DNA of 64,000 bases from Candidatus Nitrosomarinus catalina (GTDB taxonomy: Archaea > Thermoproteota > Nitrososphaeria > Nitrososphaerales > Nitrosopumilaceae). The notes below the pieces were generated by a model. That model saw only the letters and a list, made by a program, of their open reading frames with translations, ran no database searches and was not told the DNA's origin. The DNA lies in NCBI RefSeq assembly GCF_002156965.1, contig NZ_CP021324.1, forward strand, positions 344,988 through 408,987, given 5' to 3'. Positions 1 to 64,000 of this stretch are shown piece by piece. Position numbers and translations under genes: made by a program. Each line of letters opens with the position of its first letter. Position 1 is the first letter of the stretch.

Positions 1-38
1 CGTAGCATTTTGGAATTTATCTTTTGTGTTGTGCCCAT
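1..38 (-). CDS. possible 5' end of a gene leaving the window
   Basis: On the minus strand an ATG (complement of 36-38) opens a frame that stays open for 12 codons to the window edge. It would be divergent from the ABC transporter operon. There is too little sequence to name a product, and the open frame could be chance in such a short stretch. Confidence 0.3.
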   Translation of the reverse strand, partial: MGTTQKINSKML

Positions 39-87
39 TTTTCCATTTTTTTACAAAAAATTACGACTAGCTTGAGCTAAAATTCGA

Positions 88-98
88 TGATTATTTAA
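88..98 (+). promoter_or_regulatory. TATA-like box of the ABC transporter operon
   Basis: The AT-rich element TTATTTAA lies about 26 nt before the ATG at 121. That is the usual distance from an archaeal TATA box to the transcription start, so the mRNA is probably leaderless. No ribosome binding site is visible before this ATG. Confidence 0.4.
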
Positions 99-120
99 CC
101 GCCGAATATAACGCTGTTTT

Positions 121-1146
121 ATGTCCGTTAAAATGATACTGTCAGTAGGCATTGCAGTAATTATACTAGGTTCTATTGCAGCAATCGTATTAAATTCAAA
201 TGAAAAATTAAATGAAAATAATCTAAGAATTGCATATTTTCCAAATGTTGGACATGTTATTCCTATTGTAGGAATTGAAAAAGGATTTTTCTTAGAAAAA
301 ATTGATTCTGATACTGAAATTGAAAGCAGAATTTTTGATAGTGGACCACAAGTAATTGAATCACTTTTTGCAAATTCTGTAGATATCGCATATGTTGGAC
401 CTGGACCTGCAATTAATGGATTCTTAAATTCTGAAAATAAAAATATTAAAATTTTATCTGGTGCTGCTAGTGGTGGTGCAAGTTTCATTGTACATCCTAA
501 TTCTGAAATAAATTCTGCATCTGACTTTGTTGGTAAAAAAATTGCTGCACCACAAATTGGAAATACTCAGGATGTTTCTTTGCGACATTATTTATCTGAA
601 AATAATTTGAAACCCGCTGAAAAAGGTGGTTCTGTAGTAGTTTATAATATTTCAAATCCTGATATTTACACATTATTTGTTAAAGGTGAAATTGATGGTG
701 CATGGGTTGCAGAACCTTGGGCAACAATTTTAGAAACTGAATTGGGTGGAAATAGATTATTTTTTGAAGAAGATTTATGGCCTAACAAACAATTTGCTTC
801 AGTTTTACTAATTGTAAATTCTAATTATGCAGAAAAAAACCCAGAAATAATATCTAATTTTCTATTATCACATCAACAAACAGTAAATTGGATTAACAAT
901 AATCCTATTGAAACTAGAAATATTTTTAACAGTTTTTTAAAATCTCATTTGGGTCAATCTTTATCTGATAATGTTGTTGACATTTCATTGTCTAATCTTG
1001 AAATAACATCAGACCCTGTAAGTAATTCTGTTTATTCTTTTGCTGAAAAAGCTGATGCTTTAGGATATTTAGGAAGAAATGGATATGATTTATCTGAAAT
1101 TTTTTACACTATTGATTCAAATTCTAACTATGGAGAGGATACATAG
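121..1146 (+). CDS. ABC transporter substrate-binding protein (SsuA/TauA/NMT1-like)
   Basis: This is the extracellular binding component of an importer of the nitrate/sulfonate/taurine/thiamine-precursor superfamily. Residues 1-26 form a hydrophobic signal-anchor with no lipobox cysteine. The periplasmic-binding fold follows, with the family pattern of an early NVGH segment, a GPGPAINGF loop and an AEPWAT segment that lies near the ligand cleft in this family. At 341 residues it has the usual length. It heads a tight operon with the ATPase and permease. An in-frame ATG at 133 is an alternative start. The ligand cannot be assigned; sulfonates, nitrate, bicarbonate and pyrimidine precursors are all used by relatives. 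Confidence 0.85.
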   Translation: MSVKMILSVGIAVIILGSIAAIVLNSNEKLNENNLRIAYFPNVGHVIPIVGIEKGFFLEKIDSDTEIESRIFDSGPQVIESLFANSVDIAYVGPGPAINGFLNSENKNIKILSGAASGGASFIVHPNSEINSASDFVGKKIAAPQIGNTQDVSLRHYLSENNLKPAEKGGSVVVYNISNPDIYTLFVKGEIDGAWVAEPWATILETELGGNRLFFEEDLWPNKQFASVLLIVNSNYAEKNPEIISNFLLSHQQTVNWINNNPIETRNIFNSFLKSHLGQSLSDNVVDISLSNLEITSDPVSNSVYSFAEKADALGYLGRNGYDLSEIFYTIDSNSNYGEDT

Positions 1147-1911
1147 ATGACCAAATTAGAGGCAAAAAATATTGTAAAATATTTCAGCCATGATTCTCAT
1201 AAACTAACCGCACTAGGAGGTGTAAATTTAAAAATTGAATCTGGTGATTTTGTATGTTTAGTTGGACCTTCGGGATGTGGAAAATCTACTTTTTTACGTA
1301 TAGTTGCTGGATTGGAAAAACCTGATGATGGTCAAATAATTTTTGATGGTCATCCTGTTAGTGAAACCGGACCTGAAAGAATCATGGTCTTTCAAGAAGG
1401 TGCATTGTTTCCTTGGTTGAAGGTTCAAGACAATGTTGAATTTGGATTGAAAATGGCTGGAATTTCTAAAGAAGAACGTGCAAAAATATCTCACAGATAT
1501 CTTGATATGATGCAATTAACAAAGTTCGCAGATTCATATACTTATCAACTTTCAACTGGAATGAAACAACGTGTAGCTATTGCTAGAGCTCTTGTAATGG
1601 ATCCTGATGTTTTACTTATGGATGAACCTTTTGCAGCTCTTGATGCACAAACTCGGGATTTGTTATTAGTTGAAATGCAATTAATTTGGGAAAAAACAAA
1701 AAAAACTATTTTATTTGTTACACATAATGTTGCAGAAGCTGCAGTTCTTGGAACCAAAGTTGCAGTATTTAGTAATAGACCATCTATAATTAAAAAAGAA
1801 TTTAAAAATGATTTTCCTAGACCTAGAACAGCTGAAGATGAATCATTGACAAAATTTCAACAAGATATTTTACTAGAATTGCGACCTGAGGTAAAGAAAA
1901 ACATCGAGTGA
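1147..1911 (+). CDS. ABC transporter ATPase (SsuB/TauB-like)
   Basis: Cytoplasmic ATPase that powers the importer. It has a Walker A motif (GPSGCGKST, residues ~40-48), a Q-loop (VFQEGALFPW), an ABC signature in the variant form LSTGMKQR, Walker B with the catalytic glutamate and D-loop (LLMDEPFAALD) and an H-loop (THNVAEA). The 254-residue length is typical. The start codon directly follows the stop of the binding-protein gene, with a purine-rich GGAGAGG about 8 nt upstream, which suggests translation by ribosome binding rather than leaderless initiation here. Confidence 0.92.
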   Translation: MTKLEAKNIVKYFSHDSHKLTALGGVNLKIESGDFVCLVGPSGCGKSTFLRIVAGLEKPDDGQIIFDGHPVSETGPERIMVFQEGALFPWLKVQDNVEFGLKMAGISKEERAKISHRYLDMMQLTKFADSYTYQLSTGMKQRVAIARALVMDPDVLLMDEPFAALDAQTRDLLLVEMQLIWEKTKKTILFVTHNVAEAAVLGTKVAVFSNRPSIIKKEFKNDFPRPRTAEDESLTKFQQDILLELRPEVKKNIE

Positions 1912-2675
1912 TGATTATGGCAAAAAATTTTACTCCTCATAGAATTGCATTTTACGTTGGAATTATTGTTTTATGGCAAGTAATTGCTATGGCTGGAATA
2001 TGGCCTGATAATATTTTTCCTTCACCATATGAAGTAGCTGAAGATTTGTTTTATGGTGGTGCAGATGGAAGTTTGTTTTATGGTATTGCTACTAGTATGT
2101 GGAGATTATCCATTGGATTGGCAATTGCAATAGCTGGTGGAATTGTTTTAGGAATTTTTATGGCACGAATCGAAGTAATTAATCAGACAGTAGGTTCCCT
2201 AGTTTTGGGATTGCAATCTATTCCTTCAATCGCTTGGGTACCCTTAGGTATTCTTTGGTTTGGTTTAACTGATGGTGGAATAATTTTTGTTACTGCTATT
2301 GGAGCCATTTTTGCTGTTACCATTAACACCTATACCGGAGTCAAGAATATTGATCCTCATTTTATCGAGGCTGCAAGAAATATGGGTGCTAAAGGAACTC
2401 AATTAGTTACTTCTGTGCTCATTCCTGCTGCTTTTCCGTACATGATTTCTGGATTTAAACAAGGTTGGGCTTTTGCATGGAGGGGCGTGATAGGAGCTGA
2501 AATTTTATTCTCCTTTTTGGGATTGGGATTTTTACTCAATGCTGGACGTTCACTCAATGATGTATCTCAAGTAATTGGAATAATGGTTGTCATTATGTTA
2601 ATTGGTTTGATCATTGATGGAGTGATCTTCAAACGTTTAGAAAATAAAGTAATGTCTCGATGGGGATTACGATAA
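1908..2675 (+). CDS. ABC transporter permease (SsuC/TauC-like)
   Basis: Membrane component of the importer, with about six transmembrane segments and the cytoplasmic EAA coupling loop (EAARNMGAKG) that docks on the ATPase. The frame begins with GTG at 1908, overlapping the ATPase stop by 4 nt. ATGs at 1911 and 1917 are equally possible starts, and the one at 1917 (MAKNF) gives a more typical N-terminus. The overlap indicates translational coupling. The gene ends 3 nt before the convergent MFS gene. Confidence 0.9.
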   Translation: MMIMAKNFTPHRIAFYVGIIVLWQVIAMAGIWPDNIFPSPYEVAEDLFYGGADGSLFYGIATSMWRLSIGLAIAIAGGIVLGIFMARIEVINQTVGSLVLGLQSIPSIAWVPLGILWFGLTDGGIIFVTAIGAIFAVTINTYTGVKNIDPHFIEAARNMGAKGTQLVTSVLIPAAFPYMISGFKQGWAFAWRGVIGAEILFSFLGLGFLLNAGRSLNDVSQVIGIMVVIMLIGLIIDGVIFKRLENKVMSRWGLR

Positions 2676-2678
2676 ATC

Positions 2679-3779
2679 CTATTTACCAATTTTTAATGAA
2701 ACCAAAAATGCACCAATTATTATTATAATTGCAAAATACATTACAGCAACATAGTCAAACATGAATGCAATACTTCCTGCAATGATTGGCCCTATTACCG
2801 TTGAAATTGATAGTGTTGAACTAAATATGCCAGTTGATGTTGAACGTGGATTGTTTTCCATTAGGTGAAAGTTTCCTCCAATAAACAAAAATGCCCATGT
2901 TGCACCTACTAATGACATGAATGGCATTGCCATCCACCATTCTGTAACAAATGATAATCCGATAAAGACAAAAGTTGTAAACCCAATCCCTATTTTGAAT
3001 TTTGTAACATTTGAAAGATGAATTTTACTTGCCATTACATTCATCAAGATAAATGCTGTCAGTGTATTGGCAACATACACTATAGAAATATGGTACAAAT
3101 CTCCTCCCCACCTTTCAACAATCATTATCGGAAGAATTGTCCATACAGCTGCAGCACCAATATGTCTTAGTAATAATGATAAAAATAGGAATTTATTTTT
3201 TAAAATAACTAATTTTGTTGTTCCCGGTTCAATCTCTTTTTTTTGTTCTGGGTTTGGAAGTTTAATTGTAAAAATCAGACCAATTACAAATGATGCAGCA
3301 CTGATTAAGAAAATTAATCTAAGATCACTTGCTATTCCAGCTGCAGCTATTCCTGCTAACCAACCTAAAGCATGAAATGAAATGACCGTTGCTGCTCTTT
3401 TTTTATCAATATTTGCTTCATATGTATAAGCAATCATTGCTGGAATCATTATTCCACTTGCTATTCCAGCAGCAATTCTTACTAGGAATAATAAAGTTAG
3501 ATCATCGGCAAAATAATGCAATCCAAATGCTATGGCGCACCCTATGAATCCAATTCTGATAAATTTGAGTCTGGTTCCTTTCTTATCTGAATATCTCCCA
3601 AAATAAATTTCTGACAGAATTTGTGCAAAACTAAATGATGCTATCAATAACCCAATTTCAAAAATGGAATCAGTAACTCCTTTTCCAATAATTGGCATGA
3701 ATACAAATACAATGGAAATCCCTGCATGTTGAAAAAATGTAGCAATACGAACTAAGTTGTTGATCTGTAACTTTGACAT
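2679..3779 (-). CDS. MFS transporter
   Basis: Integral membrane protein of 366 residues with about 11-12 hydrophobic segments. The loop between helices 2 and 3 carries an MFS motif A-like sequence (FGRYSDKKGTR, residues ~61-71). It is shorter than average for the family (~400). The substrate cannot be inferred. It is convergent with the ABC importer and divergent from the methionine synthase genes. A 28-nt piece of its own coding sequence recurs in the intergenic region upstream of its start (see the repeat entries). Confidence 0.85.
   Translation of the reverse strand: MSKLQINNLVRIATFFQHAGISIVFVFMPIIGKGVTDSIFEIGLLIASFSFAQILSEIYFGRYSDKKGTRLKFIRIGFIGCAIAFGLHYFADDLTLLFLVRIAAGIASGIMIPAMIAYTYEANIDKKRAATVISFHALGWLAGIAAAGIASDLRLIFLISAASFVIGLIFTIKLPNPEQKKEIEPGTTKLVILKNKFLFLSLLLRHIGAAAVWTILPIMIVERWGGDLYHISIVYVANTLTAFILMNVMASKIHLSNVTKFKIGIGFTTFVFIGLSFVTEWWMAMPFMSLVGATWAFLFIGGNFHLMENNPRSTSTGIFSSTLSISTVIGPIIAGSIAFMFDYVAVMYFAIIIIIGAFLVSLKIGK
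3563..3590. repeat. short direct repeat, copy inside the MFS gene
   Basis: This 28-nt stretch encodes the conserved SDKKGTRLKF loop of the MFS transporter on the minus strand. It recurs at 3826-3854 with a single inserted T. Confidence 0.7.
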
Positions 3780-3825
3780 AAATATACAAAAATTCCATTT
3801 TCACCTAATTTCAACATACGTGTAC

Positions 3826-3854
3826 ATTTGAGTCTGGTTCCTTTCTTTATCTGA
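3826..3854. repeat. short direct repeat, intergenic copy
   Basis: A 29-nt near-copy of 3563-3590 (one extra T) lying in the 107-nt gap between the divergent MFS and homocysteine methyltransferase genes. Identity this long is unlikely by chance, so a short duplication or template switch is the simplest explanation. Confidence 0.7.
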
Positions 3855-3886
3855 AAAGAGTTAAACTGCCCAAATATTTTTTAAAA

Positions 3887-4852
3887 TTGTTGACTGAAAA
3901 GGAATCTTTCTTAGATGCATTAAAAAATAGAATTTTACTCTTTGATGGAGCTATGGGAACTGAAATTCAAAAATATGATCCTGCTCCTGAAGATTTCCCA
4001 AACAATCAAGACGGATTTAATGATGGTTTAATCTTAACTCATCCTGATTGGATAAAACAAATTCATAGAAATTATTTAGATGCTGGTGCTGATTGCATTG
4101 AAACAAATTCTTTTGGTTCAAATAAAATAAAATTAGATGAATATGGTTTTGGTGATCAAACAGTTGATTTCAATAAAAAAATTGCTCTATTGGCATCCGA
4201 AGTTTGTGCTGAATATTCTGATACTACTAGATTTGTAATTGGTTCTATGGGTCCAACTGGATATTTGCCAAGTTCTGATGACCCTGATTTAGGCCAAAAA
4301 CCTCTTGATGAAATCCGTGAAGCTTTTGAATTACAAGCTGAAGGATTAATTCTTGGTGGTGTTGATGCATTGTTAATTGAAACAAGTCAGGATATTTTGG
4401 AAGTTAAATTAGTAATTGAGGCATGTCATAATGCAATGTCTAAAACTGGAAAGAAGGTTGCAATTATTTCTAATACTACACTTGATCAATATGGAAAAAT
4501 GTTACTTGGTACTAACATTCAATCTGCATACACCACCGTATCTGATATGGGAATTGATGTTTTTGGATTAAATTGCTCTACTGGTCCTATTGAAATGAAC
4601 CCTAGCGTTCAATGGTTAGATGAACAAAATGAACATAATCTTTTGGTAGTTCCAAATGCTGGAATGCCTGAAAATCAAGGAGGTAAAGCTGTTTACAAAA
4701 TGACTCCTGAAAAAATGGCTGATGCCTTGGGTGATTTTATTGATCAATACAACAAAGTTAGAATAATTGGTGGATGTTGTGGCACAAATCCTGAACATAT
4801 TCAGTCTTTACGAAAAATTATTGACGAAAAAGCCAGTTCTATCAAGGGTTAA
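3887..4852 (+). CDS. homocysteine S-methyltransferase domain protein (MetH module 1)
   Basis: Zinc-dependent homocysteine-binding module that, with the next gene, makes methionine from homocysteine. The TIM-barrel domain fills the whole 321 residues. The zinc ligands are visible as Cys230 (NCSTGP) and Cys297-Cys298 (GGCCGT), and the N-terminal LFDGAMGTEIQ motif is typical. The frame starts with two consecutive TTG codons at 3887 and 3890, either of which could initiate. In bacteria this module is fused to MetH; here it is a separate gene 31 nt upstream of the remaining MetH domains. Confidence 0.9.
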   Translation: MLTEKESFLDALKNRILLFDGAMGTEIQKYDPAPEDFPNNQDGFNDGLILTHPDWIKQIHRNYLDAGADCIETNSFGSNKIKLDEYGFGDQTVDFNKKIALLASEVCAEYSDTTRFVIGSMGPTGYLPSSDDPDLGQKPLDEIREAFELQAEGLILGGVDALLIETSQDILEVKLVIEACHNAMSKTGKKVAIISNTTLDQYGKMLLGTNIQSAYTTVSDMGIDVFGLNCSTGPIEMNPSVQWLDEQNEHNLLVVPNAGMPENQGGKAVYKMTPEKMADALGDFIDQYNKVRIIGGCCGTNPEHIQSLRKIIDEKASSIKG

Positions 4853-4883
4853 GTATTTAGAAAAACTGATGTGATTTTAGAGT

Positions 4884-7382
4884 ATGACTGTTCCAAGAGT
4901 AAGTTCTGCATTAAAAGCAGTTGATCTTAAACAAATCCCTGCACCTTTGATTATTGGAGAACGAATAAACACTCAAGGTTCTAGAAAAGCCAAAAAATTG
5001 GTTCTTGCTGATGATTTTGATGGTTTAGTTGACTTGGCACGAATTCAAGCTGAAGATGGAGCACATTGTTTGGATGTTTGTGTTGCTACAACTGAACGTT
5101 CTGATGAACGTGAATTTATGTTAACTTTGGTCAAAAAATTAAGTTTAGAAATAGATGCTCCTTTAGTAATTGATTCAACTGATCCCGAAGTAATTGCATC
5201 TTCTGTTAATCAAATTCCTGGTAGACCCATTATCAATTCTATTAATTTAGAGGGGGATGGTAGTAGATTTGAAAAACTAGCTCCCGTAATGGCAAAGTAT
5301 GGGCTACCTGCAATAGCTTTATGCATCGGTCCAAATGGAATGGCAAAAACTCCTCAACAAAAACTAGATACTGCAGAATTACTTTATGAAACCGGTAAAA
5401 ATTATGGATTAAAAATTGAACAATTTATTTTTGATGTACTTACATTTACTTTAGCAACTGGTGAGGATGAATTTCTTGATGCTGGTAAAAATACTTTGGA
5501 AGGAATAAGTCTTGTAAAAGAAAAATTTCCCAATTGTTTTACTACTTTGGGATTAAGTAACATTAGTTTTGGATTGATGCCTTATGCTAGAAAAATTGTT
5601 AATTCTGTATTTTTACATCATGCAGTTAAAGTAGGATTGGATTCTGCAATAGTAAATGCTAAAGAAATTATTCCTTATGGTGAAATTGATTCTAAAGAAA
5701 AAAAATTAGCTGAGGATTTAATTTTTAATACTTATCCTGACGCTTTATCTGAATTAATTTCTTATTTTGAAAAGGCAGGACCTCAAACCAGTAATAATGT
5801 AAAAAAAGTTGATGTTGATCCTTCGTGGCCTCCTGGGAAACGAGCTAATTTTAGAATTGTAAATAGACTCAAAGATGGAATTCAAAATGATGTTGTTTGT
5901 GCAATTGCTGATAAACTTGGAAAAACTGACTTAATTTTAGATAAAGATGGAATATTGAGCCTAGATCTTCCTAAAGATGTGACTCATGCTGGAGCTATCA
6001 AGACTCTCAATGAAGATTTACTACCTGCAATGAAAGAAGTAGGTGATAAGTTTGGAGCAGGCGAATTAATTTTACCATTTGTTTTAAAATCTGCTGAATG
6101 TATGAAGGCCTCTGTTGGGGAACTTGAAAAATATCTAGTCAAGGAAGAAGGAACTAGTAAGGGTAAACTTGTTTTAGGAACAGTTTATGGTGACGTTCAT
6201 GATATTGGAAAAAATTTGGTTAAAACAATTTTTCAAAATAATGGATATTCTGTATATGATTTAGGAAAACAAGTTCCGCTTCAAAAATTCTTAGAAAAAA
6301 TTGATGAGGTAAAACCTGATGCTATCGGTTTATCTGCATTATTGGTTTCAACTTCTAAACAAATGCAATTTTTTGTTGAACATGCCCGAAAAAATAACAT
6401 GACTGTTCCAATTCTTTGTGGAGGAGCTGCAATTAACAGTAATTACATTAATCGAATCGCTAAAGATGGTGGAATTTATGATCCTGGTGTGTTTTATTGT
6501 AATACAATGTTTGAGGGCCTAAAAACTATGGATACCTTAATTTCTGATGACAAACCAAAACTTTTGGAAGAATGGAAGACAAAATTAGAAAATTGGAAGG
6601 AGAAATCAAACACCGATGTTGATCCATCCACTCTTCCAAGAAGTAACGTCCAACCTGTAACTCCCCCTACTCCAAAAATAATTGGTAAACCCATTCGTTT
6701 GAAATTGGATCAAATCAATATGGCGGAAGTTTGGACAATGATTGATAAAAAATCTTTATTCAAATTATCTTGGGGATTGCGTGGAAAAGCAGGTTCTGAA
6801 TCTGAAGAGGAACATGAACAATTACTTACTGAATGGAAAATGAAATTACTACGAGATAAATTAATTGAACCTGAAATTGTGTATGGATATTTCAAATGTC
6901 ATAATAATGGACAAAAATTATTGGTTGAAAATCCTTCTGGAGATGATGTTGAATTTGATTTTCCACGATCTACTCGTCCTGAACATCTGTGTTTGACTGA
7001 TTATTTTGGAGATGATGATATTGTTGCATTCCAATCTGTAACTGTTGGAACAAAGGTTGCAGATGTCCTTGAAAAATGGAATGATGAGGATAAATACTCT
7101 GATGCGTACTATCTTCACGGACTAGCTGTTGAATTAGCAGAAGCTTTAGCACAATGGGTTAATGTAAAAATTAAATCTGAATTAGAGTTAGATAAAGGCG
7201 GTTTGAGATATAGTTGGGGATTTCCTAGTTGCCCTGATGTGTCTCAACATCATTTAGTGTGGAAATTATTGCAACCTGAGAAATCTGGAATGACTATTAC
7301 TGAATCTGGCCAAATCATTCCTGAACAATCTACTGCAGCCATTGTTATTCATCATCCAAATGCACAATATTTTGTAATTTAG
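4884..7382 (+). CDS. metH: cobalamin-dependent methionine synthase, pterin/B12/activation domains
   Basis: This holds the remaining MetH modules in order: a methyltetrahydrofolate (pterin)-binding barrel (~15-290), a cobalamin cap helix region (~330-425), a B12-binding Rossmann domain with the DxHxxG motif (Asp437, His439, Gly442; the His is the expected lower cobalt ligand), and a C-terminal AdoMet-dependent reactivation domain (~620-832) recognised by RYSWGFPSCPD. It lacks the homocysteine domain, which the preceding gene supplies. AOA synthesise cobalamin, which fits a B12-dependent enzyme. The gene ends exactly where the convergent MetF-like gene ends. Confidence 0.95.
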   Translation: MTVPRVSSALKAVDLKQIPAPLIIGERINTQGSRKAKKLVLADDFDGLVDLARIQAEDGAHCLDVCVATTERSDEREFMLTLVKKLSLEIDAPLVIDSTDPEVIASSVNQIPGRPIINSINLEGDGSRFEKLAPVMAKYGLPAIALCIGPNGMAKTPQQKLDTAELLYETGKNYGLKIEQFIFDVLTFTLATGEDEFLDAGKNTLEGISLVKEKFPNCFTTLGLSNISFGLMPYARKIVNSVFLHHAVKVGLDSAIVNAKEIIPYGEIDSKEKKLAEDLIFNTYPDALSELISYFEKAGPQTSNNVKKVDVDPSWPPGKRANFRIVNRLKDGIQNDVVCAIADKLGKTDLILDKDGILSLDLPKDVTHAGAIKTLNEDLLPAMKEVGDKFGAGELILPFVLKSAECMKASVGELEKYLVKEEGTSKGKLVLGTVYGDVHDIGKNLVKTIFQNNGYSVYDLGKQVPLQKFLEKIDEVKPDAIGLSALLVSTSKQMQFFVEHARKNNMTVPILCGGAAINSNYINRIAKDGGIYDPGVFYCNTMFEGLKTMDTLISDDKPKLLEEWKTKLENWKEKSNTDVDPSTLPRSNVQPVTPPTPKIIGKPIRLKLDQINMAEVWTMIDKKSLFKLSWGLRGKAGSESEEEHEQLLTEWKMKLLRDKLIEPEIVYGYFKCHNNGQKLLVENPSGDDVEFDFPRSTRPEHLCLTDYFGDDDIVAFQSVTVGTKVADVLEKWNDEDKYSDAYYLHGLAVELAEALAQWVNVKIKSELELDKGGLRYSWGFPSCPDVSQHHLVWKLLQPEKSGMTITESGQIIPEQSTAAIVIHHPNAQYFVI

Positions 7383-8114
7383 TTACCAGTTTTTTTCTAA
7401 ATACTCTCTTAATCCATTAAAATCATTTGGTGATGTAATTAGAATATCTTCTGTAATTTTGTATGTTTCAGTAACTAATTTATGAAATTCATTATTGTAT
7501 TCCTCTAAATTCAATCCCAAAAAATCTGCTGATTTTTGATTTTTTTCTGATGGAAATAATATGATTGGAATAATAGAAAATTCTTTTAGATTATCTGAAA
7601 GATTTTGCACTTGTTGAATGTTTTGAATCACTTGAGTCATGAATCCTTTGGGATTTGCTTTAATTTTTTTTCCAATTTTTAGGAAATTTGGTTTATTTGA
7701 TATTGAAAGATACAAATCAATTTTTGCTCCGTATTTTTTTTTCAAATTTGATACTACTGCACTGGGAATTAGACCTAAATCTTGTGATTTTGATTGTGAT
7801 GGATCACCCATAAGTATCAAAATTCCTTCAATATTTGTAACAATACAAGTTTCTACAAATTTTTTAATTTCTTCCTCATTTTTGTCTCTGACTCTTAGGC
7901 TTACTGTAATCGGATGATCTGGTATTTCTTTTTTCAAAATTTTCCCAATTTCTAATGGTGATACTCTTTCATGCCCTAACACATTTTCAGTTAAGTGAAT
8001 TGCATCACATTTTTTAGATATTGTTTTAATTTTTTCTACAAATTTTTCAATAGATTCATTCTTGTTAATATTTGGTAGAATTTTGGGTGGATTTGCTTCA
8101 TATCTAATTGTCAT
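7383..8114 (-). CDS. methylenetetrahydrofolate reductase-like protein (MetF family)
   Basis: A 243-residue TIM-barrel protein of the MetF family, expected to reduce methylene-tetrahydrofolate to methyl-tetrahydrofolate, the methyl donor for MetH. Seen are the N-terminal YEANPPK segment (bacterial MetF has FExxPPK), an early AIHLTEN strand and the ILILMGDP motif that contacts the flavin in the family. It is shorter than bacterial MetF (~290). Its stop codon abuts the metH stop tail to tail with no gap. Location next to metH supports the role; enzymatic activity is inferred. Confidence 0.75.
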   Translation of the reverse strand: MTIRYEANPPKILPNINKNESIEKFVEKIKTISKKCDAIHLTENVLGHERVSPLEIGKILKKEIPDHPITVSLRVRDKNEEEIKKFVETCIVTNIEGILILMGDPSQSKSQDLGLIPSAVVSNLKKKYGAKIDLYLSISNKPNFLKIGKKIKANPKGFMTQVIQNIQQVQNLSDNLKEFSIIPIILFPSEKNQKSADFLGLNLEEYNNEFHKLVTETYKITEDILITSPNDFNGLREYLEKNW

Positions 8115-8185
8115 ATTTTTATTTTTTCTACACTTGGTTAAAACCTTTGAATACTAAAACCTCTGTGTAATTGTAGGAAAATATT

Positions 8186-8737
8186 ATGCATTTTGATAAA
8201 TTAAAATCTATTTTATCTACCCCTATAAATCCAGAAATACAATCTGACATGGATTGTAAATTAGCTGCTGTTCTAGTTGTAATTTATGGTGAAACTCCGG
8301 TAATCATTATGACTGAAAAACCAAAAAGTATGAAATTTCATGCAGGCGAAATTTCATTTCCTGGTGGAAAACTTGATGTAAATGATTCTAATCTTTTAGA
8401 TACTGCATTACGTGAAACAAGCGAAGAAATTGGATTAAATGTCTCAAAAAATGAGATAATTGGTCAATTAAATCCTGTCAAGACTCTGACTACTGGATTT
8501 CTAATTTTACCGTTTGTATCTATGTTAAAACAAATCCCTCCTCTTGTAACTAATTCTGAAGTTGAGAAAATTCTTCATATTCCATTAAACCCATTTCTAC
8601 AAACTGTTGCAAAAGATAGCGATCCTAGTCATAACTTAATGAATGAAATGTATACCTTTGAGTATCAAAAACAGATTGTTTGGGGTGCTTCAGCTAGAAT
8701 ATTAAAACAAATTGAGAATACATTGAGATTCATTTAA
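8186..8737 (+). CDS. Nudix hydrolase, CoA pyrophosphatase-like
   Basis: The 183-residue protein carries a Nudix box (GGKL ... RETSEEIGL, residues ~53-76) preceded by FHAGEISFPGGK. The latter matches the extended motif of the CoA-diphosphatase/NudL subgroup, which hydrolyses CoA and its derivatives using Mg2+ or Mn2+. Divergent from the MetF-like gene. The substrate assignment is from motif resemblance only. Confidence 0.8.
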   Translation: MHFDKLKSILSTPINPEIQSDMDCKLAAVLVVIYGETPVIIMTEKPKSMKFHAGEISFPGGKLDVNDSNLLDTALRETSEEIGLNVSKNEIIGQLNPVKTLTTGFLILPFVSMLKQIPPLVTNSEVEKILHIPLNPFLQTVAKDSDPSHNLMNEMYTFEYQKQIVWGASARILKQIENTLRFI

Positions 8738-8763
8738 AAAGAGCTCTTCGTGCCTGAAAAACT

Positions 8764-8922
8764 ATGGCTGCACGCAAGTCCTCTCCAAGAAAAATTCGTC
8801 TGCTAAAAAAAACAAAGCAGGCTACTGCAGTACCAGCTTGGATTATACTAAAAACTAACAGAACTGTTAGAACTAATCCAAAACGTAGAGCTTGGAGATC
8901 AACAGATGTGGAGGTTGGATAA
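8764..8922 (+). CDS. rpl39e: 50S ribosomal protein L39e
   Basis: A 52-residue, very basic protein beginning MAARKSSPRKIRLLKK and ending with RRAWRSTDVEVG, matching the archaeal/eukaryotic L39e family, which lines the ribosomal exit tunnel. A TATA-like TTTAAAAAG lies about 26 nt before the ATG, implying a leaderless transcript. It forms an operon with L31e, whose start codon directly follows this stop. Confidence 0.95.
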   Translation: MAARKSSPRKIRLLKKTKQATAVPAWIILKTNRTVRTNPKRRAWRSTDVEVG

Positions 8923-9387
8923 TTGTCACAAGAATTAGAACGTGTTTATACAATTCCGTTAGGCAAAGTATTACTTTCACAATCACAACATCGAGCAGTA
9001 AGAGCTATCAATATGATTAAAGAATTTGCCCAACATCATATGAAGGTGGAAACCATCAAAATTGATGAAGAGTTATCTCATCAAATTTGGGCTAGAGGTG
9101 TTCGTAGTCCTCCAAGAAAAATTAAAGTTAGAATGAGTAAAACCGATGAAGGTTATGTTCTTGTAACTCCATTTACTGATGATGTGGAATCAGCTGCCAG
9201 TCCTGCAAAGGAAAATAAAAAAGTTGAAGATGTTGTAGAAGAAGCACCAGCTAAAGAAGAAGCACCAGCTAAAGAAGAAGCACCAGCTAAAGAAGAAGCA
9301 CCAGCTAAAGAAGAAGCACCAGCTAAAGAAGAAGCACCAGCTAAAGAAGAAGCACCAGCTAAAGAAGAAGCACCATCTAAAGAATAA
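8923..9387 (+). CDS. rpl31e: 50S ribosomal protein L31e with repetitive C-terminal tail
   Basis: Residues 1-~85 are a normal L31e, a surface protein near the peptide exit tunnel (ERVYTIPLGK and WARGVRSPPRKIKV segments). Residues ~86-154 form an added low-complexity tail ending in eight copies of EAPAKE. The start is TTG, immediately after the L39e stop; the encoded SQELERVYTIPLG beginning fits the family, so the TTG start is credible. Most archaeal L31e proteins are 80-100 residues, so the tail is unusual. It is predicted to be disordered, with mixed charge. Confidence 0.93.
   Translation: MSQELERVYTIPLGKVLLSQSQHRAVRAINMIKEFAQHHMKVETIKIDEELSHQIWARGVRSPPRKIKVRMSKTDEGYVLVTPFTDDVESAASPAKENKKVEDVVEEAPAKEEAPAKEEAPAKEEAPAKEEAPAKEEAPAKEEAPAKEEAPSKE
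9241..9384. repeat. 18-bp tandem repeat, eight units, in the L31e tail
   Basis: Eight contiguous 18-nt units, each encoding EAPAKE. The first seven are identical and the last has one change (Ala to Ser). The near-perfect DNA identity points to recent expansion by slippage, so copy number may vary between strains. Confidence 0.97.
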
Positions 9388-9792
9388 AAATTAAAATTTT
9401 CTTAATTCTAATAAAATTAGTTTGTCTAAAATGAATAATGATCGTCTATTTCATGATTCTTCATTTTAGATTCTGTTTTTTTGTTTGAACTGGATTCTGG
9501 CAAATCCATAATGAAACAAAATACCTTCTTTTCGATAGTATTTGTCAGTTCATTTTTCATTGATCTATCATGTTTTTCTTTGATTTATGTTCTTCTGTGT
9601 TTTTTTGACCATGATTAGATCAAACTTAAATATTTTTTTCACTTAGTAATTTTAACAAGAAAATGCCCTCATTTGCAGAATTGAATGTTGGAGAATAATG
9701 GACTCATTTCTTTTCCATATTTTCTTGTTTTTTGGCATTAGTCTCAAAATAAGTCAAATTTTAAGTTCAGGTATTTTCTAGTAAAATAAAAT
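9388..9792. other. 405-nt gap without a convincing gene
   Basis: This is the longest gene-free stretch in the window. It is very T-rich. It contains the inverted repeat at 9425-9470, a small hairpin (TGGATT/AATCCA near 9491-9508) and a TATA-like CTTAAATATTTTTTT near 9627-9641. Only very short open frames occur (a 35-codon hydrophobic one at 9511-9618 and an 11-codon one from 9662). A small RNA could lie here, but none is recognisable. Confidence 0.6.
9425..9470. repeat. inverted repeat with perfect 11-bp arms downstream of rpl31e
   Basis: TCTAAAATGAA (9425-9435) is the exact reverse complement of TTCATTTTAGA (9460-9470), with a 24-nt spacer. A T-rich run (TTCTGTTTTTTTG) follows. It lies 38 nt after the L31e stop and could be a 3'-end hairpin or processing site of the ribosomal transcript. 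Confidence 0.5.
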
Positions 9793-10020
9793 ATGCCTGA
9801 GATCTTTGTTTATTGTAAAACATGTAGTAAAAAAGTCAAAGCTGTTGTTTTAACAGTTCATGAAAAGGAATATGATGAATCCATTCAGGGATATAGACGA
9901 TATGGAATGGTTAGAATTTTAGAGCACAATATTGGATTTAGAAAAACTTGTTCTGATACTTCACAAATGAAAGCAATTGTCTCCTCTGACTCAAAAGACG
10001 ACAATGGTGTTTTAAATTAA
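9793..10020 (+). CDS. small protein of unknown function (75 aa)
   Basis: I do not recognise this protein. It has a CKTC pair at residues 8-11, followed by a lysine-rich strand and an aromatic/arginine-rich middle (GYRRYGMVRIL). Only one further cysteine (Cys54) is present, so a complete zinc ribbon is not obvious. Separate from L31e by the 405-nt gap and convergent with the FtsZ-like gene. Confidence 0.65.
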   Translation: MPEIFVYCKTCSKKVKAVVLTVHEKEYDESIQGYRRYGMVRILEHNIGFRKTCSDTSQMKAIVSSDSKDDNGVLN

Positions 10021-10050
10021 CAAATAATTTTTGGAATTTGTGAAAATAAT

Positions 10051-10998
10051 TTATTCTAATTGATATAGATCTAATTTACAATCTATGCTGCAATCTGGAG
10101 TATCCCAATCAAGTGTTTGTTCTTTTGGTATCATTGCTAATGGATCATAATTATCAAATTTTGTCATTGTTTGTACTGATGATAGCATTACTACTTTGGA
10201 TTCATCTGATGATGACATGTTAATTTGTGAACTTGATTGATTTGTGATTCCATTTGAGATGTTTTTAATTGAATTGATTACTCCTACTGGGATGTTTTCT
10301 CCTCCTGCAACATACAAAATTGAACTTTTTATGGTATTTGGTGGTGCATTTTCGTATAGCATTTTTAATGAATCTCTTAGAGATTCCTCCATATCTTGTC
10401 CATCTTTACTTGTTGTCAGAATATTTGTTTTTGACTCTATTTCAGTTGCTTCAAGTGATTTTACTACATGCATTATTGCTGAGTTGGCAATACTGTAGCA
10501 TGTTTTGGGAGTTAAATCTGGATTACTTTCCAATAGTGAATCATTATCTAATACAATTGTACATTGTGAATCTTCTCTAACTCTTTTTAATGAAATTCCT
10601 GAATTGAATATTTTCTCTTTTTCATATTTGAATGGCATTATTGCAAATGTGATTAAGCCTTTGTCTGTATCTTTACATATCTCTGAGATGACTGGAGCTA
10701 TTGCTGCACCTGCTTTTCCTGCTAAATTACTCATTAAAACAACTGTGGAGTACTGTGAAATCTTAGATTTGATATATTCGGATTTTTTGTATGCTGAACC
10801 TCTGATCAATTGAACTGATGGATTAATTATTGAATCTGTAGATATGTGAATTGAATCACTATTTGATAAACAATCTTTTGAATCGTTACTAATTACTAGG
10901 CAATCTGAATTTAGGGCATCTTTTGCTTGGTTTGCCAACTTTGAGCCTGCTCCGCCTAATCCTATAACTAGCACTGGTTCTTTTACTTGAAAACTCAT
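10051..10998 (-). CDS. divergent FtsZ/tubulin-family protein
   Basis: A 315-residue protein with a tubulin/FtsZ-type nucleotide-binding N-terminus: VLVIGLGGAGSK (T1 loop, residues 10-20) and an LKRVREDSQCTIVLDNDSL segment that matches the FtsZ helix before T6. The hallmark T4 loop GGGTG(T/S)G is replaced by NLAGKAGAAIAP (91-102), and I find no NxDxxD T7 loop needed for GTP hydrolysis between subunits. AOA divide with Cdv/ESCRT proteins, and their FtsZ homologues are known to be degenerate. GTPase activity and polymer formation are therefore doubtful; the cellular role is unknown. Confidence 0.75.
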   Translation of the reverse strand: MSFQVKEPVLVIGLGGAGSKLANQAKDALNSDCLVISNDSKDCLSNSDSIHISTDSIINPSVQLIRGSAYKKSEYIKSKISQYSTVVLMSNLAGKAGAAIAPVISEICKDTDKGLITFAIMPFKYEKEKIFNSGISLKRVREDSQCTIVLDNDSLLESNPDLTPKTCYSIANSAIMHVVKSLEATEIESKTNILTTSKDGQDMEESLRDSLKMLYENAPPNTIKSSILYVAGGENIPVGVINSIKNISNGITNQSSSQINMSSSDESKVVMLSSVQTMTKFDNYDPLAMIPKEQTLDWDTPDCSIDCKLDLYQLE

Positions 10999-11070
10999 TC
11001 TAATATTATTCTCAGATTTACATAAAAAACCTTCTTACGTTTTTTTTATCAAATTTTAGATCGAAAAAAT

Positions 11071-12339
11071 TTAGCTTGCGATCTTCCCAATTAGCCTTTT
11101 TCTGGTAGCATCAGTGATTTCAACTGTATGTGAATCTCCAATTTTGACTTCCTCATCAACTGCAATAGGTTTGTAAGCATAGTTTCTTCCCTTGATTCCT
11201 TCTTCTGTTTTTTCGTCAAACAATACTTTGCCTTTCCATCCGATCCATTTTTTATTACTTTCTAGGGATATATTGTTGATCTGATCAAAAATAACTTTAC
11301 TTCTTCTTTTAACTTCTGATGCATCGATTTGTTTTAATTCTGCAGCATCAGTTCCAGGTCTAGCACTGTACTTTGATAAATTGACAACATCTGGTTTTGT
11401 TTCATCTAACAATTGAATAGTTTTTTGAAAGTCTTCTTCTGTTTCTGATGGAAATCCTACAATTATGTCTGTGGAAATTGTGAAATTTGTAAATTTCTCT
11501 TTTGTCATTTTTACAATTTCTCTAAATGTTTGAGAAGTATGTCCTCTTTTCATATCGTTTAGTACCTTATCACTTCCACTTTGAACTGGAATATGTAAAA
11601 ATTTGAAAACCTTTTTGTTATCATATGACTCAATTAATTTTTCTTTGATTCTTGGCATATACATTGGATTCATCATCCCAACTCTTATCATAAAGTCTTC
11701 TGGAATTTCTGTAACTGAATTTACCAATGAAGGTAAATCTGTTCCTATGTCTAATCCATAACATCCGTTATCTGTTGATGTCAGCCAAACTTCTTTACAT
11801 CCTTCTTTAATTTCTGTTTGAACTTGTCTTACTATGTCTCCTAATCTATAACTTGAAAGATCCCCCTTTGATAATTTGGTTTGACAAAATGTACATTCGC
11901 TCATACATCCACTTGCAATTTCTACGATTCCAACAGTTGGATTTAGTCTAACTTTTGGCAATCCCACTTTTGATAAATCTGAATCCTCTAGGGCTATTTG
12001 CTTTCTACCTCCTAATGTGGAATTGATTACTTCTAATGTTTTACCTAATGAACTTGGGCCAAGTAAACTTGCATTTTCTGAAAATTTTTCAACATTTTCT
12101 TTTTCAGCTTTTGGTAGACACCCTGCAACAATTAGTGGTTTTGTTTTTAATGATTTTATTCTGTACATCATTTTATTTGCAGTTGTATCTTTAACTGAGC
12201 AGGTAACAATTAGGTTAAGATCTGATTCTGTTGAATTCGTTGCTAACGTATGTCCTCCATTAACAATTAACCCTGAAATCATTTCGGAATCTGCAAAGCT
12301 AGCAGAACAGCCATAGGCTTCTACAAAAATTTTTGCCAT
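11071..12339 (-). CDS. tRNA-t6A37 methylthiotransferase, e-MtaB/CDKAL1 type
   Basis: Radical-SAM enzyme expected to convert t6A to ms2t6A at position 37 of tRNAs reading ANN codons. Domain order: an N-terminal methylthiotransferase domain with its cluster cysteines (Cys11, Cys47, Cys74), a radical-SAM domain with CxxxCxxC (Cys145, Cys149, Cys152), and a C-terminal TRAM-like RNA-binding domain (~360-420). At 422 residues the length fits the archaeal/eukaryotic subgroup. Its start is 3 nt from the stop of the upstream fumarase-family gene, so the two are probably co-transcribed. Confidence 0.9.
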   Translation of the reverse strand: MAKIFVEAYGCSASFADSEMISGLIVNGGHTLATNSTESDLNLIVTCSVKDTTANKMMYRIKSLKTKPLIVAGCLPKAEKENVEKFSENASLLGPSSLGKTLEVINSTLGGRKQIALEDSDLSKVGLPKVRLNPTVGIVEIASGCMSECTFCQTKLSKGDLSSYRLGDIVRQVQTEIKEGCKEVWLTSTDNGCYGLDIGTDLPSLVNSVTEIPEDFMIRVGMMNPMYMPRIKEKLIESYDNKKVFKFLHIPVQSGSDKVLNDMKRGHTSQTFREIVKMTKEKFTNFTISTDIIVGFPSETEEDFQKTIQLLDETKPDVVNLSKYSARPGTDAAELKQIDASEVKRRSKVIFDQINNISLESNKKWIGWKGKVLFDEKTEEGIKGRNYAYKPIAVDEEVKIGDSHTVEITDATRKRLIGKIAS

Positions 12340-12342
12340 GAT

Positions 12343-13704
12343 TTATCTAAATAACGAATCTATTTCTTTGTTGGTCATTAGTTTCTTTGAAACTACTAAT
12401 TCTCTAATTGTTTTTCCAGTTTTTAGTGATTCTTTGAATAATTCTGCTGACTTCAAATATCCTATTTTTGGAGTAAGTAAAGTTACTATCACTGGACTGT
12501 TTTCAATATTCTCTTGAAGCTTTTGTTTATTTGCTGTTAATCCGTCAATTAGATTTGCAGAAAATATTGGCAAAAAGTTTTTGAGCATATCTGTTGACTC
12601 TAAAACTGATTTTAGCATTCCTGGTAGCATTACATTTAGTTCAAATTGTCCTCCTTGAGCAGCATATGATACTGCAGTATCATTTCCTATGATGTTAAAA
12701 CAAATCATATTCATACATTCAGCTAATGATGGGTTGACTTTACCTGGCATGATGGATGATCCTGCATGAACTGCTGGAATTCCCAATTCTGCTAATCCTG
12801 CAATTGGACCTGATGCCATTAATCTAATGTCATTTGCAATTTTTCCAATTTCTAATGCCAAGTTTCTCAATGCTCCTGATGCATTTGCAACTGGATACTT
12901 ACTTTGTAAACTAAATTGCATATCTGGTTCTGGTTTTAGTTTAAGCTTAGAAATTTTACTTAGTTCTGCTATTGCAATTTTTCTATATCCTTTAGGTGTA
13001 TTTGCACCATTACCTACTGCGGTGCCTCCGAGTGCAACATTTTGTAATTCTTTTTGTGCTGCAACAAGGTTGTTTTTAGCTTTTGTTATGGATGTAGTGT
13101 AAGCTGCAAATTCACTACCCAATGTAATTGGCAATGCATCCATCAAATGGGTTCTTCCAATTTTTTTAAATGATGCAAATTCTTTTGCTTTTTTAGATAA
13201 TGATTTAATTAAAATTTCTACTGCTGGAATTGTTTCTTTCAGATTCATCAAAATTGCTACATGCATTGCAGTTGGATATGTATCGTTACTTGACTGTGAC
13301 ATGTTTACGTGATCATTTGGATGTAGGAATTCATACTGTCCTTTTTTCTTGTGTAAAATTTCTAACGCAACATTTGAAATGACTTCGTTGGAATTCATGT
13401 TGAATGCAGTTCCTGCACCTGAGTTGATCATGTCTACCACAAATTGTTCTGTGAATTTTCCTGACAATATTTTGTCACATGCTGAAACTATGGCTTTTCC
13501 ACGTTTTGCGTCAATTGCTTTAGTCTTCATATTGGCAACTGCTGCAGATCTCTTTATCATTACAAATGCTTCAATCAAATTTTTGTGGGCTTTGTTACCT
13601 GTTACGTGATATTGATTAATTGCTCTACCTGTAAATGCTCCATAATATGCATCTGCAGGAATTTTGACTTTGCCTAATGAATCTTGATCTAATCGAAACT
13701 TCAT
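12343..13704 (-). CDS. class II fumarate hydratase / aspartase family enzyme
   Basis: A fumarase/aspartase superfamily lyase. Seen are an SSNDTYPTAMH segment, the signature loop GSSIMPGKVNPS and a C-terminal domain. The PGKVNP form of the loop is typical of class II fumarase (aspartase has PAKVNP), whereas INSGAGTAFNMN is closer to aspartase, so the substrate is not certain. AOA need fumarase in the carbon cycle linked to 3-hydroxypropionate/4-hydroxybutyrate fixation, which favours fumarase. The longest frame starts at 13752, but the ATG at 13704 (MKFRLDQDSLG) aligns with the family start and leaves a TATA-like AATAATAAAA about 26 nt upstream. Confidence 0.85.
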   Translation of the reverse strand: MKFRLDQDSLGKVKIPADAYYGAFTGRAINQYHVTGNKAHKNLIEAFVMIKRSAAVANMKTKAIDAKRGKAIVSACDKILSGKFTEQFVVDMINSGAGTAFNMNSNEVISNVALEILHKKKGQYEFLHPNDHVNMSQSSNDTYPTAMHVAILMNLKETIPAVEILIKSLSKKAKEFASFKKIGRTHLMDALPITLGSEFAAYTTSITKAKNNLVAAQKELQNVALGGTAVGNGANTPKGYRKIAIAELSKISKLKLKPEPDMQFSLQSKYPVANASGALRNLALEIGKIANDIRLMASGPIAGLAELGIPAVHAGSSIMPGKVNPSLAECMNMICFNIIGNDTAVSYAAQGGQFELNVMLPGMLKSVLESTDMLKNFLPIFSANLIDGLTANKQKLQENIENSPVIVTLLTPKIGYLKSAELFKESLKTGKTIRELVVSKKLMTNKEIDSLFR

Positions 13705-13747
13705 GTTGACTTTATTATTTTCACTTTTATTATTCATTCCTTTTGAA

Positions 13748-13771
13748 ATCATTCTATGACTATAGAATGAT
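13748..13771. promoter_or_regulatory. 10-bp-arm inverted repeat between the fumarase-family and nirK genes
   Basis: ATCATTCTAT and ATAGAATGAT are perfect inverted arms separated by GACT. The element sits in the divergent promoter region, about 45 nt upstream of the preferred fumarase-family start and about 60 nt upstream of the nirK TATA box. It could be a regulator-binding site (operator) or an RNA hairpin. No regulator is assigned. Confidence 0.55.
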
Positions 13772-13828
13772 AGATCTTCTTGAATTTCCCCTAGGACTGA
13801 TCGTTAGCACCATGAAAATTCAGCTTTA

Positions 13829-13839
13829 GTATTTATAAC
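13829..13839 (+). promoter_or_regulatory. TATA box of nirK
   Basis: The sequence GTATTTATAAC is centred about 26 nt upstream of the nirK ATG at 13860. This spacing predicts a leaderless or nearly leaderless transcript. No Shine-Dalgarno motif is seen. Confidence 0.65.
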
Positions 13840-13859
13840 TCTAATTCGGAATTTGTACC

Positions 13860-15287
13860 ATGAATAAGAAAACTAGTATGCTCTTCACAATTGCAGCAGT
13901 AGCTGTAATGGGAGCAACCTTATTCGGAAGCACATACACAAATACCCAAATTAGTGGACAAGCACTCGACATCAACAAAATGGATGTTGAAGTACTTGAG
14001 AAAATCCATCAAATGGGCGGCTTACAACTTGTAATGCCACAAGCATTCGCAGAAACCGATTGTGGAGTACTCGAATCCTCTGGAAGAACAGTACACGACT
14101 TTCAACTAACCGGTGAGAGCCATGAAATGCCTCTCTTAAACGGTGAAACTTACAATGCTATGACCTTTAGTGGACAAGTCCCAGGTCCAACATTAAGAGT
14201 TACACAAGGTGATGTTGTAAAGATGACACTAACCATTCCATCAACTGAAATGGTAGGACACGGAAATGACATGCACGCATCTCAGATAACTGCAGGAGCA
14301 TTTGAATCCGTTAATCCAGGTGAATCCACAACTTACTGCTATATTGCTGAATCCGCAGGAATTTTCAAATACCATTGTTCTGGTGTTAAACTCGCTGCTA
14401 TGGATCAACACGTACTTTCCGGCATGTACGGAATTGCAATTGTTGACCCTGCAAACGGTTACAAGAAATTAATGGTTGAGAAAACAAGCGGAAGCGGTGA
14501 ATTAGACAGAAAATTCTACGATGCTGATGCATTAGAGTTCCAGCTACAATACAACCAGTTGTACTTAACTGACGGTAATTATGATATGGGCAAAATGATG
14601 TCTCATCAAAACACCGCAACAGTAGTCAACGGCATGCAATTTGGTTATGTTCCAAACATGGCACACAACTTACTTGTAATGGGTGATCCAGAAAAGAAAA
14701 TCAGTGCAGTTTTGCAAGCAAGAGATGGACTTGACTTAGAAGAAACACAAGGACAACTCTTATTTGTTGAAAATGATCAACACGTAAGAATTTTCATCGA
14801 GAACCAAGGTAATGAACCAGTCTTCTTCCACATTGTAGGAGAAATATTGGATAGAATTACACAAGGTAACAGAGTACAATCTGCTGCCACTGAAACATGG
14901 TTACTCGGAGGTTCACAAGGTATGATTGTAGATTTGGTATTTGATGAGCCAGGAGTTTATGCAGCAGTTAACCACGACTATGCAGCAATCTATTCCGGTG
15001 CAGTAACAGTATTTGTTGCAGGTGATCCATTCAACTTAAACCCAATCGTTGAAGGCTTAGGTATGGACGCAGTACCATCATACGCATATGTCTTAGGTAA
15101 TCCAAGTGATGCAGTCCCACCAATGGGTCAAAACAGCATTGCTCACCCAGCATTAAACATCCATGGTATGTATACCGATGAAGTTATTTCTGATTTGAAA
15201 GCAGACGGTGCTATCCCACTATGGGAAGTAGTTCCTGAATTAGCTGGACCAATCATTGAAGTAATGACAGACTTAGGTCGTATCTAG
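13860..15287 (+). CDS. nirK: copper nitrite reductase NirK, AOA type
   Basis: Exported multicopper protein of 475 residues that is expected to reduce nitrite to nitric oxide in ammonia oxidation. A signal region covers residues ~1-25. Two cupredoxin domains follow. The copper ligands can be placed by the NirK spacing: His134, Cys173, His184 and Met189 for type 1, and His139 and His172 for type 2. FHIVGE and NHDYAAIY in domain 2 supply the catalytic and last type 2 histidines. The gene has its own promoter and a T-rich terminator. Codon use is richer in C-ending codons (AAC, TAC, CAC) than its neighbours, as expected for very high expression. Confidence 0.93.
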   Translation: MNKKTSMLFTIAAVAVMGATLFGSTYTNTQISGQALDINKMDVEVLEKIHQMGGLQLVMPQAFAETDCGVLESSGRTVHDFQLTGESHEMPLLNGETYNAMTFSGQVPGPTLRVTQGDVVKMTLTIPSTEMVGHGNDMHASQITAGAFESVNPGESTTYCYIAESAGIFKYHCSGVKLAAMDQHVLSGMYGIAIVDPANGYKKLMVEKTSGSGELDRKFYDADALEFQLQYNQLYLTDGNYDMGKMMSHQNTATVVNGMQFGYVPNMAHNLLVMGDPEKKISAVLQARDGLDLEETQGQLLFVENDQHVRIFIENQGNEPVFFHIVGEILDRITQGNRVQSAATETWLLGGSQGMIVDLVFDEPGVYAAVNHDYAAIYSGAVTVFVAGDPFNLNPIVEGLGMDAVPSYAYVLGNPSDAVPPMGQNSIAHPALNIHGMYTDEVISDLKADGAIPLWEVVPELAGPIIEVMTDLGRI

Positions 15288-15293
15288 ACCAAC

Positions 15294-15318
15294 TTTATTT
15301 TCTTTTTTTATTTTTTTT
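15294..15318 (+). terminator. T-rich terminator of nirK
   Basis: Several runs of T (including two uninterrupted tracts of seven to eight) start within 10 nt of the nirK stop, with no hairpin. This is the usual archaeal intrinsic terminator form. Confidence 0.6.
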
Positions 15319-15353
15319 AATGAATTATATGCCGCATTTCATTTTGAATTTTA

Positions 15354-16286
15354 TTGAGTTTTGAAGATTCTGTACTAATTTGTGATGAGGTAGATCCAGT
15401 ACTAACTAAAATCCTAACAGACAATGGTCTAAAGATTTCTTACGAACCTGAAATAACTCCTGAACAAATCTTAGAAAAAATTTCTAGTTTCAATATTATC
15501 ATTGTAAGAAGTAGAACTACTATTACCAAAGAGATGATTGACAAAGCTGATAATTGTAAAATAATTGCACGCGTTGGTGTTGGATTAGATAATGTTGATC
15601 AAGAAGCTGCTAAAATAAAGAACATTCGCGTAATTAATGCTGTAGAAGGTGCAATGAATGCAGTAGCTGAATTAGTTTTGGGTTTGATGTTATCTTTAGC
15701 AAGACAAACTGCTAGGGGTGATAGAGCAATCCGTGATGGAAAGTGGCTCAAAAAAGAACTAAAGGGAACAGAACTTCGTGGAAAATATTTAGGAATTATT
15801 GGATTGGGAAATATTGGAAAAAGATTAGGTAGACTTGCACGTGCACTTAACATGAATATTATTGGATATGATGTGATGCCAATTGATGAGGAATTTGCAA
15901 AGGAAGTTGGTTTGATGAAAGCTGATTTGAATACTTTGTTACAAAGCTGTGATTATGTTTCAATTCATGTTCCACTACTTGATTCAACTCATCATCTTTT
16001 GGATGCACAAAAAATGGCAACAATGAAAAACACTGCAAAAATTATCAATACTTCTAGAGGAGGCGTTGTTGATGAAGATGCTTTGTATGAAGCAATCAAG
16101 AATGGTACTTTGGGTGGTGCAGCATTGGATGTTTTTGAAGAAGAACCTGCAACTGGTAATAAGTTGGCTGAACTTGACAATGTGATCTTAACTCCTCATA
16201 TTGGAGCTCAAACAAAAGAGGCTCAGTCCCTTGCTGCAAATGTAATTGGTGAGAAAATTATTCAGATTCTTAGAGGCGTTATCTAG
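15354..16286 (+). CDS. serA: D-3-phosphoglycerate dehydrogenase (short form)
   Basis: First enzyme of serine synthesis, oxidising 3-phosphoglycerate with NAD. The 310 residues contain the D-2-hydroxyacid dehydrogenase fold: a substrate domain, a Rossmann domain with GLGNIGKRLGR (~147-157), the TSRGGVVDEDAL segment with the catalytic arginine, an acidic catalytic residue in DVFEEEPA and the histidine in TPHIGAQT. The C-terminal ACT regulatory domain of bacterial SerA is absent. It starts with TTG at 15354; a start further downstream would remove the first strand. Other hydroxyacid dehydrogenases cannot be fully excluded. Confidence 0.85.
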   Translation: MSFEDSVLICDEVDPVLTKILTDNGLKISYEPEITPEQILEKISSFNIIIVRSRTTITKEMIDKADNCKIIARVGVGLDNVDQEAAKIKNIRVINAVEGAMNAVAELVLGLMLSLARQTARGDRAIRDGKWLKKELKGTELRGKYLGIIGLGNIGKRLGRLARALNMNIIGYDVMPIDEEFAKEVGLMKADLNTLLQSCDYVSIHVPLLDSTHHLLDAQKMATMKNTAKIINTSRGGVVDEDALYEAIKNGTLGGAALDVFEEEPATGNKLAELDNVILTPHIGAQTKEAQSLAANVIGEKIIQILRGVI

Positions 16287-16396
16287 AATTTAGATGCCCT
16301 GTTGTGCCTAATTTTAAAAAATATTCAAAAAAATTGACTTTTACGTGATTAATAATCGGCTCTTTGACTTTAACATACTTTTTGAGTTAAAAATTT

Positions 16397-17722
16397 GTGT
16401 TAGAAAAACAAAATATTGGTAATTTGAGGTCTGAAACTCTACATTTTCCTAACATTAGTTCTCTAATGAAAATTTCACTAGGTTTGATTTTATTTACAAT
16501 GATTTCTACAGTAATGGTTTATGCTCAAACATCTGATAACACTGTTACAATTGTTGATGATGCTTATCTTGAAGATAACACACAATATATTGATAATACC
16601 TTATTTTCATCCTCACCTGGTTCCACAATTACTGTAATCAATAATGATGTTGTTTCTCATATGTTGGTAAGTGGTAGTGCAAATTCCAATCGTAATTCAA
16701 ATATTAATTATGATGATTTTTTAGTTTGTGAATTTGATCCTAATGATGATCAATCCGTTTCCAATCAAGATGACAATAATGCATGTGATTTCAATAAAGA
16801 TAATAGGATAATTACTGAAATTATTCCGCCTGGTGCATCTGCATCTTTTACATTAAATGAACTTGGAACTTATCGAATTATTGACCCTGATTATCCTTGG
16901 ATAGAATTTGTAATCTATAGTTTCCAGAATTCTGATTCATCTGATAATGTTAATTCTGGATACCAAGTAGAAGAAAACACCTCTGAACCAACTATGTCCT
17001 CTGAATCCACCCCTGTCACTTCTCCTTCACTTGAAACTCTTTCAGTAACTGTTGATGGTATGCCTTTTGATGTTAATTTTTCTACAGTGGGATTGAATGT
17101 TTATGAAATAGAATCTGATACCGATTCGATGTCCCTTATCTTCTATGTTGATGTACGTGATTCTAATGGAAAATTAGAAGTAATCTTTGATAGAGAATTC
17201 TTTGACTCTGTTTATGACGGTGTTGACGATCAATTCTTTATTTTATCTGATGGTGATGAAACAATTTTCAGAGAAATACAAAATACTTCAGAAAGTAGAA
17301 CATTAAGTATTGATGTTCAATTGGGTACTGAAGAATTAGAAATAATTGGTTCAGAATTTGGATTCTCTAAAGTAATTTCAGTCCCTGTAATTGAAACTCC
17401 TGTAATTGAAACTCCTGTAATTGAAACTCCTGTAATTGAAACTCCTGTAATTGAAATAGTTCCTACAAATGAATGTGGTCCTGGAACTATTTTAGAAAAT
17501 GATGTATGTGTACTTGATGAGCGTTGTGGTCCTGGAACTATTTTAGAAAATGATGTATGTGTATTAGATTCTTCTAGTATCGACAATTCCCCAACTGTAT
17601 CTAATACTTCATCACCTTCATCCAATAAAGAAATGATAATCAGTTTTTCAGTTGCTTTTGGAATTGCTGGTGTTATTGGAATTATTCTGGCTTTGATTGC
17701 AAAAGCACATAAAAAGAAATAG
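16397..17722 (+). CDS. secreted, membrane-anchored surface protein with repeats
   Basis: Function unknown. A signal peptide lies around residues 24-43 (KISLGLILF ... VYAQ). A domain of ~120 residues with cupredoxin-like spacing (VINNDVVSHMLVSG ... FTLNELGTYRIID) follows but lacks the copper Cys-x-x-His. A beta-rich domain occupies ~200-320. A PVIET tandem repeat, a duplicated CGPGTILENDVCVLD motif (two Cys each), a Ser/Thr-rich linker, one C-terminal transmembrane helix (~415-436) and a basic tail complete it. The frame opens with GTG at 16397; the ATG at 16466, at the signal peptide, is the better start. Confidence 0.75.
   Translation: MLEKQNIGNLRSETLHFPNISSLMKISLGLILFTMISTVMVYAQTSDNTVTIVDDAYLEDNTQYIDNTLFSSSPGSTITVINNDVVSHMLVSGSANSNRNSNINYDDFLVCEFDPNDDQSVSNQDDNNACDFNKDNRIITEIIPPGASASFTLNELGTYRIIDPDYPWIEFVIYSFQNSDSSDNVNSGYQVEENTSEPTMSSESTPVTSPSLETLSVTVDGMPFDVNFSTVGLNVYEIESDTDSMSLIFYVDVRDSNGKLEVIFDREFFDSVYDGVDDQFFILSDGDETIFREIQNTSESRTLSIDVQLGTEELEIIGSEFGFSKVISVPVIETPVIETPVIETPVIETPVIEIVPTNECGPGTILENDVCVLDERCGPGTILENDVCVLDSSSIDNSPTVSNTSSPSSNKEMIISFSVAFGIAGVIGIILALIAKAHKKK
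17384..17458. repeat. 15-bp tandem repeat, five units (PVIET)
   Basis: Four identical 15-nt units encode PVIET, followed by a fifth encoding PVIEI. They sit between the folded part and the cysteine motifs of the surface protein and probably act as a stalk. Confidence 0.95.
17474..17569. repeat. duplicated 51-bp unit (CGPGTILENDVCVLD)
   Basis: Two copies, at 17474 and 17525, of a unit encoding a CGPGT...C motif. Each has two cysteines that could form a disulfide-closed loop. The copies are nearly identical in DNA. Similar CGxGT/C motifs occur in secreted proteins of this lineage as far as I recall. Confidence 0.9.
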
Positions 17723-17824
17723 TCAAAAATAACTATTCATTTTTTATTATTTATTTTAAATTCAAATATTGATCATACACATGGAATAATAATTAAAGTT
17801 ACAAAAATTTTGATGACAAAAAAC

Positions 17825-18523
17825 TCATCCTTGTTCGTTTATTCTATTATCGCCATTTGAAATAATTTTTTGATCAATCAAATATTGCAAATTTTTGGCA
17901 AACATTTGATCCGAAATCATTCCCATTATCCACCCATTTCCTACACTCTTAACCCATTGGGGAATCTTAATCTTGTCAATATTTTTTTCAGTAATCTCAT
18001 ATGGTATATCTATTAGTTTGCTATCAACAAGATTTTGAAATCCACTGATTAACATTCCATCTGTAAATTCTCCATTTACCCATCGAATTATTAGTGGTTT
18101 CATTGCTTGTGATATGCACAAATTATCTGAATCAATCAAATCAAATTCTAAAGTAGTTGTTGCTCCTGAATATTCAATATCTATGAAATATTTTCCTGAT
18201 GGAAAAATATCTTTTTGAAATGGATATGCCGATGGAATTGGATTTGATAATTTTTCTATTGGGATTGGTATTGCACTACTTTTTTTATCTGTCTCATCCC
18301 TGATGTGAATTATTGCAAGATCTCCTGTAACCTCAGAAACTTCAATGGTATATGCTAATTTTTCACAATATGTGTAAGTTGTTTTCTCAATTGTAGCTGT
18401 CATCTGTGGCTCTGCAAATACTGCTGATGAAACACTACCTGTACTTCCAATCAATAAAACCAATAATATGATCTTCATACATTTCATGCATTTACCAATT
18501 CTTTTCATCAATAAATATCTCAA
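17825..18523 (-). CDS. secreted protein with two WVxxG-type thaumarchaeal repeat modules
   Basis: Function unknown. An N-terminal signal peptide (residues ~12-38, ending VFAEP) is followed by a beta-sandwich region (~40-135). At the C-terminus are two helical modules of the type 'I-P-x-W-V-K ... G ... I-S-D-x-x-F-x-x-x-I-Q-Y-L-I': a degenerate one at ~144-178 (IIRWVNGEFTDGMLISGFQ) and a better one at ~186-225 (IPQWVKSVGNGW). As I recall, this module is frequent in exported thaumarchaeal proteins. ATGs at codons 1, 6 and others are possible starts; the one at 18508 (MKRIG) is plausible. Confidence 0.7.
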   Translation of the reverse strand: MRYLLMKRIGKCMKCMKIILLVLLIGSTGSVSSAVFAEPQMTATIEKTTYTYCEKLAYTIEVSEVTGDLAIIHIRDETDKKSSAIPIPIEKLSNPIPSAYPFQKDIFPSGKYFIDIEYSGATTTLEFDLIDSDNLCISQAMKPLIIRWVNGEFTDGMLISGFQNLVDSKLIDIPYEITEKNIDKIKIPQWVKSVGNGWIMGMISDQMFAKNLQYLIDQKIISNGDNRINEQG

Positions 18524-18558
18524 ATCAATAGTTGGTAATCTTTTTTAACAACTTTAAG

Positions 18559-18570
18559 TGACTATAGTCA
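18559..18570. promoter_or_regulatory. perfect 12-bp palindrome TGACTATAGTCA
   Basis: Lies 36-47 nt upstream of the minus-strand secreted-protein gene, behind its likely TATA element (complement of CTTTAAG at 18553-18558). The position fits a regulator-binding site. It shares TGACTATAG with the centre of the inverted repeat at 13748-13771, which may be coincidence. Confidence 0.4.
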
Positions 18571-18665
18571 TAGCGTTTTCTGCGGAAGCATATCTTTGAG
18601 TTGATGTTAATTCATCACTCAAAGACATTTTGATTACCTAGCGTTGCTTAGGTGTCGAGAATAAT
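18571..18665 (+). ncRNA. candidate structured RNA, two hairpins, upstream of rpl15e
   Basis: Hairpin 1 (18593-18625) pairs TCTTTGAGT-GATG with CATCACTCAAAGA, a 13-bp stem with one bulged T and the loop TTAATT. Hairpin 2 (18636-18653) pairs ACCTAGC with GCT-AGGT around a GTT loop, also with one bulged T. The region lies in a 238-nt gap, and rpl15e has its own TATA box further on, so this is not simply its leader. I cannot match it to a known RNA family. It lacks clear C/D boxes. Strand is assumed. Confidence 0.4.
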
Positions 18666-18730
18666 TTTTCTAGCTAAATTCATGCTAAAATTTGATAAAA
18701 ATTGAAATTTTTGTTTATTTTCTGAAATCA

Positions 18731-18739
18731 GTTATTATA
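18731..18739 (+). promoter_or_regulatory. TATA box of rpl15e
   Basis: GTTATTATA lies about 27 nt before the rpl15e ATG at 18762, predicting a short or absent leader. Confidence 0.5.
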
Positions 18740-18761
18740 GGGGATTTTTATCATTTCTAGT

Positions 18762-19217
18762 ATGCCTAGTCATCAGGATAAAACATGGATCCGCCTCTGG
18801 AAAGAAAACGCACCTGAGCTTCGTTCTCGTGTAATTGGATGGCGTAAACAAAATGCTATCACTAGAATTGATAAGCCAAGTCGTTTAGAGAGAGCAAGAA
18901 GATTAGGTTACAAGGCAAAACAAGGTATTGTTGTTGTAAGAATGAGAGTTGGTACTGGTGGTATGAGAAAACAAAGACCAACTGGTGGTAGAAGGCCAAA
19001 ACATCTTGGTGTAACTCGAATTAAAGCTGATGATAATATGAAAACTGTCTCTGAAAGAAGAGTTCTTGAACGTTATCCAAACATGAAACTTTTGGGCTCT
19101 TACTTTATCTATAAAGATGGAAAGCATTATTGGTTTGAGGTAATACTTGCAGACCCATCACATCCTAGAATTGCACAAGATAAGGAATTAAACAGACGAG
19201 TTCCACAATCAGCATAG
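18762..19217 (+). CDS. rpl15e: 50S ribosomal protein L15e
   Basis: A basic 151-residue protein covering the whole L15e family, with recognisable segments WIRLWKENAPE, RARRLGYKAKQG and GGRRPKHLG. It is a large-subunit protein found only in archaea and eukaryotes. The next gene starts 1 nt after its stop, so they are probably co-transcribed. Confidence 0.96.
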   Translation: MPSHQDKTWIRLWKENAPELRSRVIGWRKQNAITRIDKPSRLERARRLGYKAKQGIVVVRMRVGTGGMRKQRPTGGRRPKHLGVTRIKADDNMKTVSERRVLERYPNMKLLGSYFIYKDGKHYWFEVILADPSHPRIAQDKELNRRVPQSA

Positions 19218-19218
19218 A

Positions 19219-19785
19219 TTGAAATCGTTAGTTATATTTTCAGTAATCTTAATTTTTACAGTCACTCCTGCATATGGACAATTATTATCTGATGCAACAG
19301 GTTTGATCAATCGAATGGATATTCAAACTTCCGGATATGGTTTTGAAGTTGTTCTAACTTCAAATTTTGATTTAGTTGATTTTAATTTTGATAAAAATAG
19401 TAAACAGCTAATTCTATATCTTGATAGTGGATTAGAAAATAACTTGGGAGAACTAGTTATTCCTTCCACATTACTAAACGGTGATTTCACATTTTATCTA
19501 AATGACCAAAAATTTTTTCCAAAAATCCAATCCAATGAAAAAGTTCATTTCATTACCTTTGAATTTACAGGATCCGGTTCTAACATAATTTCAATTACTG
19601 GTAGTGAATATTTGGTAGGTTTAGATGAAATTACTCCAATTGAAAATAATCTGGAAAATGATTTTTTGCCTCCTGATGGGCAATTTGACACAACCCTTAC
19701 CACTGATTCTTTTGTATGGATAATTGGTGCTGGAATAGCAATAGTAAGTGGTATAATTGTTGTGAAAAAGTTTGTAAAAAAATAA
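19219..19785 (+). CDS. secreted, C-terminally anchored protein of unknown function
   Basis: A 188-residue protein with a signal peptide (residues 1-20, ending PAYGQ), a beta-rich extracellular part and one C-terminal transmembrane helix (~165-184) followed by KKFVKK. It starts with TTG one base after the rpl15e stop. The clean signal peptide directly after the TTG supports that start. No family recognised. The topology places the protein on the outer face of the membrane. Confidence 0.7.
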   Translation: MKSLVIFSVILIFTVTPAYGQLLSDATGLINRMDIQTSGYGFEVVLTSNFDLVDFNFDKNSKQLILYLDSGLENNLGELVIPSTLLNGDFTFYLNDQKFFPKIQSNEKVHFITFEFTGSGSNIISITGSEYLVGLDEITPIENNLENDFLPPDGQFDTTLTTDSFVWIIGAGIAIVSGIIVVKKFVKK

Positions 19786-19793
19786 ACTTTGCC

Positions 19794-20459
19794 TTAATCT
19801 TCACTAAGTATCTGCTGAATCATTCCATCAATATGTCCTGTTTGACCAAATGAAACATCTCTAAGTATGCCTTTTCTATCTACTACAATAACTGATGGAG
19901 TTCCTTGAAGTGAAAAATTTTCAAATGTTTCTGCTGAATATTCCTTTGACCTCATGTGATCCTTAACTCTTTGAATGATCTGATTTCTGTAATCTTCCGG
20001 TTGTTCATCAAAATTTGGAATTTGTGGATAAATGAATTCTAATATCTTCTCTTGACTAATTTCTCCAGAACTTTTTGTTAAATTATCCATTCCTAATGGA
20101 AATGGAATCTTAAATGATAGTTTGTTTCCTTCTTGTAATTGCCCATATTGAGATAATGCACTTTTTGTTTCACCAATCACTTCTCCTGTTTCTGCTAACA
20201 TTTTCAAGTTTTCTAAAGTATTTTTATCAAAATCTTCAAACGCAGTTGCAAGACCCAAGACTCGAACTCCTTCATCCTTGTATTTTTCATAAATATTGAT
20301 TGCTTCAGGAATTGCATGCATAAAACATCCTGGACAATTTACTTGAAACACCTCTAACAATACAATGTGATCTTTTTCTTGATCAAAATTTGTTGGAGCG
20401 CCCTGTACCCATTCTGAAACTCCAAAGTTTGGTGCTTTTTCACCTATTTTTACAGTCAC
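19794..20459 (-). CDS. thioredoxin-fold protein, AhpC/TSA-TlpA type
   Basis: A 221-residue protein with a peroxiredoxin/TlpA-like start (KIGEKAPNFGVSEW) and an active-site-like CPGC pair (Cys42, Cys45) in VNCPGCFMH. A long insert (~75-165) separates this from the conserved cis-proline region (LQGTPSVIVVDRKG, ~190-203). There is no signal peptide, so it is cytoplasmic. Likely a thiol-disulfide oxidoreductase; peroxidase activity is possible, but CxxC favours disulfide exchange. Confidence 0.8.
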   Translation of the reverse strand: MTVKIGEKAPNFGVSEWVQGAPTNFDQEKDHIVLLEVFQVNCPGCFMHAIPEAINIYEKYKDEGVRVLGLATAFEDFDKNTLENLKMLAETGEVIGETKSALSQYGQLQEGNKLSFKIPFPLGMDNLTKSSGEISQEKILEFIYPQIPNFDEQPEDYRNQIIQRVKDHMRSKEYSAETFENFSLQGTPSVIVVDRKGILRDVSFGQTGHIDGMIQQILSED

Positions 20460-20557
20460 ATTTTTGAGTCATATTTTTTCCGTTAAATACATACCCCTAT
20501 TTTTTTTCATTTCTTTTTAAGTAGGCTAATATAGAACACAGAAAATTTCACAGTAAA

Positions 20558-21046
20558 TTGCAAGCAGTAACTGATGAACGATTAGCCCTTTTTGCAGAAA
20601 TGGAATCAAAATATGAAAATAGTGATGTTGAATATTTTGTATCTTTACTAGATCATCCTGATTATGTTGTAAGAACACGTGCCACTTGTATTTTAGTAGA
20701 TTTTGGCGGTGAGGATAAAATTCCACATATTGCTAAAGTTTTAAAAAATGATGACAATGAATTGGTTAGACATGAGGCAGCTTTTTCATTAGGTCAAATG
20801 TCTTATTCTTCAGCTGTTCCACCATTAATCGATTCAACTCTAAATGATCCAAGCATGTTTGTACGACATGAAGCAGCAATTGCTCTTGGTGTAGTGGGCA
20901 ATAAGGAAGCCAAAGAAACTTTGCAAAAAGCACTAAATGATCCTGACAAGCCTGTTGTTGAATCAGCTGTTGTGGCACTATCTAATATTGAATTTATGGA
21001 AACTTTAAGTAAGAATGAAAAATTTGCTAAATTAACAGGTGGATGA
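20558..21046 (+). CDS. HEAT-repeat protein
   Basis: A 162-residue, all-helical protein with about four HEAT/PBS-lyase-type repeats, recognisable by the recurring 'VRHEAAFALG' pattern (LVRHEAAFSLG and FVRHEAAIALG, 31 residues apart). These repeats make protein-protein contact surfaces. The start is TTG at 20558. Its 3' end overlaps the next gene, a cupredoxin, by 8 nt, so the two are translated from one mRNA. The partner is unknown. Confidence 0.8.
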   Translation: MQAVTDERLALFAEMESKYENSDVEYFVSLLDHPDYVVRTRATCILVDFGGEDKIPHIAKVLKNDDNELVRHEAAFSLGQMSYSSAVPPLIDSTLNDPSMFVRHEAAIALGVVGNKEAKETLQKALNDPDKPVVESAVVALSNIEFMETLSKNEKFAKLTGG

Positions 21047-21848
21047 GATGAATCTTACATATGGTGTGATTGCAGTTGTTGGAGTTTTGATTGCAATATC
21101 TTTAGCTCTAATTGTTGCTGATCCAAACGAAACACCTGAATCTCGTGAACTTACAATTCCTGAAAATAATATCGCTCAAATTGAAGAAAAACTTAATCAA
21201 ATTTCTGTAAACCCTAGTTTGCTAACTAGCACAAGTAATGTTGGTGAAGCATTAGTGTTTGAAGTTGAATTTATGGATGACGATGGAAACATTGTCGACC
21301 ATGTAAACTATGATGTCTTTGCAACTCAAAATTCTGATTCCATTCTTTCAGAAACTGCAGCACATCGTCACCCTGGAAAATATCCAGTTCATGAAAGTAG
21401 TGCATTAGGGGATTCTGTTATTGACATTACAGTTGTTGTTCAAGGTCTAGGACACGGTGAGGACATTTATGGTCCAAAAGGAATTGAAACTGCTTTTACT
21501 TTAACTCCTGCAGTTGCAGCACAAACTGCAACAAGCACTGAAATCAGAACTGCTGATAATTCTGGAATGAGTATGGATTGTCAGGAATCTTTAGATTGTT
21601 ACACTCCAAGTATTGTTACAGTAAGTGTTGGTGATGCAGTTACTATGATAAATTCTGATTCTACTGCAGCAATGCATTCCTTTACAGCAGGTACAGTTGA
21701 TGGATTTACTCCTTCTCCAAGTGGAACGTTTGATACTGGTATTATGAGTGCAGATGATATTTTTGAATGGACTCCAGAAAGTGCTGGTGAAGTACCATAC
21801 TATTGTTTGTTACACACTTGGATGCAAGGAACGATTATTGTAGAGTAA
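21039..21848 (+). CDS. membrane-anchored plastocyanin-like copper protein
   Basis: An N-terminal transmembrane anchor (~6-27) is followed by an unassigned beta domain (~65-165, with AAHRHPGKYP and VQGLGHGEDIYG segments) and a C-terminal blue-copper domain. Type 1 copper ligands are His213, Cys256, His259 and Met262 (CLLHTWM). This implies an electron carrier on the outer membrane face. AOA use plastocyanin-like proteins in place of c-type cytochromes. It overlaps the HEAT-repeat gene by 8 nt. Confidence 0.88.
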   Translation: MDEMNLTYGVIAVVGVLIAISLALIVADPNETPESRELTIPENNIAQIEEKLNQISVNPSLLTSTSNVGEALVFEVEFMDDDGNIVDHVNYDVFATQNSDSILSETAAHRHPGKYPVHESSALGDSVIDITVVVQGLGHGEDIYGPKGIETAFTLTPAVAAQTATSTEIRTADNSGMSMDCQESLDCYTPSIVTVSVGDAVTMINSDSTAAMHSFTAGTVDGFTPSPSGTFDTGIMSADDIFEWTPESAGEVPYYCLLHTWMQGTIIVE

Positions 21849-21884
21849 TTTTTTACATTAAATCTAAAATTTATTTTGTAATTC

Positions 21885-22424
21885 ATGTCATCTAGTAATC
21901 AAAAAACTCCAAAGTTTCCTTGTGTTGATTGTCATACTGACTGCTGTAAAGAATATACTATTTTTGTAAATGCCCATGATGTTTATCGACTTTCAAATGG
22001 TTTGAATTCTAAACCTGAAACTTTTTTGGAGTTAATTGGTGCTAAAGACTATTCATTGGGAATAAAAGTTGAAGAAGGACTTGTAGATCTTGCTTTAAAA
22101 CAAAAAAATGCAGCGTGTGAGTTTCTTGAAGAATTTGATGATGTTTTTAGATGCACAGTAAATGATTTCAAACCTGGTGTGTGTAAATCATATCCGTTTG
22201 AAATGAAAAATGGTGAATTATCTCAAATGAGTGATATTATGTGCCCTACGGATTGGGATCTTACTGGGTTTAAAGAAATGATGGTACCTCATTTACAAAA
22301 AGATGAATCTGAATGGAAGTTTTATGATCAACTAGTAAATGAATGGAATTTAACACATGCAGGGCAACCTTTGTCTGAATTTTTAAAATTTATGTTGGAG
22401 AAAGTAAAATTATGCCTAAAGTGA
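21885..22424 (+). CDS. YkgJ-type cysteine-cluster protein
   Basis: A 179-residue protein with the CxxCxxxCC signature (CVDCHTDCC, residues ~13-21) and further cysteines (ACEFLEE, FRCTVNDFKPGVCKSYPFE, MCPTDW). This matches the zinc/iron-chelating YkgJ family. The role of the family is not well established. It is convergent with rad50, overlapping its 3' end by 9 nt. Confidence 0.8.
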   Translation: MSSSNQKTPKFPCVDCHTDCCKEYTIFVNAHDVYRLSNGLNSKPETFLELIGAKDYSLGIKVEEGLVDLALKQKNAACEFLEEFDDVFRCTVNDFKPGVCKSYPFEMKNGELSQMSDIMCPTDWDLTGFKEMMVPHLQKDESEWKFYDQLVNEWNLTHAGQPLSEFLKFMLEKVKLCLK

Positions 22425-25328
22425 TTTAACTTTACTTCCTTCTTCAGTAGATTTAAACTCATAAATTTGTCCGACATATTCATTCTCAAATATCTCAGCA
22501 TCATGTGTAATGATCAAAAATTGCATTGCTGTCTGTGATTTTCCAATTCCTGATAACTGTGCTAATACCTCGACCAATGATTTCTTTCTTTCAGCATCCA
22601 GATGTGTTGTTGGCTCATCTAATATCATCAAATTCAGATTTGATGATCCCAGTAAGTTTGCCATGCCTAGCCGTAACGCCAATGCAACGCTTACTTTTTC
22701 CCCGCCACTTAGTGACTCTAGTTCCAAAACTTCTGTTTTTGAATGACATGCAATAGACACGTCCCTTGCTTTTTCTGATAATGCAATTCTCTGAATTTTT
22801 GTATTTAGAACTGATAGGTATTCTGAAGCTTTAATTGAAATTGAATTTAATGCCCATGATCTTAAACTTGTGGCAACTGAGCCATCTCTACTAAAAACAT
22901 TCTTTTGAATATTATCTAATTTTGATATGTAGTCTCTAACTTTTTCAAGTTCTCGAATTGATTCCTTGATTTCTGCAATTGTCTTTTCTGCTACCTTTAC
23001 TTGATTGTCAACTATGCCCCAATTTTCATCATTATTGGTTTTGTCATTTCGTTTTTTTGTTAGTTCCTCTATTTTTTCTTCAAACTTTGATTCATCAAAT
23101 CCTTTTGTTTCTGATTCTAGTTTTGAAATTGAATTAAACATTTTCTTTGCATGTTCATCTATTTGTGACATCTCCTCTAAATTTTCACTGTCTGCTAGTT
23201 GTAATTTCTTTACTTGAGCATCTATGCCGCTTTGAATTGCCACTAATTGTTCTTCAGTTTCGATTTTGTGTGTATCCAGTATTGTTTCTGCATCTCTTAC
23301 TTTGTCTAGCTCCTTTGTAAATTCAATTATGTCTTTACGTTCTGTCTCTAATTCTTCTTCCTTCGACTTAATACTGATATTTAGTTCCTCTATTTTTTCT
23401 TCAAACTTTGATTCATCAAATCCTTTTGTTTCTGATTCTAGTTTTGAAATTGAATTAAACATTTTCTTTGCATGTTCATCTATTTGTGACATCTCCTCTA
23501 AATTTTCACTGTCTGCTAGTTGTAATTTCTTTACTTGAGCATCTATGCCGCTTTGAATTGCCACTAATTGTTCTTCAGTTTCGATTTTGTGTGTATCCAG
23601 TATTGTTTCTGCATCTCTTACTTTGTCTAGCTCCTTTGTAAATTCAATTATGTCTTTACGTTCTGTCTCTAATTCTTCTTCCTTCGACTTAATACTGACA
23701 TTTAATTTAATTAATTCCTCTTTTAGATGTTCATTTTGAAATAATGGATTTAATTCTACATCAGCTGAATTACACACTGGACATTTGTTGTCTTTTAATT
23801 GTAATTTTTTTGCAAGTTTTTCTTGTTCTTTTAAAGATGTGATCTGGTCTTTGATTTCTTGTATTTTTTCAAGTGTATCTTGCTCTTCTTTTGTAGCTCT
23901 TTTGAGTTCTTCTTCAAAATCTGGCTTTTGTTTTTTCTTTTCAAAACAGCCTTCACAATTGCGTATTATCTCCTTGTTGCGGCCGATTTCATCATTTATT
24001 TTTTTAATTTCCTTATCTACATAATCTTCAAGATCACTTGTTTTATCTTTTAATTGGTTTATCTTGTCTTTTTTCCCGCCCTGTTCTGCTTCTAAAGATG
24101 TGATCTGGTCTTTGATTTCTTGTATTTTTTCAAGTGTATCTTGCTCTTCTTTTGTAGCTCTTTTGAGTTCTTCTTCAAAATCTGGCTTTTGTTTTTTCTT
24201 TTCAAAACAGCCTTCACAATTGCGTATTATCTCCTTGTTGCGGCCGATTTCATCATTTATTTTTTTAATTTCCTTATCTACATAATCTTCAAGATCACTT
24301 GTTTTATCTTTTAATTGGTTTATCTTGTCTTTTTTCCCGCCCTGTTCTGCTTCTAAAGATGTGATCTGGTCTTTGATTTCTTGTATTTTTTCAAGTGTAT
24401 CTTGCTCTTCTTTTGTAGCTCTTTTGAGTTCTTCTTCAAAATCTGGCTTTTGTTTTTTCTTTTCAAAACAGCCTTCACAATTGCGTATTATCTCCTTGTT
24501 GCGGCCGATTTCATCATTTATTTTTTTAATTTCCTTATCTACATAATCTTCAAGATCACTTGTTTTATCTTTTAATTGGTTTATCTTGATTTTTCTCTCT
24601 CTCTCAACTTTCTCTTCTTCCTCTAATTTACTAATTTCTTCCTTTATCTTATTTTTTTGTAATTCTAAACCTATTTTTTCCTCTACTGCATTGTCTAACT
24701 TGTTTTGATTTTCCTGTTTCATATTTTTTAGAATGTCTATCTGACTAACATCATATCCTGACTCTGTTCTATTTTTTTCACGGAATTGCTTTGTAATTTT
24801 TATCATAGATTCTGATGCTATGTCTAATTTGTCTATCCCAATTATTGCGCTAAGTAACTCTTTGAATTCTTTTGGCTTTGCATTAATTATGGAATTTAAT
24901 TCCCCTTGCTGTACAATTGATGCTATCTTTAATTTTTCAAAACTCATTCCTATTACTTTTTCAACTTGGCCTGTCATTGACTCTCCAAATTGTTTTCTTT
25001 CTCCAGCTGCAATTTGCACTCTGTTGTTGTCTGTTATTTCAAACAATGCTGCACTTAGACTGCCTTTACTATCGATTTTTCTTTCTGCTTCATATTGTTT
25101 GTCTTTTATTGAAAATTTTATTTTTGCAAATCCTTGATTGTTTCCTCGCCTGATTAATCCTTTGTTTGATTTTCTTGTATGTTTCCCAAATAATGAAAAT
25201 GTAATTGCATCAATTATGCTTGATTTTCCTGCACCATTTTTTCCAACAAAAATAGTTACCCCCTCTTCCAAATCTATTGTTGTCTTTTCATGTGATAGAA
25301 AGTCTCCAAGTTCAATTGATGTAATCAT
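22416..25328 (-). CDS. rad50: Rad50 ATPase with duplicated coiled-coil segments
   Basis: SMC-like ATPase of the Mre11-Rad50 break-repair complex. Head motifs: Walker A GKNGAGKSS (29-37), ABC signature LSGGEKVSVA and Walker B ILDEPTTHLDA near the C-terminus. Two long coiled-coil arms meet at the zinc hook CPVC (516-519). The first arm contains three copies of a 78-residue core joined by 9-residue linkers (~247-499), each with CEGC (284-287, 371-374, 458-461). The second contains two copies of a 107-residue unit (~543-757). At 970 residues it is longer than many archaeal Rad50 proteins (~850-900), and the extra length is accounted for by these duplications. It overlaps the mre11 stop by 4 nt. 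Confidence 0.93.
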   Translation of the reverse strand: MITSIELGDFLSHEKTTIDLEEGVTIFVGKNGAGKSSIIDAITFSLFGKHTRKSNKGLIRRGNNQGFAKIKFSIKDKQYEAERKIDSKGSLSAALFEITDNNRVQIAAGERKQFGESMTGQVEKVIGMSFEKLKIASIVQQGELNSIINAKPKEFKELLSAIIGIDKLDIASESMIKITKQFREKNRTESGYDVSQIDILKNMKQENQNKLDNAVEEKIGLELQKNKIKEEISKLEEEEKVERERKIKINQLKDKTSDLEDYVDKEIKKINDEIGRNKEIIRNCEGCFEKKKQKPDFEEELKRATKEEQDTLEKIQEIKDQITSLEAEQGGKKDKINQLKDKTSDLEDYVDKEIKKINDEIGRNKEIIRNCEGCFEKKKQKPDFEEELKRATKEEQDTLEKIQEIKDQITSLEAEQGGKKDKINQLKDKTSDLEDYVDKEIKKINDEIGRNKEIIRNCEGCFEKKKQKPDFEEELKRATKEEQDTLEKIQEIKDQITSLKEQEKLAKKLQLKDNKCPVCNSADVELNPLFQNEHLKEELIKLNVSIKSKEEELETERKDIIEFTKELDKVRDAETILDTHKIETEEQLVAIQSGIDAQVKKLQLADSENLEEMSQIDEHAKKMFNSISKLESETKGFDESKFEEKIEELNISIKSKEEELETERKDIIEFTKELDKVRDAETILDTHKIETEEQLVAIQSGIDAQVKKLQLADSENLEEMSQIDEHAKKMFNSISKLESETKGFDESKFEEKIEELTKKRNDKTNNDENWGIVDNQVKVAEKTIAEIKESIRELEKVRDYISKLDNIQKNVFSRDGSVATSLRSWALNSISIKASEYLSVLNTKIQRIALSEKARDVSIACHSKTEVLELESLSGGEKVSVALALRLGMANLLGSSNLNLMILDEPTTHLDAERKKSLVEVLAQLSGIGKSQTAMQFLIITHDAEIFENEYVGQIYEFKSTEEGSKVKSL
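23060..23701. repeat. 321-bp tandem duplication in rad50 (second arm)
   Basis: Copies 23060-23380 and 23381-23701 match base for base in my reading, apart from a mismatch at the outer edge (23378 versus 23699). 321 nt is 107 codons, so the frame is kept. An assembly artefact cannot be excluded from sequence alone. Confidence 0.93.
23833..24588. repeat. 261-bp tandem triplication in rad50 (first arm)
   Basis: Three identical 234-nt cores (23833-24066, 24094-24327, 24355-24588) are separated by two identical 27-nt linkers. The period is 261 nt, i.e. 87 codons, so the frame is preserved. The third junction lacks the linker, which places the duplication breakpoints at the core ends. Confidence 0.95.
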
Positions 25329-26476
25329 TTGGGTTCTTCCTCTTTGAATTCTCTATAATCTTCTAAAATAATTTCTAATGCCTGTTCCGTTTCATCTGTT
25401 GACAGCACTGGGAGAAGTTCTTTTATTGCAAATTTTGCATCTTGTTCTGAGCCTAATGCGTTTGTTGAAAGCCTAAGCATTTCATCATTGATTTCATTTG
25501 GTCTGTCTAGAAATACTGATGAATCTGATGTTTGTTTTGTAATTATTTTCCATTTACATTCAAGTGCCAGCGAGTTTAATCTTCCAATTTGTGCCTGAAT
25601 ATTATCTACGTCTACGTCTCTGCCTTCTATCTTCACTTGAATTATTGGTTTTTTTGTAAGACCGCTGATTTTTTCTATAATTTCATCAATTGTTTTTGTT
25701 AATTCTTTGTAATCTGTATCAAATGAAAATTGAGGTCTCCTGTCTAACTCGATCCACTTTGGTATTGCATCATCCCCTGAGATGTCTACTTCAAAAAACC
25801 CTTTTTTGACATCTTTAATTCCTTCACTAGTTGTTAGCTCAGTTGATCCTGGATATGCAATTGGACCTTTTAGATGATTAAATTTTTTTACAACTGTATC
25901 ATGTAAATGTCCCATTGCATAATACGTAAAATTTTTTGGCAAATCTGTTGATTGTACATCATCTGCATATTTGTGAAACTCTGCAATACCTTGATGCAGT
26001 ACCAATATTTTGTGTTTTGTTTCTTTAAATTCATTTTCTGCACTTTTGTCCAAATTTAAAAATATTTCTTTATACCCTGTCATCTCTGATTTTCTTCTCT
26101 TGTCTAATCCTGCTAACATTATTTCTTTATACAGAATGGGGACTCCATCTCCTATGTATTTTGAAAAATTTAAAATATGATATATGTATGGAACAGGAGT
26201 TCCTCTAATTCTACTTGTATCGTGTTCACCTAAAACAAAAAATGATTCAATTTTATTTTTTTTTAATTTTTTTAACCCCTTTGCCATTTGGTTTATTGCC
26301 CTACCACTTGGATTGGGTTCATGAAAAATATCCCCTGCAAATATTACAAAATCTACCTTATCTTCAATTGATTTATCGATTGCTTGATTGAAAACATCAT
26401 ACACATCTTCCTCTCTTTCATTGGAGCCATACTGAACTAATCCCAAATGTGTGTCTGCAATATGTGAAAATAACAT
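25325..26476 (-). CDS. mre11: Mre11 nuclease
   Basis: A metallophosphoesterase-type nuclease that acts with Rad50 on DNA ends. Motifs in order: HIADTHLGL (5-13), FAGDIFHE (~46-53), GEHDTS (83-88), VLHQGI (~150), MGHLHD (~187) and PGSTE. The third motif is normally GNHD; here the Asn is Glu84. A C-terminal capping domain completes 383 residues. The gene overlaps both neighbours (herA by 1 nt, rad50 by 4 nt), so expression is translationally coupled. Confidence 0.92.
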   Translation of the reverse strand: MLFSHIADTHLGLVQYGSNEREEDVYDVFNQAIDKSIEDKVDFVIFAGDIFHEPNPSGRAINQMAKGLKKLKKNKIESFFVLGEHDTSRIRGTPVPYIYHILNFSKYIGDGVPILYKEIMLAGLDKRRKSEMTGYKEIFLNLDKSAENEFKETKHKILVLHQGIAEFHKYADDVQSTDLPKNFTYYAMGHLHDTVVKKFNHLKGPIAYPGSTELTTSEGIKDVKKGFFEVDISGDDAIPKWIELDRRPQFSFDTDYKELTKTIDEIIEKISGLTKKPIIQVKIEGRDVDVDNIQAQIGRLNSLALECKWKIITKQTSDSSVFLDRPNEINDEMLRLSTNALGSEQDAKFAIKELLPVLSTDETEQALEIILEDYREFKEEEPK

Positions 26477-28008
26477 TAGTCTAACAGCAAATCTTTCTGA
26501 ACTAAGCTCTGTGTGGATTCTGCCCCAATATTTTTCATTTTATCTGCCTTTATCCAAGCTTTAGTTGCACTTTGATCTGCTCCCATTTTCTTTTCTTTAA
26601 CTTCTTCAACGTGAACCATTGATGGCAAATTCGTCCATTGTCCCACAAGAACTGCATCCCCTACGTTCAATGATGTCAATTGTGATATCAATTCACGACT
26701 GGTAGACTCTGTGGCTGAGGCTATCTGTCTCTGGTCGTCTTCTTGAATGATTTTCATAATTGCAAATGAGCCCATCTGGCTGAGTATATTCAAGTCCACA
26801 CTGCGAGGTCTCTGAGAGACTATGCCTAAGCCAACTCCAAATTTTCTTCCTTCTCTAGCAATTTTTGCAGCCCAATATTTTGCTGCAGTATCGTGATCTT
26901 TTGGAATGAATACGTGTGCTTCTTCAAGGATTATGAAAACTGGTTCAAAGAATTTGTAATCTTTTTGTTTTTTTGATTTTCCATGTTTTGCTATAGTTGC
27001 ATTTTTTCTATCTTTTAGTAATTGTTGCAAATAAAATCCCATTGCTACATTTGCTTGTTTTTCTGATAATTCTGAAATGTTGATGATGTTGGTGCATCCT
27101 TCCTTTATGTAGTCCATTGGATTTCCAATTTCTGGATCTAAAATATCATCAAATCTTCTTTGTGCATCCTCTATGATGTCTTGTACTCTGTATGCTGATG
27201 TTCTGATTTCTTTTAATTTTTTATCTTCTGAATTTACAAGTAAGTCCACTTCGTATTCTAATTTGTTCCAAAACTCTCCTGCCTCTTTTACTTCTTGTGT
27301 AAACGACATTCTTAAAACTCGTTGTTGCACATCTGCATTTTCTCTAATTTCTAGTACTTCTGAAAATTGGTCTGCTTCAAGTAATCTTGGATTGATTTTT
27401 GCATCAATTACATTTACATTTGGAATGTTTAGTGTCGTGTAATCGTTATGGTAATCAAAAATTATTACAGTACCTTTTACTTCTGAAATTTTTTTTGTAA
27501 TTAAGGAAACTAAATTACTTTTGCCCATTCCAGTCATTGCCAATATTCCCAGATGTCTTGAAACGATTCTGTCTAGGTTGATTTTGGCCTCAATTTTTTT
27601 ATTTCGTAATAGATTCCCAATTTTTAACCATCCGTCTTTTTTTGGACTGAAAATTTCTTCTAAATCTTGATTTGTTGGTTGTGTGATTTCCGTGCCTGGA
27701 ATTGGTGGAATTGCAGGAATTATTGACTGACCTCTACGTAAATTCTCTAAAAATCCTAAAATTCCTATATGTGCTGTGAATGTTTTGTCTCTCTTGTTGA
27801 TGTCTGCAATCTCTGTACTTTCTTCTGCTTCATGAAAATTTCTGACATCTGTAAATGCTGCACTTGATACTGATGATCTTTCAACTAATCCTAAAATTTC
27901 TCCTTCATCAATACTGATTTTGATATATTCCCCAACTGATAATGAACGTGATGTAATTGCTGTCACTGATGTTGGTTTTGATTCTCCGACGACAAAGCCT
28001 AAACTCAT
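26476..28008 (-). CDS. herA: HerA DNA helicase/translocase
   Basis: Hexameric FtsK/HerA-class ATPase that pairs with NurA to resect DNA ends. Residues ~1-100 form the HAS beta-barrel. Walker A is in MTGMGKSNLV (~162-171), Walker B is FIILEEAHVF with the catalytic Glu pair, and an arginine-rich SQRPRSVDLN segment follows. At 510 residues it is of normal length. It overlaps nurA by 4 nt and mre11 by 1 nt. Confidence 0.93.
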   Translation of the reverse strand: MSLGFVVGESKPTSVTAITSRSLSVGEYIKISIDEGEILGLVERSSVSSAAFTDVRNFHEAEESTEIADINKRDKTFTAHIGILGFLENLRRGQSIIPAIPPIPGTEITQPTNQDLEEIFSPKKDGWLKIGNLLRNKKIEAKINLDRIVSRHLGILAMTGMGKSNLVSLITKKISEVKGTVIIFDYHNDYTTLNIPNVNVIDAKINPRLLEADQFSEVLEIRENADVQQRVLRMSFTQEVKEAGEFWNKLEYEVDLLVNSEDKKLKEIRTSAYRVQDIIEDAQRRFDDILDPEIGNPMDYIKEGCTNIINISELSEKQANVAMGFYLQQLLKDRKNATIAKHGKSKKQKDYKFFEPVFIILEEAHVFIPKDHDTAAKYWAAKIAREGRKFGVGLGIVSQRPRSVDLNILSQMGSFAIMKIIQEDDQRQIASATESTSRELISQLTSLNVGDAVLVGQWTNLPSMVHVEEVKEKKMGADQSATKAWIKADKMKNIGAESTQSLVQKDLLLD

Positions 28009-28841
28009 CCTAATACCTCTCTTGATCCAATTTCGTTACTTAATCCTAACAAACTAACCATTTTACCAAGTTCCTTGTCTGATATTTTACAGTTGTTGTG
28101 TGCAAGCTTTAACGCATATGGATACCCACCTACGCTAGTTTTAAACAGCTTGTTCATTATTGATTTTACTTCATCGTTATCGTGTTTTCCTCCTAAAAAT
28201 TCTAATTTGATTATTGGAGTTGAATCACTCAATCTTACAAATGTTGATGAGATTATTTTGTCTGGTCCATAATTTCTTTCAACAAATATTTCACTAAACC
28301 CTGGACCATTTGTTACATGATTATAATAAAAAATATCTCCTGCCAATGACCCTTGATTTTCAAATTGTTTTTTTGTGTTTGATGTTTTTGCAATAAAAAC
28401 AACATTCCTTTTCTTATTCATTGTTCTAACAACTTGTGCGTCTAGTGCTGATTGTCTTGTCATGAATTGGGAGTGCAGTGAACCATCCATTAAAACTAAA
28501 TCCACTTCGTCCACTGTTTTTTCACATGCGTCAATCTCCATTTTACTTGCAATTCTTGAAAGGTCCGTATCTGAACCTAAACCTGACTCATGAAGATCAA
28601 CAAGGATGTCCCCGTCTGATTTTATTGAAACTGCTGTAGTTGCCCATAACTCAATTCCTTGAAATTTAGTGTTGTTGAAACTACTGTCAATACCTGCTGT
28701 GACTGCCTCCTCTTTAGTAGGCGTGAAATCATTCCAATTTTCTTGTGCTTTGTGTAAAATTTGTTCAAATTTGGGGCCTTTTAGAATTGATAACATTTTT
28801 TCTCTATTGATGATAGCATCTTTGTAAACTGTATTGAGCAC
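28005..28841 (-). CDS. nurA: NurA 5'-3' nuclease
   Basis: First gene of the nurA-herA-mre11-rad50 operon. The NurA fold is shown by the catalytic aspartates in AGIDSSF (~50-56) and VLMDGSL (~115-121) and by the C-terminal YPYALKLAHNNCKI segment. With HerA it degrades 5' strands to give 3' overhangs for RadA. 278 residues is somewhat short for the family (~330). A 75-nt gap separates it from the next gene upstream. Confidence 0.88.
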   Translation of the reverse strand: MLNTVYKDAIINREKMLSILKGPKFEQILHKAQENWNDFTPTKEEAVTAGIDSSFNNTKFQGIELWATTAVSIKSDGDILVDLHESGLGSDTDLSRIASKMEIDACEKTVDEVDLVLMDGSLHSQFMTRQSALDAQVVRTMNKKRNVVFIAKTSNTKKQFENQGSLAGDIFYYNHVTNGPGFSEIFVERNYGPDKIISSTFVRLSDSTPIIKLEFLGGKHDNDEVKSIMNKLFKTSVGGYPYALKLAHNNCKISDKELGKMVSLLGLSNEIGSREVLG

Positions 28842-28916
28842 AACAATACTTGGTATGTTTGAATAAAATCTTTAGGTTATGTCGATATTTGACTAAGATG
28901 ATCCATTAAAACAACT

Positions 28917-29870
28917 TTACCCAATCTTACCTTTGAAAACCACTTTTTCATTTGTATTTGATGGGGTGGTTTTGTCGATGTATTTTATTTCATACCAATT
29001 CCCAATATGGATAGTTTTACCGTCAATTTGACGTGGGATTTTGATTTGTACTTCAAAGATGTTTGTGTTAGGTCCTGTCTCAATCAAATAATTTGAGTTG
29101 GCATCAAATTTTGGATTTGCAAGAGTAGTTTTAATTCCTCCTTCACTTTTAAATTCTAATTGACTAATTGAAATTTTATCTTCATCTCTAGAATCTATGT
29201 TTGCATCTGGTTCGTACAATCTAAGAATAAACTCATGTCCAATTCTTGAGCCTCCTCCAAAAGTCTCAAGTTCAGCAAATGTTTTTGTTAATGGAATTGA
29301 CTTTAGTTGTATGCTCTGTTCTCCCGATTGATTGGATTTGTCTAGGTATTTTATCACAACAATGTCGTCTTGACTTAGTTGTTTACCATTAATTGTTTCA
29401 GGTAATTCCAATTTTAGATAAAATTTACCTGTATCGTATCCCGTTTCAATCATTTTTTCCGGCCCTTGAATTGAAATTCCATTTATTGTAAATTCAAAAA
29501 GTCCTTCAGTAGATAATACTTCTATCCCTCGATGTGATAAATTCAAATCATGATCTGTGATGTAAAAATTCACCACAGACATACTTGATGCTGGAACTGT
29601 CTCGATACCTGAACCTGATTTTATGATTTTTGTAGCAAGTAAAATGCCTCTTTCTTGCATTTTATCAACTGTTTCGGGTTTTACGCATGCAGCCATTCCG
29701 TTAATTCGAATTACTAACTCTAACCCTTCTTTACAGAGAACATTCTCTGCAGCAGTGCCTTCTTTCATTTGCTTTCTTGGGGAATCAATATCTGCATTTA
29801 TGGGGAAAATAAATGAAAATATTAAAAAAAATGATATTCCTAAAATTATTTTTTTATTTATTGTCATCAC
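28917..29870 (-). CDS. secreted protein of unknown function (317 aa)
   Basis: A signal peptide (residues ~5-26, ending PINAD) is followed by a segment NVLCKEGLELVIRINGMAACV, with its two cysteines 17 residues apart; as I recall, this recurs in many exported thaumarchaeal proteins. Two similar beta domains follow, each built around a 'D-L-N-L-S ... G-x-x-x-T-I ... P-x-x-I-N-G-K ... D-x-x-x-I-K-Y-x-D-K' pattern (~100-200 and ~205-315). The duplication suggests tandem Ig-like domains. No enzymatic motif. The first ATG may be 29867, one codon downstream. Confidence 0.7.
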   Translation of the reverse strand: MMTINKKIILGISFFLIFSFIFPINADIDSPRKQMKEGTAAENVLCKEGLELVIRINGMAACVKPETVDKMQERGILLATKIIKSGSGIETVPASSMSVVNFYITDHDLNLSHRGIEVLSTEGLFEFTINGISIQGPEKMIETGYDTGKFYLKLELPETINGKQLSQDDIVVIKYLDKSNQSGEQSIQLKSIPLTKTFAELETFGGGSRIGHEFILRLYEPDANIDSRDEDKISISQLEFKSEGGIKTTLANPKFDANSNYLIETGPNTNIFEVQIKIPRQIDGKTIHIGNWYEIKYIDKTTPSNTNEKVVFKGKIG

Positions 29871-29934
29871 TTTACTGATTCTATTTTTTATTTTAAACTA
29901 TCATTAATTAAGAGAACTTTTCTATTGTGATCAC

Positions 29935-30753
29935 ATGAAAAAAATTGGTTTGTTGGGATGTGGCGTTATGGGTACTCAAATTGCACTAGCTATTGATTCT
30001 GGTAAAATTCCTGGAATTTTAACACATGTTTATGATGATTCTAAAGAAGCATCCTCTGAACTTGTTTCAAAATTAAACAATAAACCTGAAATTGTTGAAA
30101 ACTCTCATTTACTTTCATCACATTCTGTCAATATTGTAGTTGAAGCAGCTTCTCAAAATGCGGTAAGAGATGATGGATTGAGTATTTTACAAAATAAACG
30201 TGATTTTATGATAATGAGTGTTGGTGCATTATTGGATGAATCTATTTATGATATTTTGTACGATGCATGTGATCATTTCAAAAAAACAATTTATCTTCCA
30301 TCTGGAGCAATTGCAGGATTGGATGGATTAAAATCCATTAAAGGTGAATTAGAATCTGTATCCATTACAACAACAAAACACCCTCGTTCATTAAAGGGAG
30401 CACAATTTTTTGAAACTTCTGAAATTAATTTAGATTCTATAGATTCTTCAACTGTTATTTTTGAAGGAAATGCACGTGATGCAGTTTCATTATTTCCTGC
30501 AAACGTCAATGTGGCAGCACTTGTCTCTTTATCTGGAATTGGTAGCGATAAGACCTCTGTCAAAATTATTGCTGACCCTGATACTGATAAGAATACTCAT
30601 CATATTGAGGCAGTAGGTAAATCTGGTAAAATGATCTTTACTATTGAAAATACTCCTGACCCCGAAAACCCAAAAACTAGTAGACTGGCTATTTTATCTG
30701 CTATCGAAACTTTGAGACAATATTGTTCAGATGATATTCAAATTGGTACATAA
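29935..30753 (+). CDS. nadX: L-aspartate dehydrogenase
   Basis: First enzyme of de novo NAD synthesis in organisms without NadB: aspartate to iminoaspartate. The 272-residue protein has an N-terminal Rossmann motif (GLLGCGVMGTQIA, 4-16), VEAASQNAVR, and the family-typical LPSGAIAGLDGLKS (~120-133). The following gene is quinolinate synthase, which consumes iminoaspartate. Confidence 0.9.
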   Translation: MKKIGLLGCGVMGTQIALAIDSGKIPGILTHVYDDSKEASSELVSKLNNKPEIVENSHLLSSHSVNIVVEAASQNAVRDDGLSILQNKRDFMIMSVGALLDESIYDILYDACDHFKKTIYLPSGAIAGLDGLKSIKGELESVSITTTKHPRSLKGAQFFETSEINLDSIDSSTVIFEGNARDAVSLFPANVNVAALVSLSGIGSDKTSVKIIADPDTDKNTHHIEAVGKSGKMIFTIENTPDPENPKTSRLAILSAIETLRQYCSDDIQIGT

Positions 30754-30807
30754 ATGGCAAAACTTGCCGCTTTTAGAGATTCTATAGATCATTATAGACT
30801 ACTTCCT

Positions 30808-30819
30808 ATTCTTTAAATT
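30808..30819 (+). promoter_or_regulatory. TATA-like box of nadA
   Basis: ATTCTTTAAATT lies 27-38 nt before the nadA ATG at 30846, suggesting that nadA can be transcribed on its own, nearly leaderless, as well as from nadX. Confidence 0.4.
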
Positions 30820-30845
30820 TACACACATTCAATTTTTTGTAAATC

Positions 30846-31802
30846 ATGCAAGTTCAAGATACTTCATTTTTAAAAAATGAAATCATGAGATTGAAAAAAG
30901 AAAAAGACGTTGTGATTTTGGCTCATAATTATGAAATTCCTGATGTGCAGGATGTGGCAGATTTTACTGGTGATTCTCTTGGATTGTCTCGATTGGCTGC
31001 TACTGTTCCTCAAAAGACAATACTGTTTTGTGGTGTTCATTTTATGGCAGAAACTGCTTCAATTATTAGTCCTGAAAAAAGAGTACTTTTGCCTTCATTA
31101 GAAGCTGGTTGTTCATTATCCGATTCCATTACAGTCGAAGAATTACGAAATTGGAAAAAACAACATCCAAACGCAATTTCTGTTGGATATGTTAACACTA
31201 CTGCTGAAATAAAATCTGAACTTGACTATTGTTGTACTTCATCAAATGCTGTAAATGTTGTAAAAGCAATTCCTGAAGATAAAGAAATTTTATTTTTACC
31301 TGATATGTTTCTAGGTTCTTATGTTGCAAAAATGACTGGTAGAAAAAATATGCACATTTGGGCAGGTGAATGTCATGTACATGCTGGAATCACTCCTGAG
31401 GATGTTACTAAAAAATTACAATCTATGAAAGATGCAGAATTTGTTATTCATCCTGAATGTAGTTGTACAACACCAATGATGTATGATGTTGCTGATGGAA
31501 GTTATGATGATAACAAAGTTTCAATTCTTTCTACTGAAGGAATGCTAAATCATGTTAGTAAATCTAAATCAAAGAATTTTGTTGTTGCAACTGAAACAGG
31601 AATTCTGTATAGAATGAAAAAAGAAAATCCTGAGAAAACATTCATTCCAGCTTCAGAAAAGGCTGAATGTGAATATATGAAAATGATTACTCTTGAAAAA
31701 GTGCATGATGCCTTGATCAATGAACGAAATGTGATTTCTGTTCCAAAAAAAATTGCTGATAAAGCTCGTTTAGCCATTGATAGAATGCTTGAAATCAGTT
31801 GA
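30846..31802 (+). CDS. nadA: quinolinate synthase
   Basis: Iron-sulfur enzyme condensing iminoaspartate with dihydroxyacetone phosphate to quinolinate. All three expected [4Fe-4S] ligands are visible: Cys89 (EAGCSL), Cys205 (HPECSC) and Cys275 (KAECEYMKM). Three similar sub-domains make up the 318 residues, with YVNTTAEIK and CCTSSNA motifs typical of NadA. Confidence 0.95.
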   Translation: MQVQDTSFLKNEIMRLKKEKDVVILAHNYEIPDVQDVADFTGDSLGLSRLAATVPQKTILFCGVHFMAETASIISPEKRVLLPSLEAGCSLSDSITVEELRNWKKQHPNAISVGYVNTTAEIKSELDYCCTSSNAVNVVKAIPEDKEILFLPDMFLGSYVAKMTGRKNMHIWAGECHVHAGITPEDVTKKLQSMKDAEFVIHPECSCTTPMMYDVADGSYDDNKVSILSTEGMLNHVSKSKSKNFVVATETGILYRMKKENPEKTFIPASEKAECEYMKMITLEKVHDALINERNVISVPKKIADKARLAIDRMLEIS

Positions 31803-31805
31803 CAT

Positions 31806-32207
31806 GTGATTATTTTGGTTGGATTATTTAGTAAAACACCTGAAGATATTGCATTTAAAGATAATATTGATCAATTTAAGAAATTCAAAAAACTTGTTAA
31901 AAAGAAAAAATATCCTGAAGCCTTGAAATTAGGTTTGGATTATTTGGAAAAAGTACCTTACAACCATGATGCCTTATTTACTATTGGGGGTATCTACTAC
32001 CTGAAAAATAAATATCGTACTGCAATATCTTATTTTGACAGGGCTCTGGAGACTGGAGATACAGATGTTGAGGTTTTATTGTTAAAGGCATACACACATC
32101 AAAAATTACAAGAAACTGAAATTTCAATTGATTGTTGCAAAAAAATTCAAAGCATTGATCCAAAAAATAAATCTATGATTAATTTATTATCGGAACTAAA
32201 ATCCTAG
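31806..32207 (+). CDS. tetratricopeptide-repeat protein
   Basis: A 133-residue helical protein with about two clear TPR units (HDALFTIGGIYYLKNKYRTAI and the following VEVLLLKAYTHQ) and flanking degenerate ones. It has no signal peptide. The start is GTG at 31806, 3 nt after the nadA stop. It overlaps the convergent nadC gene by 4 nt. Probably a protein-interaction scaffold; a link with NAD synthesis is suggested only by position. Confidence 0.75.
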   Translation: MIILVGLFSKTPEDIAFKDNIDQFKKFKKLVKKKKYPEALKLGLDYLEKVPYNHDALFTIGGIYYLKNKYRTAISYFDRALETGDTDVEVLLLKAYTHQKLQETEISIDCCKKIQSIDPKNKSMINLLSELKS

Positions 32208-33019
32208 ATTTCTAAACTAAAGTCAATTCCTTTTACTGAATTTGTTATACTTCCGATTGAGATAATATCCACATCTGTCTTACCATATTTTGAAATATTT
32301 TTAGAATTAATTCCACCCGATGCTTCTAACAATACTTTGTTTCGTAATTTTTTATTTTTTAATACTTTGATTGTTCTGGTAATTTGACTCGGAGAGAAGT
32401 TGTCTAACATGATGATAGTTGCTCCTTTTTCTGCAGCAAGAACTGCGTCATCTGTATTTTCAACTTCTACTTCAAATTTCTTATATTTTTTCTTAGTTTT
32501 GTTGATTAATGATGATAATGACTGTTCTACTGCTATATGATTATCTTTGATCATTACCATTTCATCTAATCTTAATCTGTGTCTTTCTCCTCCCCCAATT
32601 TTGACAGCTTCCTTATCGAAATATCTTAAACCTGGTGCTGTTTTTCTAGTTGCATACAATTTTGTTTTATTTGGAATTTTCTTTACAAGTTCATTTGTTT
32701 GTGTTGCAATTCCGCTCATTCTTGTTAGTATGTTTAATGCAGTCCTTTCACATGTCAAGATTTTATCTGCCTTTCCTGTAATTTCTATTATGTCTTGATT
32801 AGGTTTTATTTTTGTTCCATCTTTTGTTATGATTTTTGCTTTGCATCCTTTAATTGCAAAAATTTCTTTTGCATATTTTGTGCCTGCAACAATGGCGTTT
32901 TCTCTTGAAATTATTTTTACTGTGATTTCCTTTTTTGATAATAGTTGACTGGTGATGTCCCCTTTACCTATATCTTCGGCAAGAAATTGCGATAATTGCT
33001 TTTTAGGATTAAATGACAA
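32204..33019 (-). CDS. nadC: nicotinate-nucleotide pyrophosphorylase (quinolinate phosphoribosyltransferase)
   Basis: Converts quinolinate and PRPP to nicotinate mononucleotide. The 271-residue protein has the family markers AEDIGKGDIT (14-23), ATRKTAPGLR (~118-127), the EVEVENTDDA strand with catalytic acidic residues, and the C-terminal ASGGINSKNI barrel loop. With nadX and nadA this makes the whole route from aspartate to NaMN in 3 kb. Confidence 0.94.
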   Translation of the reverse strand: MSFNPKKQLSQFLAEDIGKGDITSQLLSKKEITVKIISRENAIVAGTKYAKEIFAIKGCKAKIITKDGTKIKPNQDIIEITGKADKILTCERTALNILTRMSGIATQTNELVKKIPNKTKLYATRKTAPGLRYFDKEAVKIGGGERHRLRLDEMVMIKDNHIAVEQSLSSLINKTKKKYKKFEVEVENTDDAVLAAEKGATIIMLDNFSPSQITRTIKVLKNKKLRNKVLLEASGGINSKNISKYGKTDVDIISIGSITNSVKGIDFSLEI

Positions 33020-33063
33020 TATTATGATTAATGTTATTATGATTTTAAAGATTTAGAATTTTT

Positions 33064-33252
33064 TTATGTAACTTTAATTGCATATTTGCCTTTTTGTGTT
33101 ATTGCTAGTGTTTTAGAAATTTCTGAATTAGTTGGATCAACTACTAGTACGACCCCATTCCAATCTGGTGTTAAGTCTGATGATTTACAACCTGGACAAA
33201 CTTTTTCTGTTGTAACACGTTTACATTTTCTGCATGCCATTTCTCGTGCCAT
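33064..33252 (-). CDS. spt4: transcription elongation factor Spt4
   Basis: A 62-residue zinc-ribbon protein with ligands Cys7, Cys10, Cys19 and Cys22 and the DWNGVVLVVDP strand typical of Spt4 (formerly RpoE''). It forms the Spt4/5 clamp factor on RNA polymerase. The start lies 1 nt from the rpo7 stop, so both are in one operon. Confidence 0.93.
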   Translation of the reverse strand: MAREMACRKCKRVTTEKVCPGCKSSDLTPDWNGVVLVVDPTNSEISKTLAITQKGKYAIKVT

Positions 33253-33253
33253 T

Positions 33254-33871
33254 TTAACTAGCCTCTACTTTCTCTTCTTTTGCAGGTTCACTTGAACCTC
33301 CAGCTTTTTTAATTTCTTCTTCGATCCATTCATCTGCACCTAAGAATGGTTGTCTACAAGTAATACCAATTTTACCCATTGCAGCAGCTTTACCTAATGA
33401 AACAGCTGTAATTCTTGCACGTAATGTTGAACCAACTTTCAAGGTTCTTCCACTTTGATTTGCTAAAATTAATCCCATCTTTACATCACTCTTTAGATAA
33501 TCATCCATAACTTGTGATAAGTGTAGTAATGCATCTGTTGGACCAATTCTTACAAATGCTCCAAAGTCTGTAATGTCCACAATTTCACCTTGAACAATTT
33601 CTTGTAATTTTGGATAAAATGTTAAAGCTTCAAATTCAACTTTGTGGAATGTTCCTCCATCCCCTGCAATCATTTTTCCCATTTCGTCTACTTTAGCATC
33701 TAAAATCATAATGATGTAGCCTAATTCTGCATTAATCATACTCTCGTATTTTTCTTTGAGGATGTTGACTGCTGCCTTTTTGAGTGTAGTTCCAAATAAG
33801 CTTGGAGGTATCCTAACGACATCAACTAGGGTAGATATAGAAAACAACTGTAATTTTTTCTTGAATTTCAA
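33254..33871 (-). CDS. rpo7: RNA polymerase subunit Rpo7 (RpoE')
   Basis: Stalk subunit of the archaeal RNA polymerase (Rpb7 homologue). It has the N-terminal tip domain (DVVRIPPSLFG) and an S1-type OB fold (VQGEIVDITDFGAFVRIGP ... DALLHLSQ). The tail ends in SSEPAKEEKVEAS. The longest frame starts at 33871, but a TTG at 33847 gives the family-like beginning (M)FSISTLVDVVRIPP and may be the true start. It precedes spt4 by 1 nt. Confidence 0.93.
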   Translation of the reverse strand: MKFKKKLQLFSISTLVDVVRIPPSLFGTTLKKAAVNILKEKYESMINAELGYIIMILDAKVDEMGKMIAGDGGTFHKVEFEALTFYPKLQEIVQGEIVDITDFGAFVRIGPTDALLHLSQVMDDYLKSDVKMGLILANQSGRTLKVGSTLRARITAVSLGKAAAMGKIGITCRQPFLGADEWIEEEIKKAGGSSEPAKEEKVEAS

Positions 33872-33992
33872 TTTATGAATCTTTGGGTGATTTGGCTTGA
33901 ATTTCTAAAGATTTTGATGATTTTTGAAAAAAATGACAATTTTTTTCCATGTCCAACTTACTTTAAATATCGTATTTTGATTTTTTTATCCA

Positions 33993-35117
33993 ATGGTTGC
34001 CATAGATCAGGTTCTTGAAAAATTAAGTACTGTTATTGATCCTGATTTGAAAAAAGATATTGTTTCTATGGGAATGATTAAAGATTTAGAACTTAATGAT
34101 GGAAATCTCAAATTTACTTTAGAACTTACTACTCCTGCATGTCCTTTCAATGTAGAAATTGAAGATGATGTGAGAAAAGTAATTGCTGAATTATCTGACT
34201 TGAAAGCTTTTGATTTGAATGTAACTGCCAAAGTAATGGAGGGTCGTTCACTTGAAGCAGACACCCAAATGGCAACTGTCAAGAATATTATCGGTGTTGC
34301 CAGCGGTAAAGGTGGTGTAGGCAAATCCACTGTATCATTAAACTTGGCTCTTGCATTATCTCAAACTGGAGCAAAAGTTGGATTACTTGATGCCGATATC
34401 TATGGACCTAGTATTCCGTTGATGTTGGGAATGGAAGATGGTTCAATGGAAGTTGAAGATAATAAACTTCAACCTGCAGATGTTAATGGATTAAAAGTAG
34501 TATCTTTTGGCTTTTTTGCAGATCAATCTAAACAAGCTGCAATATATCGTGGCCCTATTATTTCTGGAATTTTAAAACAATTTTTGGTTGACACTAATTG
34601 GTCCGAATTAGATTATCTAATTGTTGATCTTCCACCTGGAACTGGTGACATTCCATTAACTCTTGCACAAACAATTCCAATTACTGGAATTCTTGTTATC
34701 ACTACTCCTCAGGATGTTGCAAGTAATGTTGCAGTAAAAGCAGTTTCAATGTTTGAAAAACTTAATGTTCCTATTATCGGGGTGATTGAAAATATGAGTC
34801 ATTTTGTTTGTCCAAAATGTGATGATAAACATTACATCTTTGGAAATGGTGGAGCTAAAAAAATTAGTGAACAATTCAAAATTCCATTTTTGGGTGAAAT
34901 CCCATTAAATTATGGAATTATGTCTGGTTCTGATTCTGGAAAGCCAATCATGAGCACAAATACTGATTCACCAAGTGCTGAAGCATTTCGTGCTAGTGCA
35001 AAAAATGTTGCTGCACAATGTAGTATCATTGCATCTAATTTACAAGAAGAAATGGAATCTGAATCTGGTGACTCTGAATCATCTAATGAAGATTCTACAA
35101 ATAACGGCACTTCTTAA
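33993..35117 (+). CDS. Mrp/NBP35-type iron-sulfur carrier ATPase with MIP18 domain
   Basis: Residues ~1-90 are a MIP18/DUF59 domain (MVAIDQVLEKLSTVIDP), and ~95-350 a P-loop domain with the deviant Walker A GKGGVGKSTVS and LLDADIYGPSIP. A C-terminal CPKC pair is the expected bridging [4Fe-4S] site of the dimer. It is thought to carry Fe-S clusters to target proteins. The last ~20 residues are an acidic Ser/Glu/Asp tail. Abundant in AOA. Confidence 0.9.
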   Translation: MVAIDQVLEKLSTVIDPDLKKDIVSMGMIKDLELNDGNLKFTLELTTPACPFNVEIEDDVRKVIAELSDLKAFDLNVTAKVMEGRSLEADTQMATVKNIIGVASGKGGVGKSTVSLNLALALSQTGAKVGLLDADIYGPSIPLMLGMEDGSMEVEDNKLQPADVNGLKVVSFGFFADQSKQAAIYRGPIISGILKQFLVDTNWSELDYLIVDLPPGTGDIPLTLAQTIPITGILVITTPQDVASNVAVKAVSMFEKLNVPIIGVIENMSHFVCPKCDDKHYIFGNGGAKKISEQFKIPFLGEIPLNYGIMSGSDSGKPIMSTNTDSPSAEAFRASAKNVAAQCSIIASNLQEEMESESGDSESSNEDSTNNGTS

Positions 35118-35128
35118 TTGAGATTCCT

Positions 35129-35623
35129 GTGAAATTACCTGATTCTATTAGAGACCAATTCAAAACTCCTTTAGGTATTTTATTGCCAATTGGAGAAGAT
35201 AATAAAGAAAATATTCAAAAATATCTCTCAAAAAATTCCTATGTCGTAACCGTTGGAGATCAAACTACTGAAAAAATGATTAATTTTGGATTAACTCCTT
35301 CTTTGCAAATTATTGATGGTTTTGAGAAAAGACAAAAACGTGATTTGCCAAAACTTGGAAATGCCACTGAATTGAAAATTGATAATCCTGCAGCTGAAAT
35401 TACTTTGGAAAGTATTGACTTGATCAAAAAAGCATTTACTATGACTTCTCCTGTTAGAATAACTGTGTTTGGTGAAGAAGATTTGTTAGTACTTCCTGTT
35501 TGTATTCATGCTCCTGACAATTCAGTTGTCCTATATGGCCAGCCAAATGAGGGGCTTGTTTTAGTTGAAATTACTACAGAAATTAGAAATAAAGCACAAA
35601 CATTACTTGATCTAATGAACTAA
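35129..35623 (+). CDS. GTP-dependent dephospho-CoA kinase (DUF359 family)
   Basis: A 164-residue protein of the archaeal DUF359 family that performs the last step of CoA synthesis using GTP. Recognisable are GDQTTEKMINFGLTPSLQIIDG and VLYGQPNEGLVLVEI segments. It starts with GTG at 35129, 12 nt downstream of the Mrp gene, so probably co-transcribed. Its stop codon is immediately followed by the candidate C/D box sRNA. Confidence 0.88.
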   Translation: MKLPDSIRDQFKTPLGILLPIGEDNKENIQKYLSKNSYVVTVGDQTTEKMINFGLTPSLQIIDGFEKRQKRDLPKLGNATELKIDNPAAEITLESIDLIKKAFTMTSPVRITVFGEEDLLVLPVCIHAPDNSVVLYGQPNEGLVLVEITTEIRNKAQTLLDLMN

Positions 35624-35624
35624 T

Positions 35625-35683
35625 GGGGTGTGATGAGACGGTGGCTGTATGATTCGTGATTACCCCACATAACCTCTGACCCT
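35625..35683 (+). ncRNA. candidate C/D box sRNA (rRNA/tRNA 2'-O-methylation guide)
   Basis: Elements in correct order: C box GTGATGA (35630-35636), a 12-nt guide, D'-like ATGA (35649-35652), a 3-nt spacer, C'-like GTGATTA (35656-35662), a 13-nt guide and D box CTGA (35676-35679). The flanking GGGG (35625-35628) and CCC (35680-35682) can form the terminal stem. The length of ~59 nt is typical of archaeal C/D sRNAs. It begins 2 nt after the dephospho-CoA kinase stop, so it may be released from that mRNA. Guide targets were not determined. Confidence 0.65.
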
Positions 35684-35840
35684 ATTTATTCATAATTTTA
35701 CGAAATCAAAATCAACCAATCGTCTTACAAAAATTTGTACGTTTTCGTTAATGGTTGTTTTTAAGAGTTAACGAAAAGCTGACCATTTGCTTACAAGAAT
35801 TGACATTTCAAGATAAAGATAGATTGCTTTACAACAAACT

Positions 35841-36218
35841 ATGAAACTAGATGATGATCTAAAGTTACAAATTTTAGAAAAAGTTGGAATATACTCCCAA
35901 AGGTTTTCCATTCCTGAACCTGTGATTTTGTTAACTACAAAAGAAGTTCTTGATGCTCCCAGAGAAATGACTGAAGGTAGACGAACATCTGCTTACAAAT
36001 ACTATGGTGTTTCTTATTTACAACATAATTTGGTTTTTCTTAATGTTAGAAAAATTCCTGATGAAAAAACACTTGAAAACACACTTGTTCATGAATTAAT
36101 TCATATGCGATTTCCTTATCTTGCACATGGAAAACGATTCAATAAATTAGTTAGACAAGGATTAAAAGGAAAAACCTTCTCTCCTTATAAAAAAAGAAGT
36201 AAAATTCCTTCTTTTTGA
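35841..36218 (+). CDS. SprT-like zinc metalloprotease-fold protein
   Basis: A 125-residue protein with the zinc-binding HExxH motif in LVHELIHMRFPYLAHGKRFNKL, where the later His in AHGKRF may be the third ligand, as in SprT/wss1-type minimal proteases. The basic tail (KKRSKIPSF) may bind nucleic acid. Catalytic activity and substrate are inferred from the motif only. It overlaps the TTG start of the pyrophosphatase gene by 4 nt. Confidence 0.75.
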   Translation: MKLDDDLKLQILEKVGIYSQRFSIPEPVILLTTKEVLDAPREMTEGRRTSAYKYYGVSYLQHNLVFLNVRKIPDEKTLENTLVHELIHMRFPYLAHGKRFNKLVRQGLKGKTFSPYKKRSKIPSF

Positions 36219-38293
36219 TTAATACTTTTAAGATTGAACTAACTCAATATACTGTGGATATTTCTGAGGTTCTGCCTTTCATAGCTGGAATTGCATCTTT
36301 TCTTGTAGCTGGTGGTTTAGTTGCTTGGATTACCAAACAACCTTCTGGTAGCAAAGAAATGATGGATATCTCAAATGCTGTAAAAGAAGGAGCTTCTGCA
36401 TTTTTAAGACGTGAAATGAAAATTATTGTTCCTGTCGCAATTGCACTTTCAGTCATTATTGGTGCCTTTTTACAACCATCCAACGGAATCGCATTTGCAG
36501 TTGGTGCAGCATTATCTGCAGTTGCAGGAATTATTTCATTAAAAATTACAGTAAAAGCAGCAGTAAGAGCTGCAAATCTAAGTAGTGAAGGTCTTGGAAA
36601 AACATTTGCTATGGCGTTTCGGGGTGGAGCCACCGTTGGATTAGCAGTACCTGCAATGGCTCTTTTGGCAATTACTGGTTTGTATTTAATTTACCCTGAT
36701 CCAATTACAATTGCAGGAGTGGGAATTGGTGCAAGTCTAATTGCATTATTCATCAGGATCGGTGGTGGCATTTTTACAAAGGCAGCTGATATGGGCGCTG
36801 ATTTAGTTGGTAAAGTTGAAGCAAATATTCCTGAAGATGATCCTAGAAATCCTGCTACTATTGCCGATAATGTTGGTGATAATGTTGGTGATGCAGCTGG
36901 AATGGGTTCTGATGTTTATGAATCCTATATCGTAACAATACTTGCTGCATTACTAATTGCTGCATTAATTGGTGCACCAAACTTTTTCCTTTATCCGATT
37001 TTAATTGGTTCTTCTGGAATGATTGCATCCATAATTGGTGTTGTAATTGTTGGTTCAAAGGGTGTAACTGATGTCATGAAACCCCTTAATCGTTCATTCT
37101 ATGTTTCAGCTGCAATTGCAATTGGATTAAACTATGTTTTCATTACACAATTTATTGATCAATCTTCAACTGCACTTGCTTTGTTTGGAACTACTGTAAT
37201 TGGTGTCATACTAGTTCCTGTCATTCAAAAAATTACTGATAATTATACTAGTTACAAAAAAGGCCCAGTTAAAGAAATTGCAGATTCTGCAAAATGGGGT
37301 TATGCATCATTAACTTTAATGGGAATAATCAAAGGAATGCAATCAACTGGACCATTCATGATTGCACTAGTTGTTGCAATTATCATCTCGTACTCTATTG
37401 CTTCTTCTGCAGCTCCTGAAGGTGCAGATCCAGTACTTTATGGCATTTTTGGAACTTCTTTGACTGCAATGGCAATGTTGAGTCTTGCTGGAATAGTTCT
37501 AAGTATTGATGCATTTGGTCCAATTGCTGATAATGCAGGAGGAATTGTTGAAATGACTGGAATGGGTGAAGAAAATCGAAAAGTAACTGATGAAATTGAT
37601 GCTGTTGGAAATACAACTAAAGCAGTAACTAAGGGATTTGCGATAGCTAGTGCTGCCCTGGCTGCATTAGCTATGATTCAAGCTTTTCAATTTGAAGCAG
37701 CCCATATTTTTGAAGGTGTTTTGGAATTAAATTATAGTTTAACAAATCCCGCAATAATTGTTGGATTGTTAGTTGGTGGTCTAATTCCATTTATTATAAC
37801 TGGTCAATTGATCAATGGTGTTTCTAGAGCTGCAGGTAAAATGGTAGATGAAGTTAGAAGACAATTCAAAGCTGATCCTGGTATTCTTGCAGGAACTTCA
37901 AAACCTGATTATGCAAAGTGTGTTGATATTGCAACTGTTGCTTCGATTAGAGAATTATGGAAACCTGCAATCGTTGCAATTATTTCACCTATAATTTTGG
38001 GAATTTTACTGGGTCCTACTGCAGTTGCTGGTTTGTTAATGGGTGCAGTTGTAACTGGAATTTTACTAGCATATCATTTAGCAAATACTGGTGGTGCATG
38101 GGATAATGCAAAGAAATTGGTTGAAATGAAAGGTGAGAAAGGTTCTGAAGTTCATAAAGTTGCAGTGGTTGGTGATATTATTGGTGATCCTTACAAAGAT
38201 ACTGCAGGACCTGCACTAAATACCGTAATCAAATTACTAAATACTATAGCAATTGTATTTGTATCTGCATTTGTCGCAATTCTTTCAATTTAA
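36215..38293 (+). CDS. hppA: membrane-bound proton-pumping pyrophosphatase (K+-independent type)
   Basis: A 692-residue protein with ~16 transmembrane helices that couples pyrophosphate hydrolysis to cation pumping. The pyrophosphate site is seen in DNVGDNVGDAAG (from Asp218), EANIPEDDPRNPATI and the C-terminal GDTVGDPYKDTAGPALN-like segment. In GNTTKA the residue that decides potassium dependence is Lys469 rather than Ala, which marks the K+-independent, H+-pumping class. Starts with TTG at 36215, overlapping the previous gene. It would recover energy from pyrophosphate released in biosynthesis. Confidence 0.95.
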   Translation: MINTFKIELTQYTVDISEVLPFIAGIASFLVAGGLVAWITKQPSGSKEMMDISNAVKEGASAFLRREMKIIVPVAIALSVIIGAFLQPSNGIAFAVGAALSAVAGIISLKITVKAAVRAANLSSEGLGKTFAMAFRGGATVGLAVPAMALLAITGLYLIYPDPITIAGVGIGASLIALFIRIGGGIFTKAADMGADLVGKVEANIPEDDPRNPATIADNVGDNVGDAAGMGSDVYESYIVTILAALLIAALIGAPNFFLYPILIGSSGMIASIIGVVIVGSKGVTDVMKPLNRSFYVSAAIAIGLNYVFITQFIDQSSTALALFGTTVIGVILVPVIQKITDNYTSYKKGPVKEIADSAKWGYASLTLMGIIKGMQSTGPFMIALVVAIIISYSIASSAAPEGADPVLYGIFGTSLTAMAMLSLAGIVLSIDAFGPIADNAGGIVEMTGMGEENRKVTDEIDAVGNTTKAVTKGFAIASAALAALAMIQAFQFEAAHIFEGVLELNYSLTNPAIIVGLLVGGLIPFIITGQLINGVSRAAGKMVDEVRRQFKADPGILAGTSKPDYAKCVDIATVASIRELWKPAIVAIISPIILGILLGPTAVAGLLMGAVVTGILLAYHLANTGGAWDNAKKLVEMKGEKGSEVHKVAVVGDIIGDPYKDTAGPALNTVIKLLNTIAIVFVSAFVAILSI

Positions 38294-38298
38294 AATTT

Positions 38299-38475
38299 TT
38301 AATCAATACTCAAAGTCATATCTAATTCATCAACTTGTGCTTGAATGGCTTTTTGTAAAGTTTGACTGTGCTTGCTACAAAATTTAAAATAATCATCTGC
38401 TGTTTGAAAGCAACCACAAATCCATTCTGTTTTTTTGTCCCCTTCAATTGTGATTTTTGAATATTTTTTGTTCAT
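38299..38475 (-). CDS. small cysteine-containing protein (58 aa)
   Basis: An ATG-initiated frame on the minus strand encodes 58 residues beginning MNKKYSKITIEGDKK, with CGC (20-22) and a later Cys-Ser-Lys-His. It fills the gap between hppA and the DUF2024 gene. The charged, non-repetitive composition and the metal-type Cys/His pattern support a real gene. Function unknown. Confidence 0.55.
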   Translation of the reverse strand: MNKKYSKITIEGDKKTEWICGCFQTADDYFKFCSKHSQTLQKAIQAQVDELDMTLSID

Positions 38476-38528
38476 AAATTACCTTGTAATTTATTCTAAA
38501 AATATTTTTTTAAAAAAGAAAAAAATGT

Positions 38529-38786
38529 TTAAGGACAGCCTTCCATTTTTTGAATGAAATAGCCTTTTTCCTTAATTGCCTGCTCTACAGGCTCTGGACA
38601 AGATTGTGAGTGGCAAAATGTACATTCATTTTGTGTCATTTGTGCTTCTCCTTCTCCTATCTCTTTCAACCATTCTTTGCCATATTCTATGGCTTTAGGA
38701 TGATCTTTTTCACCCGTAATTACATCAAAGTGCATTGTGTGACCGTCTGCTGCTTTGACATAAGTGTCGTATACGTGAATTTCCAT
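38529..38786 (-). CDS. DUF2024-family protein
   Basis: An 85-residue protein starting MEIHVYDTYVKA, with the conserved HFDVITGEKDHPKAIEYGKEWL core of the DUF2024 family. Three cysteines lie near the C-terminus (CTFCHSQSC). The family has no established function. Confidence 0.8.
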   Translation of the reverse strand: MEIHVYDTYVKAADGHTMHFDVITGEKDHPKAIEYGKEWLKEIGEGEAQMTQNECTFCHSQSCPEPVEQAIKEKGYFIQKMEGCP

Positions 38787-38836
38787 ATTTTTTGTTAAAA
38801 AAGGGGATATTTAATTCCAAAGATGATTCTATGTGC

Positions 38837-39277
38837 TTACATTCTGAAAATTTTTCTGATGACTCTCTGTATTTTTTGTAATATTGAAAAGTCATTAATT
38901 GGAATTTCTATGACGTCTGATTCTAGAACAAATGCTTTGAAATTTTTATTGATTCCTGAATAGATTGTCCATACTACTGGATTAGTTTGCATAAATTTTT
39001 TATCTGTATTTGAAGGATATGCCTCTGAATTTGGATGTGAGTGGAATATTCCTACTACTTCAATTTTTTTGTCTTCGGCAATTTGGTATGCCTCTATCAA
39101 TTGTTCATTTGAAATTGTAAAATTTATTGGTGATTCATCAATATTTTTTGTTAAAAAAACCTCTTCAACTTTATTCTCTTTTCCAAATAATATTGCACAT
39201 GCTTCGTTAGGTTTTTGGCTTTCTGAATGTTGTACAAGAATTTTTTTATCTGACTGTTTTAAAATAATTTTCTGCAA
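38837..39277 (-). CDS. JAMM/MPN+ zinc metalloprotease
   Basis: A 146-residue MPN-domain protein with the complete JAMM motif: Glu25, His79-Ser-His81, Ser89 and Asp92 (FHSHPNSEAYPSNTD). Archaeal JAMM proteins cleave ubiquitin-like SAMP conjugates or release sulfur-carrier modifications. No ubiquitin-like or E1 gene is in this window. It starts 3 nt from the stop of the upstream cupredoxin gene, so the two are likely co-transcribed. Confidence 0.88.
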   Translation of the reverse strand: MQKIILKQSDKKILVQHSESQKPNEACAILFGKENKVEEVFLTKNIDESPINFTISNEQLIEAYQIAEDKKIEVVGIFHSHPNSEAYPSNTDKKFMQTNPVVWTIYSGINKNFKAFVLESDVIEIPINDFSILQKIQRVIRKIFRM

Positions 39278-39279
39278 AT

Positions 39280-40374
39280 CTATTCTACATTAACTGTTCC
39301 AATCATCCATGGATGTAATATGCAATAATAGTCAAAATTACCTGCTTCAGTAAATGTAAATTGGTAGGTGTCTCCTAAGTTTAGAATTTGTGAATCAAAT
39401 ATTCCGTCAGCTCCGTTTGCTGGACTTCCTGATGTTGCAGTATGCATTGCATCATCTTCATTAACCCATTCAATTGGTGTTCCTGCTGGAATGTTAATTG
39501 TTTCTGGGTTATAGTAAATTCTTCCATCTTCTGGAATTGCAGCTCCTTCTGGAATAATTATCTTAGTTGCTTCTTTTGGAGCTTCAATAACCAAAGTTGC
39601 AATCATCCATGGATGAACAATACACAAGTATTCGTATTCGCCAATTTCTAAGTTAGTTGTATCTAAAGAATATGTTTCTCCTTCACTAATCAAACTAGAA
39701 TCAAATGTCTCTCCATAATCTGATGCACTGGTAACTGTATGTGGTGCAACATCTACGTTTGTCCATACAACTGTATGTCCTTGTGTTACAACTGCTCTAT
39801 CTGGATCATAATCTGGATTTCCTTCTTGTGCTGAATCTTTAAGAATTTCAATTGCAAAAATTGGTCCAGCTGGAACATCTTCCATTGATTCTTCATCAAT
39901 TAATTCTTCGGCTAACTCTGCTTCACTTTCATTCATTGATCCAGCTGTAATCCAAATAACTAATCCGCTAGCAACTGCTAATCCTAATACTAAACCAATT
40001 GGTTTAATGCTTCCTGGTTTTTTCATTGCTATCCATGCAACTCCTGCAGATGGAAGTGCAATTGCTAGAATAACTAGAATTAATGAAAATGTGTAATCTG
40101 AAGAATTCATTGTACCTAATGCATAAAGTCCAAATCCTATTGAAATGCCAACAATAACCAAAGTTGTAATTTTGGCTCTATTACTAGTTGAGACTCCGCC
40201 ATCCAGAATACCTGCTGCTGTGAAAATTAGTCCTACAAACATTGTTAGGCCTGTTAGTGCGTGCATTCCGTCGATGAATGTGTGTGCAATTCCTGCATAT
40301 GATAAAATCAGACCAGCTAATCCTACGCCTGTAAGGCCCATGCCTGGCATTAATAGGTCCCAATTACTCATCAA
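39280..40374 (-). CDS. membrane protein with two plastocyanin-like copper domains
   Basis: About five transmembrane helices (residues ~8-143) are followed by an acidic linker and two consecutive blue-copper domains. Domain 1 (~170-260) has an APHTVTSAS histidine and CIVHPWM. Domain 2 (~265-364) has an AMHTATSGS histidine and Cys351, His354 and Met357 in CILHPWM. Both therefore retain all four type 1 ligands. Divergent from heme O synthase. A two-copper membrane electron carrier serving the oxidase or the quinone pool is a reasonable inference. Confidence 0.88.
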   Translation of the reverse strand: MMSNWDLLMPGMGLTGVGLAGLILSYAGIAHTFIDGMHALTGLTMFVGLIFTAAGILDGGVSTSNRAKITTLVIVGISIGFGLYALGTMNSSDYTFSLILVILAIALPSAGVAWIAMKKPGSIKPIGLVLGLAVASGLVIWITAGSMNESEAELAEELIDEESMEDVPAGPIFAIEILKDSAQEGNPDYDPDRAVVTQGHTVVWTNVDVAPHTVTSASDYGETFDSSLISEGETYSLDTTNLEIGEYEYLCIVHPWMIATLVIEAPKEATKIIIPEGAAIPEDGRIYYNPETINIPAGTPIEWVNEDDAMHTATSGSPANGADGIFDSQILNLGDTYQFTFTEAGNFDYYCILHPWMIGTVNVE

Positions 40375-40466
40375 AATAAGCTGGTAAGAGTGAGATACTT
40401 ATTCCTTTTGAAATATAATGGATCTACAACAAGGAATAAAACGGCTTTGAAATTGGGTAGAGTAAA

Positions 40467-41354
40467 TTGGGAATTAATGAAATAATAGAAATATCGAAAC
40501 CACGAATAGTAGTTCTGTTAGTTATTACTGCAGTTACATCCATGTATGCTGCAAGTAAGTTAGTTACGGGAGCATCTCAACTTGACTATTTGGATTATTT
40601 GCATATTATAGTAGCAGGAGCATTGGCATCAGCTGGCTCTAGTGCACTAAATCACTATTATGATAAAGACATTGATCCTAAAATGAGTAGAACCAGTTCT
40701 AGACCTATTCCTTCTGGAAGAATGGCTGCATCCCATGTTTTGTTATATGGATTAGCTGTAAGTTGTATTTCTGTAATTTACGGATTCTTTGCACTTAACG
40801 CGATATCTGCATTTTTTATTGCAGTGGGGATATTTTCTTACGTGATAATTTACACAGTTTGGCTAAAACGTAGAAACACTTCCAATATTGTAATTGGTGG
40901 AATTGCTGGTAGTGCTGCAGCTTGGGCAGGATGGGCAGCTGCAACTGGTAGTATGGATTTGTTGGGATTCTTAGTTGGCTTTTTAGTATTTGTTTGGACC
41001 CCTTCCCACTTTTGGTGTCTTGCAATGAAAATTAAAGACGAATATGCACAGGCTGAAGTTCCAATGTTACCTGTTGTTATTGGAATGCAAAAAACATCTA
41101 AATTTATTTTGGGTAATACTTTAATTTTAATTCCTTATTCTTTGTTACTTGTATTGATTCCCGATGGATTGGGAATTGTTTACACTGTTATTGCATCTGT
41201 GTCTGGTGGATTGATGTTGGTATATCACTACAAACTAACAAAAACTCCTACATCTGAATTTGCTTGGAAAGCATACAAAGTAACTGCACCTTATTTGACA
41301 ATTATTTTTGTAGCAGTTGCATTAGATGCTGCATTTCATTTCCCTTTGATCTAA
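40467..41354 (+). CDS. ctaB: protoheme IX farnesyltransferase (heme O synthase)
   Basis: UbiA-type prenyltransferase of 295 residues with ~8-9 transmembrane helices. It attaches farnesyl to heme b for heme-copper oxidases. The aspartate-rich motif NHYYDKDIDPKMSRTSSRP (residues ~66-84) and the second polar motif DEYAQAEVPMLP are present. It begins with TTG at 40467; the N-terminus (EIIEISKPRIVVLL) matches the family. Confidence 0.93.
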   Translation: MGINEIIEISKPRIVVLLVITAVTSMYAASKLVTGASQLDYLDYLHIIVAGALASAGSSALNHYYDKDIDPKMSRTSSRPIPSGRMAASHVLLYGLAVSCISVIYGFFALNAISAFFIAVGIFSYVIIYTVWLKRRNTSNIVIGGIAGSAAAWAGWAAATGSMDLLGFLVGFLVFVWTPSHFWCLAMKIKDEYAQAEVPMLPVVIGMQKTSKFILGNTLILIPYSLLLVLIPDGLGIVYTVIASVSGGLMLVYHYKLTKTPTSEFAWKAYKVTAPYLTIIFVAVALDAAFHFPLI

Positions 41355-41362
41355 TTTTTTAA

Positions 41363-41659
41363 TTATTTATCTACGCCTGGAAAACTTGCTTCATAATCTT
41401 TTTCCATTACTTCTTTATTCTGTTTTTCTATTGGATCTTCTTCTTTTTCAATCATTGCAACTTCTATTCTTCTTTCATCTTTAGTAAACCATGCAACTTT
41501 GATTAATCCTAATATTTCTAAATCTAAAAGTAGTTTGTTAAATTTATCTTCTGGCAAATTTAATCCATCTTTTGTTAAACTCTTGTAAAGTTCAACATCT
41601 GTTAATGAGTTAGATTCTTTAATTTTTTCAAATATTTGATTTCTTAATGGAATTGTCAT
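41363..41659 (-). CDS. small winged-helix-like protein (98 aa)
   Basis: Residues ~1-70 look like a winged helix (KIKESNSLTDVELYKSL ... LLLDLEILGLIKVAW), followed by a charged tail. Such a fold could bind DNA or protein. The start lies 2 nt from the stop of cdc48, so it is the last gene of that operon. The function is not known. Confidence 0.65.
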   Translation of the reverse strand: MTIPLRNQIFEKIKESNSLTDVELYKSLTKDGLNLPEDKFNKLLLDLEILGLIKVAWFTKDERRIEVAMIEKEEDPIEKQNKEVMEKDYEASFPGVDK

Positions 41660-41661
41660 GA

Positions 41662-43830
41662 TTAACCGTAAAATGCTTTCTCTCCTGTCTTGGGTACTAC
41701 ATTAGATATACTTTCTCTTATGGTGTTATACCATTGATCTACCTCTTTTGTAATTGATGGCTTAATTTGTTTCAGACTAACTGCGAAATCCCGACTGCTA
41801 ATTTTGGACGATTTGTTTCTCATCGCACAAATTGCTGCTTCTCTACATAATGCTGCCAAATCTGCACCTGTGTAATTTTGTGTTGCTACTGCAATCTCTT
41901 GTAGTTTAATATCGTTTGATAATGGCATTTTTTTTGTTAAAATTTTAATGATTTCTAATCTGCTCTTTTCATCAGGAGGTGTGACATATAGAACTAGATC
42001 TAATCTTCCTGTTCTCAATAATGAATTATCTATGATGTCCGGTCTGTTTGTAATTCCAATGACTGCGACTCGAGATGAAGTTCCTTCTTCAATTTCTGTT
42101 AATAGCTGGCTAAGTATGGTTTCTCCTGATCCTCCTTCTCCTGATTTTGATTTTGCTAGTGCGTCTAATTCATCAAAAATTATTACACATGGTGACGATG
42201 CTTTTGCTTTTCTAAAAATTTCTCTTATTGCTTTTTCTGATTCTCCCACCCATTTAGAAAGAATTTCTGGACCTCTAACTAAAATCATATTTGCACCTGT
42301 TTCAGTTGCTACTGCTCTTGCAAGTAATGTTTTTCCGCATCCTGGTGGACCATAAATTAAAACTCCTTTTGGGGGCTTGATGCCCATTTTTGTAAATTTA
42401 CTTGGTTCTTTAACTGCTGTAATTATATTATCTGTTAAACTTTTCTTAATCTTCTCCAAACCTCCGACATCATTCCACCAAATTTTTGGTCTTTCAACAT
42501 AAAATTCTCTCATTGCAGTAGGGACAACTTCGTGCATCGCATCGTAAAAATCAACTAATTTGATTTGCATTGATTGTAAAACTTCTGAAGAAATTTTTTC
42601 AGTTTCAAGATCAATTTCTGGTAAATACCTACGAATTGATTTCATTGCAGCTTCTCTACATAGTGATTTGATATCTGCACCTGTGTATCCATGTAATTCT
42701 GCTGACAATTCCTTGAGATCGATTTCTTCATTTATTGGCATTCCTCTTGTATGAATTTGTAAAATTTCATATCTTCCATCCTCGTTAGGCACACTGATTT
42801 CAAATTCTCTGTCAAATCTTCCTGGCCTTCTAAGAGCTGGATCTACACTATCTGGTCTATTGGTTGCTCCTAAAACAATGACATTTCCTCTATCGTTTAA
42901 TCCGTCCATTAATGCAAGTAATTGTGCTACCACTCTTTTTTCCACATCTCCGTACACTTCTTCTCTTTTTGGTGCTATCGCATCAATTTCATCAATGAAG
43001 ATGATGCTTGGTGAATTATCTTTTGCTTCTTTAAAAATTTCTCTTAATTTAGCTTCTGTTTCACCGTAGTATTTGTTCATGATTTCTGGACCGTTAATTG
43101 GATACATGTTAGCTTCAGATTCGCTTGCCATAACTTTTGCAAGTAATGTTTTTCCGCATCCTGGTGGACCATATAGTAAAATTCCGCTATGTGGTTCAAT
43201 TCCTAATCTGGAAAATAATTCTGGATGTCTTAATGGCAACTCAACAATTTCTCTCATTGCTTTAGTTTTTTCTTTTAACCCGCCAACTTCTTCATATGTG
43301 ACTCTGACTTTTCTGTCGATTGACGTTTCTGTTGAAATATTTAATTCAGTTGTTTTGTCTATATTGATAATTCCTTTAGGTGAAGTTTTTGTAATTTTAA
43401 AGTCCATGGAGTTTCCTAATATCATTACAGAAATTTTATCTCCATGAGTTACTGGTAATCCTTTCAATCTATTTTTAACAAAATCCATGAATTCTTTATC
43501 AATTGTTACTGCATCGTTGAGTGGAGTTAGTGTAATTGTTTTTGCAATTTTTGAAATTACTTTTCTAACTTTTACTATGTCGTTTAAAGTCCCTCCAACA
43601 TTTTTCCTTGTTTGTCCATCTATGCTAATTATATCTGGGAATTTTTCATCCTCATCTGCAGGCCAAATAATGGCACAACTTGTCCTTGAACCCATGATTT
43701 CAATTATGTCTCCTGGCTCAGCTTTGAGAAAATCCATTGCTTTTGGACCTATTCTGGCACGTTTTTTGCCTACGTCTCTTTGTTTTGCTTCACCAATTCT
43801 CATTTGCAAAGGCTCTTCTTTGCGTACCAT
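41662..43830 (-). CDS. cdc48: Cdc48/VAT-type AAA+ ATPase
   Basis: A 722-residue protein-unfolding ATPase, the p97 homologue. The N-domain (double-psi barrel plus second lobe, ~1-185) is followed by two AAA+ modules. Each has Walker A GPPGCGKTLLA, Walker B (FIDEIDAIAP in the first, IFDELDALAK in the second) and arginine fingers in the RRPGRFDRE and RTGRLD segments. It feeds substrates to the proteasome in archaea. Confidence 0.95.
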   Translation of the reverse strand: MVRKEEPLQMRIGEAKQRDVGKKRARIGPKAMDFLKAEPGDIIEIMGSRTSCAIIWPADEDEKFPDIISIDGQTRKNVGGTLNDIVKVRKVISKIAKTITLTPLNDAVTIDKEFMDFVKNRLKGLPVTHGDKISVMILGNSMDFKITKTSPKGIINIDKTTELNISTETSIDRKVRVTYEEVGGLKEKTKAMREIVELPLRHPELFSRLGIEPHSGILLYGPPGCGKTLLAKVMASESEANMYPINGPEIMNKYYGETEAKLREIFKEAKDNSPSIIFIDEIDAIAPKREEVYGDVEKRVVAQLLALMDGLNDRGNVIVLGATNRPDSVDPALRRPGRFDREFEISVPNEDGRYEILQIHTRGMPINEEIDLKELSAELHGYTGADIKSLCREAAMKSIRRYLPEIDLETEKISSEVLQSMQIKLVDFYDAMHEVVPTAMREFYVERPKIWWNDVGGLEKIKKSLTDNIITAVKEPSKFTKMGIKPPKGVLIYGPPGCGKTLLARAVATETGANMILVRGPEILSKWVGESEKAIREIFRKAKASSPCVIIFDELDALAKSKSGEGGSGETILSQLLTEIEEGTSSRVAVIGITNRPDIIDNSLLRTGRLDLVLYVTPPDEKSRLEIIKILTKKMPLSNDIKLQEIAVATQNYTGADLAALCREAAICAMRNKSSKISSRDFAVSLKQIKPSITKEVDQWYNTIRESISNVVPKTGEKAFYG

Positions 43831-43868
43831 AAAATCAATTAATTCTTGTTATGCTAATTACTGTTATG

Positions 43869-44135
43869 TTAATTACGACTCATACTGAGTACTTCAAATT
43901 CACTGACTCCTTCAACTGCTCTGACAGTATCCTCTAGTGAATCCATTTGTCCTTCTTTATCTTCTAATACGAATTGTGCCTTTAGACATTCTAATCCAAA
44001 AGCTAGCGGTTCTTTTTCATGTCGATTTAAAGTAATTCCATCTTTTAGTGATGTTTTCACAGTTTCTGCTAATTTATCTAAATCCACTTCCATCCCTGTT
44101 GGAAGAATTTTTGCTATTAATACAATATCCGTCAT
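43869..44135 (-). CDS. translation elongation factor aEF1-beta
   Basis: An 88-residue protein with the EF1-beta guanine-exchange fold ([18 protein letters not shown] ... [19 protein letters not shown]), which recharges aEF1A with GTP. Full length for archaea. It follows the zinc-ribbon gene by 5 nt, as in many archaea. Confidence 0.93.
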
Positions 44136-44140
44136 TTTAC

Positions 44141-44344
44141 TTAAGGTCCCGTGAAGTTACATGAAGAGCAGGTATAGTTTCTTGCTGCTTCTCTACAACT
44201 TTCACATCTCCAAATAAGGTCAACCCCACATTCAGGGCAATTGAATTTAACACATTTATCATTAGGCATAATTGCTCTATGGCAACAACTGCATGTTGGT
44301 AATGATATAGTAGATGACATGCTCAATTTTTCTGGAAACATCAT
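44141..44344 (-). CDS. small zinc-ribbon protein upstream of aEF1-beta (HVO_2753-like)
   Basis: Contains four CxxC-type pairs (CSCC, CPEC, CESC, CSSC) over ~50 residues, indicating two zinc sites, as in the small double zinc-finger proteins found next to aEF1-beta in many archaea. The longest frame has 67 residues; the ATG at codon 9 (MSSTISLP) is the more likely start. A role in translation is suggested by conserved gene order only. Confidence 0.85.
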
Positions 44345-44373
44345 TTATACTTTCCTTAGAAATTGTGTTGGAT

Positions 44374-45510
44374 TTAACCCAATATTTTTTTCAATTCACT
44401 ACTGACTAATGTTTGAGCTGTTTTCAATGAATTTTTGATTCCTACTAATTTGATAATTGAACTTGTATGAAAATCAAAATCATCTTTTTCTGAAATTTCA
44501 TTGACAATTTCTGGGGTTATTGATTCAAATAATTTATTGATCGTTTCATTATCAATCCTTTCTAAAATTTTTCTTGCTAACATTTGTTTATCAAATTCTT
44601 TACCAAATCTCTCAGTCCATTTTTTTTGATAATCTAAAAGATCTGTTTTTTCATTTGTTTTTAAAAATTTGGATATAGCTTGTCCTGCATATACTCCTCC
44701 CATTCCGCTTGTAAAAATTCCTCCTGCTGTTGTTGGTTTTGCTTGTCCTGCCGCATCTCCTACTATGACTACATTGTCTTCGACAAATCGTTTGATTGGA
44801 CCCTTAATCCAGATAGGTGCAAAAATTTTCCTTATTGTTGAAAATTCTCCTTTTTGCTTAAGAAATTCATTTAATGTTTCAGATACATTGATGCCTTTTC
44901 CTGCAATTCCCACTTTTCCTTTTCCTTCAGCTGATGGAATTACCCATGCAAAAAACCCTGGATATTTCTCTTGATCAAAAATAACTTCCACTTTTCCCTT
45001 TTTAATCCAATCTGCATAAATTTCATATTGTGCAGATGATAAAATCCCTGTTCGATCTTTGTGAATTAGTGATGACACTCCTCTTGCATCCACAAAAATT
45101 TTACAATCAATTTTTTCTTCATTTGTCCTAATTCCTGTTTCTGTCATTTCCTGAAAACTTGTTCTAACTTTTATCACTGCACCATTTTTTTGAGCTTGAA
45201 ATGCAACTTGTTTATCTAATTCTCTTCTGCTAATTTCTGCTACTTTTTGATTTTTTGAATTGATTGTGAAACTTTCTCCATTAGGTGATGTAATTTTTGC
45301 AGATTCAATCATATGTTCAAAAGTTTTTTTAAACGGAATGATTCCTAATTCTTCTAGACCTGCAATACTTACTAATCCACCACAATGTTCAGGTGTCCCA
45401 ATTTCATAATCTTCTTCAATTACTAATACTGAAAATTTTTTGGAAGAAATTTCTCTTGCAGTTAATAATCCTGCAATACTGCCTCCCACAATAATTACAT
45501 CATAGTACAC
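44374..45510 (-). CDS. geranylgeranyl reductase family flavoprotein
   Basis: A 378-residue FAD protein with a dinucleotide-binding motif (IIVGGSIAGLLTARE, 6-20), VDARGVSS and the late FAD contact IVGDAAGQAKPTTAGG. This matches the family that saturates geranylgeranyl chains of archaeal lipids. AOA have several paralogues, and the target (lipid, quinone or carotenoid) cannot be fixed. Divergent from pth2. Confidence 0.85.
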   Translation of the reverse strand: MYYDVIIVGGSIAGLLTAREISSKKFSVLVIEEDYEIGTPEHCGGLVSIAGLEELGIIPFKKTFEHMIESAKITSPNGESFTINSKNQKVAEISRRELDKQVAFQAQKNGAVIKVRTSFQEMTETGIRTNEEKIDCKIFVDARGVSSLIHKDRTGILSSAQYEIYADWIKKGKVEVIFDQEKYPGFFAWVIPSAEGKGKVGIAGKGINVSETLNEFLKQKGEFSTIRKIFAPIWIKGPIKRFVEDNVVIVGDAAGQAKPTTAGGIFTSGMGGVYAGQAISKFLKTNEKTDLLDYQKKWTERFGKEFDKQMLARKILERIDNETINKLFESITPEIVNEISEKDDFDFHTSSIIKLVGIKNSLKTAQTLVSSELKKILG

Positions 45511-45576
45511 AGATTTTGGTTCTTTGTCAATTATTTAATTCCAAAGTTTTTCATTGTGCCTATTTGTGAAGATGAT

Positions 45577-45930
45577 ATGGGTGAAATTAAACAAGTAATT
45601 GCTGTTAGGACTGATTTGGGAATGGGTAAGGGTAAGATAGCTGCTCAAGTTGGTCACGCATGTGTCATGGGTTCAGAACATGTTAGAAAATCACATCCTG
45701 AATGGTGGTCCGAATGGTGGGGTGGACAAGAGAAAGTCGTTGTTAAAGTTTCAGGAATTAAAGAATTACAAGAAGTAAAACGACATGCCATTGATTTGAA
45801 TTTACCTTGGTCTGAAATTTCTGATGCTGGACATACTCAATTGGCACCAGGAACTACAACTTGTATATCTATAGGCCCTGCACCTGAAAATTTGATTGAT
45901 AAAATCACTGGTAATTTGAAATTATTGTGA
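45577..45930 (+). CDS. pth2: peptidyl-tRNA hydrolase, type 2
   Basis: Releases peptides from stalled peptidyl-tRNA. The Pth2 family signature VIAVRTDLGMGKGKIAAQVGHA is at the N-terminus, and SEISDAGHTQLAPGTTTCISIGPAP at the C-terminus. The frame is open from a GTG at 45556, but the ATG at 45577 (MGEIKQV) fits the family start and is preceded by a purine-rich GAAGATGAT. Full length at 117 residues. Confidence 0.94.
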   Translation: MGEIKQVIAVRTDLGMGKGKIAAQVGHACVMGSEHVRKSHPEWWSEWWGGQEKVVVKVSGIKELQEVKRHAIDLNLPWSEISDAGHTQLAPGTTTCISIGPAPENLIDKITGNLKLL

Positions 45931-45973
45931 TTTTCTGGGAATGAGATATTAACAGTATTGTTTAAAAAAATCT

Positions 45974-47596
45974 GTGAAAAAACAGACTAAGGGAATTTTG
46001 GCTTTTGCTTTTCTTGGAGGTCTGATGTTGACCTCTGGAGTTTTAATTGCTATTCCTGGATATGATGAACAAGTAGATTATGCAGCTATGAATGATCCTA
46101 CGGTAACAATTACTGGTACTCCTGCAGATAATTATCCTGATGAACAACGAACTCAATTTTGTAGTTCTGATAAAATTGCAAAATCAACAAAGTTTGTTCA
46201 AGAATTTGTTATTCCTACTGATTGTACCAATCCGTTAGCCATTACATCTGATTATGATGGAAATGTTTGGTTTGCTCAAACTAATACTGGAAACCTTGCA
46301 AAATTTAATCCTGTAACTCAAACATTTGTCGAATTTGAAAATCCTACATGGCCTGACGGTGCTCGTTCAATGATGTGGGGAATAGATTATGCTCCCGATG
46401 GTTCTGTTTGGTTCACTGATGAAACTTATGATTCAGTTTGGAAATTCTCTACACTTGATGAGGAATATGAGCGATTGTCTTATCCCTCTGATGGAAATTC
46501 ATTACCTCAAAAACTTAGAATTGATGGCTCTCAAATTATCATTAATGATTTTACTGGAAACAAATTAACCATTCTGGATGTAAATCCTACTGACACCGAA
46601 GTAAATTATCTAAGTGTGCCTTCTCCTGTAGATGACTCAGTAACAGCTGATTTTGCAATCGATGGAAATGACGACATTTGGTATACAAATTGGTTGTTTC
46701 AACAAGGAGGGATTTTAGTTCAATTTAATCAAAATGATTATCTTAATGATGTAACAAATTCTGGACAGCCATTCTTGCCATTAATTGATTACATTACTGG
46801 TTACCCTTTACCTGTACAACTACTTACTCCAAACGGTGTAACTTTTTCTGATGATGGTACATTGTGGCTAGCTGATACGACTTCTTCCTCATTTTTCAGT
46901 TTTGATCCTGCAACTGAACAATTTATTCAATATATGACTGCTGATCCTATCTTGGAAACCTTTGGAAATCAAACAGGTATTGTCAAATCACCTATTTCTA
47001 GACCTTATTGGATTGAAAATAATGATCAAGGACAACTTGTATTTAATGCACAAACAGCAAATAATATTTCAGTAATGGATCCAAAAGAACAAACTCTTGT
47101 AGAGTATCATGTACCTTCAAAAAACCCTAACTGGGCTGATTGTGATTCTGGATTGCAAGTAATGGAAAATTGTGGTGTTGCACAAATTTTTGATTTTGCT
47201 GTATCTGGTGAAAAAATTTGGTTCACTGAATGGGTTGAAAACAAAATTGGTGTCGTAGATACATCTGTATCTTTACCATTTGAAATTCAACTTGAATCTG
47301 ATAATGTTAAACTTTCTTCTAATGATTCTGTCGCTAATCACATCATATTTTCTCCACAATTTGAAAATGATATTATCGAAGTTTCTTCAATTATTTCTAC
47401 CACTCACGACTTTCTAACTGTTGATTTAATTCATAATTCTTCTGAAAACTTTGAATTAAATTCTAATGATTCTGTTGCTGTACATATTGAACTTTCCACT
47501 TCTGATGATGCTTTACCTGGAACATACAAAATTTTACTAGGTGGACAAACTTCGGATATTGCAATTAGTAAATATCTTACAGTGATTGTAGAGTGA
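45974..47596 (+). CDS. secreted Vgb/NHL-type beta-propeller protein
   Basis: A 540-residue exported protein: signal peptide ~1-28, then a propeller of about six blades with the recurring 'G-N-V-W-F-A-Q/T-D' pattern (DGNVWFAQTNTGNLAKF, DGSVWFTDETYDSVWKF, DDIWYTNW, DGTLWLADTTSSSF, EKIWFTEW). This resembles virginiamycin B lyase-like proteins, but there is no evidence for lyase activity. A C-terminal beta domain (~430-540) follows. Initiates with GTG at 45974. It overlaps truD by 4 nt. Confidence 0.82.
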   Translation: MKKQTKGILAFAFLGGLMLTSGVLIAIPGYDEQVDYAAMNDPTVTITGTPADNYPDEQRTQFCSSDKIAKSTKFVQEFVIPTDCTNPLAITSDYDGNVWFAQTNTGNLAKFNPVTQTFVEFENPTWPDGARSMMWGIDYAPDGSVWFTDETYDSVWKFSTLDEEYERLSYPSDGNSLPQKLRIDGSQIIINDFTGNKLTILDVNPTDTEVNYLSVPSPVDDSVTADFAIDGNDDIWYTNWLFQQGGILVQFNQNDYLNDVTNSGQPFLPLIDYITGYPLPVQLLTPNGVTFSDDGTLWLADTTSSSFFSFDPATEQFIQYMTADPILETFGNQTGIVKSPISRPYWIENNDQGQLVFNAQTANNISVMDPKEQTLVEYHVPSKNPNWADCDSGLQVMENCGVAQIFDFAVSGEKIWFTEWVENKIGVVDTSVSLPFEIQLESDNVKLSSNDSVANHIIFSPQFENDIIEVSSIISTTHDFLTVDLIHNSSENFELNSNDSVAVHIELSTSDDALPGTYKILLGGQTSDIAISKYLTVIVE

Positions 47597-48789
47597 TACC
47601 TGAAATTGACTCACAAATAGGAATATCTGTTTACACTACAAAATTTTCTGGTATTGGTGGTAAAATTAGAATTAATCCTGAAGATTTTGAAGTTTCTGAA
47701 TTAATTTCTAAACGTGCAACAAATTCTATTAATAATGAAAGTGGTTATGCTGTTTACAAACTAAAAAAGAAAAAAATTGATACTAATCATGCCTTATCTG
47801 GTGTTTTTCGAAAAACTGGCGTTCGTCTCAAGTCTCTAGGCCTAAAAGATGCTTCTGCTATAACTGAGCAATATGTTGGCTCGCCTCATAAGGGTAAACC
47901 TATTGACGATTTTTCTACTGAAAAATATTCTCTTACAAAGATTGGATTCACAAAAAAACCCTTATCTAAAAAAGAGATGATTGGTAATAATTTTAAAATT
48001 CAAATTTCTGATTGCTCTGATGATTTATCTTCTTTTACTGAACATAATCAAATTTTAAATTTCTATGGATATCAAAGATTTGGTTCCAAAAGACCTGTTA
48101 CTCATTTAATTGGAAAGGCAATTTTACAAAGAGATTTTGATACTGCTGTTGATTTGATATTATCATTCACTTCCTCATATGATTCCGCAGAAAATACAGA
48201 GATTCGTGAAAAACTTTCTGACAAAACAAATTATGTAAAATATTATGATAAAGTTCCATCTCAAATGGATATTGAAAAAATTGTTTTAAAAGAAATGATT
48301 GAACATGATGACTCTATCCGTGCAATACGTGCAATTCCATTATCTTTAAGACGTTTTTACATTCAAGCATACGAATCATATATTTTTAATAAATCTCTAA
48401 GTTCTGCATTTTTAGATGGTGAAAATTTATTTGAATCTCAATCTGGTGATGTCTGTTTTGACTCTAAAAGTATAATTGGAAAATTCAAAGATGGGGTTGA
48501 ACAATATCTTGCATTACCTTTTGTTGGTTATTCTTACTATAAAAAAACAAGATTTGACCATTCCATTTCTAAAATTTTGATTGAAGAAGAAATTTCTCCC
48601 AAGGATTTTTTCATTAAAGAAATGCAAGAAGTTAGTAGTGAAGGTGGATTTAGACAAGCTGCAATTCATTGTACTGATTATATCTCTGAGAAAAACAAAG
48701 TTGAATTTTCATTGTCTCGAGGTTCATTTGCAACTATACTGTTAAGGGAAATCATGAAGCCTAGTGATCCTATTCGCGCTGGATTCTGA
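47593..48789 (+). CDS. truD: tRNA pseudouridine-13 synthase
   Basis: A 398-residue TruD-family enzyme. The catalytic aspartate is Asp86 in SLGLKDASAIT. The conserved NFYGYQRFGSKRP and the late REIMKPSD motifs are present, and a TruD-specific insertion domain lies between ~150 and 310. Begins with GTG at 47593, overlapping the propeller gene by 4 nt. Confidence 0.93.
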   Translation: MIPEIDSQIGISVYTTKFSGIGGKIRINPEDFEVSELISKRATNSINNESGYAVYKLKKKKIDTNHALSGVFRKTGVRLKSLGLKDASAITEQYVGSPHKGKPIDDFSTEKYSLTKIGFTKKPLSKKEMIGNNFKIQISDCSDDLSSFTEHNQILNFYGYQRFGSKRPVTHLIGKAILQRDFDTAVDLILSFTSSYDSAENTEIREKLSDKTNYVKYYDKVPSQMDIEKIVLKEMIEHDDSIRAIRAIPLSLRRFYIQAYESYIFNKSLSSAFLDGENLFESQSGDVCFDSKSIIGKFKDGVEQYLALPFVGYSYYKKTRFDHSISKILIEEEISPKDFFIKEMQEVSSEGGFRQAAIHCTDYISEKNKVEFSLSRGSFATILLREIMKPSDPIRAGF

Positions 48790-48794
48790 GAGAC

Positions 48795-49001
48795 TCATTT
48801 TTTAAAAATTTTTAATAATGTCCCAACCCCGATAATTGTTATTCCTAAAACCATTATTTGAATTCCATAAGTTATCCAATCTGGATTGGCATACATGAAA
48901 GATGATTCAGGACCGACTATGGATTGTCCTTGTAGATCAAAAATTAATCCAAAAATGAATACTATGCTGCCAATTCCAATAACTGGAAAACCTTTTGCCA
49001 T
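48795..49001 (-). CDS. small membrane protein, two helices (68 aa)
   Basis: Two predicted transmembrane helices (~5-23 and ~42-62) joined by a polar loop, with a basic end (KIFKK). Convergent with truD. Function not recognised. Confidence 0.65.
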   Translation of the reverse strand: MAKGFPVIGIGSIVFIFGLIFDLQGQSIVGPESSFMYANPDWITYGIQIMVLGITIIGVGTLLKIFKK

Positions 49002-49104
49002 GTCTTTTTTGATTTTTTTCTATTAAAAAGGGTAAACAGAATTGATTCATTGAGCAAATCATTTTTGGGCTGCATTTTTAATCATTTTCTTATGACCTCA
49101 TAAA

Positions 49105-49791
49105 ATGTACAATTGGAGCGGCCAATCTGAATCTAGTGGGCATAAATATCTTGGATTGATATTATTTTGTTCATCTGCTTTACTGGCTTTATTGCTCTTT
49201 TTGATATTTCATCCTCAAATTGATGCTATAAATCGAGAATCACCAATTCTGATCAACTTGATGTTTATTCCTGCCATGGCTGTTGGATTTCTTTATGGAA
49301 TTAAAATTACTCAACGAGCTGTAAATCCTGCTGAAATTAGAAGTCCAATTAAAAGATCAATTGTAAAAATTTTCTTGTTCTTTTTTGTAATGGGTGGCAT
49401 GTTTAGTTCAGTCAATTTTGCAATAAATGGCGGTAGTTTAATGCCTGATGTATCTATTTTTGAAGATGGTCTAATCACATGGGTTCATTCATTTGTAATG
49501 GCTAATGGTGGTGCAACCTTTCTTATTATTTCAAGTATCACGTTGATGGCAGCTGCAACAAAAAGAATCGTTGGTTTGGATTCTGGATTTTTGAATAGAT
49601 TAGTTTCTTCTGCTAGTACATTTGTTTTTGTTACAGTTCTGGCTTTGAGTTTCACAAAATCCGATCCTACTTCCTCAGGTATATTTTTGTACACTTTTTA
49701 TCAAGCGGGAATTGTAGGTGGTGCATTTTTTGCAATGAATAGATTAACTAAAGATAAGAATATGGTATCTGATTTTGCCAATGGCTATTAA
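49105..49791 (+). CDS. multi-spanning membrane protein of unknown function (228 aa)
   Basis: About six hydrophobic helices, with a positively charged cytoplasmic loop (KITQRAVNPAEIRSPIKR). No family motif recognised. It does not look like a transporter of a known class. Confidence 0.7.
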   Translation: MYNWSGQSESSGHKYLGLILFCSSALLALLLFLIFHPQIDAINRESPILINLMFIPAMAVGFLYGIKITQRAVNPAEIRSPIKRSIVKIFLFFFVMGGMFSSVNFAINGGSLMPDVSIFEDGLITWVHSFVMANGGATFLIISSITLMAAATKRIVGLDSGFLNRLVSSASTFVFVTVLALSFTKSDPTSSGIFLYTFYQAGIVGGAFFAMNRLTKDKNMVSDFANGY

Positions 49792-49845
49792 TTTGATTTT
49801 TTTATTTGATAAACATTATTACTTTCAAGATATTTTGATATCTTG

Positions 49846-50184
49846 ATGGGGTTACTTGATAAAATTAAAAAAAGTATTGAACTAAAACATCCTTCTCCCA
49901 GTATTTCTTTAATTGAAAAGACGGAAAACAGAATTCTAGAATTAACAAAGAAATCTGAACTAGATCCTAATGATTCTAAAATTTTACTTGAATTATATGC
50001 ATGCTATGTTGAAACCTCAAATTCTGAAAAGAAAATTGAATGTTTAGAAAAATTATCTTTTCTTACACCTGGGGATTTTTATCCTCTTCAACAACTTGCA
50101 GATGTTTATTTGAATGAATTAGATGATAATGTTAAAGCAAAATTCTATCAAAATAAGGCTAATAATATTAAAAATAATTTCTAG
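49846..50184 (+). CDS. TPR-like helical protein (112 aa)
   Basis: Helical protein with one TPR-like pair (PNDSKILLELYACYVETSNSE ... PLQQLADVYLNE). The frame also opens with a TTG at 49843 directly before the ATG. The N-terminus (MGLLDKIKKSIEL) is amphipathic. Probably a scaffold; partner unknown. Confidence 0.65.
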   Translation: MGLLDKIKKSIELKHPSPSISLIEKTENRILELTKKSELDPNDSKILLELYACYVETSNSEKKIECLEKLSFLTPGDFYPLQQLADVYLNELDDNVKAKFYQNKANNIKNNF

Positions 50185-50204
50185 TTTTTAATAGTGATTG
50201 AGAA

Positions 50205-50453
50205 CTAATTTTCCAGATCTACGTAAATTCCTGAAATTTCATTATTTATTCTGTCCCAGTATATCTCACAGCCATCTGTTTTGAAATCATTTGCCTTACA
50301 CTCATTAAAATGGGCTGTATTGTTTCTGGACATGTTATCTGCATACAAAACATCTTCACATATAACTACGCCAATTATTAACACTGCCAATAAACTGGCT
50401 GATACTAATATCATGGAATATCCAACTTGTCTCATATTTTTGGATTTTTTCAT
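50205..50453 (-). CDS. single-pass membrane protein (82 aa)
   Basis: A basic N-terminus, one transmembrane helix (~11-34) and an outside domain with two cysteines (ECKANDF...GCEIYW) that could form a disulfide. Unknown function. Confidence 0.6.
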   Translation of the reverse strand: MKKSKNMRQVGYSMILVSASLLAVLIIGVVICEDVLYADNMSRNNTAHFNECKANDFKTDGCEIYWDRINNEISGIYVDLEN

Positions 50454-50568
50454 TCACGTGAAATCGATAAGGCTTGAATTTAATCTTTTCAAGTCTTCTT
50501 AATCTCTTAGATCTTATCACTAGACTCTTTTTTCCGATAAAAAGAAAAATAAGTACTTCAAATTACTT

Positions 50569-51021
50569 ATGTTGAGCATTCAAATCCTTCAATATGAGTT
50601 TCTAGGACCAATACCTCTATCAGAATGGGGTCCTCCAATGGAAAAATTAGTTTATTTGATCTTATCCAGAAACAAAGATAAATTTGACATGGTCTATGTT
50701 GGGGATTGTCAAAAAACTGATGAAAAATCATTTTTTACATCTCATGAGCAATTCAAGTGCTGGTTACAAAAATCTGGCTCTGAACAATCCTTGTATCTTG
50801 CAATTTTTCCAATGTTTGAATCAAGTGAAGAAAAACGTCATAATGTAATTCAAAAGATTATTGCTCAATACAAACCTCCATGTAATAATGATGATATTTC
50901 TGAACCAAAACCTGATTATGTTGTAAGGGTTTCAGATGACTCCGATAAAGATTCAGATGACTCCGATAAAGATTCAGATGACTCCGATAAAGATTCAAAG
51001 GAATTAAACAAAGATGAATAA
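50569..51021 (+). CDS. unknown protein with acidic repeat tail (150 aa)
   Basis: Residues ~1-110 form a compact alpha/beta domain (YEFLGPIPLSEWGPPMEKLV start) that I do not recognise. The end is three copies of SDDSDKD followed by a Lys/Glu tail. It starts with TTG or the equivalent at 50569. The next gene, a zinc microprotein, overlaps by 8 nt, implying co-translation. Confidence 0.7.
   Translation: MLSIQILQYEFLGPIPLSEWGPPMEKLVYLILSRNKDKFDMVYVGDCQKTDEKSFFTSHEQFKCWLQKSGSEQSLYLAIFPMFESSEEKRHNVIQKIIAQYKPPCNNDDISEPKPDYVVRVSDDSDKDSDDSDKDSDDSDKDSKELNKDE
50932..50994. repeat. 21-bp tandem repeat, three units
   Basis: Three identical 21-nt units encode an Asp/Ser-rich heptad in the C-terminal tail of the 150-residue protein. 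Confidence 0.95.
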
Positions 51022-51145
51022 TGATTCAGATAAGATTGCTTGTGCGTGCTGTGGTCACGAAATGAATTTAGAAAAAAAACTTCAAAAATCTAACTTATAC
51101 CGTTGCAGCAGTTGTGGGATTAGTGACACTAGACTTAATTCTTAA
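51014..51145 (+). CDS. zinc-ribbon microprotein (43 aa)
   Basis: A 43-residue frame starting MNNDSDKIACACCGHE, with a second pair CSSC ~22 residues later. The CxCC...CxxC arrangement is a classic zinc ribbon. It begins inside the end of the preceding gene (8-nt overlap) and ends 11 nt inside the convergent 77-residue gene. The zinc pattern makes a chance ORF unlikely. Confidence 0.7.
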   Translation: MNNDSDKIACACCGHEMNLEKKLQKSNLYRCSSCGISDTRLNS

Positions 51146-51368
51146 CTTTGTTTTGTACATCGAATAATTGTAAAGTTACCAAATCTATTGCTTTTTTCAA
51201 ATGCTGAAATTCATTAATTGAATGCATTTGACCTTCTACTAATGCTCTCATCACTTTAATTGAATTTTTTTGATAATCATCTGATGCAACAATCTCCATT
51301 CCATTTAATTTTGATAATAAATTATCCAAATCTTTAATCATTTCATCTGATGGCTTGTGTTTATCCAT
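51135..51368 (-). CDS. small helical protein (77 aa)
   Basis: A fully helical, charged protein (DEMIKDLDNLLSKLNGMEI ... FQHLKKAIDLVTLQLFDVQNKVK) that probably forms a coiled coil or helical bundle. No family recognised. Overlaps the zinc microprotein tail to tail by 11 nt. Confidence 0.6.
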   Translation of the reverse strand: MDKHKPSDEMIKDLDNLLSKLNGMEIVASDDYQKNSIKVMRALVEGQMHSINEFQHLKKAIDLVTLQLFDVQNKVKN

Positions 51369-51470
51369 ACAATGAATATTTTTATTTCGTATATGAATTG
51401 TTACTATGATTTTTTACTGTTTCCATTATTTTGAAAATATTTATCTAAACGAGATTATTGAACTATAGAT

Positions 51471-51623
51471 ATGGGATTCAAAAAAGGGATAAACAAATGT
51501 GTAGAATGTGAAAAAAAAATGTCTGAAGATCCTGATGAAACAGGAATGTGTAGTAAATGTGGCTCTGGTGCTAGAGTTGATTCAGAAATACAAAAAGAAT
51601 TAAATGATTTAGGAATTATCTAG
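51471..51623 (+). CDS. zinc-ribbon microprotein (50 aa)
   Basis: Starts MGFKKGINKCVECEKKM and has a second pair CSKC, giving a CxxC...CxxC zinc ribbon (Cys10, Cys13, Cys27, Cys30), then an acidic C-terminal helix. A TATA-like AAATATTTATC lies ~28 nt before the ATG. Function unknown. Confidence 0.7.
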   Translation: MGFKKGINKCVECEKKMSEDPDETGMCSKCGSGARVDSEIQKELNDLGII

Positions 51624-51641
51624 GAAATTTTTTCTATATAT

Positions 51642-51794
51642 TTACAATAAATCTTCATCGATTTCTTGAATTGGATTGCTATACTGAGAACATGTGCATG
51701 TTGGAATTTTACATTTTCCTAATTTTATCATTAATTTACTTTCTTTATCTGGAATATGAGCTTCATCTGTGTGATGGCATCTTTGACAATTCAT
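51642..51794 (-). CDS. Cys/His-rich microprotein (50 aa)
   Basis: Starts MNCQRCHHTDEAH and continues to KCKIPTCTCS, a Cys/His pattern suited to one or two zinc ions. It lies 20 nt downstream of the alcohol dehydrogenase stop on the same strand. ATG start, charged composition and a dense metal-ligand pattern support a real gene. Confidence 0.65.
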   Translation of the reverse strand: MNCQRCHHTDEAHIPDKESKLMIKLGKCKIPTCTCSQYSNPIQEIDEDLL

Positions 51795-51814
51795 TTTATT
51801 TCTCTATATGACCT

Positions 51815-52855
51815 CTAAATATTTGGAACCAAAACTGCACGTGCATCAATTTCTGAATCCTTCAATTTTTTTAATGCCTCGTTTGCTTTTTCCAGAGGAA
51901 ATGTTTCATAAATAACTTCAATTTCATTTTCATTACATAGTTTAATTACTTGCTCCATATCTTTTGTTGAACCAATCAATGTGCCTCTGATTGTTTTTTC
52001 TTCAAATGCAATAAATTCAGGTCTTTCCCCAATTGTTGCAATTACAATAGTTCCACCCTTCTTCACTGATTTTATTGCAGTATCTGTAACAATATCTGAT
52101 GGAGCAAAAACAATTGCTGCATCCAATAAGCCGTGTTTTTGACTTAATTTATTTAAAAATTCTTCTTGTTCTTTTGAAAATATCATTGCATCAACTGCCC
52201 CTAATCTTTTTGCAACATCTAGATGATTTTGTGATCTTGAAAATGCAATTACTTTTGTTTTCTCAATTTTTGCGAACTGTATTGCCATGTGGCCTACTCC
52301 CCCAATACCAAAAATTCCTATTTTTTTATCTAATGTTGGCTCTGCTGCTTTGACTGCTTTGTAAGCTGTAATTCCTGCACAAAATAGTGGTGCAGCATAT
52401 TCTGATTTCATTTTTTCTGGAACTTTAGTTGCAAAATCTTGTTTGACTGTAATGTATTCAGAGTATCCTCCTTTCAGGGTTTCACCGGTGATTTTTGAAG
52501 ATTCACAAAGGTACTCTTTTCCCTCTTTACAATATTGACATTCTTTACATGCTTCAAGCAATGGTGTGATTCCTGCTCTTTCTCCTATTTTGAATTTAGT
52601 TACATCTTTTCCAATTTCAATTACTTTTCCAACAACTTCGTGTCCTGGAACAATTGGTAGTGTTGCTGGAATTCCAATATGCTGCCAATCTCCTTCGATT
52701 CCATGAAGTTGTGAGTGACAAACCCCACATGCTTCAATTTTAAGTAGAATTTCATCTGATTCCTTAATTTCATGTTTATCTATTTCAGTTGATTTTAATG
52801 GATTAGTTTCAATTTTTGCACATTCTGAAAGCACCATTGCGCGCATTTTTCCCAT
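51815..52855 (-). CDS. zinc-dependent alcohol dehydrogenase (MDR family)
   Basis: A 346-residue medium-chain dehydrogenase. The catalytic zinc site is in CGVCHSQLHG and PGHEVVG, and the structural zinc site is CKECQYCKEGKEYLC (four Cys). The Rossmann motif is GIFGIGGVGHMAIQ. It resembles AdhP-like enzymes acting on primary alcohols or aldehydes. SRS in the coenzyme pocket (IAFSRSQNH) leaves NADP preference possible. It is divergent from the 76-residue protein gene, with an inverted repeat between them. Confidence 0.9.
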   Translation of the reverse strand: MGKMRAMVLSECAKIETNPLKSTEIDKHEIKESDEILLKIEACGVCHSQLHGIEGDWQHIGIPATLPIVPGHEVVGKVIEIGKDVTKFKIGERAGITPLLEACKECQYCKEGKEYLCESSKITGETLKGGYSEYITVKQDFATKVPEKMKSEYAAPLFCAGITAYKAVKAAEPTLDKKIGIFGIGGVGHMAIQFAKIEKTKVIAFSRSQNHLDVAKRLGAVDAMIFSKEQEEFLNKLSQKHGLLDAAIVFAPSDIVTDTAIKSVKKGGTIVIATIGERPEFIAFEEKTIRGTLIGSTKDMEQVIKLCNENEIEVIYETFPLEKANEALKKLKDSEIDARAVLVPNI

Positions 52856-52913
52856 AAATCAAAAATTTTTTCATTGAATTTTAACATACTGTTTTAATTT
52901 TTTTCCTCATAAA

Positions 52914-52931
52914 TTATCTCAATCAAGATAA
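52914..52931. promoter_or_regulatory. inverted repeat TTATCT-6-AGATAA between divergent promoters
   Basis: Perfect 6-bp arms with a CAATCA spacer. It directly precedes the TATA-like ATTTATTTTA (~52933-52942), which is ~26 nt before the ATG at 52963. Position and symmetry fit an operator for one or both divergent genes. Confidence 0.4.
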
Positions 52932-52962
52932 GATTTATTTTAAAAAAAGTCTCTGACATTGT

Positions 52963-53193
52963 ATGGCTGATGTTACTTCTGAGGATCGTGAACGTGTAAA
53001 GCTACTAACCTTAATTTCTTCTTCCAAACATGAGTTTGATAAATTATCTCTAGAACAATTGGCAAGACTAGAGGAACTCCTAAAGAAAAAAGATTACAGT
53101 CATGATAAAAAAGCAGACAAATCAAAATCTAAATTTCTCAAAAGAATCAATGTCCGAATTTATGAATTAACTGAGGGTAAGGGAATTTGGTGA
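52963..53193 (+). CDS. small charged helical protein (76 aa)
   Basis: Mostly helical and Lys/Glu-rich (EFDKLSLEQLARLEELLKKKDYSH), with a basic centre (KKADKSKSKFLKR). Function not recognised. Followed 46 nt later by the YyaL-like gene on the same strand. Confidence 0.65.
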   Translation: MADVTSEDRERVKLLTLISSSKHEFDKLSLEQLARLEELLKKKDYSHDKKADKSKSKFLKRINVRIYELTEGKGIW

Positions 53194-53239
53194 AACTCTT
53201 CATATCTAGGTACAAATATTCAAAACACTTTGGTAAATT

Positions 53240-55267
53240 ATGGCTGGAAATAATCTAATTCATGAAACCAGTCCTTACTTACTTCAACATGCTGATAATC
53301 CCGTTGATTGGTATGGGTGGAATGATGAAGCACTAAAAAAAGCAAAAGATGAGAACAAACCTATTTTTCTAAGTATTGGATATAGTGCATGCCATTGGTG
53401 TCATGTAATGGCACATGAATCATTTGAAAATAATGATGTTGCTGAATTTATGAATGAACATTTTGTAAACATAAAAGTTGATCGTGAAGAACGCCCTGAC
53501 ATTGATGATATTTATCAAAAAGTTTGTCAAATAGCTACTGGCCAAGGTGGTTGGCCATTGAGTATTTTTCTTACACCTGATCAAAAACCATTCTATGCTG
53601 GAACATATTTCCCTGTTTTGGATTCCTATGGACGTCCTGGATTTGGAAGTATCTGTAGACAATTAGCACAAGCATGGAAGGAGAAACCAAAAGATGTTGA
53701 AAAATCTGCAGACAGTTTTCTTTACGCATTACAGAAAACTGAAAAAATTACAACTCCTTCAAAATTAGAACGAACCTTGCTTGATGAAGCTGCAATGAAT
53801 TTATTTCAATTGGGAGATCCTACTTATGGGGGATTTGGTTCTGCTCCTAAATTTCCAAATGCTGCAAATATTTCATTTCTATTTAGATATGCAAAAATGG
53901 CAAATTTGTCAAAATTTAATGAATTTGCATTAAAAACTTTGAAAAAAATGGCAAAGGGTGGAATTTTTGATCAAATTGGGGGAGGATTCCATAGGTATTC
54001 AACTGATACAAAATGGCTAGTACCTCATTTTGAAAAAATGCTCTATGATAATGCTCTCATGCCTGTAAACTATTGCGAAGCATATCAAATTACCAAAGAC
54101 CCATTTTATCTGGATGTTTTACAAAAAACTCTTGATTTTGTTTTACGTGAAATGACTTCATCAGAGGGAGGATTTTATTCTGCTTATGATGCGGATTCTG
54201 AAGGTGTAGAAGGAAAATTTTATGTTTGGACTAAACATGAAATTAAAAAAATTCTTGGTGATGACGCTGAACTATTTTGTCTTTATTTTGACGTAACTGA
54301 TGGTGGGAATTGGGAAGGCAATAGTATTCTTTGTAATAATCTTAATGCTTCAACAATCGCATTTAATTTTGGAATATCTGAACAAAAGGTTCATGAGATT
54401 ATAGATTCTTGCTCAAAAAAATTATTAGAAGTAAGATCAAAAAGAGTTTCTCCTGGATTAGATGATAAAATTCTAGTTTCCTGGAATTCTTTGATGATAA
54501 CTGCTTTTGCAAAAGGATACCGTGTTACAAATGACATACGATATCTAAATGCTGCCAAAAATTGTATTTCCTTTATTGAAAAGAATTTGTTTGTTGATGA
54601 TAATCTATTAAGAACTTACAAAAATGGTGATGCAAAAATTAATGGTTACCTTGAAGATTATTCTTATTTTATTAATGCTTTATTGGATGTATTTGAAATT
54701 GAACCTGATCAAAAATATCTCAAACTTGGATTGAAATTGGGTAATCATTTAATTGATCATTTTTGGGACTCAGAAAACAATAGTTTCTTTATGACTTCTG
54801 ATAATCATGAAAAATTAATCATTCGTCCAAAGAGCAATTATGATTTATCTTTGCCTTCGGGAAATTCTGTTTCATCTTTTGTACTGTTAAGACTATATCA
54901 TCTATCTCAAGAACAATCTTTTCTTGATATTTCCATTAAAATTATGGAATCTCAGGCACAAATGGCCGCAGAAAACCCATTTGGATTTGGATATTTGTTA
55001 AATACTCTTTCTGTATATTTGGAAAAACCTATTGAAATAACTATTATAAATTCTGAAAATTCTGAAATTTGTACTTCTCTATTTACAAGTTATTTGCCAA
55101 GTTCTTTTATGGTGACCATTAAAAATTCTGAACAATTGAATGCCCTTTCTGATTATCCTTTCTTTTCAGGTAAATCTTTTGAAGATCAAACTTCTGTCTT
55201 CATTTGTAAAAATTTTTCTTGTTCTTTGCCATTACATACTTTAGATGAAGTAAATTCAGAACTTTAG
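53240..55267 (+). CDS. YyaL/SPATA20-type protein (DUF255 thioredoxin-like plus glycosidase-like barrel)
   Basis: A 675-residue protein. The N-terminal thioredoxin-like DUF255 domain begins with [20 protein letters not shown] and has Cys51-His-Trp-Cys54 in [15 protein letters not shown]. An (alpha/alpha)6 barrel like that of six-hairpin glycosidases follows (~170-600). The family is widespread, with unclear function. It overlaps the next, convergent gene by 4 nt. Confidence 0.92.
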
Positions 55268-55584
55268 ATTTTTTTTAAATCTACATTTATAGTATTTCCA
55301 ACTTGTGGTCTTCCCATTCCATCATATCTTGATTTTGGCATTGCAATTGTAATCTGTGTTTGTTGATATGATTTCATATTTACAGTTGGTTGAGCTTGTA
55401 ATATTGCTTCTAATAGTGGCATTACCTGTTCTTTTGTTTCTGCATCCAACTTTTTGGATACGTTTTCAATGATTAATTGTTTTTGGGAAATTGGTTCAGT
55501 TGATACGTTTTCAATTAATGTTAATTGTATTATTTGTCCATTGTCTACTATCTGTGTAATTTTGAATTCATTTGTTGCTGACAT
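55264..55584 (-). CDS. conserved-looking protein of unknown function (106 aa)
   Basis: An alpha/beta protein with alternating strands ([36 protein letters not shown]). No motif recognised. Its stop overlaps that of the YyaL-like gene tail to tail. Confidence 0.65.
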
Positions 55585-55615
55585 AAATTATTGATTTTAT
55601 CTTAATGATTTATCT

Positions 55616-55708
55616 CTAACGAATTGAAAAATAGAGTGCAATTACGGCTGTTGCTATTGCAGCTGTTACCCCAAGACTAAAAATGATTTTACTACCGTCA
55701 ATATTCAT
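55616..55708 (-). CDS. single-helix membrane microprotein (30 aa)
   Basis: MNIDGSKIIFSLGVTAAIAT and a short end with Arg last. Nearly the whole chain is one transmembrane helix (~8-27). It lies between two minus-strand small genes. Microproteins of this form are often subunits of membrane complexes, but chance cannot be excluded at this length. Confidence 0.45.
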   Translation of the reverse strand: MNIDGSKIIFSLGVTAAIATAVIALYFSIR

Positions 55709-55799
55709 AATTTTATCATTTCATAATTCAAATTAAACTGTACTGCAATTTTCTACTATTTTTATTACATTTTTAGATATTTTTATGCCTAATTTCTTC

Positions 55800-56114
55800 T
55801 CATTCTGTTTTATCATTTGATTGATGATCTGTTTTCCTTTGAGATGAAATCGCTTTTTTGATTTCTGGTGCCTTCTGTTTTATCATTTCATTAAATTCTT
55901 TGATGTCTTCTAAACTTGCTGTTTGCTGCTGATTTTGATAAGCTTGAAGGAATCCTGAATATACACATCCTGTAATTATTCCAAATGCGGTATCTTGAAC
56001 TGATTCTATTTCTGGACGAAATTCCTCTGCAATTTCCCTATATGACTCTGATTCACTAATGTAATATTCAATTAAACTATTGATAAATTCTTTATTTTCT
56101 TTTGCGATTGTCAT
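55800..56114 (-). CDS. small helical protein (104 aa)
   Basis: All-helical, acidic first half (EFINSLIEYYISESESYREIAEEF), a glycine-containing centre (FGIITGCVYSGFL) and a basic/acidic tail. Not recognised. Confidence 0.65.
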   Translation of the reverse strand: MTIAKENKEFINSLIEYYISESESYREIAEEFRPEIESVQDTAFGIITGCVYSGFLQAYQNQQQTASLEDIKEFNEMIKQKAPEIKKAISSQRKTDHQSNDKTE

Positions 56115-56196
56115 AATCTTATTTTGATTCCTAGTTTATTTAATTATCTTTTTTTAATCTGATAAATTTATGTAAACCGAGATTTTATGTCTAGTA

Positions 56197-56514
56197 TTGT
56201 TAGAAAATTTATCTCCAGAACTTCGAAAAACTTTGAGACAAATAAAGAAACAAACTTTAGCATTACAATCTATTCGTAATCTAAATAAAATTCAAAAATC
56301 TGTATGGCTAGAAATGGCTACTCGTGAAACTGGAATCAAAGTTGATCGAATATGTTGTATCAATAAACCTGTTAATCTTACAATATTTCATGTTGGAGAT
56401 TCAAAGTCTTCTGTATTGCTTTGTAACTATCATTCTAAACAAAAATATTTTTTAAAGGATATTTTTGAAATAAAACTGTTAGATGAGAATTTGGTAAATT
56501 CTCATACTATGTAA
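56197..56514 (+). CDS. unknown protein (105 aa)
   Basis: A helical, basic N-terminal half (LRKTLRQIKKQTLALQSIRNLNKIQKS) and a beta-type second half with two adjacent cysteines and a later Cys/His (RICCINKP ... LLCNYHSK). Starts with TTG at 56197. A metal site is possible. Not recognised. Confidence 0.6.
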   Translation: MLENLSPELRKTLRQIKKQTLALQSIRNLNKIQKSVWLEMATRETGIKVDRICCINKPVNLTIFHVGDSKSSVLLCNYHSKQKYFLKDIFEIKLLDENLVNSHTM

Positions 56515-56585
56515 TTAGAGATTTATTTAATAAACTGATTTCTTTAAATTGTAATCTAAAAATACTATTAGTTCTTAGTTTTGAT

Positions 56586-56717
56586 ATGGATTTGAATGAA
56601 ATTCTTACTAAGGAGAGAGATTCCTTAAGGGATGAAAATATTGAACTTAGAAAGCGAATTCATCAACTTGAAATTTCGTTACAAAAAGCATTAGATATGC
56701 TAGAAAATGATGATTAA
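56586..56717 (+). CDS. coiled-coil microprotein (43 aa)
   Basis: MDLNEILTKERDSLRDEN followed by heptad-like spacing to the end (LRKRIHQLEISLQKALDMLE). Probably a short dimeric coiled coil. The amphipathic heptad pattern supports a real gene. Confidence 0.5.
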   Translation: MDLNEILTKERDSLRDENIELRKRIHQLEISLQKALDMLENDD

Positions 56718-56800
56718 ATTTTCATTTTCATGCCTGAAATCTTTTTCTAATTTTGTTTTCAAATAAAAGTTTAGTAACTAGTTTTAATTGAATATTTTTC

Positions 56801-57262
56801 TTGGGAACCTGGAAATTAGATTTTGAAGATGGATATTATAGAATATTTGATTCTTCTAAATTAATTACTGGGTACTTTGATCCTGATTTTGGTAATTTAT
56901 CCTCATCAGAAAATCCAGATGATGTAATTCTATCAAAAATTAAAAATCATGACAAAATATCTGGTGGAATGATAATGATTCCTCTTGTTAAATTCAAATT
57001 ATTTGATACGGATTTGAATACTAATCTATCTAATGTTCAACAAAATGTATCTCGGGTTTCTGAACATCTTCGTAAATGGGATAATTTTTTATCAAAAATA
57101 AATAATTCTTCTCACTTTGTTGGAATTTCTCATACTGATCAGGACATGTTGACAATTACATTTCCTATAAAATTCTCTAAACTGACCCCTCTTGAGAACT
57201 CTGATTTGATCAAAGAACTTTCTTCTACTTTGAAATTATTGGAAGATTCTAATTTATTATAA
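56801..57262 (+). CDS. unknown protein (153 aa)
   Basis: An alpha/beta protein beginning (M)GTWKLDFEDGYYRIFDSSK, from a TTG at 56801. The middle has a helix that could pair with a partner (NVQQNVSRVSEHLRKW). No signal peptide or recognised motif. Convergent with the following membrane protein gene. Confidence 0.6.
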   Translation: MGTWKLDFEDGYYRIFDSSKLITGYFDPDFGNLSSSENPDDVILSKIKNHDKISGGMIMIPLVKFKLFDTDLNTNLSNVQQNVSRVSEHLRKWDNFLSKINNSSHFVGISHTDQDMLTITFPIKFSKLTPLENSDLIKELSSTLKLLEDSNLL

Positions 57263-57274
57263 TGGTATTTTGAT

Positions 57275-57964
57275 CTATGGCATGTGTTCTTTTTTCCACT
57301 CTTCAGCTTTATTATTGCAATTAAACCATTCAATTTCTATTTCACTAGAATCAAATTCGCCTGATTCGTTTTTAAATTGTTCGTTGCATTGTTTTCTCAT
57401 TTTTTCTGAAACTTGTAAAACTTGTTGTGGTGATACCCCTTGTGGTTCTTCGAACTTTTCTCCTCCAACATAATGTTTTATTCCTACTTTTGCCGTTTGA
57501 AATTCAACTAATCCTAAATTCTGATACTCATATGCTTCTTGAATTAAAGTATCTGAACGAATTTTGGAGGCCTCGTTACCTGTTTTAATCCAATCAATAA
57601 ATTGTAAATCGCTTTCAAGTTGAGTTTCAGCTGACATTTTCAATAATGTGACTGAACTTTGAAATAATTCTGGTGGTGTCAATTTGTCATATTTTGATAT
57701 AGTTTCTTGAAAATTATTTATGTGCTCTTCATAAAATTTCAATAATTCTTCTTTTGAACTATCTCCTTCTTCCCATTTGGTCTTTTCAGAATAAAATTTA
57801 TTTTGAATTTCTGAAAGTTCATTCTCAATTTGACTTAATTCATTTCCAAACTGCAATCCTTTTTGTTTTGTAGTATCTGCTGAATAATTATATGCAATTA
57901 TTGCACCAATAATTATTATTGCAATACTAAGGATTATGATGTTTTGAATTTTCTTTTTCTTCAA
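57275..57964 (-). CDS. membrane-anchored coiled-coil protein (229 aa)
   Basis: A lysine-rich start, one transmembrane helix (~8-25) and a long helical extracellular region (~35-200) with heptad-like pattern (ELSQIENELSEIQNKFYSE). Two cysteines lie near the end. It overlaps the upstream 96-residue gene by 4 nt, so both are co-translated. Function unknown. Confidence 0.7.
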   Translation of the reverse strand: MKKKKIQNIIILSIAIIIIGAIIAYNYSADTTKQKGLQFGNELSQIENELSEIQNKFYSEKTKWEEGDSSKEELLKFYEEHINNFQETISKYDKLTPPELFQSSVTLLKMSAETQLESDLQFIDWIKTGNEASKIRSDTLIQEAYEYQNLGLVEFQTAKVGIKHYVGGEKFEEPQGVSPQQVLQVSEKMRKQCNEQFKNESGEFDSSEIEIEWFNCNNKAEEWKKEHMP

Positions 57965-58251
57965 AGGTAATCTACGTAATTTCCATCTTCATCTAATTTT
58001 AATTCTATAGTAAATTCTGTACCGCTGATAAATGAATCATTTCTAGTTGTTCTGACCCTTGCCACAACTAACTCATAGGGCCATATTTCTATCACAATTT
58101 CCCCTACTTTTGCTTTAGGTGTTTCTGTAATTTCCATATCTTCACGTTTTACCCCATGCCTTTCTAACATGTGAATTGAATGATCCAATAATGGTTCAGG
58201 ATTATTGTAATTTAGTACCCATACTGTTCCTTCATATTCAATTTTCTGCAA
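57961..58251 (-). CDS. unknown protein (96 aa)
   Basis: An alpha/beta protein (MQKIEYEGTVWVLNYNN ... IVIEIWPYELVVARVRTT) with no recognised motif. Its stop overlaps the start of the membrane coiled-coil gene, which suggests a functional pair. Confidence 0.6.
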   Translation of the reverse strand: MQKIEYEGTVWVLNYNNPEPLLDHSIHMLERHGVKREDMEITETPKAKVGEIVIEIWPYELVVARVRTTRNDSFISGTEFTIELKLDEDGNYVDYL

Positions 58252-58351
58252 TTTGAAACAATCCTGATTAACTCATATAACAATTATTCCTTTGTTGTCC
58301 TTTTAATCATCATAAATCCATTTTTGTCTATTTCTGATAATTTGATAAAAA

Positions 58352-59122
58352 TTATGCCCAAGAAAAGATCTTTTTAGTATTTTCTTCAATTCCAAAGAAT
58401 ATTCCTAATGTCACCCTGTCTGAATTACCTTGAATTTTCTTTACTTCGTGAAGATAATTGGGATTAATTATAACTAAATCTCCTATTTCTGATTTGATTG
58501 TATCTACCACTATGTTTTTTTTTACAATTGGATTATATCCAAATTCTACTTCTCTATGTCTCTCTAATTTTTTTTCCCATTGCTTATTGTATATTGATAA
58601 ATTTCCGCCTTTTTCTGTTTCTTGTAAGTGTAAAACACATGATAATTGTTTATTTATTTTAGATACTTGATACTCTACACCTTCATAACTTACATTGTCC
58701 TTGTGCAATGGAATTGATTTGCCATTTGTGTGTCGTCTAATAGTACATGATGCATAATTTCTATTATTTTCTTTAGTTTCTGAAACTTCATAATTAGGGA
58801 AAAATTTTGATATCGTTGTTTTAATTTTATTAATTGGATCCTCTACATTCAAAAAGATTTTTTTAAATATTTCATTTGCTTCTTCTGCACTATCAAAATA
58901 TTCTTCTTTTTTTGTGATGTAATTCATTAAAAATGGACCAATATGATTAAATTTTTTTGAATCTCTTTCAATATTCATTGTAGATATTTTTTCAATTATT
59001 TTTTGACAATCTTCTTTTTTTAAAAAATTTTTTATAACTATTGATGAATTTTTTCCATTGATTACTTTTTTAATATCTTCGTTTTTTCTTTGTTGATTTG
59101 TAATAATGATGGAATTCCACAC
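58352..59122 (-). CDS. 2-oxoglutarate/Fe(II)-dependent oxygenase
   Basis: A 256-residue protein with a double-stranded beta-helix core of the prolyl-4-hydroxylase type. The iron triad is His140, Asp142 and His225 (PLHKD ... YLHEV), and Arg236 is placed to bind the 2-oxoglutarate carboxylate. The substrate may be a protein or small molecule. It is co-transcribed with the 95-residue gene, whose stop abuts its start. Confidence 0.85.
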   Translation of the reverse strand: MWNSIIITNQQRKNEDIKKVINGKNSSIVIKNFLKKEDCQKIIEKISTMNIERDSKKFNHIGPFLMNYITKKEEYFDSAEEANEIFKKIFLNVEDPINKIKTTISKFFPNYEVSETKENNRNYASCTIRRHTNGKSIPLHKDNVSYEGVEYQVSKINKQLSCVLHLQETEKGGNLSIYNKQWEKKLERHREVEFGYNPIVKKNIVVDTIKSEIGDLVIINPNYLHEVKKIQGNSDRVTLGIFFGIEENTKKIFSWA

Positions 59123-59410
59123 TTAGTATCCCGCTGCCCCTGAATGCGATACTTTTGCAATTAAATGCCCTTCTGGTGTCTTTGAATCAATTTCACATTT
59201 TAGAAATGCGTTTACAATTACACTTTGAAGATTTTCTACTGTCCAATCTGATTTATTATCTGACAATCCTGGTAAATCCACTCCTGAGATGATGATTTTT
59301 ACAGAATCTGGATATTCATCGGAATTTCCATCTTTTCTATGAGTTACGTTTATCTGAAAACTGTCTGTTGAAATTATTTTTTGACCGTTTCCCCAAATTA
59401 TGTCTGTCAT
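59123..59410 (-). CDS. unknown protein upstream of the 2OG oxygenase (95 aa)
   Basis: A mainly beta protein (IIWGNGQKIISTDSFQINVTHRKDG) ending in SHSGAAGY. Its stop and the oxygenase start are directly adjacent. A substrate or partner of the oxygenase is conceivable but unsupported beyond position. Confidence 0.6.
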   Translation of the reverse strand: MTDIIWGNGQKIISTDSFQINVTHRKDGNSDEYPDSVKIIISGVDLPGLSDNKSDWTVENLQSVIVNAFLKCEIDSKTPEGHLIAKVSHSGAAGY

Positions 59411-59466
59411 CTTTTATCTAATTTTACAAAAATATTTTTTATATTTATTTAAAATTTAATTTTTTT

Positions 59467-59495
59467 ACTAGTGCTAATTGTCTCTAGACACTAGT
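59467..59495. terminator. hairpin followed by a T-run inside a divergent intergenic region
   Basis: ACTAGTG(CTA) pairs with (TAG)ACACTAGT: ten possible pairs with one bulged A, followed on the plus strand by TTTTTT. It looks like an intrinsic terminator, yet it lies between the starts of two divergent genes, where neither gene ends. See findings. Confidence 0.45.
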
Positions 59496-59547
59496 TTTTT
59501 ATTTCACAAATAGTAATAATTTTACCTATGTACACAGTTGATATCGT

Positions 59548-59670
59548 ATGACTGATGACGTTGACAAAAGTTTTTTTGATTTACTTGCTCAGTTAAAAGA
59601 AATAGATTCTGAAGCATACTATAAAGTTCTCAAGGAATTCGAATCACAATATGATGAAAAAGAAACATAG
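59548..59670 (+). CDS. acidic microprotein (40 aa)
   Basis: MTDDVDKSFFDLLAQLKEID followed by a second helix (AYYKVLKEFESQYDEKE). Two short amphipathic helices and an ATG start. Unknown function; upstream of the basic coiled-coil gene. Confidence 0.45.
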   Translation: MTDDVDKSFFDLLAQLKEIDSEAYYKVLKEFESQYDEKET

Positions 59671-59705
59671 TTGTTGATTTTCAGTAGAAAGATCTAAAAA
59701 GAACA

Positions 59706-59909
59706 TTGTTAGAAATCATAGAATTGAAGGAAAAAACTGAATCCTCAAAAGAACCTATTCCTAAAAAAGTCCCTCGTTCACTAAACAATCTCCTAAAAGT
59801 TGAGAAGGATTTGAAAAAAATGAATCTGGAATTAAAAAAAGTAGTAAAGAAAGTCAATACATTGGAAAAAGAAAATTCAAAATTACAAAGGAAGTTGGAT
59901 AAAAGATAA
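59706..59909 (+). CDS. basic coiled-coil protein (67 aa)
   Basis: Starts with TTG at 59706. The C-terminal half is a strongly heptad-patterned, lysine-rich helix (LEKENSKLQRKLDKR). Might oligomerise or bind nucleic acid. Not recognised. Confidence 0.55.
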   Translation: MLEIIELKEKTESSKEPIPKKVPRSLNNLLKVEKDLKKMNLELKKVVKKVNTLEKENSKLQRKLDKR

Positions 59910-59935
59910 TTTTTGTTATGTGATTTATTTTGAAT

Positions 59936-60172
59936 CTATTTACTTGTATCAATAACATTTAATGTCATAGTGCTGACTACTCTTGATAGTTTTCTGATAG
60001 TTGCAACTACTTTTTCAAAACCTTCTTGATCATCTGTTTCTATTTCTGCAACAACATCATATGCTCCAAAAGTTAAGTATGCATTACTAATTATTGACAT
60101 TTGTTTTAATTCGTCAACAATGTATTCCTCTGCCCCCAAATCACAATTTAATAAAATGAATCCTTTGTGCAT
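59936..60172 (-). CDS. stand-alone Lrp/AsnC ligand-binding (RAM) domain
   Basis: A 78-residue protein covering only the RAM effector domain (FILLNCDLGAEEYIVDEL ... AYLTFGAYDVVAEIETDD), without a DNA-binding helix-turn-helix. Such proteins bind amino acids or assemble with full-length Lrp proteins to adjust them. Common in AOA. Confidence 0.85.
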   Translation of the reverse strand: MHKGFILLNCDLGAEEYIVDELKQMSIISNAYLTFGAYDVVAEIETDDQEGFEKVVATIRKLSRVVSTMTLNVIDTSK

Positions 60173-60223
60173 TCTTTTACCTTAACTTACTATGGTGTTT
60201 CTTGTCTTTAAATTTTTGTAATA

Positions 60224-61564
60224 TTACCATCTACTACGTCCACCGTAGCTATTTTTTCCATCATTGTCGTTATCTCTTCTCTTGCCCCCTCTGTTATCTC
60301 TGCCGTAGCCACCGCCACCGCCTCTGCCGTAGCCACCGCCTCTGCCGTAGCCACCGCCTCTGCTTCCACCTCTTGAATAGTTTGATCTAGATCCTCCGCC
60401 GCCATATCTTCGTGGAGATGATTGTCTTTTTAGTGGATCTGGGATTGAAATCTCAATATTCATTTCTTGATTTAGATCTCGAAGTGGTACCTTGATTTGG
60501 CGTTTAATTATATTCCAATCTCCTACTGATGAGTATGATACAAATGTAATTGCTTTTCCTTCTGCTCCTGCTCTGGCAGTTCGTCCTATTCTATGAAAAT
60601 ATGCCATCTCTTGGTTTGGTACGTCGTAATTGACAACTAATTCTACTTTTGGCACGTCTATTCCTCTTGAGGCAACATCTGTTGCAACTAAGATATCTGC
60701 TTTACCGCTTCTAAATTTACCCATTGATTGTTCTCTTCTACTTTGTGACATGTCTCCTTCAATAGCAACTGCATTGTATTTTTCTTGGTGTAGAAATTTT
60801 GCTACATCTCTTGTTCTATATTTTGTTGAACAAAACACCACTGATTGTCCTCTTGTTTTTTTAATGAAATCTAAAAGATACTTGAATTTGTCTCTGTCTT
60901 TAATTACTAAAAATGATTGATCTATTCCTTCGCCACTTAGGTCATCTGCATCCAACAAGAATTGTTTTGGATTGTGTAGATAATCTTCAGATAATCTCAA
61001 AATTGCTGTTGGCATTGTTGCTGAAAATAAAGACATTACCCTGTCTTCTGGTGATAAATCTAAAATAAATTGAATATCATCTACGAATCCCATATCTAAC
61101 ATCGTGTCTGCTTCATCCAGTACGATGTGAGTAATATCTCCTAATTCAATTGAACCTCTTTTGAGATGATCTATTAGTCTACCTGGTGTTGCTACAATAA
61201 TTTCTACTCCTCTATGTAGTGCATCTAATTGAATTCCCATTCCTTGTCCGCCGTATACTGTTGCAATTCTAATTCCTGTATGTTTTCCCATTTTTTTGAT
61301 TTCTGTACTAATTTGCATAGCTAATTCTCTTGTTGGTGCCATGATTAGTCCTTGAATTCCTTTTTTTGGAGTTATATCATTTAACATTGATAATGCAAAT
61401 GCTGCTGTCTTTCCAGAACCTGTATGGGCTTGACCCACTACGTCTCTGCCTGATAATAACACTGGAATTACTGCTTCTTGAATTTCAAATGCTTCTTCAA
61501 AACCTTGATCAGTAATTCCTCTTAGTACTTCTTCTTTTAATCCTAGATCTTTAAATTTTGTCAT
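60224..61564 (-). CDS. DEAD-box RNA helicase with RGG tail
   Basis: ATP-dependent RNA helicase with the full motif set: Q motif, AHTGSGKT, PTRELA, DEAD, SAT, ARGIDVP and HRIGRTARAG. The C-terminus (~390-446) is a Gly/Arg/Tyr-rich RGG region with several GGGYGR units, which binds RNA and may promote phase separation. The frame is open from 61609, but the ATG at 61564 (MTKFKDLGL) fits the family. CsdA/RhlE-like proteins act in ribosome assembly and cold adaptation. Confidence 0.93.
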   Translation of the reverse strand: MTKFKDLGLKEEVLRGITDQGFEEAFEIQEAVIPVLLSGRDVVGQAHTGSGKTAAFALSMLNDITPKKGIQGLIMAPTRELAMQISTEIKKMGKHTGIRIATVYGGQGMGIQLDALHRGVEIIVATPGRLIDHLKRGSIELGDITHIVLDEADTMLDMGFVDDIQFILDLSPEDRVMSLFSATMPTAILRLSEDYLHNPKQFLLDADDLSGEGIDQSFLVIKDRDKFKYLLDFIKKTRGQSVVFCSTKYRTRDVAKFLHQEKYNAVAIEGDMSQSRREQSMGKFRSGKADILVATDVASRGIDVPKVELVVNYDVPNQEMAYFHRIGRTARAGAEGKAITFVSYSSVGDWNIIKRQIKVPLRDLNQEMNIEISIPDPLKRQSSPRRYGGGGSRSNYSRGGSRGGGYGRGGGYGRGGGGGYGRDNRGGKRRDNDNDGKNSYGGRSRW

Positions 61565-61666
61565 TTTGTTTTCTTCTCTTAAGCAATGACGATAAAGCTC
61601 ATTGCCCACTCGTCATTATTCCGATAACCCAGAAACTTTTTTCAGGTCTAATAAACGCTTGTTATT

Positions 61667-62470
61667 TTAATTTCCTAACTGCCTATCAATGACATTTTTA
61701 AAACTTTCAAATGGTTGAGCTCCTTTCAATTCAACAAATCCTATTTGTTGATTTCCTATAAAAAATCCTGGTGTTCCTGTAACTCCGTATGTTCTTCCAT
61801 CATCTAGATCATTTTGAATTTCTTTGACATATTTTGCAGTTGATAAGCACGAACTAAATCGTTCTTGTTCTAAATTGATTTGTTCTGAATATTGATTAAA
61901 CAATTCAATTGCATAAACTGTTTCCAAATTACTCCATTCCTTTTGTTTTTCAAATAACATGTCGTGCATTTGTTTAAACTTCCCTTGTTCATTTGCGCAT
62001 TCTGCTGCTACAGATGCTGGTACTGCATTAGGATGAATGCTTTGAATTGGAAAGTCCCTGAATACCAATTTCACACTACCTTTTTCAATATATTCTTCCA
62101 TTATTGTTGGAAGTGTTTGTATGTGAAATCGTGCACAAAATGGACATTGAAAATCTGAAAATTCTATTATTGTGATTGGTGCATCTGGATTACCAATTAC
62201 TGGATCATTATCTGCAGATATCTCTAGTGGTATACTTGGTTGTTTTGTTGGTAATTGTTTTTCGAGAATTTTTAATTCTAACTCTGCAATTGCATTATCT
62301 AATTCTTTTTGGGATATTTGCTCAGAACTTAAATTAGAAACAAATGATCCTGCAAAAAATGCTGCAATTCCTGTTATGATGATTATTGATATGATTAATG
62401 AATTGAATGTGGCTCTTTTGATCACTTTTTCATTTTTTTTATAATCTTCTACAACATAACCTTCATCCAT
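61667..62470 (-). CDS. membrane-anchored DsbA-family thiol-disulfide oxidoreductase
   Basis: One N-terminal transmembrane helix (~23-45), a linker helix and an extracellular thioredoxin domain with Cys109-Pro-Phe-Cys112 (FSDFQCPFC) and the cis-Pro region YGVTGTPGFFIG. Likely forms or isomerises disulfides in exported proteins. AOA encode several such paralogues. Confidence 0.9.
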   Translation of the reverse strand: MDEGYVVEDYKKNEKVIKRATFNSLIISIIIITGIAAFFAGSFVSNLSSEQISQKELDNAIAELELKILEKQLPTKQPSIPLEISADNDPVIGNPDAPITIIEFSDFQCPFCARFHIQTLPTIMEEYIEKGSVKLVFRDFPIQSIHPNAVPASVAAECANEQGKFKQMHDMLFEKQKEWSNLETVYAIELFNQYSEQINLEQERFSSCLSTAKYVKEIQNDLDDGRTYGVTGTPGFFIGNQQIGFVELKGAQPFESFKNVIDRQLGN

Positions 62471-62538
62471 AATCTGTTTTTCATTACAGCATACTTATTC
62501 GTATTGTGAATTTACTCCGTATTATTTTGAAAATTTAA

Positions 62539-62612
62539 AGCCACTGACGGGATCTGAACCCATGACCTACTGATTACAAATCAGTTGCTCTACCAGGCTG
62601 AGCTACAGTGGC
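62539..62612 (-). tRNA. tRNA-Thr (anticodon UGU)
   Basis: The complete cloverleaf is visible on the minus strand: acceptor GCCACTG/CAGTGGC, a D-arm with GGTAGAGC, an anticodon stem ACTGA/TCAGT with loop TTTGTAA (anticodon TGT), and a T-arm with loop TTCAGAT. U73 fits archaeal tRNA-Thr. No intron; CCA is not encoded. A TTTAAAG box lies ~30 nt upstream (complement of 62639-62645). Confidence 0.97.
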
Positions 62613-62714
62613 ACGAAGTAAAATGAACTTTATGAAGCTTTAAAGTGTTACCTGAGCCAAACCCTGTGTTTTTTAAAATAATCTCTACACCTTTCAATTT
62701 ATAACATTGGCTTT

Positions 62715-62963
62715 TTGATAATTGTTATGAGATACATTGAACCAACTCGAGTTAAGGTTCTAATGATGATGTTTTTTGCAACAGGTATTGTTGGTATTCT
62801 AATTGGATTATCAGCTATCACGCCTCCAAATCTCAAAATGATGATTACCTTTATGGGTTTGATTAATGTTGGATTGGGTGCATTTTTCACATTCATCTTT
62901 CTTACTCAAATTAAGTCTGAACCTGACAAACGTAAGAAAAAGAAAAAATCCAAATCAGATTAG
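62715..62963 (+). CDS. small membrane protein, two helices (82 aa)
   Basis: Two transmembrane helices (~15-34 and ~43-65) and a very lysine-rich C-terminal tail. The frame opens with TTG at 62715; the ATG at 62727 (MRYIEPTRV) is also plausible. Unknown function. Confidence 0.65.
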   Translation: MIIVMRYIEPTRVKVLMMMFFATGIVGILIGLSAITPPNLKMMITFMGLINVGLGAFFTFIFLTQIKSEPDKRKKKKKSKSD

Positions 62964-62968
62964 TGATT

Positions 62969-62986
62969 TTAATTCTTTAGAATTAA
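62969..62986. promoter_or_regulatory. inverted repeat TTAATTC-4-GAATTAA before the arginine decarboxylase gene
   Basis: Perfect 7-bp arms. It directly precedes the TATA-like GTATAAATAA (62989-62998), which is ~25-30 nt before the ATG at 63022. A possible operator. Confidence 0.4.
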
Positions 62987-63021
62987 AGTATAAATAATAA
63001 TTCTCTATCAGGAATTCAGAA

Positions 63022-63573
63022 ATGTTAGATTTAGTTGCCAAAGAATTGTTTCTCACAAAAGGTAAAGGTGTTCATGAAGATAGACTAACTAGTTTTGAAT
63101 ATGCTTTAAGGGATGCTGGGATTGCTGGAACTAATCTTGTGTTGATTTCAAGTATTTTCCCTCCTCATGCAAAACTGATTAGTCGTAAAGAAGGTTTGAA
63201 AAAAATTAAAGCCGGGCAGATTTTGTTTACCATTTATTCAAAAAATCAAACAAAAGAGCCTCATAGAGTTTGTTCTGCTTCAGTTGGAATTGCACAACCT
63301 AAAGATAACGAAAGATATGGTTATCTCTCTGAGTATGAATCATTTGGTCAAAATGAAATTCAAGCAGGTGATTATGCAGAAGATATAGCAGCTCAAATGT
63401 TGGCCTCTTCATTGGGCATTCCTTTTGATGCTGACAAAGATTGGGATGAAAAAAGACAACAATGGTCCATTTCTGGTGAGATTTACAATACACATAATGT
63501 AACTCAATCTACAAAAGGTGATAAGGATGGAAAGTGGACCACTGTTTTTGCAGCTGCAGTTCTTTTAGTTTAA
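63022..63573 (+). CDS. pyruvoyl-dependent arginine decarboxylase
   Basis: Makes agmatine, the first step to polyamines and to agmatidine in tRNA-Ile. The 183-residue proenzyme is self-cleaved between Ser43 and Ser44 in LVLISSIFPP to generate the pyruvoyl group. The conserved AGDYAEDIAAQML helix is present. Confidence 0.92.
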   Translation: MLDLVAKELFLTKGKGVHEDRLTSFEYALRDAGIAGTNLVLISSIFPPHAKLISRKEGLKKIKAGQILFTIYSKNQTKEPHRVCSASVGIAQPKDNERYGYLSEYESFGQNEIQAGDYAEDIAAQMLASSLGIPFDADKDWDEKRQQWSISGEIYNTHNVTQSTKGDKDGKWTTVFAAAVLLV

Positions 63574-64000
63574 TTATTTTTTATATCCTTTAAGATAAAA
63601 AATTGCTGCACCAATAGAAACTATTGCAATAACTCCTACTACTATAATTGATTCGTCTGTTTCTGGTTCTTCATATTTCATATTGTCTCCGCCAAGTGAA
63701 AATTGTAATTCCTCTTCATTTATTGAATCACGTTCTCCAAAAATGAATTTACCTTGAATTTGTTCTCCTTTATTTGGATCAAAAATCCATCCTTCTGTTG
63801 TAAATTTTGTTGGCATTTCCATTCCGTCAATATTTTGGGTTGGTATGATGTTTCCTTTGATATCTGATACCTTATTTTCTTCATCCGATAATATGATTAT
63901 TTGAAATAAAGAATTTAATGGATAATTTCCGCCAGAAAAATAATTTGATCTAGTGATTTCATTAATGTTGAAAAATTCTAATGGATTAATTTCTGTCCCT
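63574..64000 (-). CDS. surface protein with C-terminal anchor (5' end outside the window)
   Basis: The minus-strand frame runs open from the window edge for 142 codons. It is beta-rich (LNSLFQIIILSDEENK; FTTEGWIFDPNKGEQIQG), with an acidic linker and a single C-terminal transmembrane helix (~residues 118-136 of the visible part) followed by KGYKK. Probably an exported protein; the N-terminus is not visible. Confidence 0.7.
   Translation of the reverse strand, partial: GTEINPLEFFNINEITRSNYFSGGNYPLNSLFQIIILSDEENKVSDIKGNIIPTQNIDGMEMPTKFTTEGWIFDPNKGEQIQGKFIFGERDSINEEELQFSLGGDNMKYEEPETDESIIVVGVIAIVSIGAAIFYLKGYKK

Follow-up and report, generated by a model that had tools for sequence, protein, structure and literature searches.

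Positions 35625–35683 of the window (by which we mean the whole stretch analysed, 64 kb of a complete archaeal genome of 1.36 Mb) encode a real and conserved C/D box sRNA of the archaeal type, with helix 18 of 16S rRNA as its likely target. Taken as a whole, the reading that this sRNA is probably derived from the mRNA of a dephospho-CoA kinase, and that its D' guide methylates C456 in helix 18, seems to us to have a good probability of being right.

Anatomy of the element

The boxes C, D', C' and D follow one another on the plus strand with spacings of 12, 3 and 13 nt, and on direct reading all the spacings and coordinates of the original prediction were correct. The C box GTGATGA (35630–35636) is followed by the 12-nt D' guide GACGGTGGCTGT (35637–35648), the D' box ATGA (35649–35652), a 3-nt spacer TTC (35653–35655), the C' box GTGATTA (35656–35662), the 13-nt D guide CCCCACATAACCT (35663–35675) and the D box CTGA (35676–35679). 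As in archaeal C/D box sRNAs generally, the C (RUGAUGA) and D (CUGA) boxes lie near the two ends, and the guide spacings of 12 and 13 nt fall within the usual archaeal range of about 10–14 nt. A terminal stem of GGGG with CCC had also been proposed (GGGG is at 35625–35628, and CCCT follows the D box at 35680–35683). Such a stem is present, and it is longer than had been claimed: in the k-turn register, with a single unpaired base (U35629) between stem and C box, AATGGGG (35622–35628, plus strand) and CCCTATT (35680–35686, plus strand) make the 7-bp stem AAUGGGG/CCCUAUU, which therefore overlaps the UAA stop codon of the gene upstream (TAA, 35621–35623), covering its last two bases. Outside this stem, RNA folding closed a further pairing, AUGAA/UUCAU (35615–35619 with 35690–35694), that involves the last codons of the upstream gene; a similar downstream sequence, ATTAATTCAT, in many members of the genus suggests that this outer complementarity is kept.

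In a scan allowing loose spacing, this was the sole C–D'–C'–D arrangement in the window. Shuffled windows (100 shuffles) gave a mean of 0.04 such arrangements when no stem was required, and no match in them had a stem of at least 3 bp, the stem of the real element having 7 bp. At the Rfam gathering threshold, the only match in the whole window was a tRNA, and a scan for sigma-70-type promoters and for terminators, of a type not suited to archaea, gave nothing useful. Two of the proteins that accompany archaeal C/D box sRNAs are encoded in the genome: genes for fibrillarin (E = 4e-91) and a Nop protein (Nop5; E = 1e-68) lie about 430 bp apart.

Conservation across the Nitrososphaeria

Relatives that share the gene order have kept the boxes, the spacing, the D' guide and the stem, the last with compensatory changes, which is the outcome on which the original prediction had staked itself. 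Among 121 genomes of the family, blastn gave matches at E ≤ 1 in 115, strong in most, the weakest being chance. From these, 70 loci representing 21 genera were parsed, each with all four boxes kept: the C box is RTGAKGA and the D box CTGA in every one, C' is RTGATTA in 62, and the C–D' spacing is exactly 12 nt throughout (the parser required ATGA at D' and GGTGGCTG, the loci themselves having come from the unbiased blastn search). At the level of the class, 227 of 300 genomes had matches to a 22-base pattern when at most one mismatch was allowed, a reversed-pattern control giving close to none, and the matches span Nitrosopumilaceae, Nitrosocaldaceae, Nitrososphaeraceae, a family here called f5, and f17, a family of another order. 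Hardly any change is seen in the core of the D' guide, CGGTGGCTGT, among the three named families and f17. Numbering the guide from box D' (N1, N2 and so on), the pattern behind the class set of 164 distinct sequences fixed the C–D' spacing and N3–N9, so the invariance of N3–N9 in that set is partly by construction; the family blastn is free of this.

A covariance model added family f13 and more members of f17. Applied to 54 pattern-negative genomes, it added clear members in G026, G134, G144 and G299 alone, and under strict filters it found none in families f4, f6, f7, f9 and f10. A gapped CTGA pattern had no matches in 398 genomes of the phylum, a null result that is uninformative because the sample held no known positive for the exact pattern. 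Pattern matches in bacteria lack the C'/D half, and we dismissed them as chance. The sRNA core occurs twice, in identical copies, in each of two genome bins (G052, on C11 and C26; G203, on C58 and C60), perhaps through duplication or the mixing of bins.

The terminal stem shows compensatory changes on both sides in all five modelled pairs across the class, at a score reached in none of 500 shuffles. All slid registers of the stem score lower than the k-turn register in the class alignment, and the family alignment gives the same covariation outcome.

In a canonical k-turn, the C at position 1 of box D pairs with the G at position 6 of box C. The D' and C' boxes of the element had been described as imperfect; they are indeed variant (ATGA and RTGATTA), yet they are conserved and mutually pairing rather than simply imperfect, as A1 of D' can pair with U6 of C' in place of the C–G pair. 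A–U is the rule at these positions among the 164 distinct sequences, others having C–G, U–G or G–C, and the exceptions (12 sequences with non-pairing combinations and three with A–G) mean that the compensation is real but not strict.

Linkage to a DUF359 gene

Immediately upstream lies a gene for a DUF359 protein (35129–35623, plus strand; Pfam PF04019, E = 2.7e-35), of the GTP-dependent dephospho-CoA kinase family, so that the naming of this gene as a dephospho-CoA kinase holds at family level. It is flanked, in order, by genes for an ApbC/NUBPL-type P-loop ATPase (33993–35117) before it and, beyond the sRNA, for a SprT-like protein (35841–36218), both recognized by domain search, and a protein that on inspection of its sequence resembles a membrane pyrophosphatase (36215–38293).

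Outside f17, 117 loci were oriented, some genomes contributing two of them; in 114 a DUF359 gene is immediately upstream on the same strand. The position of its stop codon ranges from 28 nt upstream of box C to inside the sRNA: eight loci terminate at the first UGA within box C, and the reading frame of 11 (L065, L066, L133, L169–L172 and others) stays open across box C and the D' guide and is closed by the UGA of the D' box. In loci of these two kinds the sRNA and the C-terminus of the protein therefore share bases. The f17 loci have different flanking genes and are not behind DUF359; their boxes and guide are kept. In archaea it is common for C/D genes to overlap open reading frames at their 3' ends, to be cut from longer transcripts and to have stop codons within box motifs (PMC7994747), and this published pattern, taken with the tight linkage to DUF359, makes transcription as part of the mRNA likely. 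The gene order is thus consistent with an sRNA that is likely to be transcribed within the DUF359 mRNA and excised from its 3' end.

A predicted target in helix 18

Both guides were searched against 16S rRNA, 23S rRNA and 43 tRNA loci of the same genome, a check that had been proposed for the two together and that came out differently for each: a probable target in helix 18 emerged for the D' guide, and none was found in its own genome for the D guide. The best site for the D' guide is 16S 452–463, TCAGCCGCCGCG, in the 530 loop (helix 18), where N2–N10 pair unbroken with CAGCCGCCG through eight Watson–Crick pairs and one G–U pair at N7. N5, the fifth base from box D', faces C456 (E. coli C522), which is predicted to become Cm.

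Taken alone, the guide of this genome finds an equally good site in 37 of 100 shuffled target sets. When 32 distinct D' guides were scored jointly, helix 18 stayed the top site, at a level reached by 11 of 500 shuffles; it is thus the variation of the guide across families that supports the target, a single genome not being enough. N10 is C in 133 of the 164 sequences, T in 30 and A in one; G527 can pair with either pyrimidine. Other families have G at N11, which pairs with C528, and U or C at N12, which pairs with G529, and so would form duplexes of 10–12 pairs. C at N7 in Nitrosothermus koennekii and in G299 (an f13 genome) turns the G–U pair into G–C. Counting against the target are the G–U pair at N7, which nearly every lineage keeps, and the A at N2 in five sequences, which gives an A–C mismatch. 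The target sequence in 16S rRNA is identical in every genome from which the helix 18 region was extracted (leaving out G001, where extraction took an unrelated stretch).

The same complement of helix 18 occurs as the D guide (CGTGGCGGCTGT or GGCGGTGGCTGG) of unrelated C/D sRNA-like arrangements in Sulfolobales Acd1 (L204, about 80–140) and a Thermoprotei metagenome-assembled genome (L235, about 4890–4950), laid out as C–guide–CTGA–3 nt–C'–guide–CTGA, which suggests independent targeting of the same site. Helix 18 is a hotspot of predicted archaeal C/D-guided 2'-O-methylation (PMC4644070). Judged from guide and target sequences, the D' guide most likely directs 2'-O-methylation to helix 18, in the decoding centre.

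The D guide and its apparent retargeting

The D guide is variable among relatives, even within the genus. Nothing above chance was found for it in its own 16S, 23S and tRNAs; the best site, GGTTATG in tRNA-Val, was rejected, 160 of 200 shuffles being as good. Pooled D guides of Nitrososphaeraceae gave no common target. In f17 the D guide is conserved (GAAGCGAC; L119–L127) and makes nine Watson–Crick pairs with CGUCGCUUCA in helix 44, N5 falling at E. coli 1408 (4 of 500 shuffles), and the D guide of genus g24 matches helix 41, GCAAUGGUAAGG (9 of 200 shuffles), each test using the 16S of the lineage itself with the 23S and tRNAs of the Nitrosomarinus catalina genome. The g24 guide TTTTACCATTGT (L151 and L152) can pair with GCAATGGTAAGG in helix 41 over 12 positions, G–U included (L181:2676, + orientation).

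With a variable D guide and matches particular to lineages, the second guide thus appears to have been retargeted by lineage while the first was held, and the complementarity to helix 44 means that in f17 one sRNA could touch both helix 18 and helix 44 of the decoding centre. A tentative and on balance unlikely extension is that the ancestral sRNA guided helix 18 (C522) together with another site in the decoding centre or 3' domain, as a chaperone for assembly of the 16S decoding centre. If so, f17 would have kept both helix 18 (D') and helix 44 near 1408 (D), and ammonia oxidizers would have frozen the helix 18 guide as the other drifted.

Other explanations

The most serious alternative is a C/D sRNA whose D' guide serves some other RNA (tRNA, mRNA, 23S or another), the helix 18 match being coincidental. 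Non-ribosomal targets are known for archaeal C/D sRNAs (PMC7994747), a site in tRNA-Ser(CGA) pairs with N1–N8, and the helix 18 match is not significant in the single genome; we nevertheless think this improbable, as the multi-guide test favours helix 18, the N7 and N10 changes in other families preserve pairing there, and the alternative sites fail to cover the invariant N2–N10. It is much less probable again that the element is merely a conserved structure in the 3'-UTR of the kinase mRNA, with no separate guide RNA, such as a k-turn through which L7Ae regulates that mRNA. L7Ae is known to bind k-turns in mRNAs, and the closeness with which the element is tied to the DUF359 stop codon and the extra flanking complementarity would fit, but an mRNA element needs neither two k-turns with spacers of guide length nor a near-frozen 12-nt guide, and the f17 sRNA has retained boxes and guide away from DUF359.

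We give almost no credence to a chance arrangement of boxes, or to conserved coding or regulatory DNA. In the 11 loci where the DUF359 frame reaches the D' box part of the element is coding, yet it is conserved also where it is non-coding, the expectation by chance in the window is very low, and the compensatory changes in the stem have no counterpart among the shuffles.

How the sRNA may act

For the preferred reading, a C/D box sRNA guiding methylation of helix 18, we infer expression, processing, RNP assembly and methylation from sequence, as follows. Transcription of the dephospho-CoA kinase gene would probably yield the sRNA as the 3' end of the mRNA; the C/D and C'/D' motifs would each fold into a kink-turn or a kink-loop, to which L7Ae would bind; the resulting RNP would recruit Nop5 and fibrillarin, and the RNA would be trimmed to the boxes and terminal stem. 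Pairing of the D' guide with the 530 loop would then place a 2'-O-methyl group on C456, opposite the fifth guide base from D', and the sRNA may also help to fold the pseudoknotted helix 18 region. The D guide would have no conserved job in this lineage, having apparently been retargeted in others.

Box order, k-turn/k-loop geometry, guides of about 12 nt, predicted N+5 targeting of 16S helix 18 and a location overlapping an open reading frame at its 3' end are all shared with known archaeal C/D box sRNAs. The differences are the ATGA/RTGATTA combination at D'/C' (A–U for C–G) and a guide that has barely changed throughout a class, in contrast to the usually rapid change of archaeal guides (PMC7994747). 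The Rfam family RF01140 (sR20) aligns over its full length and has the same ATGA–UUCG–TGATT layout of D'/C', but the score of the element, 23.7 bits, is below the gathering cut-off of 44 bits and the guides differ, so it is not a member. Known guides for helix 18 likewise direct methylation within this helix, but at E. coli A535 and G515 and in thermophiles, whereas the position predicted here is C522 and the organisms are mesophiles; Methanococcus maripaludis, the one mesophile surveyed, has no predicted helix 18 site (PMC4644070). In the open-access literature searched, we found no description of a C/D sRNA for ammonia-oxidizing archaea (Nitrososphaeria).

Archaeal guides are reported to evolve fast, yet this one is almost the same in Nitrosopumilus, Nitrososphaera, Nitrosocaldus and another order. 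The locus is also a clear example of a gene for a guide RNA that is tied to the stop codon of one mRNA. For the biology of these archaea, it predicts that helix 18 would be methylated in mesophiles, at a single, testable nucleotide.
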